A stretch of 39,813 nt of DNA. It comes from Acidobacteria bacterium RIFCSPLOWO2_02_FULL_61_28 (GTDB lineage: Bacteria; Acidobacteriota; Terriglobia; 2-12-FULL-54-10). Below, piece by piece: positions 1-39,813 of this stretch. The position numbers and the translations under genes are program-made. The first letter of the stretch is position 1, and every line of letters begins with the position of its first letter. The notes beneath the pieces were generated by a model. The model was given only the letters and a program-made list of their open reading frames with translations. It was not told the origin of the DNA and made no database searches. Location: contig MEKR01000142.1 in the NCBI GenBank assembly GCA_001767035.1, positions 1-39,813 of the forward strand. Direction: 5' to 3'.

Positions 1-2
1 CC

Positions 3-710
3 CTTTTCAGCGGCGGCGGTGCGGAACGAATCCGAATCAAGAGCGACGGCAAGGTCGGCATCGGCACCACCGACCCCAAGCGGCCGCTCCATGTCAAGGG
101 CGGCGACATCATCGTGGAGAAAGGCGGCGGGTTTGGTCTGATCGAACCCGGAAATGCCGACCCCAACACCGTGTTGTACCGGCCGGGTATTCCTGTTCCC
201 CCGCCGGACCCGATACCGGAAGGAGTGGATATTACCATCCTCCGTACCTATAAGAACGAAGCGTATGCGAGTCCAAAGTATACGATCTTGAAAATCTGGG
301 CTCCGCCCAACGCCGTTGCCAACGACAGAGAGGCTACCTTGTCGCTGACTCGAGGCGACAACGACGAAGAGTCCATGGACGTTTACAACAACGGTTACTC
401 GTCGGAAACCCAGTTTGGGATCAGAATCCAGAAGAGGGGAAGTGGCTCTTATCGCGACTTCGTGTTCGACAAATATGACGGGTCAAACCCAAAGGTTAAA
501 TTACTGGTTATCAAGACAGAGAGCGGCAATGTAGGTATCGGAGATAAAGCGACCCCGGCGGCGAAGCTGGACGTTTCCGGTGGAGATATTTACGTCTCGG
601 ACGCGGGCAAGGGGATTATCCTGAAAAATGCAGCAGGCACGATCTGCAGACGTGTAAGGCTCAACGATGCTGGCGACGGACTGATTTTTGATTCGATCTC
701 TTGTCCATAG
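3..710 (+). CDS. Tail-fibre-like repeat protein, C-terminal part (cut by window edge)
   Basis: The reading frame is open from the first complete codon at base 3, so the gene begins outside the window and only its last 235 residues are visible. Two copies of a module are seen, one near the start (GKVGIGTTDPKRPLHVKGG) and one near the end (GNVGIGDKATPAAKLDVSGG), each followed by a GDI[IY]V strand. This 'VGIGTT.P...L.V.G' signature is common in phage tail-fibre-like and secreted beta-rich bacterial proteins. The middle (about residues 60-170) is polar and shows no motif I recognise. The protein ends with SCP. It is probably an exported or surface fibrous protein; the exact role is unknown. The last module is repeated in the small gene at 1590-1775. 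A phage origin is possible, but no other phage genes are visible. Confidence 0.75.
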   Translation, partial: LFSGGGAERIRIKSDGKVGIGTTDPKRPLHVKGGDIIVEKGGGFGLIEPGNADPNTVLYRPGIPVPPPDPIPEGVDITILRTYKNEAYASPKYTILKIWAPPNAVANDREATLSLTRGDNDEESMDVYNNGYSSETQFGIRIQKRGSGSYRDFVFDKYDGSNPKVKLLVIKTESGNVGIGDKATPAAKLDVSGGDIYVSDAGKGIILKNAAGTICRRVRLNDAGDGLIFDSISCP

Positions 711-811
711 CCGTGCAGTGTGCGGAAGGAACGGTCAGGAGCCGAATCCAAACAATATTACCCCCTGTGGCTTCGGCGGAGGCATCTACAAAATCGGAGG
801 TTACAAAACGA

Positions 812-1396
812 ATGACGAATGACTTAGAGAAGGTGATTCGAAGTTTGGCGATTTATGTCCTCGCGGGCCTAGTTTTAGGGGGAGCTAGTTTCGCACAGCA
901 AGCGAAGGTCAAACCAGTGGGACGGGTCGTTATTGTGGACAGCAAGGGCAAGATCATCGGCACCACTCTCGGTGGTCTCGGTATCCATAACATCGAGATA
1001 AGTGGCGGTTCGTCTTTGGCAGTTCGGTCTATCGTTCTGCTGGCGGTGGACCAACACCTGGTTCCTGTCGCGGTGGGCCGGGACCGCTTCTATGGTAGCG
1101 GGGTCTTCTACTTCGAGTTAGAGAACTGCGCTGGCGCGCCTTGGTTTCCCGTTATCACATCCACAAGCGAACCGCCCGGATTGCTGTCCCGGGTAGGAAT
1201 CGGTCCCCCGGGGCAGACTGTTTACCTACAGACAGACGATGCCGCACCACAGTCAATCACAATTCGTTCAATGCTGCAGCCTCCTCTTCCCTGTAGCAAT
1301 CAGACTTTCCATGACATCGGTGCGCTGCCAACGCAACCCTTGGTGGACCTTTTGACCATCTTCACGCCGCCGTTCAGCCTGCGCGCCGCGCCGTGA
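812..1396 (+). CDS. Small secreted protein of unknown function
   Basis: The 194-residue product starts at ATG 812, preceded by GGAGG at 796-800. The frame is open further upstream to a TTG at 701, but that start would lack a signal peptide and overlap the previous gene. The N-terminus is a clear signal peptide: charged MTNDLEKVIR, a hydrophobic stretch, then cleavage likely after GASFA. The mature part has a short VVIVDSKGKIIGT strand motif, two cysteines (in ENCAG and PPLPCSN) that could form a disulfide, and a proline-rich end. No catalytic motif was recognised. It lies 101 bases after the tail-fibre-like gene on the same strand, so the two may be co-expressed and act together outside the cytoplasm. 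Function unknown. Confidence 0.6.
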   Translation: MTNDLEKVIRSLAIYVLAGLVLGGASFAQQAKVKPVGRVVIVDSKGKIIGTTLGGLGIHNIEISGGSSLAVRSIVLLAVDQHLVPVAVGRDRFYGSGVFYFELENCAGAPWFPVITSTSEPPGLLSRVGIGPPGQTVYLQTDDAAPQSITIRSMLQPPLPCSNQTFHDIGALPTQPLVDLLTIFTPPFSLRAAP

Positions 1397-1449
1397 GTCT
1401 GGAAAAGCAAGGCCGACGAGTTTCAACCCCCGTACACGCTGCGGTGATG

Positions 1450-1535
1450 AAAGACAGTGACGAGTGGCAAGTGACAAGTGACGAGCGGGAAGAAGATAGA
1501 AGTTAGGAGTTAGAAGGCAGGAGTCAGGAGAAAAG
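1450..1535. repeat. Low-complexity GTGACGAG / AGGAGTCAG tract
   Basis: This intergenic stretch is made of degenerate short direct repeats: AGTGACGAGTGGC, AAGTGACAAGTGACGAGC, then TTAGGAGTTAGAAGG and CAGGAGTCAGGAG. It is non-coding. Related AGGAGTC/GACTCCTG words occur at 29925-29963 and 34126-34172. It separates the small secreted protein from the 61-codon gene. Confidence 0.6.
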
Positions 1536-1589
1536 CAATCCGGGCGGGAGCAGAGTTCCTTCCCCACACAACCCGAAAGGAAGGGTCCC

Positions 1590-1775
1590 ATGGAAAGCAA
1601 CGTCGTGATTGAAACGATGCCGCCCGCAGAAGAACTCCGGATGAAAGGAATTAACATCTATATGTCGGGTCCTGGTTGCGGAATTATTTTCCAAAGCCCC
1701 GATGGGCGAACCTACAAGATGCTCTCGATTGACAACAGCGGGAACCCGGTTTGGGCTACGGTCCCATCTCCCTAA
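1590..1775 (+). CDS. Standalone 61-residue copy of tail-fibre-like C-terminal module
   Basis: The ATG at 1590 has a plausible purine-rich site (AAGGAAGGG, 1577-1585) just upstream. The product's second half aligns by eye with the end of the gene at 3-710: NIYMSGPGCGIIF here against DIYVSDAGKGIIL there. A [DN]..G turn and a short hydrophilic terminus (VPSP here, SCP there) follow. It has no signal peptide, so it is either a decayed remnant of a longer fibre gene or a separately made terminal cap module. The stop codon at 1773-1775 lies exactly where a different domain fragment begins in another frame, which points to a recombination junction. Real expression is uncertain. Confidence 0.5.
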   Translation: MESNVVIETMPPAEELRMKGINIYMSGPGCGIIFQSPDGRTYKMLSIDNSGNPVWATVPSP

Positions 1776-2019
1776 GACCGCGACGACGGTGGACCCGGCG
1801 ACGGTCAAACTGGCGGGCGCGCCCGTGGCTACGCAGGGCCGGGGCACTCCGATGACCTCGGTGGCCGACCTCAACCGCGACGGACGCCTTGACCTGCTGC
1901 TGCACTTCCGCACGCAAGACCTGCAACTCACGCCCGCCTCGACCGAAGCCGTCCTCAAGGGCAAGACCTTCTCCGGCCAACTGATCCGGGGAACAGACTC
2001 AATCCGCCTCGTTCCGTAG
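1776..2019 (+). pseudogene. Headless fragment of a secreted-protein domain (TTVDPATV ... DLVLHFRTQD type)
   Basis: In frame +1, the text TATTVDPATV, a DLNRDGRLDLLLHFRTQDL core and a GTDSIRLVP end match a domain I recall from many environmental secreted proteins. There it usually reads 'PVAIL.T..FDATTVDPATV...DVNGDG..DLVLHFRTQ...L.G.T..G..I.G.DSI..V'. Here everything before ATTVDPATV is missing: no signal peptide and no start codon with a ribosome site. The homologous text begins within a few bases of the stop codon of the preceding 61-codon gene. I call it a truncated remnant left by a deletion or recombination. Family identity is from memory of the motif and carries no known function. Confidence 0.55.
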
Positions 2020-2064
2020 TCGGGATTTCTCACAAGCATTCGGGGAAGGAGGTCGCGTCTTCGA

Positions 2065-2254
2065 AAATCCCCGAAGGGGATTTGCAGGGAAAGCCGGGGG
2101 CAACGCCCCCGGAAATGGGCGTTGGACGGTTCGACCCTGAAAGGGTCGCACAAAACCCCGCACGCACGAGTGCGACCCTTACAGGGTCGCTCCGGAATTA
2201 CACACCGTTCCGGGGGCGTTGCCCCCGGCTACTTTCTTTTGTCCTTTCAGGACA
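2065..2254. repeat. Array of six perfect hairpins with 3-base loops (REP-like)
   Basis: Six inverted repeats follow one another, each with a 6-8 bp perfect stem and exactly three loop bases: AAATCCCC-GAA-GGGGATTT (2065-2083), CCGGGGGC-AAC-GCCCCCGG (2094-2112), CGACCCT-GAA-AGGGTCG (2132-2148), GCGACCCT-TAC-AGGGTCGC (2172-2190), CCGGGGGC-GTT-GCCCCCGG (2210-2228) and TGTCCT-TTC-AGGACA (2240-2254). The CCGGGGGC pair and the GACCCT pair are arranged in opposite orientation, so the block is two repeat units head to head. It fills most of the 400-base gap before the glycosyltransferase operon and may also act as a barrier to read-through. Confidence 0.8.
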
Positions 2255-2370
2255 ACCAGAAATGAATCTGTGATGCTCATTACTGTCGAGAAATCTAGGC
2301 TAGCCAGCACCCGCCGGGTGTGGAACTCTACCTTTACTTAGGACGTGAGGGGCGAATCAACAAGAATCAT

Positions 2371-2379
2371 TGGTATAAT
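2371..2379 (+). promoter_or_regulatory. Extended -10 promoter of the glycosyltransferase operon
   Basis: TGGTATAAT is a perfect -10 box (TATAAT, 2374-2379) with the upstream TG of an extended -10. No good -35 is seen at 16-18 bp, as expected for extended -10 promoters. A transcript would start near 2386 and give a leader of about 36 bases to the CTG start at 2422. Confidence 0.6.
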
Positions 2380-2406
2380 CGGTTCGACGGAAAGAATTGA
2401 ATCAAC

Positions 2407-2414
2407 GGGGAGGG
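2407..2414 (+). promoter_or_regulatory. Strong ribosome binding site that points to a CTG start
   Basis: GGGGAGGG is a near-ideal Shine-Dalgarno sequence. Counting eight bases from 2413 leads to CTG at 2422, in frame with the first glycosyltransferase. No ATG, GTG or TTG exists in that frame between the upstream stop (2398) and GTG 2551. Confidence 0.55.
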
Positions 2415-2421
2415 CCGCTCA

Positions 2422-3564
2422 CTGCCGGCGCCGAGCAACACGGAACGAAGCGTATCGGTCGTCATCCCGACCTGGCGGCGAGGAGACCTGCTCGGAAACT
2501 GCCTGGAGTCGCTCCGCGCCCAGACCTGGAAGGATTTCGAGACGGTTCTGGTGTCGAACGGCGCAGGCGATTGGGTGGAACAGTTGGCCAAGGAGTTCGG
2601 ATGCGAACTGGTGAAATTGCCCGTTAACCGCGGCTTTGCGGCAGCGGTCAATGCCGGGATTGCCGCCGGCCGCTCCCGGTACGTCACGGTGCTGAACGAT
2701 GACGTCGAACTCGACCGGCATTGGCTGGAACGCACGGTGGCGTTCCTCGAAATCCACACGGACGTTTCGTTCTGCTGCGGAAAGATTTTCCAGGCCGACG
2801 GGGTAGTGCTTGACGACGCGGGGGATGCTCTTTCGCTCGGTGGATCGGCGTGGCGGCTCGGCTTCGGCCGCAAGGACACCGGGGAATTCGATCTTCCGCG
2901 AGTGATCTGGGCCGCCTCCGGAACGGCTACCCTGTTTCGCCGGAGCGTGTTTGAACAGGTAGGCCACGAAGTAGGCCACGAGGTAGGCAAAGAGGTAGGA
3001 ATGTTCGATGAGAACTTTTTCGCGTACCTCGAAGACATGGACTTTTCGCTGCGGGCCGCGCGCGCCGGCCTGCCAGGGTTCTATCTACCCCAGGCGACGT
3101 GCCGCCATCGAGGAAGCGCCACGCTCGGCGGAGCGAATTCCGCGCCGACCTTCCGGCTGCTCACTCGGAACCAGTTGCTGCTCCTGGTGAAGCACTATCC
3201 CGGATCGCTACTCGCGCGCCTGGGGCCGCGCATTGCCTGGGCTCAGTTCCTATGGGCGCTCCTGGCAATTCGAAAAAAACGGTTCGCGGCGTATCTCGGT
3301 GGCGTGGCCGGATTCCTTCGCCTGCTTCCCCGAGCTGTCCGCCAGCGCGGCACTTTCCGACCGGACCAGCGACACGCCTTCCTGGCCCGGCTGAAACAAT
3401 CGGAGCGGGAAATCTATGCCGATGTCTGCGCGCCGGATCGAACCGAGCGCGACACGTTTTGGAAACTGTACTTCGGACTTTTTCCGCCACGGGGCAAAGC
3501 GGACGCCTCGGCCTCGGCGGGACTCGATCATCTGCCGGCGGGCGAAACGCAGAAACCAATGTAG
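2422..3564 (+). CDS. Family 2 glycosyltransferase (GT-A), probable CTG start
   Basis: Membrane-associated or cytosolic glycosyltransferase, probably adding a sugar from a nucleotide-sugar donor to a lipid-linked polysaccharide intermediate. From 2422 the product is 380 residues. It begins with the GT2 first strand VSVVIPTWRRGDLL, which is essential to the nucleotide-binding fold but would be lost if translation began at GTG 2551. Other marks are the metal-binding VLNDDVEL (DXD region), an FFAYLEDMDFSLRAARAG acidic helix of the rhamnosyltransferase-like subgroup and a basic C-terminal region. Just before the acidic helix lies a four-residue repeat (VGHE VGHE VGKE) encoded by a 12-base tandem repeat. 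It is the first gene of a four-gene transferase operon; donor and acceptor cannot be told from sequence. The start is inferred from the ribosome site and the family's N-terminus. Confidence 0.85.
   Translation: MPAPSNTERSVSVVIPTWRRGDLLGNCLESLRAQTWKDFETVLVSNGAGDWVEQLAKEFGCELVKLPVNRGFAAAVNAGIAAGRSRYVTVLNDDVELDRHWLERTVAFLEIHTDVSFCCGKIFQADGVVLDDAGDALSLGGSAWRLGFGRKDTGEFDLPRVIWAASGTATLFRRSVFEQVGHEVGHEVGKEVGMFDENFFAYLEDMDFSLRAARAGLPGFYLPQATCRHRGSATLGGANSAPTFRLLTRNQLLLLVKHYPGSLLARLGPRIAWAQFLWALLAIRKKRFAAYLGGVAGFLRLLPRAVRQRGTFRPDQRHAFLARLKQSEREIYADVCAPDRTERDTFWKLYFGLFPPRGKADASASAGLDHLPAGETQKPM
2959..3000 (+). repeat. 12-base in-frame tandem repeat inside glycosyltransferase
   Basis: Units GTAGGCCACGAA, GTAGGCCACGAG and GTAGGCAAAGAG and a half unit GTAGGA encode VGHE-VGHE-VGKE-VG. 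Family members usually have only one such [RK]VG.FDE step, so this looks like slippage expansion. It keeps the frame. Confidence 0.8.
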
Positions 3565-3639
3565 CCGGGAGAGCCGAGAATTCCGAGAGAACCCAAAAGA
3601 ATCCGCTGCCTGGAAGGGAACGTTCGAGCATAAACGCAG

Positions 3640-4650
3640 ATGATCTCCGTCATCGTGGTTACTTATAATTCGAGGGCGCACATTGTCCGTTGCCTGGACT
3701 CGCTGCAAGGATCGGGCGCGGAGATTGTGGTAGCGGACAACGCCTCCTCCGACGGCACCGCAGACCTGATCCGCGAACGGTATCCGCGTGTAAAGCTGGT
3801 TCCGTCCGCGTCGAATCTCGGATTCGCCGCCGCCGCCAACATGGGAGTTCATCACAGCACGGGCAGCGCCCTTTTGTTTCTCAATCCGGACACCGTCTGT
3901 CTGGATTCGCTCGGCCCGTTGGAGAAGGCACTGGAGAGTTCCGAGCGGATCGCCGCAGTTGCGCCGCGGCTGGTGGATCCCGATGGCCGGACGCAAGTCG
4001 GGTTCACGGTGCGGCGATTGCCCACGGCAGCTTCCCTTGTTTTTGAAATCCTGCTCCTGAACCGGCTCTTTCCCGGCAATCCCGTCAATCGGAGATACCG
4101 GTGCCTGGACCTGGACGTCGAGCGGCCCAGCGAAGTGGAGCAGCCCGCCGGCGCTTGTCTGTTGGTGCGGCGGAGCCGTTTCGAAGCCTGCGGCGGCTTC
4201 GACGAATCTTTCTTTCCGCTCTGGTTTGAAGACGTGGACCTTTGCAAACGGCTTCGGGAACAGGGCGGAACCCTCGTGTTCTGGCCACAGGTCCGGGTGC
4301 GGCACCACGGCGCCCATTCTTTGGAATCGTTGACTTTTTCCGAGAAGCAGATTTACTGGTATCGCAACTTGCTTTATTATGTGCACAAGCATTTCCCCCG
4401 GAGGACCCGGGTGGCGATCCGGGGGGCACTGCTCGTCGGCATGGGCTTGCGGATGATGGGAGAGCTGTTCGGGGGGGCGGCTTCCGCGAGAACTCCCCGC
4501 CGCAGGGAACGCCTTCGGGCATACTGGAACGCGGCACAGTTGTCCGTTTGCGGCGTGAGGAGCGGGGCTGTGATCGGAGGAGTGTTCCGCCGAGGTTGCC
4601 CAGATCGAGCAGGGGTGGCTGGCTGGGCAAAGGACAATGGGGACAGATAA
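3640..4650 (+). CDS. Family 2 glycosyltransferase, rhamnosyltransferase-like
   Basis: 336 residues. The N-terminus MISVIVVTYNSRAHI is the classic GT2 start, followed by EIVVADNASSDGT (nucleotide binding), NLGFAAAANMG and LFLNPDTV (the DXD-equivalent NPD). FPLWFEDVDLCKRLREQGG carries the acidic acceptor/base motif of the WbbL-like rhamnosyltransferases. After about residue 245 a basic, partly hydrophobic region may contact the membrane. The start fits the family even though the ribosome site is weak. It is 75 bases after the previous transferase and overlaps the next by 14 bases, so translation is probably coupled. It likely extends a cell-surface polysaccharide repeat unit; the sugar is not known. 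Confidence 0.88.
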   Translation: MISVIVVTYNSRAHIVRCLDSLQGSGAEIVVADNASSDGTADLIRERYPRVKLVPSASNLGFAAAANMGVHHSTGSALLFLNPDTVCLDSLGPLEKALESSERIAAVAPRLVDPDGRTQVGFTVRRLPTAASLVFEILLLNRLFPGNPVNRRYRCLDLDVERPSEVEQPAGACLLVRRSRFEACGGFDESFFPLWFEDVDLCKRLREQGGTLVFWPQVRVRHHGAHSLESLTFSEKQIYWYRNLLYYVHKHFPRRTRVAIRGALLVGMGLRMMGELFGGAASARTPRRRERLRAYWNAAQLSVCGVRSGAVIGGVFRRGCPDRAGVAGWAKDNGDR

Positions 4651-5752
4651 GAAACTCGTTTCCGTAACCATCGTCACGCATGACAGCGCTTCGTGCGTGC
4701 AACGCTGCCTGGACTCGGTCCTGTCTCAGGACTGGCCTAGGCTGGAAGTAACTGTGGCGGACAACGCGAGCCGCGACCAGACCCGCTCGCTTCTGGCGAA
4801 TTACCAGAACCGCATCCAACTGATCCTAAATTCCGAAAACCGGGGGTTTGCGGCTGCGCAGAACCAGGCCATTCGCCAGGCGAAGGGAGAATGGATTCTG
4901 GTGCTGAACCCCGATGCATTACTCGCGCCGAACTTCGTTTCGTTACTCGTTCGCGGCGGAACTCTGGACCCCTCGGTGGGAACCGTGTGCGGGAAGCTGC
5001 TGCGCGCGTTGCCCGGTTTGGAAATCCCGCCGGAGCGACTGTTGGATTCAGCCGGAATTTACTTTACGCCCACCTTCCGCCATTTTGACCGGGGATTCCA
5101 TCTCCCGGACGGAGAAGAATACGACCAACCCGTTTATGTTTTCGGCGCAACGGCGGCGGCGGCGCTTTACCGCCGGAGCATGATCGAAGATATCAGCGCA
5201 GAGGGGGAGTTCTTCGACGAGGACTTTTTCTTCTACCGGGAAGACGCCGACGTGGCTTGGCGCGCCCAGCTCCAAGGCTGGCGCTGCCTGTATCTCCCCG
5301 ACGCCACCGGATACCACGTCCGCAGAGTTTTTCCCGAATGCCGCCGGCAACTTCCGGAGGCGGTCAATTTTCATTCGGTAAAGAACCGGTTCTTGATGCG
5401 CATTAAGAACGTGACGTGGCCGCTCTACCTGAGAAATTTCTTGCCCGTTGCCGCGCGGGACATCGCCATTGTGGCGTACTGTCTGGTCGTCGAGCGGAGC
5501 TCGTTGCCTGCGTTTCGAGCGGTGCTCCAAAACTGGCGGCGAATGCTCGCCAAACGGCGGCTCATCCAGCAGCGCCGCCGGGTCTCGCACGATTATTTGC
5601 GGAGCTGGTTCCGCTTTCGCCCCATGACCGTGCCGGTGGAGCTTCCCCGGAGCGACGCGCAACCTGCCTCCGTTCCTCCGAACCGGGAGCCTTATCCGAT
5701 TCTCCCCTTGCGGACCACCCGGGCCGAGCCGGGCCGGATCCCTCCGCTGTAA
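4637..5752 (+). CDS. Family 2 glycosyltransferase, rhamnosyltransferase-like
   Basis: 371 residues, starting at ATG 4637 inside the end of the preceding gene. Motifs in order: VSVTIVTHDSASCVQRCLDS, TVADNASRDQT, NRGFAAAQNQAI, WILVLNPDALL (NPD metal/nucleotide site) and FFYREDADVAWRAQLQGW. About 100 residues later comes an arginine-rich tail (RRMLAKRRLIQQRRR) that could bind acidic phospholipid. The order and spacing match the previous gene, suggesting that the two transferases arose by duplication and add successive sugars. Only two bases separate its stop from the next gene. Role in exopolysaccharide or O-antigen-like glycan assembly is inferred from family and context. Confidence 0.88.
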   Translation: MGTDKKLVSVTIVTHDSASCVQRCLDSVLSQDWPRLEVTVADNASRDQTRSLLANYQNRIQLILNSENRGFAAAQNQAIRQAKGEWILVLNPDALLAPNFVSLLVRGGTLDPSVGTVCGKLLRALPGLEIPPERLLDSAGIYFTPTFRHFDRGFHLPDGEEYDQPVYVFGATAAAALYRRSMIEDISAEGEFFDEDFFFYREDADVAWRAQLQGWRCLYLPDATGYHVRRVFPECRRQLPEAVNFHSVKNRFLMRIKNVTWPLYLRNFLPVAARDIAIVAYCLVVERSSLPAFRAVLQNWRRMLAKRRLIQQRRRVSHDYLRSWFRFRPMTVPVELPRSDAQPASVPPNREPYPILPLRTTRAEPGRIPPL

Positions 5753-5754
5753 GC

Positions 5755-6849
5755 ATGAACATTGCCATCCTGGGTACGCGCGGTATTCCAGCCAACTACG
5801 GCGGCTTCGAGACGTTTGCCGAAGAACTCTCCTCCCGCCTCGTCCGCCACGGACATCGGGTGACCGTCTATGGGCGGACCAACAATATCCGCTATCAGGG
5901 AACCGAATATAAAGGCGTTCGGCTCGTTCTGCTGCCAACCATCCCGCACAAGTATTTCGATACGGTCGCTCACACCTTCCTCTCCGTCTGTCATGTCCTG
6001 TTCCAGGACGCGAAGGTCGTGCTGATCTGCAATGCCGCCAACAGCCTCTTCTCCTTTGTGCCCCGTCTCGCCGGGAAGAAGACGGTGGTGAATGTGGACG
6101 GCCTGGAACGCAAGCGCCAGAAATGGAATGCACTGGGAAAAGCGTATTACTTGCTCTCGGAGTGGCTGGCCACGTTTCTTCCGAATGCCATCGTCACGGA
6201 TGCGCGGACGATTGAAGCGTATTATCGGAACCGGTATGGCAAGCGGTCCTACTTCATCCCCTACGGCGCCGACGCCGGGCGGAGTGAAAGCAAAGAGTGC
6301 CTCGAACGGCTGGGCCTGGAACCGGAAGGTTATTTTCTTTATGTGAGCCGGCTGGAGCCGGAAAACAACGCCCTCCTGGTCGTACAGGCATTTGAACGGG
6401 TTGCCACGGATAAGAAGCTGGTGATCGTCGGGGACGCTCCCTACGCCCGCGATTACATCACCCAGGTGAAAGCCACCACCGACGCCCGCATCCTGTTTCC
6501 GGGCGCCATCTACGGCGCGGGGTACCGGGAACTGCAATCGCACGCGCTGTGCTATATCCACGCCACTGAGGTCGGGGGAACCCATCCGGCCTTGATCGAG
6601 GCCCTGGGATGCGGCCGCTGTGTCCTCTACCTGGACACAGCCGAGAATCGGGAGGTGGCCGGCGGCGCCGCCATTTCCTTCACCAAATCCGCCGAGGACC
6701 TTGCCGGGAAAATGCAAACGTTGCTCCACGATCCCGCCTTGCGAGCCGAGTACCAGCAGCGCGCCGTGGAGCGGGTTCGTCAACGATACCGTTGGGAAGA
6801 GGTCACGGCGGAATACGAGCGGCTGTTCCAGGAGTTGCTCCGGAACTAG
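5755..6849 (+). CDS. Family 4 glycosyltransferase with DUF1972 N-terminal domain
   Basis: 364 residues from ATG 5755; the frame is open upstream, but this ATG gives the invariant family start MNIAILGTRGIPANYGGFET. That glycine-rich text is the DUF1972-type GT-B N-terminal domain found in rhamnosyl-/glucosyltransferases of capsule and EPS clusters. The C-terminal GT4 donor domain shows LYVSRLEPENN, VIVGDAPYARDY and the nucleotide-sugar site EVGGTHPALIEALGCG. A retaining transfer reaction on a lipid-linked acceptor at the inner membrane is expected. It closes the four-gene operon; no polymerase, flippase or chain-length gene follows, so the pathway must be completed elsewhere. The sugar specificity is unknown. 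Confidence 0.9.
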   Translation: MNIAILGTRGIPANYGGFETFAEELSSRLVRHGHRVTVYGRTNNIRYQGTEYKGVRLVLLPTIPHKYFDTVAHTFLSVCHVLFQDAKVVLICNAANSLFSFVPRLAGKKTVVNVDGLERKRQKWNALGKAYYLLSEWLATFLPNAIVTDARTIEAYYRNRYGKRSYFIPYGADAGRSESKECLERLGLEPEGYFLYVSRLEPENNALLVVQAFERVATDKKLVIVGDAPYARDYITQVKATTDARILFPGAIYGAGYRELQSHALCYIHATEVGGTHPALIEALGCGRCVLYLDTAENREVAGGAAISFTKSAEDLAGKMQTLLHDPALRAEYQQRAVERVRQRYRWEEVTAEYERLFQELLRN

Positions 6850-7056
6850 ACGCAGAAGCCCGTCCTGGGGCGGTATGGAACCGATCCGTAAGAACTGTCT
6901 GCAGGACGCTGCGGACGGCGGCGCATACAGCGGCCATTTTCGTTCCCAACCAGTCCGGGTCCCGAACCGGTTCTTGCCGGGCCATTCGATGTAACCTATT
7001 CGGGAACCCCGCTTTTCCTTCGGCGCCCCAGGAGATGAAATCCGGGAGAAGTTTAG

Positions 7057-7065
7057 TGGCATAAT
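7057..7065 (+). promoter_or_regulatory. Extended -10 promoter that decides the start of the coiled-coil gene
   Basis: TGGCATAAT is an extended -10 (TG + CATAAT). It overlaps the ATG at 7064, so that ATG would not be in the transcript, whose 5' end should lie near 7072. ATG 7100 is therefore preferred. Confidence 0.45.
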
Positions 7066-7099
7066 GCAGGGGAGACGCGCCAGGGACGTCTCAAGAGAT

Positions 7100-8635
7100 A
7101 TGACGCGGAAAAAAGGGAAACGAACGAAGCGCGAGCGGATTCCCGGGGCAGGCGACGGGTCGCCCGGGAGCGCCGGACAGTTCGAGGAGGGAACCGAAAC
7201 CGTCTCCCCAGAAACTTCGACTTCGGTCGAGACGTTCACATCGGAGCCGGCTGCGGTCGAGCCTGCACCGGAAGCAGGGTTGCCGAGTCCGGTCGCTTTC
7301 CGTGTGGAACACGAAGAGGCCAAGGTGATGCAGGAAGAGCCAGGACAAGACAAAGCAGGCCGCTACCGGGAACCAGAGCCCGCGCAACTCTCCCAGCCGG
7401 CTCCGGAACAGGGTGGGGGGGGGCTTTTCGCGCGGTTATCCCGCTGGTTTCTGGGGCCAAGCCAGCCGCTTGAGATTCCCTCGGAAGCCGCAGCGACTCC
7501 GCCAGCGCCGGCCGCTTCGTTTGAACCATCCCCACCGGCAAGCGCCGCCGTCCCCCAACCCCCCGTCGCTCTTCCTCCGCAGCGAGAGCCGCTGGCCCCG
7601 CCCGCGGAAGCGAAGTGGGCTTCTCCTCGCCAGCGTCCCGAAACTACCGGAGCAGCTCGTGTGGACCATCTGCTGGCGGTCCTGACGCTGGAACGGGTCC
7701 TGCCGGAACTGGACGCCGCGCGGCGGGAGATGGAGGAGATGAAGATCGGCTCCAACCACCGCATTCGGCAACTCGAAGCCGAACGCGATCAGGTCCGGGC
7801 GGAAGCCGAAAAGGTCCGCGCCGAGAAATCGGGATCCGACTCCCGCACCGGGACGCTCCGGACCGCTCTGGACGATCTGGAACGTCAGGCTCGCGAAGCG
7901 CAGGACACGGCCGCGGAGCGCATCCGGCAACTCGAGGTCGAACGAGATCAACGCCGCTCGGAAGCGGAAGCCTCCCGGGCGGAGCAGCATGATCTTCGCC
8001 TCCACATCCGCCAATTGGAGGCCCAACTCGAAATCAACCAGGCCGCCCGCCCGGTGGAAGAATGGGCCGCGCTCGAATCACGCATTCAAACCCTCGAAGA
8101 GGAATTGGCAGCGGCCCAACATCGCGGCCGGCAGCAGCGAGAGGCCGTCGAGGTGGAATTGGACGCAGCCCGCGAGCGGGTCCAGCAGGAAAAGGAATCG
8201 TTGGAGGCGCGCCTTCGGCAGAGCGAAACGGAACGGAAGGATTTGGCAGCAAGTCTGGCCGCGAAAGAGGAAGCATTGCGCGGCTCCTCCCGACCAGCCG
8301 AAATCGCGCACTCGCGAGTCCAAGAACTCGAGGCGGAACTGGCGGAGTGGAAAGCCCGTGCCGAAGCAGCCCCGTCGCGCCAAGAACCCCTGCCTGCCTC
8401 GCAGGAAGCCGCTCCTGCTCCGGTGGCAGCAGACGAAGGCCGGCTGGCGGACTTGTATCAGCAGAGCATGTCGCGCCTGACGGTGATTCTGGCCTGCGCC
8501 GACCTGCTGGCCATGAATCCGCGCATGGATGCTTCGTCCCGCGAAACTGCGCAAGCAATTCGCGACCAAGGGAAGCTGCTCGCAGACATCATCAAGACTT
8601 TCACCCTGCCCCCAGACACTCGGAAGGCTGAGTAA
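7100..8635 (+). CDS. Coiled-coil protein with C-terminal HisKA-like helical hairpin
   Basis: 511 residues from ATG 7100. The N-terminus MTRKKGKRTKRER is very basic, with no signal peptide. Residues about 20-185 are low-complexity, rich in Pro, Ala, Glu and Ser. Residues about 190-430 are a long heptad-rich coiled coil (repeats such as IRQLE.ERDQ.R.EAE). The last 60 residues, with LTVILACADLLA and then QAIRDQGKLLADIIKTF, resemble the two-helix dimerisation hairpin of sensor histidine kinases (L..ILG.AELL ... I...G..L..LI), but the phospho-accepting histidine is absent and no ATPase domain follows. It may be a scaffold or partner for a kinase, or a structural filament-like protein. Function unknown; it sits alone between the transferase operon and convergent fabG. 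Confidence 0.7.
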   Translation: MTRKKGKRTKRERIPGAGDGSPGSAGQFEEGTETVSPETSTSVETFTSEPAAVEPAPEAGLPSPVAFRVEHEEAKVMQEEPGQDKAGRYREPEPAQLSQPAPEQGGGGLFARLSRWFLGPSQPLEIPSEAAATPPAPAASFEPSPPASAAVPQPPVALPPQREPLAPPAEAKWASPRQRPETTGAARVDHLLAVLTLERVLPELDAARREMEEMKIGSNHRIRQLEAERDQVRAEAEKVRAEKSGSDSRTGTLRTALDDLERQAREAQDTAAERIRQLEVERDQRRSEAEASRAEQHDLRLHIRQLEAQLEINQAARPVEEWAALESRIQTLEEELAAAQHRGRQQREAVEVELDAARERVQQEKESLEARLRQSETERKDLAASLAAKEEALRGSSRPAEIAHSRVQELEAELAEWKARAEAAPSRQEPLPASQEAAPAPVAADEGRLADLYQQSMSRLTVILACADLLAMNPRMDASSRETAQAIRDQGKLLADIIKTFTLPPDTRKAE

Positions 8636-8639
8636 GTCT

Positions 8640-8666
8640 TTCCCGAATTTATCATTTTTTCGGGAA
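8640..8666. terminator. Hairpin between convergent genes
   Basis: TTCCCGAA (8640-8647) and TTCGGGAA (8659-8666) form a perfect 8 bp stem with an 11-base T-rich loop. It lies between the stop codons of the coiled-coil gene and fabG, so it could end transcription from both sides. There is no run of T after the stem, hence modest confidence. Confidence 0.4.
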
Positions 8667-8711
8667 CCGATTGTAACCCGGTATCCACAGGGGAGCGTCC
8701 ATCGGCGGGAC

Positions 8712-9455
8712 CTACATGTAGAGGCCCCCGTTGACGTGCAAGACGTGGCCGGTGATATAACCCGCTTCCTCCGAAGCCAAAAATTTTACAGCGTGAGCCA
8801 CATCCAGAACCTGCCCCAGGCGTCCCAGCGGGATGCGCGAAGCCAATTTCTCCCGCGCCTCCGGGGTCATGCCGGCGGTCATGGCCGTTTCGATAAAGCC
8901 CGGGGCGACGGCATTGACGGTGATGTTGCGGGAAGCGATCTCTTGAGCCACGGCTCGCGTCAAGCCGATGAGACCGGCCTTCGAGGCCACGTAATTGGCT
9001 TGGCCGGCGTTTCCCAGCAGCGCCACCACGGAAGTAATATTGATGATCCTGCCATAGCGGCGGCGCACCATGCCGGGCAGGACTTGCTGGATGCAAAGAT
9101 ACGCAGCCGTCAAATTCGTATTGAGCACCTCGTCCCAGGCTTGACGCTTCATGCGCATCACCAGGCCGTCGTGCGTCACCCCCGCGTTATTAACCAGGAT
9201 GTCAATCTTGCCGAACTGGTCGAGCGCCCGCCGGAAGGCTTCCTGAATCTGCTCCTCGCGGGTCACGTCCATCGCCAGGGCCAGCGCGGCGCCGGGTCGC
9301 TGTAGATTGATCTCTTCGGCGAGACGCTGGAGATTTTCGAGGTTGCGGCTCGCCAGGACGACACTGGCCCCGGCCCCGGCCAGCACTCGGGCGCACGCTT
9401 CTCCGATGCCCTGCGAGGCGCCGGTCACGAAAGCGACTTGTTCTTTCCACGGCAT
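8712..9455 (-). CDS. fabG: 3-oxoacyl-[acyl-carrier-protein] reductase FabG
   Basis: Reduces 3-oxoacyl-ACP to 3-hydroxyacyl-ACP with NADPH in the fatty-acid elongation cycle. The 247-residue length is typical. The Rossmann motif VTGASQGIGEACA is at about residues 10-22, DILVNNAGVTHDG follows, the catalytic Ser is in INITSVVA and the YxxxK pair is in QANYVASKAG. VNAVAPGFIETAMT follows, and the protein ends ITGHVLHVNGGLYM. It is the last gene of the minus-strand fab cluster and is separated from fabD by a toxin-antitoxin pair. acpP, which often follows fabG, is absent; a convergent gene lies downstream instead. Confidence 0.96.
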   Translation of the reverse strand: MPWKEQVAFVTGASQGIGEACARVLAGAGASVVLASRNLENLQRLAEEINLQRPGAALALAMDVTREEQIQEAFRRALDQFGKIDILVNNAGVTHDGLVMRMKRQAWDEVLNTNLTAAYLCIQQVLPGMVRRRYGRIINITSVVALLGNAGQANYVASKAGLIGLTRAVAQEIASRNITVNAVAPGFIETAMTAGMTPEAREKLASRIPLGRLGQVLDVAHAVKFLASEEAGYITGHVLHVNGGLYM

Positions 9456-9503
9456 TGTATGAGTTTCCTAGGCCGCTCGGGATTCCCGACTCAGACCGCC
9501 CCA

Positions 9504-9818
9504 TCACAGTGCAAGCCATCTACGAAGCGCTGCTTCGACAGGGGACAACTGATCCGCAGCCAGACTCCCAATTTTCCGCACCAACTTTGCATGGGGAATT
9601 GTCACGAGGCTCTGGACGTCAAACACACCCGCTCGAAGAAATCCGACGTTGATAGGGACTTCAAACCGAGAGCCACGGGCGCTCGTGGTGAGCGGGACAA
9701 CGGTGGCGAGGGCGCGATCCTCGCCGAGCGCTGGAATGCGTACCACCAGGCATGGTCTTACTTTGGCAGCGAATCCCAGGTCCGTTATCCACACTTCCCC
9801 CCGACGCGGTTCAGCCAT
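9504..9818 (-). CDS. MazF/PemK-type toxin (type II toxin-antitoxin endoribonuclease)
   Basis: 104 residues with the PemK/MazF signature: RRGEVWITDLG near the N-terminus, then the conserved KVRPCLVVR, the PLTTSAR strand and the C-terminal LVRKIGSLAADQLSPVEAAL, which matches the 'K..G.L....L..V...L' end of the family. These proteins cleave mRNA at short sequence motifs and stop translation when not bound by antitoxin. The ATG at 9818 overlaps the end of the antitoxin gene by 8 bases, the usual coupled layout. It is placed between fabD and fabG on the same strand, 48 bases before fabG. Cleavage specificity cannot be read from sequence. Confidence 0.9.
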   Translation of the reverse strand: MAEPRRGEVWITDLGFAAKVRPCLVVRIPALGEDRALATVVPLTTSARGSRFEVPINVGFLRAGVFDVQSLVTIPHAKLVRKIGSLAADQLSPVEAALRRWLAL

Positions 9819-10002
9819 GTTGGGACTCGCGCTGGTCGAGTTCCAGGAAAATGTTATCGGCGGCCTCCACGAGCGCTTCGTCTTCCAACGGCGGGAGGTT
9901 GAGATGAACGGAACGCCGCAGGATTTCTAGCGCCGCTTCGCGCTTGGCTTCATCGGGCAACCGCTCGAAGGATTCCAGAAGACTTTCTACTGACTTGTTC
10001 AT
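9811..10002 (-). CDS. Antitoxin partner of the MazF/PemK-type toxin
   Basis: 63 residues from ATG 10002 (a TTG three codons upstream, at 10011, is possible but less likely). MNKSVESLLESFERLPD-type text is followed by a helical EAKREAALEILRRS segment and an acidic, proline-containing tail (LPPLEDEALVEAAD, IFLELDQRE). The second half looks like the flexible toxin-wrapping part of antitoxins; no clear DNA-binding fold is visible at this length. A perfect -10 box lies about 20 bases upstream. The assignment rests mainly on its overlap with the toxin gene and on its size and charge. Confidence 0.8.
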   Translation of the reverse strand: MNKSVESLLESFERLPDEAKREAALEILRRSVHLNLPPLEDEALVEAADNIFLELDQRESQHG

Positions 10003-10022
10003 ATCGCGCAATCACCGCTTTC

Positions 10023-10028
10023 ATTATA
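10023..10028 (-). promoter_or_regulatory. -10 box of the toxin-antitoxin operon
   Basis: Read on the minus strand, TATAAT lies 21 bases before the antitoxin ATG (10002), so the leader is about 14 bases. No convincing -35 is seen at 16-18 bp. It gives the toxin-antitoxin pair, and possibly fabG, a promoter inside the fab cluster. Confidence 0.5.
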
Positions 10029-10051
10029 CCTTTGTTGAGCGGGGCGGGCGT

Positions 10052-11011
10052 TTACAAGGATGCCGCCTGGCTCGGGAGTCCCCGCAGGGCCGCCAGAGCC
10101 TTCTCCAAGCTCTTGTTGTCCTCGACGTTGACCACCGGGACTGCGGGGTCAATTTGGCGCATCATGCCGGCCAGCACCCGTCCCGGTCCCACTTCCACAA
10201 AACATTCCGCCCCCAGCGAACGGAGCCGCCGGATGCTCTGCTCCCACAGCACGGGAGCGCAAATCTGGTCAATCAATCCGCGCCGCGCGTCCGGCCCCCA
10301 GCGGACTTCTTCCGCGCGCGCGTTGTTCACCAGAGGAAATTGCAAATCCTGAAACCGCAGGGCTTCCAGCTCCGGGGTCAACCGTTGCTGCGCCGGGCGC
10401 ATCAACGAACAATGAAACGGAGCACTGACCGGCAAGGGCAAGGCGCGCTTGGCTCCCGCCGCTGTCGCTCGTTCCATCACGCGCCGGACCGCGCCGATAT
10501 GCCCGGCAACCACAATCTGGGCCGGCGTGTTGATATTGGCGGGAGCGACCACTTCCCCTTCGGCCGCCGCCTGGCACAACTGCTCCACGCGGTCCAAGCT
10601 GATCCCGAGCAAGGCGGCCATTCCGCCGGTTCCGACCGGAACAGCTTCCTGCATGTATTGCCCGCGATGCCGGACAATCCGCAACGCCTCGGCGAAGCCG
10701 ATCGAGCCTGCGGCCACCAGCGCCGAATGCTCTCCCAGACTGTGGCCCGCCACAAACGAGGGCGATATCCCCTGCTGCGCGAGCACTCGATACGCCGCAA
10801 CGGAACAGGCCAGAACCGCCGGCTGGGTATTGGCCGTGAGTTGCAGTTCCTCGGCGGGTCCTTCAAAACATAGGCGGGAGAGCGAGAATCCCAGCGCCTC
10901 GTCGGCCTCTTCGAGCGTCTGGCGGGCGAACGCGAAATGCTCGCACAAGTCGCGGCCCATGCCCGGCTGCTGCGAGCCTTGTCCTGGAAAGAGAAATGCA
11001 AGTTGGGTCAT
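10052..11011 (-). CDS. fabD: Malonyl-CoA:ACP transacylase FabD
   Basis: Moves the malonyl group from CoA to acyl carrier protein, supplying extender units for fatty-acid synthesis. The 319-residue product starts at ATG 11011 (MTQLAFLFPGQGSQ); a GTG at 11026 would add five residues. The oxyanion motif GQGSQQPGMG lies near residue 10, the nucleophilic serine is in GHSLGEHSALVAAG and the catalytic histidine is in SAPFHCSLM. FVEVGPGRVLAGMM near the C-terminus is also typical. Its ribosome site is weak. Its upstream neighbour is a plsX remnant ending 20 bases before, which suggests that fabD was once translated in step with an intact plsX. Confidence 0.96.
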   Translation of the reverse strand: MTQLAFLFPGQGSQQPGMGRDLCEHFAFARQTLEEADEALGFSLSRLCFEGPAEELQLTANTQPAVLACSVAAYRVLAQQGISPSFVAGHSLGEHSALVAAGSIGFAEALRIVRHRGQYMQEAVPVGTGGMAALLGISLDRVEQLCQAAAEGEVVAPANINTPAQIVVAGHIGAVRRVMERATAAGAKRALPLPVSAPFHCSLMRPAQQRLTPELEALRFQDLQFPLVNNARAEEVRWGPDARRGLIDQICAPVLWEQSIRRLRSLGAECFVEVGPGRVLAGMMRQIDPAVPVVNVEDNKSLEKALAALRGLPSQAASL

Positions 11012-11031
11012 GAGGGTCGGATGCACAACCG

Positions 11032-11160
11032 TTAGCGGACGCTCCCGTCCGAAGAGGTCACTAACTTCTCCGCTGCCAAGACCGCACCATTGACTTCACA
11101 GCGAGCCGCAGGGTCGTCTCCCATGGCATCCACGGCAATCGTGATCGGAACACTGGGCAT
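11032..11160 (-). pseudogene. plsX: N-terminal remnant of plsX (phosphate acyltransferase)
   Basis: Reading the minus strand from ATG 11160 gives 42 residues. The first 32 (VPITIAVDAMGDDPA, then EVNGAVLAAEK) match the well-known PlsX start 'I.IAVDAMGGD.AP..EV.GA..AA'. The next ten residues (LVTSSDGSVR) do not continue the family and a stop follows at 11032-11034. Full PlsX proteins are about 330-350 residues, so roughly nine tenths are missing. The position, 59 bases after rpmF and just before fabD, is the normal place of plsX in rpmF-plsX-fab clusters. An internal deletion is the simplest explanation; an assembly collapse cannot be excluded. PlsX normally makes acyl-phosphate for phospholipid synthesis. 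Confidence 0.75.
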
Positions 11161-11219
11161 GAACCAGAAAGGCGGGTAGTTCGGGCCGCAGGTTTGCTCC
11201 GCGGCCTCGGAAAGACGGG

Positions 11220-11405
11220 CTACTTCGCTTCCTTGACCTCAATCACGCGTCTTCCCGCGTAGTATCCGCACTTCGGACAGGCGCGGTGGGGAAGCTTCTG
11301 TTCGTGGCACTGCCGGCACTCCACCAGACTCGCCGGCGTAAGAAAGTGGTGCGCCCGCCGCTTTCCCTGGCGGGCATGAGAATGTCTGCGTTTCGGGTTT
11401 GCCAT
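11220..11405 (-). CDS. rpmF: Ribosomal protein bL32
   Basis: 61 residues, the usual length. It starts MANPKRRHSHARQGKRRAHH, the canonical basic N-terminus that enters the large ribosomal subunit. A four-cysteine zinc ribbon follows: CRQC then CPKC, spaced by about ten residues. It is the second gene of the yceD-rpmF-fab cluster. It is separated from yceD by 185 bases containing a hairpin element, so read-through from yceD may be reduced. Confidence 0.97.
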   Translation of the reverse strand: MANPKRRHSHARQGKRRAHHFLTPASLVECRQCHEQKLPHRACPKCGYYAGRRVIEVKEAK

Positions 11406-11454
11406 GAATCTCCTTAGACCGTTTTCATCTTTCCTCTATCGCGGATTGGAATTT

Positions 11455-11562
11455 GTCAGGGCATCCCGGCTTGCCGGGATGCCGCAACACGCTCCAACTC
11501 GACGGGCTTTAGCCCCGCCCTCTGCGAAGCTCCTCTCGGCACGCCTGAAGGCGTGCCCTGAC
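11455..11562. repeat. Hairpin element with GTCAGGGCA ... TGCCCTGAC ends (copy 1)
   Basis: The element is bounded by GTCAGGGCA (11455-11463) and its reverse complement TGCCCTGAC (11554-11562). Inside are an 11 bp stem GGCATCCCGGC-TT-GCCGGGATGCC (11460-11483), GGGCT-TT-AGCCC (11504-11515) and GGCACGCCT-GA-AGGCGTGCC (11538-11557). All loops are two bases. It lies between yceD and rpmF. A second copy with the same ends and inner stem is at 39424-39569. Confidence 0.75.
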
Positions 11563-11590
11563 GCTTCCCCAAAGAAGTTGGAAATAGCTT

Positions 11591-12103
11591 CTACCGTTTG
11601 AGGCGAGCCAGGGGCGTCCAGCGCTCATCCGTCCGGGCGGGACCGCAGCCGCATTCCCCCACATTGCGGTTCTGCCCGCACTGCGGACAAAGCCCGGCGC
11701 AATCGGTCCGACAAATGCTCTTCATGGGAAGAGACAAGAGAATCTGCTCGCGCAGCGCCTCTTCTAACAGTAGCCCATCCCCATGATAAAAGCCAATGTC
11801 CAGGTCCTCCCCCTTGATCTCCACCTCTTCGTTGCGGCTGATCGTCTGAATGGGCCGATAAAAGAGGTCGAACTCCACTTCGACCGGGAGGCGGGTGCGT
11901 TCCAGACACCGGGCGCAGGGAACCTCGATGGTCGTCCGCAATGATCCGCGCAGGCGGATTTCCTCCTCCACCAGCTCCGCCCAGCCATGGACCTCCAAGC
12001 GTTCCACCTGCCAGACGTCTTCCCCGAAATCAATCCGGCCCGGCGGAAGCGTTTGATCCAGGGCAATCGGCTGCCGCGCCAGGTCGTGGATATCCAGAAA
12101 CAT
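11591..12103 (-). CDS. yceD: YceD/DUF177 family protein (23S rRNA accumulation factor)
   Basis: 170 residues. The family is known to sit directly upstream of rpmF and to be needed for normal 23S rRNA levels in several bacteria and plastids. Visible marks are an N-terminal beta-rich region, a first cysteine pair in CARCLER and a second cluster CGQNRNVGECGCG preceded by CRTDCAGLCPQC, the DUF177 zinc-like motif. The last residues (RWTPLARLKR) are typical too. A good promoter lies immediately upstream. It heads the minus-strand ribosomal-protein/fatty-acid cluster. Confidence 0.93.
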   Translation of the reverse strand: MFLDIHDLARQPIALDQTLPPGRIDFGEDVWQVERLEVHGWAELVEEEIRLRGSLRTTIEVPCARCLERTRLPVEVEFDLFYRPIQTISRNEEVEIKGEDLDIGFYHGDGLLLEEALREQILLSLPMKSICRTDCAGLCPQCGQNRNVGECGCGPARTDERWTPLARLKR

Positions 12104-12137
12104 GGTCGTTCTCCGAACTCAATCCTCGCCCCATTCC

Positions 12138-12167
12138 ATTATACGGGAGAGTGGCGGGTTGTGTGAA
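12138..12167 (-). promoter_or_regulatory. Sigma-70-type promoter of the yceD-rpmF-fab cluster
   Basis: On the minus strand, TTCACA (12167-12162) and TATAAT (12143-12138) are separated by 18 bp. The -35 matches consensus at five of six bases and the -10 at six of six. The transcript would start near 12131, about 28 bases before the yceD ATG at 12103. Confidence 0.7.
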
Positions 12168-12231
12168 TTTAGAATCCGCATTGTAGTTCCCGGATTCTGC
12201 GGTCCGTGGGTACGACCGAATCCTTGTGCGG

Positions 12232-12240
12232 TGCTATAAT
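12232..12240 (+). promoter_or_regulatory. Extended -10 promoter of small membrane protein gene
   Basis: TGCTATAAT is an extended -10 with a perfect TATAAT at 12235-12240. It lies between a possible GTG at 12206 and ATG 12254, so it supports the ATG as the true start. The leader would be very short (about 7 bases). Confidence 0.55.
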
Positions 12241-12253
12241 CCGGTGTAATCGG

Positions 12254-12730
12254 ATGGACATAAACACTGTCGCGTGGATTGGAGCAATCACAGGAATCAT
12301 AGGCACATTGACAGGCGGATTTGCGCTCGCGTGGGACATTTACAAGTGGCGGAAGAGCAGAATCAATTTGCGGGTCACTGCGCTGCCCAGCCTTCCGAGA
12401 TATGCAGGGTTGAATGCACGGGATGCTGGAAAGTTGTTCATACAAATTACGGTTGCCAACCGTTCCGACAGAAGGACGACGATCATCGGCGTCTACCTCT
12501 GTGGCGCTTCCTCTCTTTGGCAAAGAATCCGAGACCAAGAAGAGTTTTGGTTTTTCCCTAGCCATCTGAATGAAGGTTCTTTGCCAACCACGCTTGAGCC
12601 TGGAGCTATTTGGACTGGTTGTTTCGAGCAAGACAATCGAGCCTTGGAGATTGGACGCGACGGTAGGTTGTATTGCAGGGTGCTTCACTCCGCCTCGGAT
12701 ACACCCCACACCGAGCGGATCAGACTCTAA
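12254..12730 (+). CDS. Small membrane-anchored protein of unknown function
   Basis: 158 residues from ATG 12254. One hydrophobic segment (VAWIGAITGIIGTLTGGFALAW, residues 6-27; glycine-rich) is followed at once by IYKWRKSR, giving an N-terminal anchor with the rest probably in the cytoplasm. The soluble part has an FIQITVANRSDRRTTI strand pair and a GAIWTGCFEQD loop, a beta-sandwich-like pattern seen in many unnamed small proteins. No catalytic motif was found. Its stop codon overlaps the end of the convergent dGTPase gene by 4 bases. It is less GC-rich than its neighbours and has a private promoter, which may mean recent gain. Function unknown. Confidence 0.65.
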   Translation: MDINTVAWIGAITGIIGTLTGGFALAWDIYKWRKSRINLRVTALPSLPRYAGLNARDAGKLFIQITVANRSDRRTTIIGVYLCGASSLWQRIRDQEEFWFFPSHLNEGSLPTTLEPGAIWTGCFEQDNRALEIGRDGRLYCRVLHSASDTPHTERIRL

Positions 12731-13872
12731 CCGCTGTTCCCGGAGTCAAGGGCGGGTTGGGTCGCCCCCAACAATTCCTGGTGGAGCCTTTGGACGTAGT
12801 GGTCGGTCATCCCGGCAATATAATCGCAAATGACGCGATGGCGCAATCCTTGCCGGGCCTGTTCGGCGTACCACGGCGGCAACTTCTCCGGGTGATCCAA
12901 ATAAAACTGGAACAAGCGCTCGACCACCTGAGCGCCTTGTTCCTTCTCGGGAACAAGGGCCGGATGGGAGTAGAGGTTGCGGTGGAGGAATTCGCGGATG
13001 ATCCGGTTCTGGGGCTTTGCCTCCGGGCTAAATCCGATGAGCCGGTGCGGGTGTTGGCGCACTTGCTCCACGCTGCTCACGCCGCTCTGCTCGATTTGCG
13101 CCAGCGAGTTCTCCAGCAGGTCCGTCACCAGGCGGTCGAAGAGCCGCTTCAGTGTTTCGTTGAACTGGAGCTTGGGAACGGCGTTCGGATAACGGCGCTC
13201 CACCTCGTCATGGAACTCTCGAAACGGCGATAATTCCTCCCGCAACGTCCCCAGGTCGAAGAGCTTGGCCTCGAACCCATCGTCCAAGTCGGCGGTATCG
13301 TAGGCGATTTCATCGGTCAGATCAATGAGCTGCGCCTCGAGCGGCGGCCGCTGCTCGAGCAGGTATTCCGCCAACTCGGGGTGGTCGCCGGGCGAGTAGT
13401 CCCGCGAATGCTTGACAATGCCCTCCCGAACCTCAAAGGTGAGATTCAATCCCGGAAAGTCGGCGTAACGCTGCTCGAAGGACTCCACGATCCGCAGCGC
13501 GTGCAAATTGTGGTCAAACCGGTCGCCGAAGCTCTGCATGATCTGGTTCAGGCATTTCTCGCCCGAATGGCCGAACGGAGGGTGGCCGATGTCATGGACC
13601 AGAGCCAGGGCCTCGACCAAATCCACGTTCAGTCCCATCAGCCCGGCGACCGTGCGCGAGATCTGGGCGACCTCAATCGTATGGGTCAGCCGGTTGCGGA
13701 AATGATCGGAGAAGCGCGTCGTGAAGACTTGCGTCTTGTCTTCCAGCCGCCGAAAGGCCCGGGAATGGAGAATGCGGTCGCGGTCCCGCTGGTAATCGTT
13801 GCGATAGCGGTGCAAGGGTTCCGGGAACCGGCGTCCCCGACTCTGTTCCGGCCTGAGGGCAAATTCGCGCAT
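12727..13872 (-). CDS. dgt: Deoxyguanosinetriphosphate triphosphohydrolase-like HD protein
   Basis: 381 residues. Hydrolyses dNTPs, typically dGTP, to the nucleoside and triphosphate, adjusting dNTP pools. The family text SRAFRRLEDKTQVF is at about 37-50, the first HD-domain histidine is H64 (RLTHTIEVAQ) and the central pair H93-D94 lies in LVHDIGHPPFGHSGE. The last metal aspartate is in LTDEIAYDTADLDDG. It lacks the extra insertions of the long Enterobacterial Dgt and matches the shorter, regulated class, whose nucleotide preference varies. It follows the TPR membrane gene by about 70 bases and is likely co-transcribed with it. Confidence 0.93.
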   Translation of the reverse strand: MREFALRPEQSRGRRFPEPLHRYRNDYQRDRDRILHSRAFRRLEDKTQVFTTRFSDHFRNRLTHTIEVAQISRTVAGLMGLNVDLVEALALVHDIGHPPFGHSGEKCLNQIMQSFGDRFDHNLHALRIVESFEQRYADFPGLNLTFEVREGIVKHSRDYSPGDHPELAEYLLEQRPPLEAQLIDLTDEIAYDTADLDDGFEAKLFDLGTLREELSPFREFHDEVERRYPNAVPKLQFNETLKRLFDRLVTDLLENSLAQIEQSGVSSVEQVRQHPHRLIGFSPEAKPQNRIIREFLHRNLYSHPALVPEKEQGAQVVERLFQFYLDHPEKLPPWYAEQARQGLRHRVICDYIAGMTDHYVQRLHQELLGATQPALDSGNSG

Positions 13873-13943
13873 GACAAGGAATGAACGGGAGAGGACGGAT
13901 GAATCTCGAACGGTGTCCCTCCCCCTGGGTCTGGCCGGGCGGG

Positions 13944-14654
13944 CTAGGGGGCGGAACCGCGGAGCATTCTCGCGGCCTGGTCCCCGGCGGTGGTTCCCGG
14001 ATTCTCTTTCTCAATCTGCTGATACAGCGCGGTCGCCTGGGAAGGGTTCGTCTTCTGATAAAGCTCCGCCAGAGCCATCTGTACCGCCGGCTTGGGGACC
14101 AGGGCGGTGGGGTTGCTCTCTAACTCCCGGTACGTTTTTTCCGCCTCTGCGGTTCGGGAGGTCTGCTGGTACAGCGCCGCCAGCGCCATCTTGGCCAAGG
14201 CTGCCACGTCCGGGTCGCTCTCCCTCGCGATTGCAGTCAGTTCCTTTTCCGCTTCCGCCGAATTCCCCAGCTCCCGCTGGCTGAGGGCCGCATAGTAGCG
14301 AGCCATGCGCCCCTGGCTTCGCCTCCGGAACTGGACGGAAACCTCAGTAAATTGCCGCAATGCCTCCTTGTACTTTTCTTCCCGGGTCTTGAAATGCGGG
14401 AGGGTCATACCCTGGGGCGGCGCGGGGGTTACCAGCGCATGATAGGTGACCAGGGCTGCGCTCAAGGCATCGGAAGCTTTGGTTTGCTGGCTGCGCAGAT
14501 ACAGCAGGACTGCCAAACTGACGCCCACCAGCAGCAGCAGCGTCCCTCCCCCCAGAATGATCCTGCGGCGGTTTTGCGTGAAAACGTGGGTGACCGTCGT
14601 GAGGCGGTCCGCGAATTCGTCCTTTTTCAATTCGTGGCGGGTTAGTCTAGCCAC
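13944..14654 (-). CDS. TPR membrane protein, YfgM-like
   Basis: 236 residues from GTG 14654, which follows a strong AAGGAGG site; the frame extends further upstream, but that text is unlike protein. After a short cytosolic N-terminus (RLTRHELKKDEFADRL) comes one membrane helix (IILGGGTLLLLVGVSLAVLL), then a helical outer part. TPR-like pairs include FTEVSVQF...AARYYAAL-type and ALAALYQQTSRTAEAEKTYREL units, ending in PSQATALYQQIEKENPGT. This layout matches YfgM-like proteins that sit next to the Sec translocon or periplasmic chaperones. Role by analogy only. It is divergent from rsmI and upstream of the dGTPase gene. Confidence 0.8.
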   Translation of the reverse strand: MARLTRHELKKDEFADRLTTVTHVFTQNRRRIILGGGTLLLLVGVSLAVLLYLRSQQTKASDALSAALVTYHALVTPAPPQGMTLPHFKTREEKYKEALRQFTEVSVQFRRRSQGRMARYYAALSQRELGNSAEAEKELTAIARESDPDVAALAKMALAALYQQTSRTAEAEKTYRELESNPTALVPKPAVQMALAELYQKTNPSQATALYQQIEKENPGTTAGDQAARMLRGSAP

Positions 14655-14713
14655 CGATTCTGATTGCCTCCTTGGAACGTCTGGGACCGGATCGCACCGG
14701 TACCCCCTTGGGC

Positions 14714-14743
14714 ATCCTAACAAGCCTGCTTTTTCAGTGTCAA
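14714..14743 (-). promoter_or_regulatory. Promoter of the TPR-dGTPase operon
   Basis: On the minus strand a perfect TTGACA (14743-14738) is followed after 18 bp by TAGGAT (14719-14714; four of six matches). The expected transcript start near 14707 leaves a leader of about 50 bases, including the AAGGAGG ribosome site. Confidence 0.55.
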
Positions 14744-14838
14744 CTTCGGATCGGGCATCTTGCCGCGAGAGGTGCGGTTCGAGCAAGCTATGATATGCTG
14801 AAAAACTGCTCCGGCGGAATGGGGCGCCGACAACGCAC

Positions 14839-15714
14839 ATGAAGGGAACGAGCATCGCCGAAGTTCGCGGATTCCCGGAGACCGGGCGCGGAAGTCTGTA
14901 CCTGGTAGGGACCCCGATTGGAAATCTGGAGGACATCACGCTGCGAGCCTTGCGGATTCTGCGGCAGGTGGATCTGATTGCTTGCGAGGATACCCGCCAG
15001 ACCCAGAAATTGCTGAATCACTTTGGGCTGAAAACCCAGACCACCAGCTACCACGAACACAACGAGATCACGAAGGCTGCGGAACTGGTCCTGCGGATGG
15101 AGGAAGGCGCGCGGATTGCCCTGGTCTCGGATGCAGGCATGCCCGGCATCTCGGACCCGGGCTACCGCTTGGTCCACCTGTGTATTCGGCACCGCATTTC
15201 GATTGTGCCGGTCCCCGGACCCTCGGCGGTGGTTGCCGCCTTGGCGGCCTCCGGCCTGCCGACGCATGCCTTCCAGTTTGTCGGCTTTCTGCCTCCCAAG
15301 AAAAGCGCCCGGCGAAAGTTTCTCCAAACCCTGGCGGCCTCCCTCAGCACCACCATCGCCTTTGAGTCGCCCCGCCGGGTCCTGGCGACGCTGCAAGACA
15401 TCCGCGCGGTGTTAGGGGATCCCCCCGTGGTGGTGACAAGAGAACTCACCAAGGTCCACGAGGAATTTCTCCGCGGCAGGTGTTCGGAGGTGCTCGCGGA
15501 ATTGCGGAAGCGTCCGGCGATCCCCGGCGAGATCACTTTGGTGATTGGCCCGGAAAGCGAACAGCCGCCTGCCGCCGTCCACACGCAGCCGCTCCGGGAA
15601 CGAGTGCGGCAGCTCATGGAGGAACAAAAGCTGAGCCGGATGGACGCCCTCAAGGCTGTCGCCCGCGAGCGCCACCTTTCCAAGAGCCAGGCGTACCGGG
15701 AGTACGAATCCTGA
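14839..15714 (+). CDS. rsmI: 16S rRNA (cytidine(1402)-2'-O)-methyltransferase RsmI
   Basis: 291 residues. It methylates the 2'-OH of C1402 in the ribosomal decoding centre, using SAM. The N-terminal signature LYLVGTPIGNLEDITLRAL starts near residue 20, followed by CEDTRQTQKLLNHF and the SAM-binding ALVSDAGMPGISDPGYRLV. VPGPSAVVAALAASGLP and FVGFLPPKK are also family marks. FESPRRV and VVTRELTKVHEEFLRG complete the tetrapyrrole-methylase fold. The C-terminal 40 residues form the usual helical tail. The ribosome site is weak, but the start fits the family. Confidence 0.96.
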   Translation: MKGTSIAEVRGFPETGRGSLYLVGTPIGNLEDITLRALRILRQVDLIACEDTRQTQKLLNHFGLKTQTTSYHEHNEITKAAELVLRMEEGARIALVSDAGMPGISDPGYRLVHLCIRHRISIVPVPGPSAVVAALAASGLPTHAFQFVGFLPPKKSARRKFLQTLAASLSTTIAFESPRRVLATLQDIRAVLGDPPVVVTRELTKVHEEFLRGRCSEVLAELRKRPAIPGEITLVIGPESEQPPAAVHTQPLRERVRQLMEEQKLSRMDALKAVARERHLSKSQAYREYES

Positions 15715-15850
15715 CCGTTCGTTCCGTGCCCGTTCCTTCGGAATGCACAACTGCTCGAAACCGGTTCCTTTTTGCGTCCGAAACAGTTTATCCTCAGTTA
15801 CAATAGCGAGTTTAACCGCTCGTGGCAGTTGAAGTAGGGAATTTCCGGGG

Positions 15851-16597
15851 ATGCGTTACCTGATCATCAGCGACCTGCACGCCAACATCGAAGCACTCCA
15901 GGCCGTCCTGGCCGCAACGGAAGGAGACTACACCGAGGTGATCTGTTGCGGGGACCTGGTCGGCTATGGACCCGATCCGGACCCGGTGACGGATTGGGTG
16001 CGGGCCAATGTGAAATTGGTCGTACGCGGCAACCACGACCGCGTCTGCTCGGGGGTGGACAGCGCCGAACAGTTCAACGAAACCGCGCGCCAAGCTGCCT
16101 ATTGGACCCGGGCCCATCTCAGCGGCGAAAACATCGCCTACCTGCGGAATTTGGCGCCGGGACCGCTGGAAATCGCAGAACAATTTGCGATTCTGCACGG
16201 CAGTCCCCGGGATGAGGATGAATACGTGACCACTACGTGGGAGGCGGAGGAGAGCTTCCGCTTTCTGGATCACCCCGTCACTTTCTTCGGCCACACCCAC
16301 TTGCAAGGAGGGTTCTTGCGGGGTTCGCAAGGACTCGCCGAGGCGCTGCCGATGCATGTGCCGAAAGCGAAATCCCGCCGGGTGTGGCAAATTCGCAGCG
16401 ACCAAACGTATTACCTCAATCCCGGATCGGTGGGCCAGCCCCGCGATGCCGATAACCGCGCGGCCTTCGCCATTTATGACACCACGGGATTCGTCGAGTT
16501 CGGCCGCACCTCCTACGACATGCTCGCCACCATCGCCAAAATGCGCAAGGCGCGACTGCCGGATTTCCTCTCCCGCCGGCTTACGCTCGGCCGCTGA
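15851..16597 (+). CDS. Calcineurin-like phosphoesterase (YfcE/MJ0936-like)
   Basis: 248 residues. The metal ligands of the family are all visible: the first block ISDLHANIEAL, then CCGDLVGYGPDP, VRGNHDRVC, AILHGSPRDEDEY and the closing FFGHTHLQGGF. Dinuclear metal phosphodiesterase activity is expected; members act on phosphodiesters such as 2',3'-cNMP, but the natural substrate of this subgroup is generally unknown. LNPGSVGQPRDADNRAAFAI is the usual late motif. It follows rsmI by 136 bases with a TACAAT -10-like box at 15799-15804. No signal peptide is seen, so it is cytosolic. Confidence 0.92.
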   Translation: MRYLIISDLHANIEALQAVLAATEGDYTEVICCGDLVGYGPDPDPVTDWVRANVKLVVRGNHDRVCSGVDSAEQFNETARQAAYWTRAHLSGENIAYLRNLAPGPLEIAEQFAILHGSPRDEDEYVTTTWEAEESFRFLDHPVTFFGHTHLQGGFLRGSQGLAEALPMHVPKAKSRRVWQIRSDQTYYLNPGSVGQPRDADNRAAFAIYDTTGFVEFGRTSYDMLATIAKMRKARLPDFLSRRLTLGR

Positions 16598-16660
16598 CGC
16601 GGACTCCAGAACCCCCGATCATTCCTTCTGAAGCGGTCTCTTGAAAGCGAACGTCCCGGC

Positions 16661-16689
16661 TTGACAACCCGAAGTATCAAATCTATACT
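16661..16689 (+). promoter_or_regulatory. Strong promoter of the porin-cupredoxin-diheme operon
   Basis: A perfect TTGACA (16661-16666) is followed after exactly 17 bp by TATACT (16684-16689; five of six). It is the best promoter in the window. Transcription should start near 16696, at the border of an AT-rich repeat region. Confidence 0.8.
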
Positions 16690-16696
16690 TACGAAA

Positions 16697-16740
16697 TTAA
16701 CTAATGATGATTAACATAATGGTTAATGTGATATTTAATG
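16697..16740 (+). promoter_or_regulatory. Candidate operator: repeated TTAA..AATG sites
   Basis: Just after the predicted transcript start lie TTAAC (16697), TTAAC (16711), GTTAA (16722) and TTTAA (16734), each linked to an AATG word. TTAAC at 16711 and GTTAA at 16722 also form an inverted pair. The block is far more AT-rich than its surroundings. Position and repetition suggest repressor binding. The regulator is not known and no regulator gene is adjacent. Confidence 0.4.
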
Positions 16741-16812
16741 GAAATGAATCTGTGATTAAGACTGCTTCGTTGCCGTTTCCATGATTTTCGTGATCCGAGG
16801 GGGGATGATTCC

Positions 16813-18294
16813 ATGGCAAACAGGTGCATGTCGGGGACGCTGCTCTCGATCCGCCGCCCGCGCCGGAAGATTCTGGCAGGGTTCAGGTGGGTCGCGGGAA
16901 TGCTGGCTTGCCTCTGCGCCGCATCGCTCCAAGCGCAGGTCGGCGAAAGCGATCTCGCCGGCCGCATCCAGGCCCTGGAGCGGCAGGTGGCGGAACTGAA
17001 CCGGCGACTGACCCCAGCCCCCGTTGGAAATTCTCCGGCAGTCGCCCCCGGCGCGGACCTCCCGCTCGAGGCTCGCGTGGCCGCGCTCGAAAACCACGTG
17101 CAACGGCTCCTAGCACAATTCGCCTCTTCCGCCGAACCGCAAACGGCAACCGCTCCACGGCTCCGTCCGCCGGAGCCTTCCGCTGCTGATTCGCCGCTAG
17201 CAGCCTCTTTTCCTCCGCTTCAGAGACTGGAGACACGCGCTACCTCGTCGGAAGAAACGCGCTTGCCCGTCGCCGGCTACATGGAACTGAACTTCACGAA
17301 ACCCCAGCAGCAATCCCCGACCCTCGACTTTCGCCGATTCGTTTTGCTGTTCGGGCACAGTTTTTCCGACCGGCTGAAATTCTGGTCCGAGCTCGAAGTG
17401 GAACACGCGTTCGTCGAAGGGGGGGAAGAAAAAGGCGAACTGGAACTGGAGCAGGCCTATCTGGACTTTCTGCTGCACCCGGCGTTCAATTTTCGCGCCG
17501 GGATGCTCCTGACTCCGATGGGGATCATCAACGAGCGGCATGAGCCGCCGTCCTTCTACGGCGTTCTCCGCCCGCAGGTGGATACCGTGATTATTCCCTC
17601 GACGTGGTTTGACACCGGCGCGGGCTTTTTCGGCGACCTGGGGAAGGGATTTTCCTACAAGTTTTATGGAATGGCTCCGCTCGACGCCACCGGCTTCACT
17701 GCCGAGGAAGGCCTAAGAGGGGGACTCCAGAAAGGTTCCCAATCGTTCCTCCGAAATTGGGCGCAGGCGTTGCGCATCGAGTACCGGGGCGCTCCGCGGC
17801 TGGTATTGGGAACCAGCATATGGAACGGGAAAACGGGTCATGATTTGCCGACGGTCAATCCCGCCGTCCGGATTTTCGAGTTCGACGGCCGCACCCGCTG
17901 GAACCGCTTCGAAGCCCGCGGCGAATTCGCGTCGGCGTTTCTCACCCGCGCGCGCGAGTTGAACCTGGCGCTCGAGCGGCAAACCGGAATCAACCCGAAT
18001 CTGGCGCGGCAGATGCGCGGGTATTATCTGGAAACCGCAGCCCACCTCTTGCCCCGCGCGAGCAAATATGACCTGGCGGGTTTCGTGCGCTACGAGAATT
18101 TCGACACCCAATTCCGGATGCCGCGCGGATTCCTGCCGCTCAAACAGTTTGACCGCTCCCTATGGACCGTGGGAGCCAGTTTCTACCCCCATCCCGACAT
18201 CGCTCTGAAAGCCGACTACCAGATTCTGCGCAATCAGAGCGAGGCTGTCGGCGCCCCCAACCAATTCAACCTGGGTCTGGGCTGGTGGTTTTGA
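16813..18294 (+). CDS. Outer-membrane porin, OprO/OprP-like
   Basis: 493 residues. After a positively charged N-terminus comes a signal peptide (ILAGFRWVAGMLACLCAASLQA, cleavage near residue 43). Next is a short coiled coil (IQALERQVAELNRRL and VAALENHVQRLLAQF), which often trimerises porins or tethers them in the periplasm. A Pro/Ala linker to about residue 150 leads to a beta-barrel with alternating strands: YMELNFTKPQQ, FRRFVLLFGHSFSDRLKFWSELEVEHAF and FRAGMLLTPMGIINERHEPP. The phenylalanine-ended C-terminus (LNLGLGWWF) is the outer-membrane insertion signal. It is the first gene of a three-gene unit with a CuA protein and a di-heme protein, so it may admit the substrate or metal those proteins use. 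The solute is unknown. Confidence 0.85.
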   Translation: MANRCMSGTLLSIRRPRRKILAGFRWVAGMLACLCAASLQAQVGESDLAGRIQALERQVAELNRRLTPAPVGNSPAVAPGADLPLEARVAALENHVQRLLAQFASSAEPQTATAPRLRPPEPSAADSPLAASFPPLQRLETRATSSEETRLPVAGYMELNFTKPQQQSPTLDFRRFVLLFGHSFSDRLKFWSELEVEHAFVEGGEEKGELELEQAYLDFLLHPAFNFRAGMLLTPMGIINERHEPPSFYGVLRPQVDTVIIPSTWFDTGAGFFGDLGKGFSYKFYGMAPLDATGFTAEEGLRGGLQKGSQSFLRNWAQALRIEYRGAPRLVLGTSIWNGKTGHDLPTVNPAVRIFEFDGRTRWNRFEARGEFASAFLTRARELNLALERQTGINPNLARQMRGYYLETAAHLLPRASKYDLAGFVRYENFDTQFRMPRGFLPLKQFDRSLWTVGASFYPHPDIALKADYQILRNQSEAVGAPNQFNLGLGWWF

Positions 18295-18303
18295 AGGAAT
18301 GCC

Positions 18304-18714
18304 ATGAATCGAAACAACCCACAACACGCTCCGGCTCTGGGGGCGGCCGTCCTGCTGGCAGTGTTCGCTCTCGGCTCCGCGGGCGCTACGGGCAAAGCTC
18401 CCACGTTGCCCCAGGAAGCACCGGAAAAGCCCGTCCAGAGAATCCGGATCACCGCGGAGCGGTTCAGCTTTACCCCTTCCCGCATCAAGGTCAAGGCCGG
18501 AACGATTGTGGAGATCGTGGCGGAGAGCGAGGACACTTCCCACGGGTTCCATCTTCCGGACGCGGGCATTGATACGCAAATCCCTGCTCGCGGCAAAGGA
18601 GAGTTGCGGCTGCGCTTTGAAGCCACCCAGCCCGGAACCTATTTCTTTGAGTGCTCGCGCCCCTGCGGAGCCGGCCACAATACCATGCGCGGGACCATTG
18701 TCGTGGAGGACTGA
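18304..18714 (+). CDS. Secreted cupredoxin with a complete CuA-type site
   Basis: 136 residues. The N-terminal signal peptide (ALGAAVLLAVFALGSAGA) leads to a short linker and a cupredoxin domain from about residue 45. The copper ligands match subunit II of cytochrome oxidases: H80 (SEDTSHGF), then C117, C121, H125 and M128 in CSRPCGAGHNTM, the C-x3-C-x3-H-x2-M pattern of a binuclear CuA centre. No transmembrane helices or other oxidase subunits are present, so this is a free periplasmic electron carrier or copper carrier rather than an oxidase subunit. It follows the porin by nine bases and precedes the di-heme gene by eight. Electron transfer between CuA and the di-heme protein is inferred. 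Confidence 0.85.
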   Translation: MNRNNPQHAPALGAAVLLAVFALGSAGATGKAPTLPQEAPEKPVQRIRITAERFSFTPSRIKVKAGTIVEIVAESEDTSHGFHLPDAGIDTQIPARGKGELRLRFEATQPGTYFFECSRPCGAGHNTMRGTIVVED

Positions 18715-18722
18715 ATCAACCG

Positions 18723-19940
18723 ATGGCACGAAATCAGGTTCGGCAACTCCGTGGATGGGCGACCGTGGGAATGCTGGTGTCTGTTCTTCTTCTCAGCCTG
18801 CGATCCTCCGGGCAGCGCGCCGAGCCTTCTCCGGCGCCGTTCGGCGGTCCTTTGCCGGGAGTCACAGCGCAAGAGTTCGAGCGTTTTCGCGTGGGCCTGG
18901 AGGACTTCCTGGAAGTGGAAGAATCCGAGGAGGGTCTCGGGCCGGTCTTCAACGGACGCTCCTGCGCGGAGTGTCACAGTATTCCCGCCGTGGGAGGAGG
19001 CGGGACCGTCCTGGAGATGAGGGCAGGCCGGCGCAATCCGGATGGAACGTTCGATCCATTGCCCGGCGGGTCGGTCTTCCAGCTTTTCTCGATCCCGCCA
19101 CACACCTGTCAAGAACGGATTCCGCCCGAGGCGAACGTGGTCGCGCCGCGCAAGTCCATTCCCTTATTTGGGGCCGGGCTGGTGGAGGCCATCCCGGACG
19201 AAGCCCTCGCTGCCCTGGCCGATCCGGACGACCGCGACGGAGACGGGGTTTCGGGACGCGTCCATTGGGTCATGGACCGTGGTACGGGGACCGCTCGCGC
19301 CGGACGCTTCGGCTGGAAGGCCCAACAAGCCACGCTGCTCTCCTTTGGCGCCGAAGCCTATCTCGAAGAGATGGGCATTACCAACGAGTTGTTTCCGCGT
19401 GAGAACGCCCCCAACGGCGACGAGGAGCGCCTGTTGCGGTGTCTGCCCTTGCGTGCCGTCCGTCATATCGAAGATGTGGCGGACCGTTTTACCGGCCTGC
19501 GCGGCATTGACAATTTCGAGGCCTTTTTGCGCTTCCTCGGCCCGCCGCCGCGCGGTGAGAGCACGGACCTCGCGCGCCGCGGGGAGCGGCTCTTCGCGGA
19601 AATCCAATGCGCTGCCTGTCATGTCCCCGTGCTGCTGACCGGCCCGAGTTCCAACCCCGTATTTGACCGCCGACTCGTGCAGCTTTATTCCGACCTGCTG
19701 CTGCACGACATCGGAACCGGCGACGGCATAGTGCAAGGGGACGCTCCGGGCGAGGAAATTCGCACCCCGGCACTTTGGGGGCTGCGAGTCCGGCGCGGCT
19801 TGCTCCACGACGGCAGCGCCGCCACCCTGACCGAGGCCATCCTTCGACACGATCAGGAAGCCGCAGAGGCCCGCCGGCTCTTCCAGACTCTGCCCGCGGG
19901 AGAAGTCGTAGCCCTCCTTGCATTCCTCGATTCCCTGTAA
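18723..19940 (+). CDS. Di-heme oxidoreductase, DUF1111/DHOR family
   Basis: 405 residues from ATG 18723. The frame is open upstream, but that start would overlap the cupredoxin gene. A signal peptide (about residues 11-30) sends it to the periplasm. Two c-type heme sites are visible, CAECH (81-85) and CAACH (296-300), with the family text GLGPVFNGRSCAECHS at the first and RGERLFAEIQCAACHVP at the second. IGTGDGIVQGDAPGEEIRTPALWGLR and LLHDGSAATLTEAI are typical of the C-terminal half. Known members are called thiol oxidoreductases or di-heme peroxidase relatives; the substrate is uncertain. It ends the porin-CuA-diheme unit. Confidence 0.88.
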   Translation: MARNQVRQLRGWATVGMLVSVLLLSLRSSGQRAEPSPAPFGGPLPGVTAQEFERFRVGLEDFLEVEESEEGLGPVFNGRSCAECHSIPAVGGGGTVLEMRAGRRNPDGTFDPLPGGSVFQLFSIPPHTCQERIPPEANVVAPRKSIPLFGAGLVEAIPDEALAALADPDDRDGDGVSGRVHWVMDRGTGTARAGRFGWKAQQATLLSFGAEAYLEEMGITNELFPRENAPNGDEERLLRCLPLRAVRHIEDVADRFTGLRGIDNFEAFLRFLGPPPRGESTDLARRGERLFAEIQCAACHVPVLLTGPSSNPVFDRRLVQLYSDLLLHDIGTGDGIVQGDAPGEEIRTPALWGLRVRRGLLHDGSAATLTEAILRHDQEAAEARRLFQTLPAGEVVALLAFLDSL

Positions 19941-19969
19941 CGCAGCCCGGGGCAATCCCCCTCAGAACG

Positions 19970-19998
19970 TTGGCGCTTTTCCAAACGCATCGTATAAT
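19970..19998 (+). promoter_or_regulatory. Promoter of the nucleotidyltransferase gene
   Basis: TTGGCG (19970-19975) and TATAAT (19993-19998) are separated by exactly 17 bp. A transcript would start near 20005, with a 42-base leader containing the CAGGAGGA ribosome site. It follows the di-heme gene closely but gives the next gene its own control. Confidence 0.7.
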
Positions 19999-20046
19999 CA
20001 GAACGTTTACCAGGCCCAAGGGGTCCATCGAGCGGCAGGAGGATTC

Positions 20047-20784
20047 ATGAAAGGCGTAGTTCTGGCAGGGGGATTGGGATCGAGGCTTTTCCCGCTCACC
20101 AAGATCACCAACAAGCATCTGCTCCCGGTTTACAACGAGCCGATGGTGTACTACCCCATCCGCAAGCTGGTCGAGGCGGGCATTAAAGACATTTTGCTCG
20201 TCACCGGAGGCCAGAATGCCGGCGATTTCCTGCGGCTGCTCGGCAACGGCGAAGCCTTCGGCCTGCGCCAGTTCAATTATGCGTATCAGGTCGGCGAGGG
20301 AGGGATCGCGGATGCGCTCCGCCTGGCCGAGCCTTTCGCCGATGGGTCCCCGCTCTGCGTCATCCTGGGAGACAACATTATCGAGGGAAGCATTGCCCAT
20401 ATCGCCGAGGAATTTCGCCAGCGCGGCCGGGGCGCGCACATCGTCCTCAAAGAAGTGGCCGACCCGCAGCGCTTCGGGGTTCCGGTCTTTGCCAACGGCC
20501 GGATCGTGCGGGTCGAAGAGAAGCCGAAGATTCCCGCCTCGAAGTACGCCGTCATCGGCATCTATTTCTACGACAATACCGTCTTTGACCGCATCACCAG
20601 ACTGGTCCCTTCCGGGCGCGGCGAACTGGAGATTACCGACCTCAACAATAGCTATCTGGAAGAAGGGCAACTGACCCACAGCATCCTGGACGGTTGGTGG
20701 ACCGACGCCGGCACGTTTGAGTCGCTCCGCCTGGCGTCCAACCTGGTGGCCGAGTCGGTCGAAAAAAGAGAAGAAGACGAGTGA
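20047..20784 (+). CDS. Sugar-1-phosphate nucleotidyltransferase, short RmlA-like
   Basis: 245 residues from ATG 20047, preceded by CAGGAGGA. Makes a nucleotide-activated sugar, probably dTDP-glucose, from NTP and sugar-1-phosphate. The signature VVLAGGLGSRLFPLTKITNKHLLPV carries the GG.G[ST]R.....K nucleotide-binding text. YQVGEGGIADALRLAEPF, LCVILGDNIIEG and VEEKPKIPASKYAVIGIYFYD are typical of the RmlA/RfbA family. It is shorter than full RmlA (about 290) and ends after WWTDAGTFESLR, as the compact class does. It could supply donor sugar (for example rhamnose precursor) for the transferases at 2422-6849, although it lies 13 kb away. No rmlB/C/D is next to it. Confidence 0.85.
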   Translation: MKGVVLAGGLGSRLFPLTKITNKHLLPVYNEPMVYYPIRKLVEAGIKDILLVTGGQNAGDFLRLLGNGEAFGLRQFNYAYQVGEGGIADALRLAEPFADGSPLCVILGDNIIEGSIAHIAEEFRQRGRGAHIVLKEVADPQRFGVPVFANGRIVRVEEKPKIPASKYAVIGIYFYDNTVFDRITRLVPSGRGELEITDLNNSYLEEGQLTHSILDGWWTDAGTFESLRLASNLVAESVEKREEDE

Positions 20785-20917
20785 GGTTCAAGGGAAAGAC
20801 GGGACAGCACCTCCAAACGAATCCGCCCTGCGCCCTACCCCGAGTTGTCCCGTGACTGGACCACGAGAACCAAATTCTTCCATGCATCCCCCAAGCATCT
20901 CAAGGAACGGCTAACCG

Positions 20918-22243
20918 ATGCCTGATCTTCCCGACGTGGCCGCGCGGGCCCGCCGCCGAATCGCCCGCCGGTTGCTTCCCTTCCTCTTTGTTCTCTATAT
21001 CATCGCCTTCCTCGACCGGGTTAACGTGGCGTACGCGGCTCTCCGCATGACCCGGGACCTCGGCTTCACCGCCGAAGTGTTCGGCTTCGGCGCGGGAATA
21101 TTCTTCATCGGATACTTCTTGCTCGAAATCCCGGGGGCCTTGCTGGTCGAGAAGTGGAGCGCGCGAGGCTGGATCGCCCGCATCATGATTGCCTGGGGAA
21201 TTGCGACCGTCCTGGTGGGATTCGTGAAGACCGCCCAGCAGTTTTACGCGGCGCGGTTTTTCTTGGGGATGGCGGAAGCGGGGTTCTTCCCCGGCATTAT
21301 TGTTTACCTCACGCACTGGTTCCGCGCCGACGATCGCGCCAAAGCGGTGGCGCTGTTCATGTCGGCGGTCCCCGTCTCGAACATCCTCGGCGCGCCGATT
21401 GCAGGCCTGATCCTGGGCGTGAACTGGGCCGGGATGCCGGGTTGGCGATGGATTTTCATTCTGGAGGGAGTTCCGGCGATCATCTTCGGAGTCATTACCA
21501 TCTTCTACCTCACCGACAGGCCCGAGCAGGCCCGCTGGCTGCCCCCCGAAGAACGGGAATGGATTCGCGCGGAGCTGGAACGCGAGAAACAACACAAGAA
21601 GGCCATCCGGTCGTTCACGGCGTGGGAGGCGGTGCGCTCCCGCGAGGTGATTCTCCTGGCGCTGGTTTACTTCCTGGGGGTGTCGGGAAGCTACGGGGTT
21701 TCCCTCTGGCTGCCCACGATGATTCAACAGCTTTCCGGTCTGCCGAATCTCGCCGTCACGTTTGTGGCAGCCTGCCCTTATGTCCTGGCGCTGGTTGCGA
21801 TGGTGCTGCTCGGCTGGTCGTCGGATCGCTCCGGGGAGCGCCGGTGGCACACGGCCCTGCCGCTGTTCGTGGGCGGCGCCGCGCTGGCGCTGAGCGTGAC
21901 TTGGGAGTCCCGACTCGTCGTTGGCATTGTCTTGCTCGCGCTCGCCACCGCTTGCGTTTGGACCTACCTGCCGCCGTTCTGGGCTTTGCCGACCGCAATT
22001 CTGAGCGAGGCGGCGGCCGCGGCTTCGATCGGTCTGATCAACTCCGTCGGGAATCTAGGCGGGTTTGCCGGGCCATACGTCGTCGGCTACCTCCAGACGG
22101 CTACCGGCTCGACTCATGGTGGGATGATGGCGCTGGTTGGTTCCATGCTGGCGGCGGGTGTCCTGGTCTTGCAACTTCGTCCGGCCCGGCGTCCGCCCCA
22201 AACCGTAGTTGATCCCACCATATCCACCGCCACGGAGCGGTGA
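20918..22243 (+). CDS. MFS transporter, ACS (anion:cation symporter) type
   Basis: 441 residues with about twelve membrane segments in two halves. The first loop carries FLDRVNVAYAALRM, the D-R-x-N/V-[GY] mark of the ACS family, and GIFFIGYFLLEIPGALLVEKWSARGWIARI is the usual second/third segment. A charged mid-loop (REWIRAELEREKQHKKA) separates the halves, and the second half has ATAILSEAAAAASIGLINSVGNLGGF. ACS members take up organic acids such as galactonate, glucarate or phthalate with protons. The substrate cannot be assigned. ATG 20918 follows an AAGGA site. It is 133 bases after the nucleotidyltransferase. Confidence 0.88.
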   Translation: MPDLPDVAARARRRIARRLLPFLFVLYIIAFLDRVNVAYAALRMTRDLGFTAEVFGFGAGIFFIGYFLLEIPGALLVEKWSARGWIARIMIAWGIATVLVGFVKTAQQFYAARFFLGMAEAGFFPGIIVYLTHWFRADDRAKAVALFMSAVPVSNILGAPIAGLILGVNWAGMPGWRWIFILEGVPAIIFGVITIFYLTDRPEQARWLPPEEREWIRAELEREKQHKKAIRSFTAWEAVRSREVILLALVYFLGVSGSYGVSLWLPTMIQQLSGLPNLAVTFVAACPYVLALVAMVLLGWSSDRSGERRWHTALPLFVGGAALALSVTWESRLVVGIVLLALATACVWTYLPPFWALPTAILSEAAAAASIGLINSVGNLGGFAGPYVVGYLQTATGSTHGGMMALVGSMLAAGVLVLQLRPARRPPQTVVDPTISTATER

Positions 22244-22456
22244 ACCGCCGCGCAAGACATATCTTTGTCGGCCAGCGCCATAGCACTGGCGAATTGTCCT
22301 GCCGACTCGCTTCAGGGATAAGAACTGATCCGCGCTTTCCGCCGCTCATCCGGAGTGGATAACTGTGCACGCCTTAAATGGGAGGGGGGAGCGGTCGGCA
22401 TTGCCTGCCGCGCCCCCCCCTTGCCGTGGCGCACACTGAAACGAAGCAACTGGAAG

Positions 22457-22900
22457 TCAGGGCTTCGTAGTAGAGTGGCTGTGCTCTGCACCAGCCTCGC
22501 CACCGAGATTGTGCACGTCGCCGTCGTTAGGGAACTGGATCGAATGCACTACCAGGCTTCCATCCGCCTGACGAGTAGATTCGATTTTGAATTGTTTTAC
22601 GGCTTCGGCTTGCGTCCGCCGGCAAATGGTCTTGACCGCCAGGTCCTTCTCCGTTTCGGAAGTTCCCCGATATACGAAGGTGCAGGCTTCCACTCCTTGC
22701 TTGTCTCCCATATCTTTATGGATCACCAAGTACGTACCGGGCTTCAGAGTAACTCCGCCCAATTGGTGGTCCCTTCCAATACGGACGACTTCCTTCTGTT
22801 TCGCAGGAGCAGCCTGCTGCGCCGTGGCTACCAGGTTCCAGCCCACCATGACCAACATCAGGGCCCCCGCAGTACCGAACAAAATGTTGTGCCTTTTCAT
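22457..22900 (-). CDS. Small secreted protein of unknown function
   Basis: 147 residues with a strong AAGGAGG site before ATG 22900. A signal peptide (ILFGTAGALMLVMVGWNLVATA) is followed by AQQAAPAKQ, an exported N-terminus. The mature part has IGRDHQLGGVTLKPGTYLVIHKD, a beta-strand pattern I have seen in acidobacterial hypothetical secreted proteins (GG..L..G.Y.V), two cysteines (EACTFVYRG, KTICRRTQ) likely disulfide-bonded and a histidine-rich tail (NLGGEAGAEHSHSTTK) that might bind metal. No function is known. It is divergent from the giant protein gene across a 370-base region. Confidence 0.7.
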   Translation of the reverse strand: MKRHNILFGTAGALMLVMVGWNLVATAQQAAPAKQKEVVRIGRDHQLGGVTLKPGTYLVIHKDMGDKQGVEACTFVYRGTSETEKDLAVKTICRRTQAEAVKQFKIESTRQADGSLVVHSIQFPNDGDVHNLGGEAGAEHSHSTTKP

Positions 22901-23272
22901 GGAATCCTCCTTGTTGTGTCTTACTTTCTGGTCGGAGTCAATAGGAGCAATTTACTACCCAAATGCAAGAATCCAGCATTCGGACAAATGAAGTGACTGA
23001 ATATGTGACAGTTACGTAACGAAATGATGGCGCAATAAAGAAACCAAAACTGCGCGAAATCCCCACCCTTCCCTGCGCAGGTGAGTGAGTTGCCCCAAAA
23101 CTGCAACACCCAAGCAGATTGCCGCGGGGCAGGAGGGCCGAACCGTAGCCCTAGTACTTAGTCCTAGCACTAAAGTGCTATTGACTTTTTCTCCGGCAGG
23201 GTCGAGTCTATATGTGTTGGGTTGGTTGTCTGTCCAAGTGGTGCCCCCCCCCGGACGAAAGGAATATTCACA
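22901..23272. other. Intergenic control region between divergent genes
   Basis: No gene is visible. The left part holds the 5' leader of the minus-strand secreted protein with its AAGGAGG site. The right part has CCTAGTACT (23150-23158) and a palindrome (23165-23180), followed at once by TTGACT (23181-23186), a probable -35; the -10 is unclear. An AAAGGA ribosome site precedes the GTG start at 23273. Confidence 0.5.
23165..23180. promoter_or_regulatory. Palindrome TAGCACT-AA-AGTGCTA, candidate operator
   Basis: A perfect 7 bp inverted repeat with a two-base centre lies directly before the TTGACT -35. A related half site CCTAGTACT lies 15 bases upstream. The arms resemble the HrcA/CIRCE half sites (TTAGCACTC), but the nine-base spacer of CIRCE is missing. 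The regulator is unknown. Confidence 0.45.
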
Positions 23273-26206
23273 GTGCCGTATAAGCAAACTATCGTGTCCC
23301 TGATCGTCGGTATCCTGTGCGCGGGATGGACTGTGCAGGCGCAAAACCCGAGGCTGACAGTCAGCCCGGATGCGTTGTTCTTCCGCCAGGTTGGAACGAT
23401 CTCAGCGCCACCTGCGCCAAGAAGCCTCACGGTCCACACGCGCGGCGGAGGCAGGTTTGACGCCTTTACCGCAGTGGCGGCAAGCACGGGGAATTGGCTC
23501 AGCGTTTCGCCCGGTAGTGGAACAGGCAATACCACCCTGACGGCGAGCGTAACTACGGCTGCTCTGGCTCCCGGAATGTACTCCGGGACCATTACCGTAA
23601 CTGCGACAGCTTTCCCGAGCAACCCTTTCGTGGTCAAGGTTACTCTCGAAATTCTGACTACTCCGGTAGCGGGCGGCGGCGGGCCTCCGGTGTTGATCGT
23701 CCAACCCGACGAGCTGGAATTCGAAGTGAAAGACGATCGGCCTGCTCCTCCGGCGCGTCAGATCATCATCCAAAGCCCCAGCGGGGATAACTTTTCCTGG
23801 ACGGCTGTGGCGGCGGTTCTGACCCCGGCAGGGGGAACGTGGCTCAAGACCTCGCCTGTCTCTCCCGCTTCCGGCACGGGCAAGACCATTCTCCAAGTAA
23901 GTGTGGATCCGACGAACCTTCCGAAAGGAGAGTACAAGGGCGAAATCACCGTCACCAGCGGCGCCAGCACGGCCAAAGTAAAAGTTGAACTGGAAGTGGA
24001 AACAACCCCCGCCGCGCCGAGTGGGCCCGGCGGAGGACCGGGTGGGCCGGGCGGCGGCCCAGGTGGTGGTGGCCCGGGCGGTGGACCGGGAGGGCAAGGT
24101 GGTCAGGGGGGAGGACAAGGCCAATCATCGAAACTGCTGGTCACCCCGCAGGCGTTGAATTTCAACCTCGAGCCGAACTCCAATAAGCCTCTGGAACCGA
24201 GAACTCTTCAAGTGCGGACCACGGGGCACGGTAATACCTTGAACTGGACGGCTACGCGAACCGTCAACTCCCCGCCAAACGGGACCTGGCTCACGATTAC
24301 CCCTCTGAGCGGCAGCGCCCCCGGGACCATCACGGTGTCTGTGAACACCGCAGGTCTCGGTCCGGGTATGTACTCCGGCAGGGTCATCGTCAAGAACGGT
24401 TCGCAGGAAGAGGATGTCAAAGTCTTCCTTCGCATCCTGGGGCCGAATAAGCCCGTCGTGCGGGTCCGACCCAAGGTGTTGCACTTTACGGCCACACCGG
24501 GCACCGGCGGAACCGTTTCGCCCGCTTCGCTCCCCGTCTCCGTCGAGAGCACGGCCACGGGCCTCACTTTTACGGCCACCGCAAGCACCGGAAGCGGCGG
24601 CAACTGGCTGAGCATTACTCCTCTGTCCGGCAACGTACCGGGCACCATCACGGCTTCCGTCGTGGCGTCGGTTGCCACGGCCCTCGCGCCCGGTGTTTAC
24701 ACAGGCAAGATCGAGGTTCAAGTCACCGGAGCAACCCAGGAAGTGCACAACGTTCTGGTCACGCTCAAAGTCTTTGGGCCGAGCGACACACCGCGGCTGA
24801 GGGTTGAGCCGGCCGCCGTTTCCTTTGTGACCTCGCAAGGCGGCTCGAACCCTGCGGCCAAGCCCGTTCGTCTGCGGCCCGAAGGCGCGGCGAGCATTGC
24901 CTGGACCGCGACGGTCACCGTAGCGACCCCAACGGGAGGCACGTGGCTCAGCGTCCTGCCCGCCACCGGAACCGCGACAGCCGCCACCCCGTCAATCGTC
25001 AACGTTTCCGCCACGCTCGGCGCCCTGGCGCAGGGGAACTATCGCGGCACAGTGACCTTTACTCCGACGTCCCCGAGCGGCGTCCCGCCCGTTCAACTGC
25101 GGGTTCGGTTCATTGTGCGGCGCGCGGGAACAGGACCTTCGGGACTTTCCTTTACCACCCTCAGTCTCTCGGAGCAAGCAATGGCGGCCGGGAACTTGAT
25201 CGCTCTCTTTACGGAGCCGGCGGACGGCTTCATCAGCCAAGTGGATACGCCCCCCAGCATCGGTGTGACGGTGCTCGATTCCGATGGCGCGCCCGTGGAA
25301 GGCGCCCGCGTGGTGATCAGCTCCTCTCATGGCGAACCCGACCTGACGCTCGAGGATGTTGGGGGCGGCCAGTACGAGGGGGTCTTCCGCGCGCTGTCCA
25401 GCGGGCCGCTGGCATTGACCGGAACGGCTGAGGTCGGGGGCCAGACTGCGTCTGCGTTCGGGGTGTTCGGCGACATGGAGTCGGCGGCAGGTCTGCTGAC
25501 CGTTATCTTCCAGAATGGCGCAGTCAGCGCCGCCAGTTTCTCCCCGGCCCCAACGCCGATTGCCCCCGGCTCGCTCGTTTCCTTGTTCGGGTTGAACCTG
25601 GCGGCAGAGCCAGTCGCTGCCACGACGCTTCCCTTGCCTCAATCGTTGGACGGCGTCCGCGTCACGGTCGGCGGCTTCCCGGCTCCTCTGCTAAGCTTGG
25701 CCGCCGAGAGCGGGCAGATCAACCTTCAGATTCCTTTTGAACTCGAAGGGCAGTCCCAAGCGGAGGTCATCGTCAACAACAACGGCGTCTTGAGCCAGCC
25801 GGAAACGGTTTCGATCGGCGCGGCGCCCGCCTTGTTCACGCTTTCGCAGGACGGAATCGGCCCCGCCGCCGCGCAGCACGACTCGGATTCCTCCAACGTT
25901 ACTGCCGGCCGGCCTGCCACCGCTGGCGAGGTCATCCGGTTGTACGCCACCGGCCTGGGCGCGGTCCAGCCGGGCGTGGAGAGCGGCGCGGCTCCAGGCG
26001 GGTTATCGAGAGCCGCCGGAACTGTCACGGTCACCATTGGCGGCCAGACCGCCGAGGCGCAATTTGCGGGACTGGCGCCGAACTTCGCGGGGCTGTATCA
26101 GATCAACGTGCGGGTCCCGGCCGGAGTGGCTGCCGGCGACGCCTCCGTGGTTGTCTCGGTGGACGGAACGCCCGCTACCGGGCGCGCCACCGTCGCCGTG
26201 CGGTAA
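23273..26206 (+). CDS. Giant secreted BACON-like repeat protein with TIGR03437 C-terminal domain
   Basis: 977 residues from GTG 23273, preceded by AAAGGA; the frame is open upstream to GTG 23222, but without a signal peptide. The signal peptide is QTIVSLIVGILCAGWTVQA. Five repeats of about 100 residues start near 26, 140, 285, 392 and 506. Each has a [RK]L.V.P..L.F start, a NWL.[VI].P.[ST]G turn and a PG.Y[ST]G.I strand, like BACON-type Ig domains. A glycine-rich linker (residues about 246-284, GGPGG units) separates repeats 2 and 3. A further Ig-like segment near 675-740 (VLDSDGAPVEGARVVI) precedes the Solibacter C-terminal domain from about 751 (FSPAPTPIAPGSLVSLFG ... LYQINVRVP). It is probably a surface adhesin or polysaccharide-binding protein; the role is inferred. 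Confidence 0.85.
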   Translation: MPYKQTIVSLIVGILCAGWTVQAQNPRLTVSPDALFFRQVGTISAPPAPRSLTVHTRGGGRFDAFTAVAASTGNWLSVSPGSGTGNTTLTASVTTAALAPGMYSGTITVTATAFPSNPFVVKVTLEILTTPVAGGGGPPVLIVQPDELEFEVKDDRPAPPARQIIIQSPSGDNFSWTAVAAVLTPAGGTWLKTSPVSPASGTGKTILQVSVDPTNLPKGEYKGEITVTSGASTAKVKVELEVETTPAAPSGPGGGPGGPGGGPGGGGPGGGPGGQGGQGGGQGQSSKLLVTPQALNFNLEPNSNKPLEPRTLQVRTTGHGNTLNWTATRTVNSPPNGTWLTITPLSGSAPGTITVSVNTAGLGPGMYSGRVIVKNGSQEEDVKVFLRILGPNKPVVRVRPKVLHFTATPGTGGTVSPASLPVSVESTATGLTFTATASTGSGGNWLSITPLSGNVPGTITASVVASVATALAPGVYTGKIEVQVTGATQEVHNVLVTLKVFGPSDTPRLRVEPAAVSFVTSQGGSNPAAKPVRLRPEGAASIAWTATVTVATPTGGTWLSVLPATGTATAATPSIVNVSATLGALAQGNYRGTVTFTPTSPSGVPPVQLRVRFIVRRAGTGPSGLSFTTLSLSEQAMAAGNLIALFTEPADGFISQVDTPPSIGVTVLDSDGAPVEGARVVISSSHGEPDLTLEDVGGGQYEGVFRALSSGPLALTGTAEVGGQTASAFGVFGDMESAAGLLTVIFQNGAVSAASFSPAPTPIAPGSLVSLFGLNLAAEPVAATTLPLPQSLDGVRVTVGGFPAPLLSLAAESGQINLQIPFELEGQSQAEVIVNNNGVLSQPETVSIGAAPALFTLSQDGIGPAAAQHDSDSSNVTAGRPATAGEVIRLYATGLGAVQPGVESGAAPGGLSRAAGTVTVTIGGQTAEAQFAGLAPNFAGLYQINVRVPAGVAAGDASVVVSVDGTPATGRATVAVR

Positions 26207-26593
26207 ACGGTCCTTGTAAGCCGGACTGCCATTGTCGGCTCGAATGTCCCAAGGCGCGCCGCGCGGGATGGCCCGCGGGCGCTGCCGAAGGGCCTCCTCG
26301 CAACCTTTGGTCTTTGTCTTCGCACGCCAAATAGGGAGCGCAGAAGTGTTCCCTTCTGATGACTCTCTTCCTATTGACAAGTTCTCAGCTTTTTGAGTAG
26401 GGTAGGAACAGTTACGGTCAAGATTCGCGGAAGTTTTACATGCCTGGGATGATTCCCTGGAAGAGGGGGATGTTTTGAGCGGCATGTACGGGGGTTTTTT
26501 CATCCGCTGGCGGTACCGATCAAAAAGGGAATGAGTTGCGGGTGGACTGAGTTGTTTGAGACACAACTCCGCAAAAGAGTAACGGAGGATATC
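26207..26593. other. Leader region before the large TonB-dependent receptor
   Basis: No gene is visible. TTGACA at 26374-26379 is a perfect -35, but the best -10 at 17-18 bp (TAGGGT, 26398-26403) is poor. If used, it gives an untranslated leader of about 180 bases. The end of the leader has AACGGAGGA before ATG 26594. No riboswitch fold was recognised by eye. Confidence 0.4.
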
Positions 26594-29500
26594 ATGAAAA
26601 CGAAATTAGCGGCGAGTGTGCGGGGTGTCCGCCGTGCCGGCGGGCGCGGTTACATTTTGAGTTTATTCTTGCTGAGCGCTTCCGTGGCGCTGGCTCAATT
26701 GACCACGGGCACCATCACCGGGAGCGTGACCGATCCGTCGGGCGCGGCAGTGCCTGGGGCAACCGTAACGATCAAGAACGTGGACACGGGGAGCAGCCGG
26801 GGCACTACCACCGGCCCTACCGGCCGCTACGAAGCGCCGAATCTTTCCGTCGGCAACTATGAAATCACCGCGACATTAGCCGGGTTCCAGACCAGCATCC
26901 GAAAAGGGATCGCGGTGTCCGTAGGACAGACGGCGGTGGTGGACCATGCGCTGCAAGTCGGCGAGGTAACGCAACAGGTGACGGTCACGGGCGAAGCGCC
27001 CCTGGTCGAAACCAGCAGCGCCACAGTGGCCAACCTGGTGACGGAGAAGCAGGTGGAAGACCTGCCGCTCAATAACCGCGACCTGACCCAGTTGAGCTTC
27101 CTCCAGCCGGGCGTGCTGAAAATCCCGCGGTCCGGGGAACAGACCGTCTTCGGCGGGATGGGCGATACGCTGAGCGTCGCCGGGGCGCGCGGCAGTCAGA
27201 ACGTTTACCTCCTGGACGGGGTGAGCAACTCCGACCTTTCAAGCAACGCCCAGGGAGCCACCGGATCCTATACCGGCGCGGAAACCGTCAAAGAATTCCA
27301 GATCATCACCAACAATTACTCCGCCGAATACCGCAGCCAGGCCGGAGCCATTGTCAGCGCGGTCACGAAATCCGGGACCAATTCCTTTCACGGCTCGGTC
27401 TTTGAGTTCCTTCGCAATGACAACCTCGATGCGGCGAACTTTTTCGACAATGCGTCCGGAAACAAGAAACCGGAATTCAAGCGCAACCAGTTCGGCGGTT
27501 CGCTCGGCGGACCGGTTCTCCGGGACAAGACGTTCTTTTTCGGAAGTTACGAAGGGACGCGAGAACGCCTCTCGACCACGGATATTGCCCGGGTTCCCTC
27601 GATCGCTGCCCGTCAAGGCATTTTGCCCGGCCGTGCTCCGCTTCAAGTCTCCCCGCTGATCCGGCCGTACCTAGAACTCTGGCCCACGCCCGGTCAAGGC
27701 AATTCGGTTGTGGAGGACCTAGGGGATGGGACCGTCCGCATTGTGGGCACGCAACGGACACCCACGAATGATGATTTTGTGGCTGTCCGCCTCGACCACC
27801 AGTTTTCGGGGCAAAAGGCCGGATTCCTCTCCGGGACCTACAATTTCGATGACAGTGACCGGTCTCCCATCGGACTGTTCGGTGAGGTGACCAATAGCGG
27901 CGAAGACCACGGAGGCCTTAGCAACCTCAGCAAGAAGCACGTTGCCTCTGTGCGGCATACCAGTGTTTTTTCTCCCACCATCCTGAACGAGTTCAATTTT
28001 GGCTTTAGCCGCACAGAAAACGGCGGAGAGATTCCCACCACGACGCGCGAGTTTGGGAACCTGGTTTTTCACCCCCAACGCAAGTTGATAGGGCAGCTTA
28101 CGGTCCCCGGCACACTGGAGAACAACGGGGTTGGCTTTCGGGTGGGTGGCTCGACTTATGTACAGAAGAGCTTCCTCGCGAAGGAAGGTCTCTCGATCAC
28201 CAGGGGGAACCATTCGTTTCGCCTGGGAGGGGAGGCCAACTGGTTTCGCTATACGCAAGCAAGCTGCTCTCGGGGCTGTAACGGAATTTACGAGTTCCGG
28301 AGCCTGCCGGACCTCTTAACGGCCACGCCCCGGCGACTTGACATCATGCTCCCCGGCGGCGACAGCCCGACCCGCCATCTCCGGCAACTCTTCTCCGGCA
28401 TGTATTTCCAGGACAACTGGCAGATCCGTCCCTCCTTTACGCTGAACCTGGGACTGCGCTACGAGTTCGCCACGGTTCCGGACGACGACGATGGACTGAT
28501 TTCGGGTCTGGTCAATTTCTTAGATCCGAACGTCTCCGTTTCCACCACGACTGCGCAGAAATATCAGGGCCAGACCTTTTCGGGAACGATTGACCAGTTC
28601 TTCACTAATGCGACAACGAAGAGCTTCAGCCCGCGGTTCGGATTTGCCTGGGCGCCCGGCTCGCGGAAAACTTCGGTCCGCGGCGGCTTCGGCATCTTCT
28701 ACGAGCATCCCATGCTGTACGCCCTCCGCACCGCGTTGCAGGAATTGCCTCCGTTTGTTCTGGTCGGACGGGCCGAGACATCCACCGCAACTCCGCTGCG
28801 ATTCCCCGATGCGTTCACCACGCAGCAAAACCTCCTCCGCGGTCGCCCCAATATCCGGACCCTGGAATACGACATGAAGACCACCTACATCTACCGCTGG
28901 AGCATGACCTTGCAGCGGGAGTTCCTGAACGAGTGGATGGTTTCGGCAGGCTATACCGGCTCGCGGGCGCTCCACTTGGTGCAACAAACCCTTGGGAACG
29001 TCCGCCGTTGGGAGGGCTACCCGAACAATCCCACGGGTCCCAAGTTCTTCCCGGCCGGCAGCCCGCTACTTAATCCCACCTTCGGGGAAATGCGCATGCA
29101 GTCGCCGAATGGGAACAGCTACTATCATGGGCTGCAAGTGGGCGCGCAGAAGCGGCTCAGCCATGGGGTCCAGATGCAGTTGGCGTATAACTTCTCCCAC
29201 GTAATTGACCAGGGTTCCGGCGTGACCCAGGGCGGCGAAGCCCTCCCCCAGGGGCAGCGAGGAGTTTATTACTGGGATGTCCACATGAAACGGAGTCCGG
29301 CGGCGTTCGACATCAAGCATAGCTTCGTAACCAACTTCAGCTACGAGCCGACCTTCGGACGGGACCTTGCCGGAGTTGCCGGCGCTATCGTGAAGGGATG
29401 GCAATTGAACGGCGTCCTCTCGCTGTCCAGCGGCCACCCGCTCTCGGTTCTGGACGACGCGAACGCGGCGCAAATCACGAGGATCGGGGATGCGGAAAGC

Positions 29501-29866
29501 CTGCGGGTTGACTTGATTCCGGGTGGGAACAACAACCCGGTGCTGGGGGGCCCGGACCGCTACTACGACCCGAGCCAATTCACACCCTCCCAGACCGGTT
29601 ATTTCGGTACGGTCGGACCAGGCACAGTGAGGGCGCCGGGCCTGGCGACGTTTGATCTCTCGGTCTTCAAGAGCTTCAACGTAACGGAGACCAACCGGTT
29701 CCAGTTCCGGGCCGAGTTCTTCAACCTCTTTAATCGGGTGAACTTCCACACGCCGGACATGATCCCGTTCGGCCCTACCGGAACCCCGAACCCCAACGCA
29801 GGGCAGATTGAACGCACCCGCACTCCGGCGCGGCAGATTCAGTTTGCGTTGAAGTATATTTTCTAG
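26594..29866 (+). CDS. TonB-dependent receptor, Oar-like, with carboxypeptidase-regulatory-like domain
   Basis: 1090 residues from ATG 26594 (site AACGGAGGA). The signal peptide is YILSLFLLSASVALA. A CarboxypepD_reg-like domain follows at about 38-125 (GTITGSVTDPSGAAVPGATV, then GNYEITATLAGFQT). The plug is present: EAPLVETSSATVANLVTEKQ and DLPLNNRDLTQLSFLQPGV, then VAGARGSQNVYLLDGVSNSD. The barrel opens with GTNSFHGSVFEFLRNDNLDAANF-type text and RNQFGGSLGGPVLRDKTFFF, and ends QIQFALKYIF. Such proteins import large substrates, probably oligosaccharides or peptides, with energy from TonB. It follows the giant secreted protein on the same strand, so binding outside and uptake may be linked. The substrate is unknown. 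Confidence 0.9.
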   Translation: MKTKLAASVRGVRRAGGRGYILSLFLLSASVALAQLTTGTITGSVTDPSGAAVPGATVTIKNVDTGSSRGTTTGPTGRYEAPNLSVGNYEITATLAGFQTSIRKGIAVSVGQTAVVDHALQVGEVTQQVTVTGEAPLVETSSATVANLVTEKQVEDLPLNNRDLTQLSFLQPGVLKIPRSGEQTVFGGMGDTLSVAGARGSQNVYLLDGVSNSDLSSNAQGATGSYTGAETVKEFQIITNNYSAEYRSQAGAIVSAVTKSGTNSFHGSVFEFLRNDNLDAANFFDNASGNKKPEFKRNQFGGSLGGPVLRDKTFFFGSYEGTRERLSTTDIARVPSIAARQGILPGRAPLQVSPLIRPYLELWPTPGQGNSVVEDLGDGTVRIVGTQRTPTNDDFVAVRLDHQFSGQKAGFLSGTYNFDDSDRSPIGLFGEVTNSGEDHGGLSNLSKKHVASVRHTSVFSPTILNEFNFGFSRTENGGEIPTTTREFGNLVFHPQRKLIGQLTVPGTLENNGVGFRVGGSTYVQKSFLAKEGLSITRGNHSFRLGGEANWFRYTQASCSRGCNGIYEFRSLPDLLTATPRRLDIMLPGGDSPTRHLRQLFSGMYFQDNWQIRPSFTLNLGLRYEFATVPDDDDGLISGLVNFLDPNVSVSTTTAQKYQGQTFSGTIDQFFTNATTKSFSPRFGFAWAPGSRKTSVRGGFGIFYEHPMLYALRTALQELPPFVLVGRAETSTATPLRFPDAFTTQQNLLRGRPNIRTLEYDMKTTYIYRWSMTLQREFLNEWMVSAGYTGSRALHLVQQTLGNVRRWEGYPNNPTGPKFFPAGSPLLNPTFGEMRMQSPNGNSYYHGLQVGAQKRLSHGVQMQLAYNFSHVIDQGSGVTQGGEALPQGQRGVYYWDVHMKRSPAAFDIKHSFVTNFSYEPTFGRDLAGVAGAIVKGWQLNGVLSLSSGHPLSVLDDANAAQITRIGDAESLRVDLIPGGNNNPVLGGPDRYYDPSQFTPSQTGYFGTVGPGTVRAPGLATFDLSVFKSFNVTETNRFQFRAEFFNLFNRVNFHTPDMIPFGPTGTPNPNAGQIERTRTPARQIQFALKYIF

Positions 29867-29893
29867 AAGGCAGGACCAACAAGACAAGTATCC

Positions 29894-30000
29894 GCCACGG
29901 AGACACCGAGGCACGGAGAACAGAATTAGGAAGTCAGAAGCAAAGGCAGAGTCATACTCCTGACCCATGCATTGCGCTGGGTCTCGGTGCCTCTGTGGCC
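29894..30000. repeat. Inverted GCCACGGAGACACCGAGG repeat with AGGAGTC-like core
   Basis: The left arm (29894-29912) and the reverse complement of the right arm (29982-30000) match at 16 of 19 bases. The text belongs to the 'CACGGAGACACGGAG' type of dispersed bacterial repeat. Between the arms is an AGTCAGAAG/ACTCCTGAC stretch like that at 1506-1532. It is non-coding and lies between the convergent receptor and RAM-domain genes. Confidence 0.6.
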
Positions 30001-30004
30001 CAGG

Positions 30005-30238
30005 TCACAGTTCCACGACAATATGCGTGTCGGTGGATTCGATCCCTTCCACACGGTGAAACCGCTGCAACACCAGTTCCCGCAGCTTCTTCATGTCGGC
30101 CACCTTGACGAAGGCAATGATATCGGGCCGGCCCCAGCAGCCGTGGACCGTCGCCACTTCTTCGAGTTCCGCTAATTCCCGGACAATCTTCTTCGCCCAA
30201 CCCGGACGAATGTGGACGAAGATATAGGCCTCGACCAT
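30005..30238 (-). CDS. Stand-alone Lrp/AsnC ligand-binding (RAM) domain protein
   Basis: 77 residues. The text matches the C-terminal effector-binding half of Lrp/AsnC regulators: AYIFVHIRPGWAKKIVREL, VATVHGCWGRPDIIAFVKVAD and HRVEGIESTDTHIVV. The DNA-binding helix-turn-helix is absent; proteins like this are known as stand-alone RAM domains and bind amino acids or similar small molecules as multimers. A GAGGAGG site lies just before the ATG. It follows the GGDEF gene on the minus strand, past a terminator, so it may have its own promoter. Its target is unknown. Confidence 0.88.
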   Translation of the reverse strand: MVEAYIFVHIRPGWAKKIVRELAELEEVATVHGCWGRPDIIAFVKVADMKKLRELVLQRFHRVEGIESTDTHIVVEL

Positions 30239-30346
30239 AGCGCCTCCTCTGGAAAGCCGCCATGTTACTACGGATCAGCGAGCTTCCGCCAGTTCCGGAG
30301 GGGTTTGCCCCAAAAAAACTCCGTGGTCCTTGTTGTTATTCGCTTG

Positions 30347-30380
30347 GAAAAGAAAGAGCCCCGGCCCGCGCGCCGGGCTT
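30347..30380 (-). terminator. Terminator after the GGDEF gene
   Basis: On the minus strand a GC-rich hairpin (AGCCCGGC ... GCCGGGGCT, one mismatch, 30357-30379) is followed by CTTTCTTTTC (30356-30347). It lies about 60 bases after the stop of the diguanylate cyclase gene and before the RAM-domain gene. Confidence 0.6.
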
Positions 30381-30437
30381 CCATCGGAAGGCAAGGTGAC
30401 GCCGATCCGCAGCCGGGAATCGCGGCCGCGCGTAGCT

Positions 30438-31247
30438 TCAGGCCCGCCCCGCTCCGGGGCGGCTCTTCTTCTCGGAATACATTTTGGCGTCGGCCTCCGC
30501 CAGCACTTCGTCCAGGGTCCGAGCAGCATCAACCTCCTGGACACCGATGCTCAGGCTGAGTTGAAACTCCGGCAAGGGGGAACTGAGATTCCATTCTTCC
30601 ACTCGCTGATTGATGCGCCCTTTAACGGTTTCTGCGCCTGGTAAGTCGGTATCCACCAGGGCGGCGAGAAACTCGTCGCCCCCCATCCGGATTACATAGT
30701 CGGAACCACGGACACAACGCTTCAGCAGGCCGCCCACCTCAGCCAGAACCAGATCGCCGGAGAGGTGGCCGAAGCGGCTGTTGACGTCCTTGAAGTCGTT
30801 CACGTCAATGTAGAGAAAGAACAGCGTGGACTGCCGCCGCTGGACTCGCTTGATCTCCCGGCCCAGGATCTCTTCCAAAGCCGAGCGGTTCAAGGCTTGC
30901 GTGAGCGGGTCCACCAGGCTCTGGATATGGGAGACCTCCGAAGTCCAGGCATCGCTGAGGGACTGCATCCGCAGCGCGCGAATTTGGAAATGCTTGTGGA
31001 TGAGATAGGCGATGAACATCATGACCAGCACCAGCATTCCCAGAAGCAACTGCGGCGAGATGCTGGCATTGATCTGGATCGAACGCTGGCCCAAAAAAAC
31101 CGAAGGCAGCAGGACAAAGAAAAAACCTCCGGCCAATACAGCCACCATCAGCAGGGCCAGAATCCACAGTTGCCAGTCCTGCTTCTCGATCGCGGCCATC
31201 CGCTCCCGAAGCTGCCGCGAAAATGTCCGTGACTGCTGTTGCTGCAA
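30438..31247 (-). CDS. Diguanylate cyclase (GGDEF) with two membrane helices
   Basis: 269 residues from TTG 31247, seven bases after GGAAGGAG. Makes the second messenger c-di-GMP from two GTP. Two hydrophobic helices (LWILALLMVAVLAGGFFFVLL and LLLGMLVLVMMFIAYLI) flank a short periplasmic loop (about 30 residues). The GGDEF domain starts near LVDPLTQALNRSALEE. The catalytic motif MGGDEF is intact, and an inhibitory I-site RGSD lies five residues before it, so product feedback inhibition is expected. The loop is too short for a large sensor. It is the last gene after cpsB-like and ATPase genes on the same strand. Activity is inferred from intact motifs. Confidence 0.93.
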   Translation of the reverse strand: MQQQQSRTFSRQLRERMAAIEKQDWQLWILALLMVAVLAGGFFFVLLPSVFLGQRSIQINASISPQLLLGMLVLVMMFIAYLIHKHFQIRALRMQSLSDAWTSEVSHIQSLVDPLTQALNRSALEEILGREIKRVQRRQSTLFFLYIDVNDFKDVNSRFGHLSGDLVLAEVGGLLKRCVRGSDYVIRMGGDEFLAALVDTDLPGAETVKGRINQRVEEWNLSSPLPEFQLSLSIGVQEVDAARTLDEVLAEADAKMYSEKKSRPGAGRA

Positions 31248-31547
31248 GCACTATCTCCTTCCGGGAATTCCGAGGACAAACCCTGCGTCTCTCGAATCGC
31301 CGACGGTCCTAGGCTTTCTAATCCTACATACCACCTCGTGCGAGCGCGCCTGAACGTACCCTGCGTCTACATCATCTTATCGGTAAGCGTATCGCTTCAG
31401 GCGAAGATTTTTCGTAGTACCTCGATTCATTTTGAACTTCTCAGTACCGTCCTAGGATTCCTGGGAGGAGTGGTTGCGCCTTGCAGAAAGTCTCCGGGCG
31501 CCCGCGGGACTTACAAGCCTAAGGGAACCGCCAAAGGGAACCAAGGA
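31248..31547. other. Intergenic region between ATPase and GGDEF genes
   Basis: Three hundred bases with no gene I can support. It contains the GGAAGGAG site of the GGDEF gene at 31256-31263. No convincing promoter or terminator is visible. The text GGGCGCCC (31497-31504) is a short palindrome without a T-run. Confidence 0.4.
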
Positions 31548-33167
31548 TCAGTACCTGTTTTCGGCGGCAGCGCCCGCCCCAAGCCACCGCGTAAATGTCT
31601 CCAAGGGGAAGCAGCGCTCCGACGCCGCGCCCGCCATGGAAGAGCCTGCCGGCAGCACCCACCAAAGCTCCCGCCGGGAACTTGCCGGCTGTCCCGAGGC
31701 GCCGGCGGGAAGCAACCGCTCTTCGTTTTCCAACCGCCGTCTCCACACTTCCGCCTCTCCAGGAACGGGTTGTTCTCCGCAAAGAGCAATCAGCAGAACA
31801 CAAGCAGTTTCGGGAGTATCCCGCCTGTTCCCGTGGAACCCGTAGCACCAAAATAACTCGATATTTCCGGACTGCTCGGAAGAAACCGCGCAGATTTCGG
31901 GCGGCTGGACGGGTCCGCCACTCCACTCCAAGTCCATCGGGAAACCTCGCTGGGGAAGCTCCAGAAGCCTCTGCCGGATCGAAATGGAAAGATCCGTCGC
32001 CCGGCGCCGCTCCCGCTTCTGCTCGACCCGAAGCAGGAGGGCCTGCAAGGCTCTGGCTTGCGCTCGTTGCGAGGGCGCGCCTTGCGATGCAGTGACCAAC
32101 CAAAGCCAATCCCACTGGACCGGCTCCAGTTGCGGCTGCGGGCCAAGCGGGGTATCCACGGCCCATTCTTCCGCCACCAAACCGTCCCAGACCCGCTGCG
32201 GGAAGGACGGAGTGGGTGACGGAAGGCCTGTCTTTGCGAGACCTTCCAAGAACCTTGCGACCGTGACCCGATCGCGGCGATCCGGAAGAGCCCGTTCGAA
32301 GCGCGCCGCCAACCAGTTCCCTAAAGCGCCTGCGGCAAGCTCCTGGATGTAGGTGCGTCCCAATTCTTCAAGAGTATTCAAGGCGTGCCCGTGAATCGCC
32401 GCCGCGTCAACCAACGAACCGATCAGCCAGGGAGACGTTCCGGTCACCTCCAGCCACGCCTCCCACGCCTCCGGCGAAAACGGGACTTCTGCCGTTCGGC
32501 ATTGCCGGTCCGCCTGGGCCAGGGCGTCTTCGAAGGAAAACGGTTCCAGGGGAGTAACCGGGAATGCCGCTTCTCCCGCCAGACGGCGCAGGAACGGTTG
32601 CCGCCCGCCGAGCAACCAGCTAAAGCCGGGCGACGCCAGCGCCGCAAAGATGGGAGACTGGCGGCCAAGTTCCTGGACCTCGTCAAGCAGCCAGCAGACG
32701 GGCCGCCTTTCGAGATGGGAAAATTGAGCCGGCAGGCTGGCTGCAAAAGCCATCTGGTACTCGGCCGGCAGTTCCAGGAAGGTTTGCGCCAGCTCCGTCA
32801 ATGAGAGCGGAAGCCCCGGCCGCTCCAATTCTCGTTCCAGGAGTGCTACCGGCTCGCCGAGCAACTCTTCCTGCCGCATCAGGAAGGCGCGGACTTGCTG
32901 GCAAAAGGAAGCGAAACAATGGCGCGCCTGCGCGGCTTCCTCCCGCTTGTCCCCGGATGCGTCGCCAATAGAGTCGCCAAAAGAATAAAGGAACGGAACC
33001 GGCCCCTCCGCTCGCGCGAACAACTGCGCATGGACCTGGCGGAGCAGGTCCGACTTCCCTTCCCCCCGCTTCCCCAGAACGACCGCTCGGAAATGAGACC
33101 CCTCGCGGGAAACCAATTCCGCCAGTCGTTCCGCCTGCCGTCGGGGCTGCTGGTACCGAGAATTCAT
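31548..33167 (-). CDS. P-loop ATPase of unknown function
   Basis: 539 residues. The Walker A motif GKRGEGKS is at 32-39, followed by DLLRQVHAQLF; Walker B is PVCWLLDEV near 156-164. Between them are two helical segments. FSWLLGGRQPFLRRLAG (about 182-198) and a PLEPFSFEDALAQ region resemble the 'archaeal-type' AAA/STAND ATPases that carry an LEPF motif. The C-terminal part after about residue 410 is a separate, arginine- and tryptophan-rich domain (DLEWSGG, IELFWCYGF, ELWWVLPAG) that I do not recognise. It lies between the CpsB-like phosphatase and the GGDEF gene on the same strand. It is not a BY-kinase: no tyrosine-rich tail or membrane helices are seen. Confidence 0.75.
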   Translation of the reverse strand: MNSRYQQPRRQAERLAELVSREGSHFRAVVLGKRGEGKSDLLRQVHAQLFARAEGPVPFLYSFGDSIGDASGDKREEAAQARHCFASFCQQVRAFLMRQEELLGEPVALLERELERPGLPLSLTELAQTFLELPAEYQMAFAASLPAQFSHLERRPVCWLLDEVQELGRQSPIFAALASPGFSWLLGGRQPFLRRLAGEAAFPVTPLEPFSFEDALAQADRQCRTAEVPFSPEAWEAWLEVTGTSPWLIGSLVDAAAIHGHALNTLEELGRTYIQELAAGALGNWLAARFERALPDRRDRVTVARFLEGLAKTGLPSPTPSFPQRVWDGLVAEEWAVDTPLGPQPQLEPVQWDWLWLVTASQGAPSQRAQARALQALLLRVEQKRERRRATDLSISIRQRLLELPQRGFPMDLEWSGGPVQPPEICAVSSEQSGNIELFWCYGFHGNRRDTPETACVLLIALCGEQPVPGEAEVWRRRLENEERLLPAGASGQPASSRRELWWVLPAGSSMAGAASERCFPLETFTRWLGAGAAAENRY

Positions 33168-33288
33168 AACGGCTACGATCTTCGTCCTCGAGCCGCCGGC
33201 CCTTCTACGCTCGGTCTGTTCGGGGGGATGCGATTTGGCTCGTCTCTTTATTTACCGCAAGGCTTGGAAGAAAACAAGCGGTTTCTTG

Positions 33289-34053
33289 TCAACGCTGAAA
33301 CGAGAACCAACGTCGAGGCCGGATCGCTTGCGGCTCCGGACGCCAGGGCAAGGGCTGGCCGTCCACGGCGGCGCGCGGATTGGCTTCCGCAAGAGCCTGC
33401 GCGGCCTCCTCGCCCCGGTCGGCGGCGATGGCGCGCCGGGCTTCGGATAGCAGCGGAGGACGCGAGGTCGTGTTGTGCGCATCGCTCGCGATGAAATGGA
33501 CCATGTTGTGTCGCAGCAGTTGCCAGGCGGACCGCTCGGCCCGCTTCCCGAACCGGCCGAGGAATGATCCCGCCGTCACCTGGACAAAGCATCCGGCTTC
33601 GACCCACTGCCTTACTTGCTCCGGGTTTGCCGACAGCATGGGGTTCCGCTCCGGATGCGTAATGATCGGAAGCAGCTTGCGGGCCAGCAGATCAAAAAAA
33701 ATCTGGTCCATGTGGGGCGGAATGCTGATGTCGGCAAACTCCACCAGCAAATACTGCCGCCCGTTGATGGTATAGCGGTCGGGACGCTGGCGCACGTCCT
33801 CCAGGTTCTCGTAGCTCAAATGGAAGTCGCAACCGAGCAGCAGGGTTAACGAATCCCCAATGATCGCTTGCAGCTCGTCCCGCTTGCGCTGGTTGATTTC
33901 GGGATCAAACTGGTAGCGGTAATTGGAATGCGGCGTGGCCACGATCTGCGTAATTCCGTCGGCCGCCGCCATCGCCGCCATTTCCCTGGAAACCAATTCC
34001 TCCGCCGCTCCGTCATCGAGCGCGGGCAGAATATGACAATGAATATCCACCAT
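33289..34053 (-). CDS. CpsB/CapC-family PHP-type tyrosine-protein phosphatase
   Basis: 254 residues. The family start MVDIHCHILPALDDGA places the first metal ligands H5 and H7. VATPHSNYRYQFDP, a GCDFHLSYENL block, LIEFADISIPPH-like text (VEFADISIPPH) and IITHPERNPML add further ligands, and HFIASDAHNTTSRPP is the last. Members remove phosphate from tyrosine kinases that control capsule and EPS length, so it fits the glycosyltransferase operon and the CpsB-like role. No BY-kinase gene is nearby. A promoter with almost no leader lies just upstream. Activity on tyrosine phosphate is inferred from family. Confidence 0.9.
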   Translation of the reverse strand: MVDIHCHILPALDDGAAEELVSREMAAMAAADGITQIVATPHSNYRYQFDPEINQRKRDELQAIIGDSLTLLLGCDFHLSYENLEDVRQRPDRYTINGRQYLLVEFADISIPPHMDQIFFDLLARKLLPIITHPERNPMLSANPEQVRQWVEAGCFVQVTAGSFLGRFGKRAERSAWQLLRHNMVHFIASDAHNTTSRPPLLSEARRAIAADRGEEAAQALAEANPRAAVDGQPLPWRPEPQAIRPRRWFSFQR

Positions 34054-34064
34054 GGCTGACTTTC

Positions 34065-34093
34065 AGAATATCGGCCAGCCGCACAACTGTCAA
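34065..34093 (-). promoter_or_regulatory. Promoter of the CpsB-like gene, almost leaderless
   Basis: On the minus strand TTGACA (34093-34088) is followed after 17 bp by TATTCT (34070-34065; four of six). The predicted transcript start near 34058 is only about five bases before the ATG at 34053, so the mRNA would have practically no leader. Confidence 0.6.
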
Positions 34094-34125
34094 TGAAATG
34101 TCATCCAAGCAAAGAATTGAGGGGC

Positions 34126-34172
34126 CAGGAGTCCGAAGGGGAGAAACGAATTGCGTTTTCTTCTGACTCCTG
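34126..34172. repeat. Inverted repeat CAGGAGTC ... GACTCCTG
   Basis: CAGGAGTC (34126-34133) pairs with GACTCCTG (34165-34172), and AAACG (34144-34148) with CGTTT (34154-34158), giving an interrupted hairpin in the region between divergent genes (34054-34352). The AGGAGTC words recur at 1506-1532 and near 29960. The rest of this region holds the CpsB-like promoter and a TATAGT -10-like box (34273-34278) before the HD-GYP gene. Confidence 0.6.
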
Positions 34173-34352
34173 ACTTCCCCGGCCCGGCGGAGCGCCTGGC
34201 GCGGGGCCGTGGCTGGCTTCTGGCTCCAATCGTCCCTTGCAAGAAACTCTGGAACGCCGCGCAGGAATCTAGTATAGTAGTGTTTAATTGACCAAGACTG
34301 TGGTATCCCCCGGAGGGGCGGCTGGGCTTCGGGTCCCGGCAGCCGGAAAACG

Positions 34353-36326
34353 ATGAGCACTGTGACAAAGCCTGAAGTCTTGGCCGGAAGCCGAAGAATC
34401 TACTGTCAAAAAGGCGAGGCCGCGGCATTTCTGGCTCGCCTGAATCCGCCGCTCGAAACCATCTCCCTGCCCCGAACCTTGCCGGCCGACGTAGCCAGCA
34501 CTTTCGTGGTCATCGGCGAGAACCCCTCGGTCTTTACTTCGGAACTCCGGGAAGCAATCGCACAGAATCGGGCGCGGCTGATCTATCTCCTCCCAGGGGA
34601 TTCGAGCCTCCCTCCGGAGGCGAGCGGCATCCCCGTGTTCAGTTTCCTGGCGCCACCGCTGCAGGCCGCCGTGGTGGAGAGTACGGTCAATGCGGCCTTT
34701 GAAAACCTGGCCCTGGCTCAGCGTCAGGCCCTCCTGGAACAGGAACTCCAAAGCGCCCGCTCCGAAATTGAAGAGCTGAACCAGATCGGCATCGCGCTCT
34801 CGACCCAGCGCGACACCGAATCGCTGCTCGATTTAATCCTCCTCAAAAGCCGCGAAATCACCACCAGCGACGCCGGGTCTCTCTACCTGGTCGAGGAAAC
34901 CGAGCAGGGCGAGAAGCGCCTGCGGTTCAAGCTCACGCAGAACGACAGCTTGAAGCTCCCCTTCACCGAGTTCACGATGCCGATCAATGCTTCGAGCATT
35001 GCCGGCTACGTGGCCCTCACGGGGGAGTCTCTGCATCTGGAGGACGTTTATCAGATTCCTCCCGCGCTTCCCTTCCACTTCAACCCGAAATTCGACCAGG
35101 AAAGCGGCTACCGCACCAAATCCATGCTGGTGGTCCCGATGAAGAATCCCCAGGGGGAGATCATCGGGGTGGTGCAGTTGATCAATTGCAAACGCGCCGG
35201 GCACCTGCACGTGGAGCGCCAGTCAGCGGATGCGGTGGTCATTCCGTACCCGGAGTCGCGCCGCGCCCTGGTCAGCTCGCTGGCCAGCCAGGCGGCCGTC
35301 GCCATTGAAAACAACCGCCTCTATGAAAGCATTGAGAAGTTGTTTGAGGGCTTTGTGAAAGCCTCGGTCGTGGCCATCGAGGCGCGGGACCCGACCACTT
35401 CCGGTCATTCCTTCCGCGTCGCGGACCTGACCGTCGGCCTGGCCGAAGCCGTGGACCGCAACGACTCGCCCGCTTTCCGCGGGATCAATTTCACCCGCAC
35501 GGAGATGAAGGAAATCCGGTACGCCTCGCTGCTGCACGACTTCGGCAAGGTCGGCGTCCGCGAAGAGGTTCTGGTCAAGGCCAAGAAGCTCTACCCGCTG
35601 CAAATTGATCTCGTGCGACAACGGTTCGACTTCATCCGCAAGGCGGTCCAGCAAGAGCACACGGAGCGCAAGCTGGCTTATCTGTTGGAGAAAGGGAGGG
35701 AGGAATTCCTCGCGTCGCAGGAGCAATTGGAACGCGACCTTGCGGAACGGCTGCGGGAGATGGACGAATTTCTGGAATTTGTCATGAAGTGCAACGAACC
35801 CACTGTCCTGCCCGAAGGCAACTTCCAGCGCCTGTTGGAATTGGGCGCCGCGCAATTCTTGGATTGGACCGGCCAGCCTCGCCCTTTGATTACTTCCGAT
35901 GAGGTGCGCCTGCTCTCGGTCCCCAAAGGAAGCCTGGACGACAGCGAGCGAAGGCAGATCGAATCGCACGTCATCCATAGCTTCAATTTCTTGAGTCAAA
36001 TCCCCTGGACGAAAGACATCAAGAACATTCCCACGATCGCCCGCGCCCACCACGAGAAGCTGAACGGAACCGGCTACCCGTACAAACTGGCGGCGGCGGA
36101 AATTCCCTTTCAGTCCAAAATGATGACGATTTCCGACATTTACGATGCGCTTTCGGCATCCGACCGGCCCTATAAGAAGGCGTTGCCGACCGAGCGCGCC
36201 CTGGATATCCTCAAGATGGAAGCCAACCAAACACTGCTTGACTCGGACCTGTTCCGCATCTTCCTGGAGGCCGAAATTTTTAAGCTCACCGCCAACTGGA
36301 AACACCCTGCTGGGTTTAATCTTTAG
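34353..36326 (+). CDS. GAF-HD-GYP protein, c-di-GMP phosphodiesterase, with a large insertion
   Basis: 657 residues. The first 120 residues have an alternating strand-helix pattern (STFVVIGENPSVF, RARLIYLLPGDSS) like a receiver-type fold, but the phospho-acceptor acid is not evident. A linker helix (LEQELQSARSEIEELN) leads to a GAF domain (about 150-325). The HD-GYP domain starts with SGHSFRVADL; the metal pair HD is in LLHDFGKVGV near 395 and the family motif HHEKLNGTGYP near 566. Between them are about 170 residues, far more than the usual 60, because a charged helical insertion (QEHTERKLAYLLEKGREEF...) is present. Expected to degrade c-di-GMP, opposing the GGDEF gene at 30438. Confidence 0.92.
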   Translation: MSTVTKPEVLAGSRRIYCQKGEAAAFLARLNPPLETISLPRTLPADVASTFVVIGENPSVFTSELREAIAQNRARLIYLLPGDSSLPPEASGIPVFSFLAPPLQAAVVESTVNAAFENLALAQRQALLEQELQSARSEIEELNQIGIALSTQRDTESLLDLILLKSREITTSDAGSLYLVEETEQGEKRLRFKLTQNDSLKLPFTEFTMPINASSIAGYVALTGESLHLEDVYQIPPALPFHFNPKFDQESGYRTKSMLVVPMKNPQGEIIGVVQLINCKRAGHLHVERQSADAVVIPYPESRRALVSSLASQAAVAIENNRLYESIEKLFEGFVKASVVAIEARDPTTSGHSFRVADLTVGLAEAVDRNDSPAFRGINFTRTEMKEIRYASLLHDFGKVGVREEVLVKAKKLYPLQIDLVRQRFDFIRKAVQQEHTERKLAYLLEKGREEFLASQEQLERDLAERLREMDEFLEFVMKCNEPTVLPEGNFQRLLELGAAQFLDWTGQPRPLITSDEVRLLSVPKGSLDDSERRQIESHVIHSFNFLSQIPWTKDIKNIPTIARAHHEKLNGTGYPYKLAAAEIPFQSKMMTISDIYDALSASDRPYKKALPTERALDILKMEANQTLLDSDLFRIFLEAEIFKLTANWKHPAGFNL

Positions 36327-36417
36327 CCCCCGCTGCGCCCAGAGGGACCCCGAGCCAAGTAGGAGCCAAAATCGAAACTTCCGTGTCAATACATTCGTCT
36401 AAATGAAAATACACTGC

Positions 36418-36426
36418 TGTTATAGA
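36418..36426 (+). promoter_or_regulatory. Possible extended -10 before the second receptor
   Basis: TGTTATAGA looks like an extended -10 (TATAGA, 36421-36426), but it overlaps the GAGGA ribosome site (36425-36429) of ATG 36437. If it is the promoter, translation would have to be leaderless or start at ATG 36503. Only one of the two readings can be right. Confidence 0.3.
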
Positions 36427-36436
36427 GGACGAAATA

Positions 36437-39346
36437 ATGCCAGCTCTCTTATCAGAATCGCGCAGCACGCCAACACCCCAGAACGCAAGGTACAGGACTG
36501 GGATGTTGTTTCTTCTCATCCTGTTGCTATCCCTTGGCAGCGCTCACGCGGCCCTTACGATAACGGGCCGTGTCCTGGATGCGGAGGGTGACGGCATCGC
36601 CGGAGCCGAAGTGACCGCCACTCTGCCGCCAGCCGACTTGGCGGCGACGGTCCTGACGGCACAGGATGGAACGTATACGTTGGAAGTGGATTCTCCAGGA
36701 ATCTACACCATTACCGTAAAGAAATCCGGATACCTGGACTTGGTCCGGGAGGGCGTAGCCGCCGAGGGGGAAGGCAACGGCCTTCCGTTGGACCTCCGGC
36801 TGCGGCCCGGTCAGGAACCGACGGTGGTGCAAGGAGTGGAGGAACTCAATCCCAACGTCTTCGTCGTCAAGCTCGACACCAATGAGATCACACGAGAACT
36901 CGAGCGCCGAGGCACGGATACGCTGTTCCTCCGGGAGTTTCACGCCCGCGAAAACTACTTCGGGGCGATTCATGGCTTCCCCTTGCGGAGGCTGGCGGTC
37001 GTTCGACCCCAACCGCTCCTTGCCGACTTGCATGGGACTCTGTATGCAAACCATCAGAATAGCGCCCTGAATGCCCGCTCGTTCTTCACGGTAGGCGACT
37101 TGCTGCCCTCCCGCCGGAATGATTACGGCGCTACGATCGGCGGCCCGATTCACAAAGAATCCCTGTCGTTCCATTTCGCCTGGAGCCAGATCCGCGAGAC
37201 CGGCTACGTGAACGGAAACATTCAAGCCCCGCTGGCGGAGGAGCGCTCGCCCCGTTCCGAAGATCCGGCCACAAACGCCGTGATCGCCGGGCTGCTGAAA
37301 GCATTCCCGGACGCACTTCCCAACTTGCCGCTTTCCAAAAGCCGCCGGCAGCTCAACACCAATGCATTGCGCTCCATTCGAAGCACGGCCTTCTCCACTC
37401 GGTTCGACTACCGCCCGCGGGAGGCGGATCAATTGGCCTTCGAGCAACGGTTTCTGGATTCCACCGAGGAGCCGTTCCAAATCGTGGTGGGACGGAATCC
37501 GGTAACCCTTTTGCAGCCCCAGAGCTTTCAGCTTACCCACCTCCACACGTTCTCCCCCCATACGCTTTCTCGCCTCTCCATCAACTTCGGCCGGCTCTCC
37601 GTCGGGTTGGACGTGACCAAAGAGTACCGAAACTTGCTGGCGCCCCTGGGAATCCAAGTAGTCCCGGAAGTTACTTTCGGGGGAGACTTGACCCAATTGG
37701 GTCCCGGTTCCAGCTACCCGCGACACCGCGTGGAAAACCGATTTTATCTCTCCCCCGAAATCAGCCAGATGCGCGGCAACCATTCCCTGGCAGCGGGATT
37801 CTATGTTGTGCGGCTGCAAACGAACGACTTGCAAAGCGACAACTCCCGCGGCAATTTCGCCTTCACACGAAACTTTGGCCGCTCCGCGGTCGAGAACTTC
37901 TTGTTGGGCCGTCCGACTTCCTTCACCATCACGGTGGGGAACCTCTACCGCGGCTTTCGGAACTGGGAAGGCGCTTTCTACTTCCATGACACCGTCCGCC
38001 TAAGCCCTCGCTGGACGCTTTCGCTGGGCCTGCGGTACGAATTGGTTACCGCGCCCACCGAGGTCAACAACCTCACGTCGGTCCCCTTCCGAACCGACGC
38101 CAATAACTTTGCTCCCCAGTTCGGTTTCGCCTGGAATCCGGGCGGGGGCAAGACCGTCGTGCGCGGCGGCTATGGGATCTCCTTCAGCTCCATCTTTCCG
38201 GTCCTGTACCAGCGGGCTCGCTTCAACCCGCCTGCCGTCAGCGTCATCTCCGTGGACAACCCGGACCTGCTCGATCCATTGCGAGGGATTGATCTGAGGG
38301 CTGCCGCCAGGCCCCGGTCTGCTTTGAACCTGCTCAGTCCGGACCTGGTGGCCCCCTATTCTCAGCTCTACAACTTTGGGATCGAGCGCACGGTGGCGGA
38401 CAACTTCCTTGTAAGGATCGGCTATATTGGAAGCCGGACGATCAAGCTGCCTACCCGAAATGTCTCGAACCGGGCAAGACCGGTTCCTGGAATCTGCCAG
38501 GAACGGGCAGGGATCCCCTACCTTTGGTGCGAGACCTCGACCATCAATCTTCGTCGCCCGGACCCCAGGTACCTGGAAGTCATCACCGTTGCAAACAGAA
38601 GCATCGGATACTTCGACGCCCTGCAACTCTCCGTGGATCAGCGGCTGACGAAAGGGTTGGTCTGGAACGCCCGGTACACCTTCAGCAAAGCGATCGGCAC
38701 GGGAGACACCTCCTTCAACCACATCGCGACAGGCTCCCATCTGAGCGGTATGGAAAACGACACCACAGGGGACCTCCGAGGTTTGGAGCGCTGGGACACT
38801 CCCCATGCACTGACCTTCGGGTACCGCTATGAGTTTCCCTGGTTCCGGCGCCGGGAGGGAATGAGATCGCTGCTCTTGGGGGGCTGGAGAATCTCCGGCA
38901 CGACCACACTTCGATCCGCCACGCCCCAGCACATGCACACCGGGTCGGATGCGCCGGGCTTTGGGAATGTGGATGGAGTGGCCGGAGACAGGCCGAATTT
39001 GCTCAATCCCGCCATCCTATGGAAGAGCCTGGATCACCCGGATCGAGTGGGGAACATTTTCCGCCCAGAATACTTTGACACCAATATTCCACCCGGAGGG
39101 CGCGGGAACCTGGGGTACCAAACCTTCCGCAATGACGGGATGCACAACTGGAATTTCGCCGCGGAAAAGGAGTTTCCCGTTCGGGAAGCGGCGGAGGTCC
39201 AGTTCCGCGCCGAATTCATCAACTTTTCCAATCATCCGCATTTCGACGAAGTCAACCACGATATCGCCTCCGAGAACTTCGCGACCATCACCAACACCGC
39301 CAATCGAGGACGGTTGGTTCAGCTTCTGCTGCGGCTGCGGTGGTAG
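36437..39346 (+). CDS. Oar-like outer-membrane protein, apparently lacking the plug domain
   Basis: 969 residues from ATG 36437 with a GAGGA site; ATG 36503 would start right at the signal peptide MLFLLILLLSLGSAHA. A carboxypeptidase-regulatory-like domain (about 42-125, TITGRVLDAEGDGIAGAEV) is followed by EELNPNVFVVKLDTNEITREL, and then, after only about 70 residues, by barrel-entry text (LNARSFFTVGDLLPSRRNDYGATIGGPI-type). The plug marks found in the other receptor (LDGVSN, RDLTQLSF) are missing. Barrel strands follow (RNHSLAAGF-like, WTLSLGLRYELVTAPT, VRGGYGISFSS) and the end is LVQLLLRLRW. Without a plug it could be a constitutive channel or use the 70-residue segment as a small gate. Substrate unknown. 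Confidence 0.85.
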   Translation: MPALLSESRSTPTPQNARYRTGMLFLLILLLSLGSAHAALTITGRVLDAEGDGIAGAEVTATLPPADLAATVLTAQDGTYTLEVDSPGIYTITVKKSGYLDLVREGVAAEGEGNGLPLDLRLRPGQEPTVVQGVEELNPNVFVVKLDTNEITRELERRGTDTLFLREFHARENYFGAIHGFPLRRLAVVRPQPLLADLHGTLYANHQNSALNARSFFTVGDLLPSRRNDYGATIGGPIHKESLSFHFAWSQIRETGYVNGNIQAPLAEERSPRSEDPATNAVIAGLLKAFPDALPNLPLSKSRRQLNTNALRSIRSTAFSTRFDYRPREADQLAFEQRFLDSTEEPFQIVVGRNPVTLLQPQSFQLTHLHTFSPHTLSRLSINFGRLSVGLDVTKEYRNLLAPLGIQVVPEVTFGGDLTQLGPGSSYPRHRVENRFYLSPEISQMRGNHSLAAGFYVVRLQTNDLQSDNSRGNFAFTRNFGRSAVENFLLGRPTSFTITVGNLYRGFRNWEGAFYFHDTVRLSPRWTLSLGLRYELVTAPTEVNNLTSVPFRTDANNFAPQFGFAWNPGGGKTVVRGGYGISFSSIFPVLYQRARFNPPAVSVISVDNPDLLDPLRGIDLRAAARPRSALNLLSPDLVAPYSQLYNFGIERTVADNFLVRIGYIGSRTIKLPTRNVSNRARPVPGICQERAGIPYLWCETSTINLRRPDPRYLEVITVANRSIGYFDALQLSVDQRLTKGLVWNARYTFSKAIGTGDTSFNHIATGSHLSGMENDTTGDLRGLERWDTPHALTFGYRYEFPWFRRREGMRSLLLGGWRISGTTTLRSATPQHMHTGSDAPGFGNVDGVAGDRPNLLNPAILWKSLDHPDRVGNIFRPEYFDTNIPPGGRGNLGYQTFRNDGMHNWNFAAEKEFPVREAAEVQFRAEFINFSNHPHFDEVNHDIASENFATITNTANRGRLVQLLLRLRW

Positions 39347-39423
39347 GGTTTGCCAGGACGCCGGAGGTTCTCCGTCTCCCGTCCCTACACCATTTTCAGG
39401 GTTGGTGTAGAGTACCTGGGGAC
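39347..39423. other. Short spacer with a weak hairpin
   Basis: CTACACC (39385-39391) and GGTGTAG (39404-39410) form a 7 bp stem with a 12-base loop after the receptor stop. There is no T-run, so a terminator role is doubtful. Confidence 0.3.
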
Positions 39424-39569
39424 GTCAGGGCACGACTTCAGTCGTGCCGGAGGGCGTGTCAAATCAACTCCTCTTCCTTACGGCTTCAGCCGCTGAGGGA
39501 CGTCCCTCAGGGGCTAAAGCCCAGCGGAAACGACGCGGCTTTTCGGCATGGCTGAAGCCATGCCCTGAC
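39424..39569. repeat. Hairpin element with CGTCAGGGCA ... TGCCCTGACG ends (copy 2)
   Basis: Ends CGTCAGGGCA and TGCCCTGACG are exact inverted repeats. Inside are GGCACGACT-TC-AGTCGTGCC (39429-39448), CGGCT-TC-AGCCG (39481-39492), a perfect 18 bp palindrome CTGAGGGACGTCCCTCAG (39493-39510), GGGCT-AA-AGCCC and GGCATGGCT-GA-AGCCATGCC (39545-39564). Same ends, two-base loops and inner GGGCT..AGCCC stem as copy 1 at 11455-11562. Confidence 0.75.
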
Positions 39570-39681
39570 GACTTTCATCCCTTATATATCAACAATGAGA
39601 ATGCCCCAGGACGCATCTCGCCGGAGGACACCCCTCCTCCACCGCGGTGATGGAGCCTCCTGCCCGGTCGGCCCGGTTGTC

Positions 39682-39813
39682 CTATCGCAAGGCTGACAGG
39701 CCGGCGCCCGCCACTTCCTCGTCTTGGGCTTCCGTTCCGGCGCTGATGCCGATCCCGCCGATCACGCTGCCTTCCCACTCGATCGGCAGGCCGCCGCGCA
39801 CCGGAGTCAGCGC
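39682..39813 (-). CDS. GlcG/HbpS-family (DUF336) protein, C-terminal part (cut by window edge)
   Basis: The minus-strand frame is open from the window edge for 43 residues to a TAG at 39682-39684. It reads VRGGLPIEWEGSVIGGIG, then GTEAQDEEVAGAGLSAL, the typical C-terminus of the GlcG/HbpS heme-binding family (GG.P....G..IG.IGVSGGT..QD..VA.AG..AL). Members bind heme or are found with glycolate and propanediol genes; which applies here cannot be seen. The sequence upstream is outside the window. The 112 bases between its stop and the hairpin element hold no gene. Confidence 0.8.
   Translation of the reverse strand, partial: ALTPVRGGLPIEWEGSVIGGIGISAGTEAQDEEVAGAGLSALR

Follow-up and report, generated by a model that had tools for sequence, protein, structure and literature searches.

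Three adjacent genes, which encode a predicted outer-membrane porin, a soluble CuA cupredoxin and a di-heme DHOR/DUF1111 protein, very probably belong to an MntR/DtxR metal-starvation regulon together with the importer genes mntH and feoB. We favor, with some reserve, the reading that this triad is a metal-repressed envelope operon for the acquisition of Mn2+ and/or Fe2+, in which the two redox proteins would keep the metal divalent. The genes lie in a 39,813-nucleotide stretch of acidobacterial DNA, the whole of which is called the window below.

Gene organization and conservation

Re-reading the open reading frames of the window places the three genes where the initial annotation had put them, separated by gaps of 9 nt (porin/CuA) and 8 nt (CuA/DHOR), as it had also claimed:

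16813..18294, plus strand: porin-like gene, first of the triad (493 aa)
18304..18714, plus strand: gene for the soluble, exported CuA cupredoxin, second of the triad (136 aa; P0002)
18723..19940, plus strand: gene for the di-heme DHOR/DUF1111 protein, third of the triad (405 aa; P0003)

Export of the three proteins is predicted solely from their hydrophobic N-termini. Judged by eye from their translations, the flanking genes encode a phosphoesterase-like protein (5' of the triad) and a sugar-nucleotide transferase (3'). Elsewhere in the window (26531-29866 and 36437-39346) there are two large outer-membrane proteins, of Oar type by eye, both of which have N-terminal carboxypeptidase-regulatory-like repeats.

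The triad is present, in one order and on one strand, in at least 27 non-redundant Acidobacteriota genomes, a count taken after dropping genomes reached twice; the same gene order is seen in G004, from the same family, and in G052, from another. Within a set of 396 Acidobacteriota genomes, 19 CuA matches score at least 120 bits and 18 of these are part of a triad, while neither partner lies within ~1.5 kb of the weaker CuA matches with fetched loci (n = 11, at most 95 bits). There are likewise 19 porin matches of at least 490 bits, all but one of them in triads, after which the score drops to 334 bits, and 17 of 19 DHOR matches of at least 550 bits are found in triads, a count to which the G347 DHOR, truncated by a contig end, does not belong. 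A scan of GTDB contigs, which favors close relatives through its three-sequence CuA profile and strict peptide patterns, returned 17 loci, with the full triad in the 13 from Acidobacteriota-type records, one of which is labelled Aminicenantes. Incomplete sets are also seen: G188 has CuA and DHOR genes with the porin missing, triad-type DHOR genes stand alone in G195 and G449 (L236, L237), and a triad-type porin stands alone in G093 (L238). Pairwise distance matrices of the three proteins correlate (r 0.62-0.78), as would be expected under joint inheritance, to which common descent alone would also contribute. Because order and strand are constant in 27 genomes and nearly all of the strongest CuA relatives sit in a triad, the grouping is not accidental, and the idea of a genuine three-part unit, put forward in the initial annotation, is borne out by the retention of synteny.

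Properties of the three proteins

P0002 contains every CuA ligand that had been ascribed to it (H80, C117, C121, H125 and M128), and these are unchanged in 27 of 27 relatives, where they are among only 18 invariant columns. The two Cys, two His and one Met, arranged as H...CxxxCxxxHxxM, form the ligand set of the COX2/NosZ type. The protein exceeds the Pfam COX2 cut-off (26.9 against 22 bits), has 6pty as its best PDB match (2e-11), and fails the CoxB equivalog (41.4 bits; cut-off 147.7). CuA centres are best known for admitting electrons to cytochrome oxidase and nitrous oxide reductase. No oxidase subunit gene is found among the triad neighbors scanned with Pfam, the remaining neighbors being read by eye; the reported lack of oxidase partners thus holds beside the inspected triads, and at none of these loci does the cupredoxin stand next to oxidase genes.

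P0003 matches PF06537 (DHOR) with 147.5 bits (cut-off 22), and the two CxxCH heme sites expected in the third protein are located at residues 81-85 (C81-C84-H85) and 296-300 (C296-C299-H300), both being invariant in 27 of 27 genomes. Its likeness to bacterial cytochrome c peroxidases and MauG appears to be a distant profile similarity only, in that the former (1iqc, 9e-8; 3o5c, 2e-7) are the closest PDB entries to the DHOR profile and P0003 scores 14.6 bits against CCP_MauG (PF03150), under the cut-off of 25.6. A model built from a 14-row alignment is poor (pLDDT 45).

The porin gene neighbors the CuA and DHOR genes in all 27 triad genomes. Its product in the window has an N-terminal coiled coil and scores 15.2 bits against Porin_O_P (PF07396), under the 20.9 cut-off; PF07396 is matched at E<=0.01 by 5 of 14 relatives. 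A 14-row alignment gave a beta-barrel-rich model of low confidence (pLDDT 56), and in a fold search this low-confidence model finds porins, OprP and OmpC among them. Taken together with the model, these data suggest that the first triad protein is an outer-membrane porin, an assignment that would be weaker by sequence alone.

Promoter and candidate operators

The region before the triad is AT-rich (36% GC compared to 61% for the window) and contains the following elements:

16661..16689, plus strand: sigma-70-like promoter TTGACA-17-TATACT, 11/12 consensus bases
16672..16690, no strand assigned: palindrome AAGTAT-CAAATCT-ATACTT with perfect 6-bp arms, overlapping the -10 box
16696..16715, no strand assigned: operator-like site ATTAACTAATGATGATTAAC, directly 3' of the -10 box

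This promoter had been described as the best in the window; it is indeed the sole plus-strand site of its quality, but a minus-strand site at 12167 equals it in score. The candidate operators are placed as repressor sites usually are, with the palindrome at 16672..16690 as a possible second one, and palindromes over or just past the promoter boxes are seen in most triad promoters. On the minus strand the site at 16696..16715 reads TTAATCATCATTAG (16701-16714), and it differs by one mismatch from TTAATCNNCATTAA, which occurs exactly at the G004 triad promoter and, in the window's own genome, between a dtxR-type gene and an mntH gene that the contig end cuts short (177 bits against Pfam Nramp). 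When one mismatch is allowed, TTAATCNNCATTAA has three matches in the 3.86 Mb of this genome, namely the triad promoter, the mntH/dtxR region and one other. The pattern was composed with both the triad site of G004 and the dtxR site of this genome in view, so this link is less independent than those described below for G230, G347, G170, G253, G071 and G068.

Linked repressors and shared operator sites

Nine of the 27 triad genomes have a gene for a repressor of the MntR/DtxR family next to the triad. A DtxR-family repressor is encoded divergently from the porin at L049, L062, L063, L064 and L066; the repressors of L202 and L203, likewise divergent, score above the NCBI equivalog cut-off for manganese MntR (178 and 181 bits, cut-off 153); L210 and L212 have a related repressor gene immediately after DHOR. 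Repressors of this type are also present somewhere in the genome in 14 of the 14 triad genomes first examined, which says little because the family is common in control genomes too.

Patterns taken from triad promoters alone were scanned across whole genomes. In G230 and G347 they match between mntH and dtxR, in G170 within the dtxR/feoA-feoB region, and in G253 ahead of feoA-feoB. In G071 and G068 they match at mntH, and the MntH products of these two genomes pass NF001923 (582 and 591 bits; cut-off 430). Moreover, G069 has exact sites at two places only, the dtxR-feoB promoter and the triad. In G061, G062, G067 and G070 the genome-wide scans find the exact site at the triad only, and these genomes therefore add no importer link. 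Allowing one mismatch in TTTAGRBNNRNCTAAA gave more matches for the reversed control than for the pattern itself, so that such matches carry no weight, and the evidence from this pattern is limited to exact matches and individually inspected sites. Several other near-match sites, lying inside or beside unrelated genes, were dismissed. The triad promoter of G323 contains the palindrome ATGTAGC-N4-GCTACAT, found in G409 with one mismatch, which we take to have the general shape of the E. coli MntR box; a perfect MntR-like box in G409 (ATGTAGCCTATGCTACAT, L214; G409:C40:29188-29205) has no obvious metal gene alongside. The two features by which we assign genes to an MntR/DtxR regulon, a linked repressor and an operator common to mntH/feoB, are hence both found for the triad.

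Other genes were noted in the course of these scans. The MntH proteins encoded at L157:2367-4262 and L158:1910-3802, which share the triad operator, have a C-terminal universal stress protein (Usp) domain. A protein with a CxxCH N-terminus and a barrel-like body, Cyc2-like by eye, is encoded at L048:360-1589 in G004, where it precedes the porin and has no Pfam match, and at L164:2460-3623 in G065, where operators lie between the gene and a divergent dtxR; the regulon might include this protein as a fourth member. In G354, the operator TTTTGATGAGTCAAAA separates dtxR from a divergent gene that looks like a multicopper oxidase by eye (L233:466-1503).

Identity of the metal

Triad-associated repressors have Glu at the position of the Cys of iron-type DtxR/IdeR proteins (AExLEH versus ACRWEH) and Asp or Asn at that of the Met. 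The closest solved relatives of the L049 repressor include SloR and ScaR, while the best PDB match for the repressor of the window's own genome, encoded by ORF 660-1346 of G000:C29, is the iron repressor IdeR. The MntH genes, the MntR equivalogs and these metal-site residues point to sensing of manganese, or of both manganese and iron; iron is indicated by the IdeR match and by FeoB, found in three genomes. There is precedent for dual Mn/Fe repressors in DR2539, which acts at mntH (PMC3327659), and TroR (PMC2628430). Given that the mntH side suggests manganese, the feoB side suggests iron, and dual repressors exist, we write the metal as Mn/Fe.

Proposed function and alternatives

The triad is apparently switched on when Mn or Fe is short. 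With plentiful metal, an MntR/DtxR-family repressor would occupy the operator that overlaps the promoter; upon starvation the operon would be expressed along with MntH (NRAMP) or FeoB, the importers of the inner membrane. Entry of the metal, or of small metal complexes, into the periplasm would be through the porin, and there the cupredoxin and the di-heme protein could act as a redox pair on the incoming metal, keeping or making it divalent, i.e. Mn(III/IV) to Mn(II) and Fe(III) to Fe(II). In this scheme the operon, its conservation, the adjoining repressor genes and the operators in common with importers can be read from the sequences, whereas repressor binding, the identity of the metal, the substrate of the porin and the redox direction are inferred. 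A role in metal acquisition is likely. The reductive direction, which is favored because the co-regulated importers MntH and FeoB take divalent ions, is put forward only tentatively. Electron flow between heme and CuA is plausible, and CuA potentials near +250 mV would be a better match for Mn(III/IV) than for ferric oxides. A fully specified route, in which electrons pass through the di-heme protein and soluble CuA to Mn(III/IV) or Fe(III) delivered by the porin, giving Mn(II) for MntH, is rather doubtful.

The redox pair might instead protect against peroxide when Mn or Fe is scarce, with DHOR as a periplasmic peroxidase, CuA as its donor and the porin serving separately for metal. Manganese starvation and peroxide stress are physiologically linked, and bacterial cytochrome c peroxidases are the nearest PDB relatives of the DHOR profile. 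DHOR lies below the CCP_MauG cut-off in Pfam, however, and a peroxidase alone leaves the constant porin partner unexplained, making this an unlikely account. Uptake of the ferroxidase type, as in EfeUOB or FtrABCD, would have the pair oxidize periplasmic Fe(II) for a step that translocates Fe(III). This proposal can draw on the presence of DUF1111 proteins in imelysin operons that are under Fur control and linked to iron uptake (PMC3143127) and on the oxidation of Fe(II) by the Cu-loaded cupredoxin FtrB (PMC11966278). Nevertheless, we regard it as quite improbable, given that the co-regulated importers found, MntH and FeoB, take divalent ions and that neither an Ftr1/EfeU permease gene nor an imelysin gene is present among the Pfam-scanned neighbors.

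The initial annotation had proposed that a solute enters the periplasm and is oxidized there, with electrons passing between heme and CuA, and had named copper handling as an alternative. The grouping of a porin with redox proteins, and the copper bound by CuA, are compatible with oxidation of an imported organic solute or with copper handling, respectively. The regulators adjoining the triads and the operators are, however, of the Mn/Fe type and tie the unit to starvation for these metals and to MntH and FeoB, which speaks against solute oxidation. They speak equally against copper handling, which we dropped because the triad neighborhoods inspected show no recurring gene for a copper regulator or transporter; both ideas are now very improbable. 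Efflux, or a detoxifying oxidation of excess Mn or Fe, might be considered in light of one report, according to which some MntR proteins also activate exporters (PMC11275975), but the sites overlap the promoter, as in repression, and are common to importers, so that an efflux role is scarcely credible.

If acquisition of Mn/Fe is indeed the function of the triad, CuA gains a nutritional, non-respiratory role, the poorly understood DUF1111 family gains a testable partner, and a hint emerges of the route by which soil Acidobacteriota acquire manganese or iron. The triad would suggest a new type of metal-scavenging system built on a copper centre, and the operator that it has in common with importers makes the metal-starvation idea directly testable.

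Comparison with known systems

No published description of a set combining CuA, DUF1111, a porin and manganese was found in a literature search largely confined to papers outside subscription, in line with the earlier remark that no system with exactly these three parts is known to have been described. Imelysin-DUF1111 iron operons, such as PA4370-PA4373 of P. aeruginosa (PMC3143127), share with the triad a DUF1111 di-heme protein and the layout of a metal-repressed envelope operon that has no inner-membrane permease. They are controlled by Fur, however, whereas the triad is of the MntR/DtxR type, has a CuA cupredoxin and a porin, and is without imelysin, no imelysin (M75) gene being present among Pfam-scanned triad neighbors. 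EfeUOB and FtrABCD also have a periplasmic cupredoxin that is induced by metal shortage, and Efe has a heme peroxidase as well; in the triad, the cupredoxin is a CuA protein rather than one of the EfeO/FtrB type, the heme protein is a di-heme DHOR rather than a DyP, and an Ftr1-type permease is absent among the Pfam-scanned neighbors, the rest having been read by eye.

In Bradyrhizobium, the outer-membrane protein MnoP imports manganese and is required when the metal is scarce (review PMC9334652). It is a precedent for a manganese-importing outer-membrane channel and comparable to the triad porin in the role proposed for the latter; that review mentions no CuA or heme partners for MnoP. The CuA domains of COX subunit II and N2OR have the cupredoxin fold and full canonical ligand set in common with P0002, which differs in being short, soluble and exported, in having no oxidase or reductase partner in view, and in its metal-starvation control. 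PmoD of methane and ammonia oxidizers likewise has a CuA site outside COX and N2OR, but this site spans a homodimer and uses other residues (PMC6189053), unlike that of the triad. In outline, therefore, the triad resembles the Efe-type, Ftr and imelysin-DUF1111 operons, the defining parts of which are absent from the inspected neighborhoods, and it is the CuA centre and its partner porin that set it apart from other redox-assisted metal-acquisition operons.
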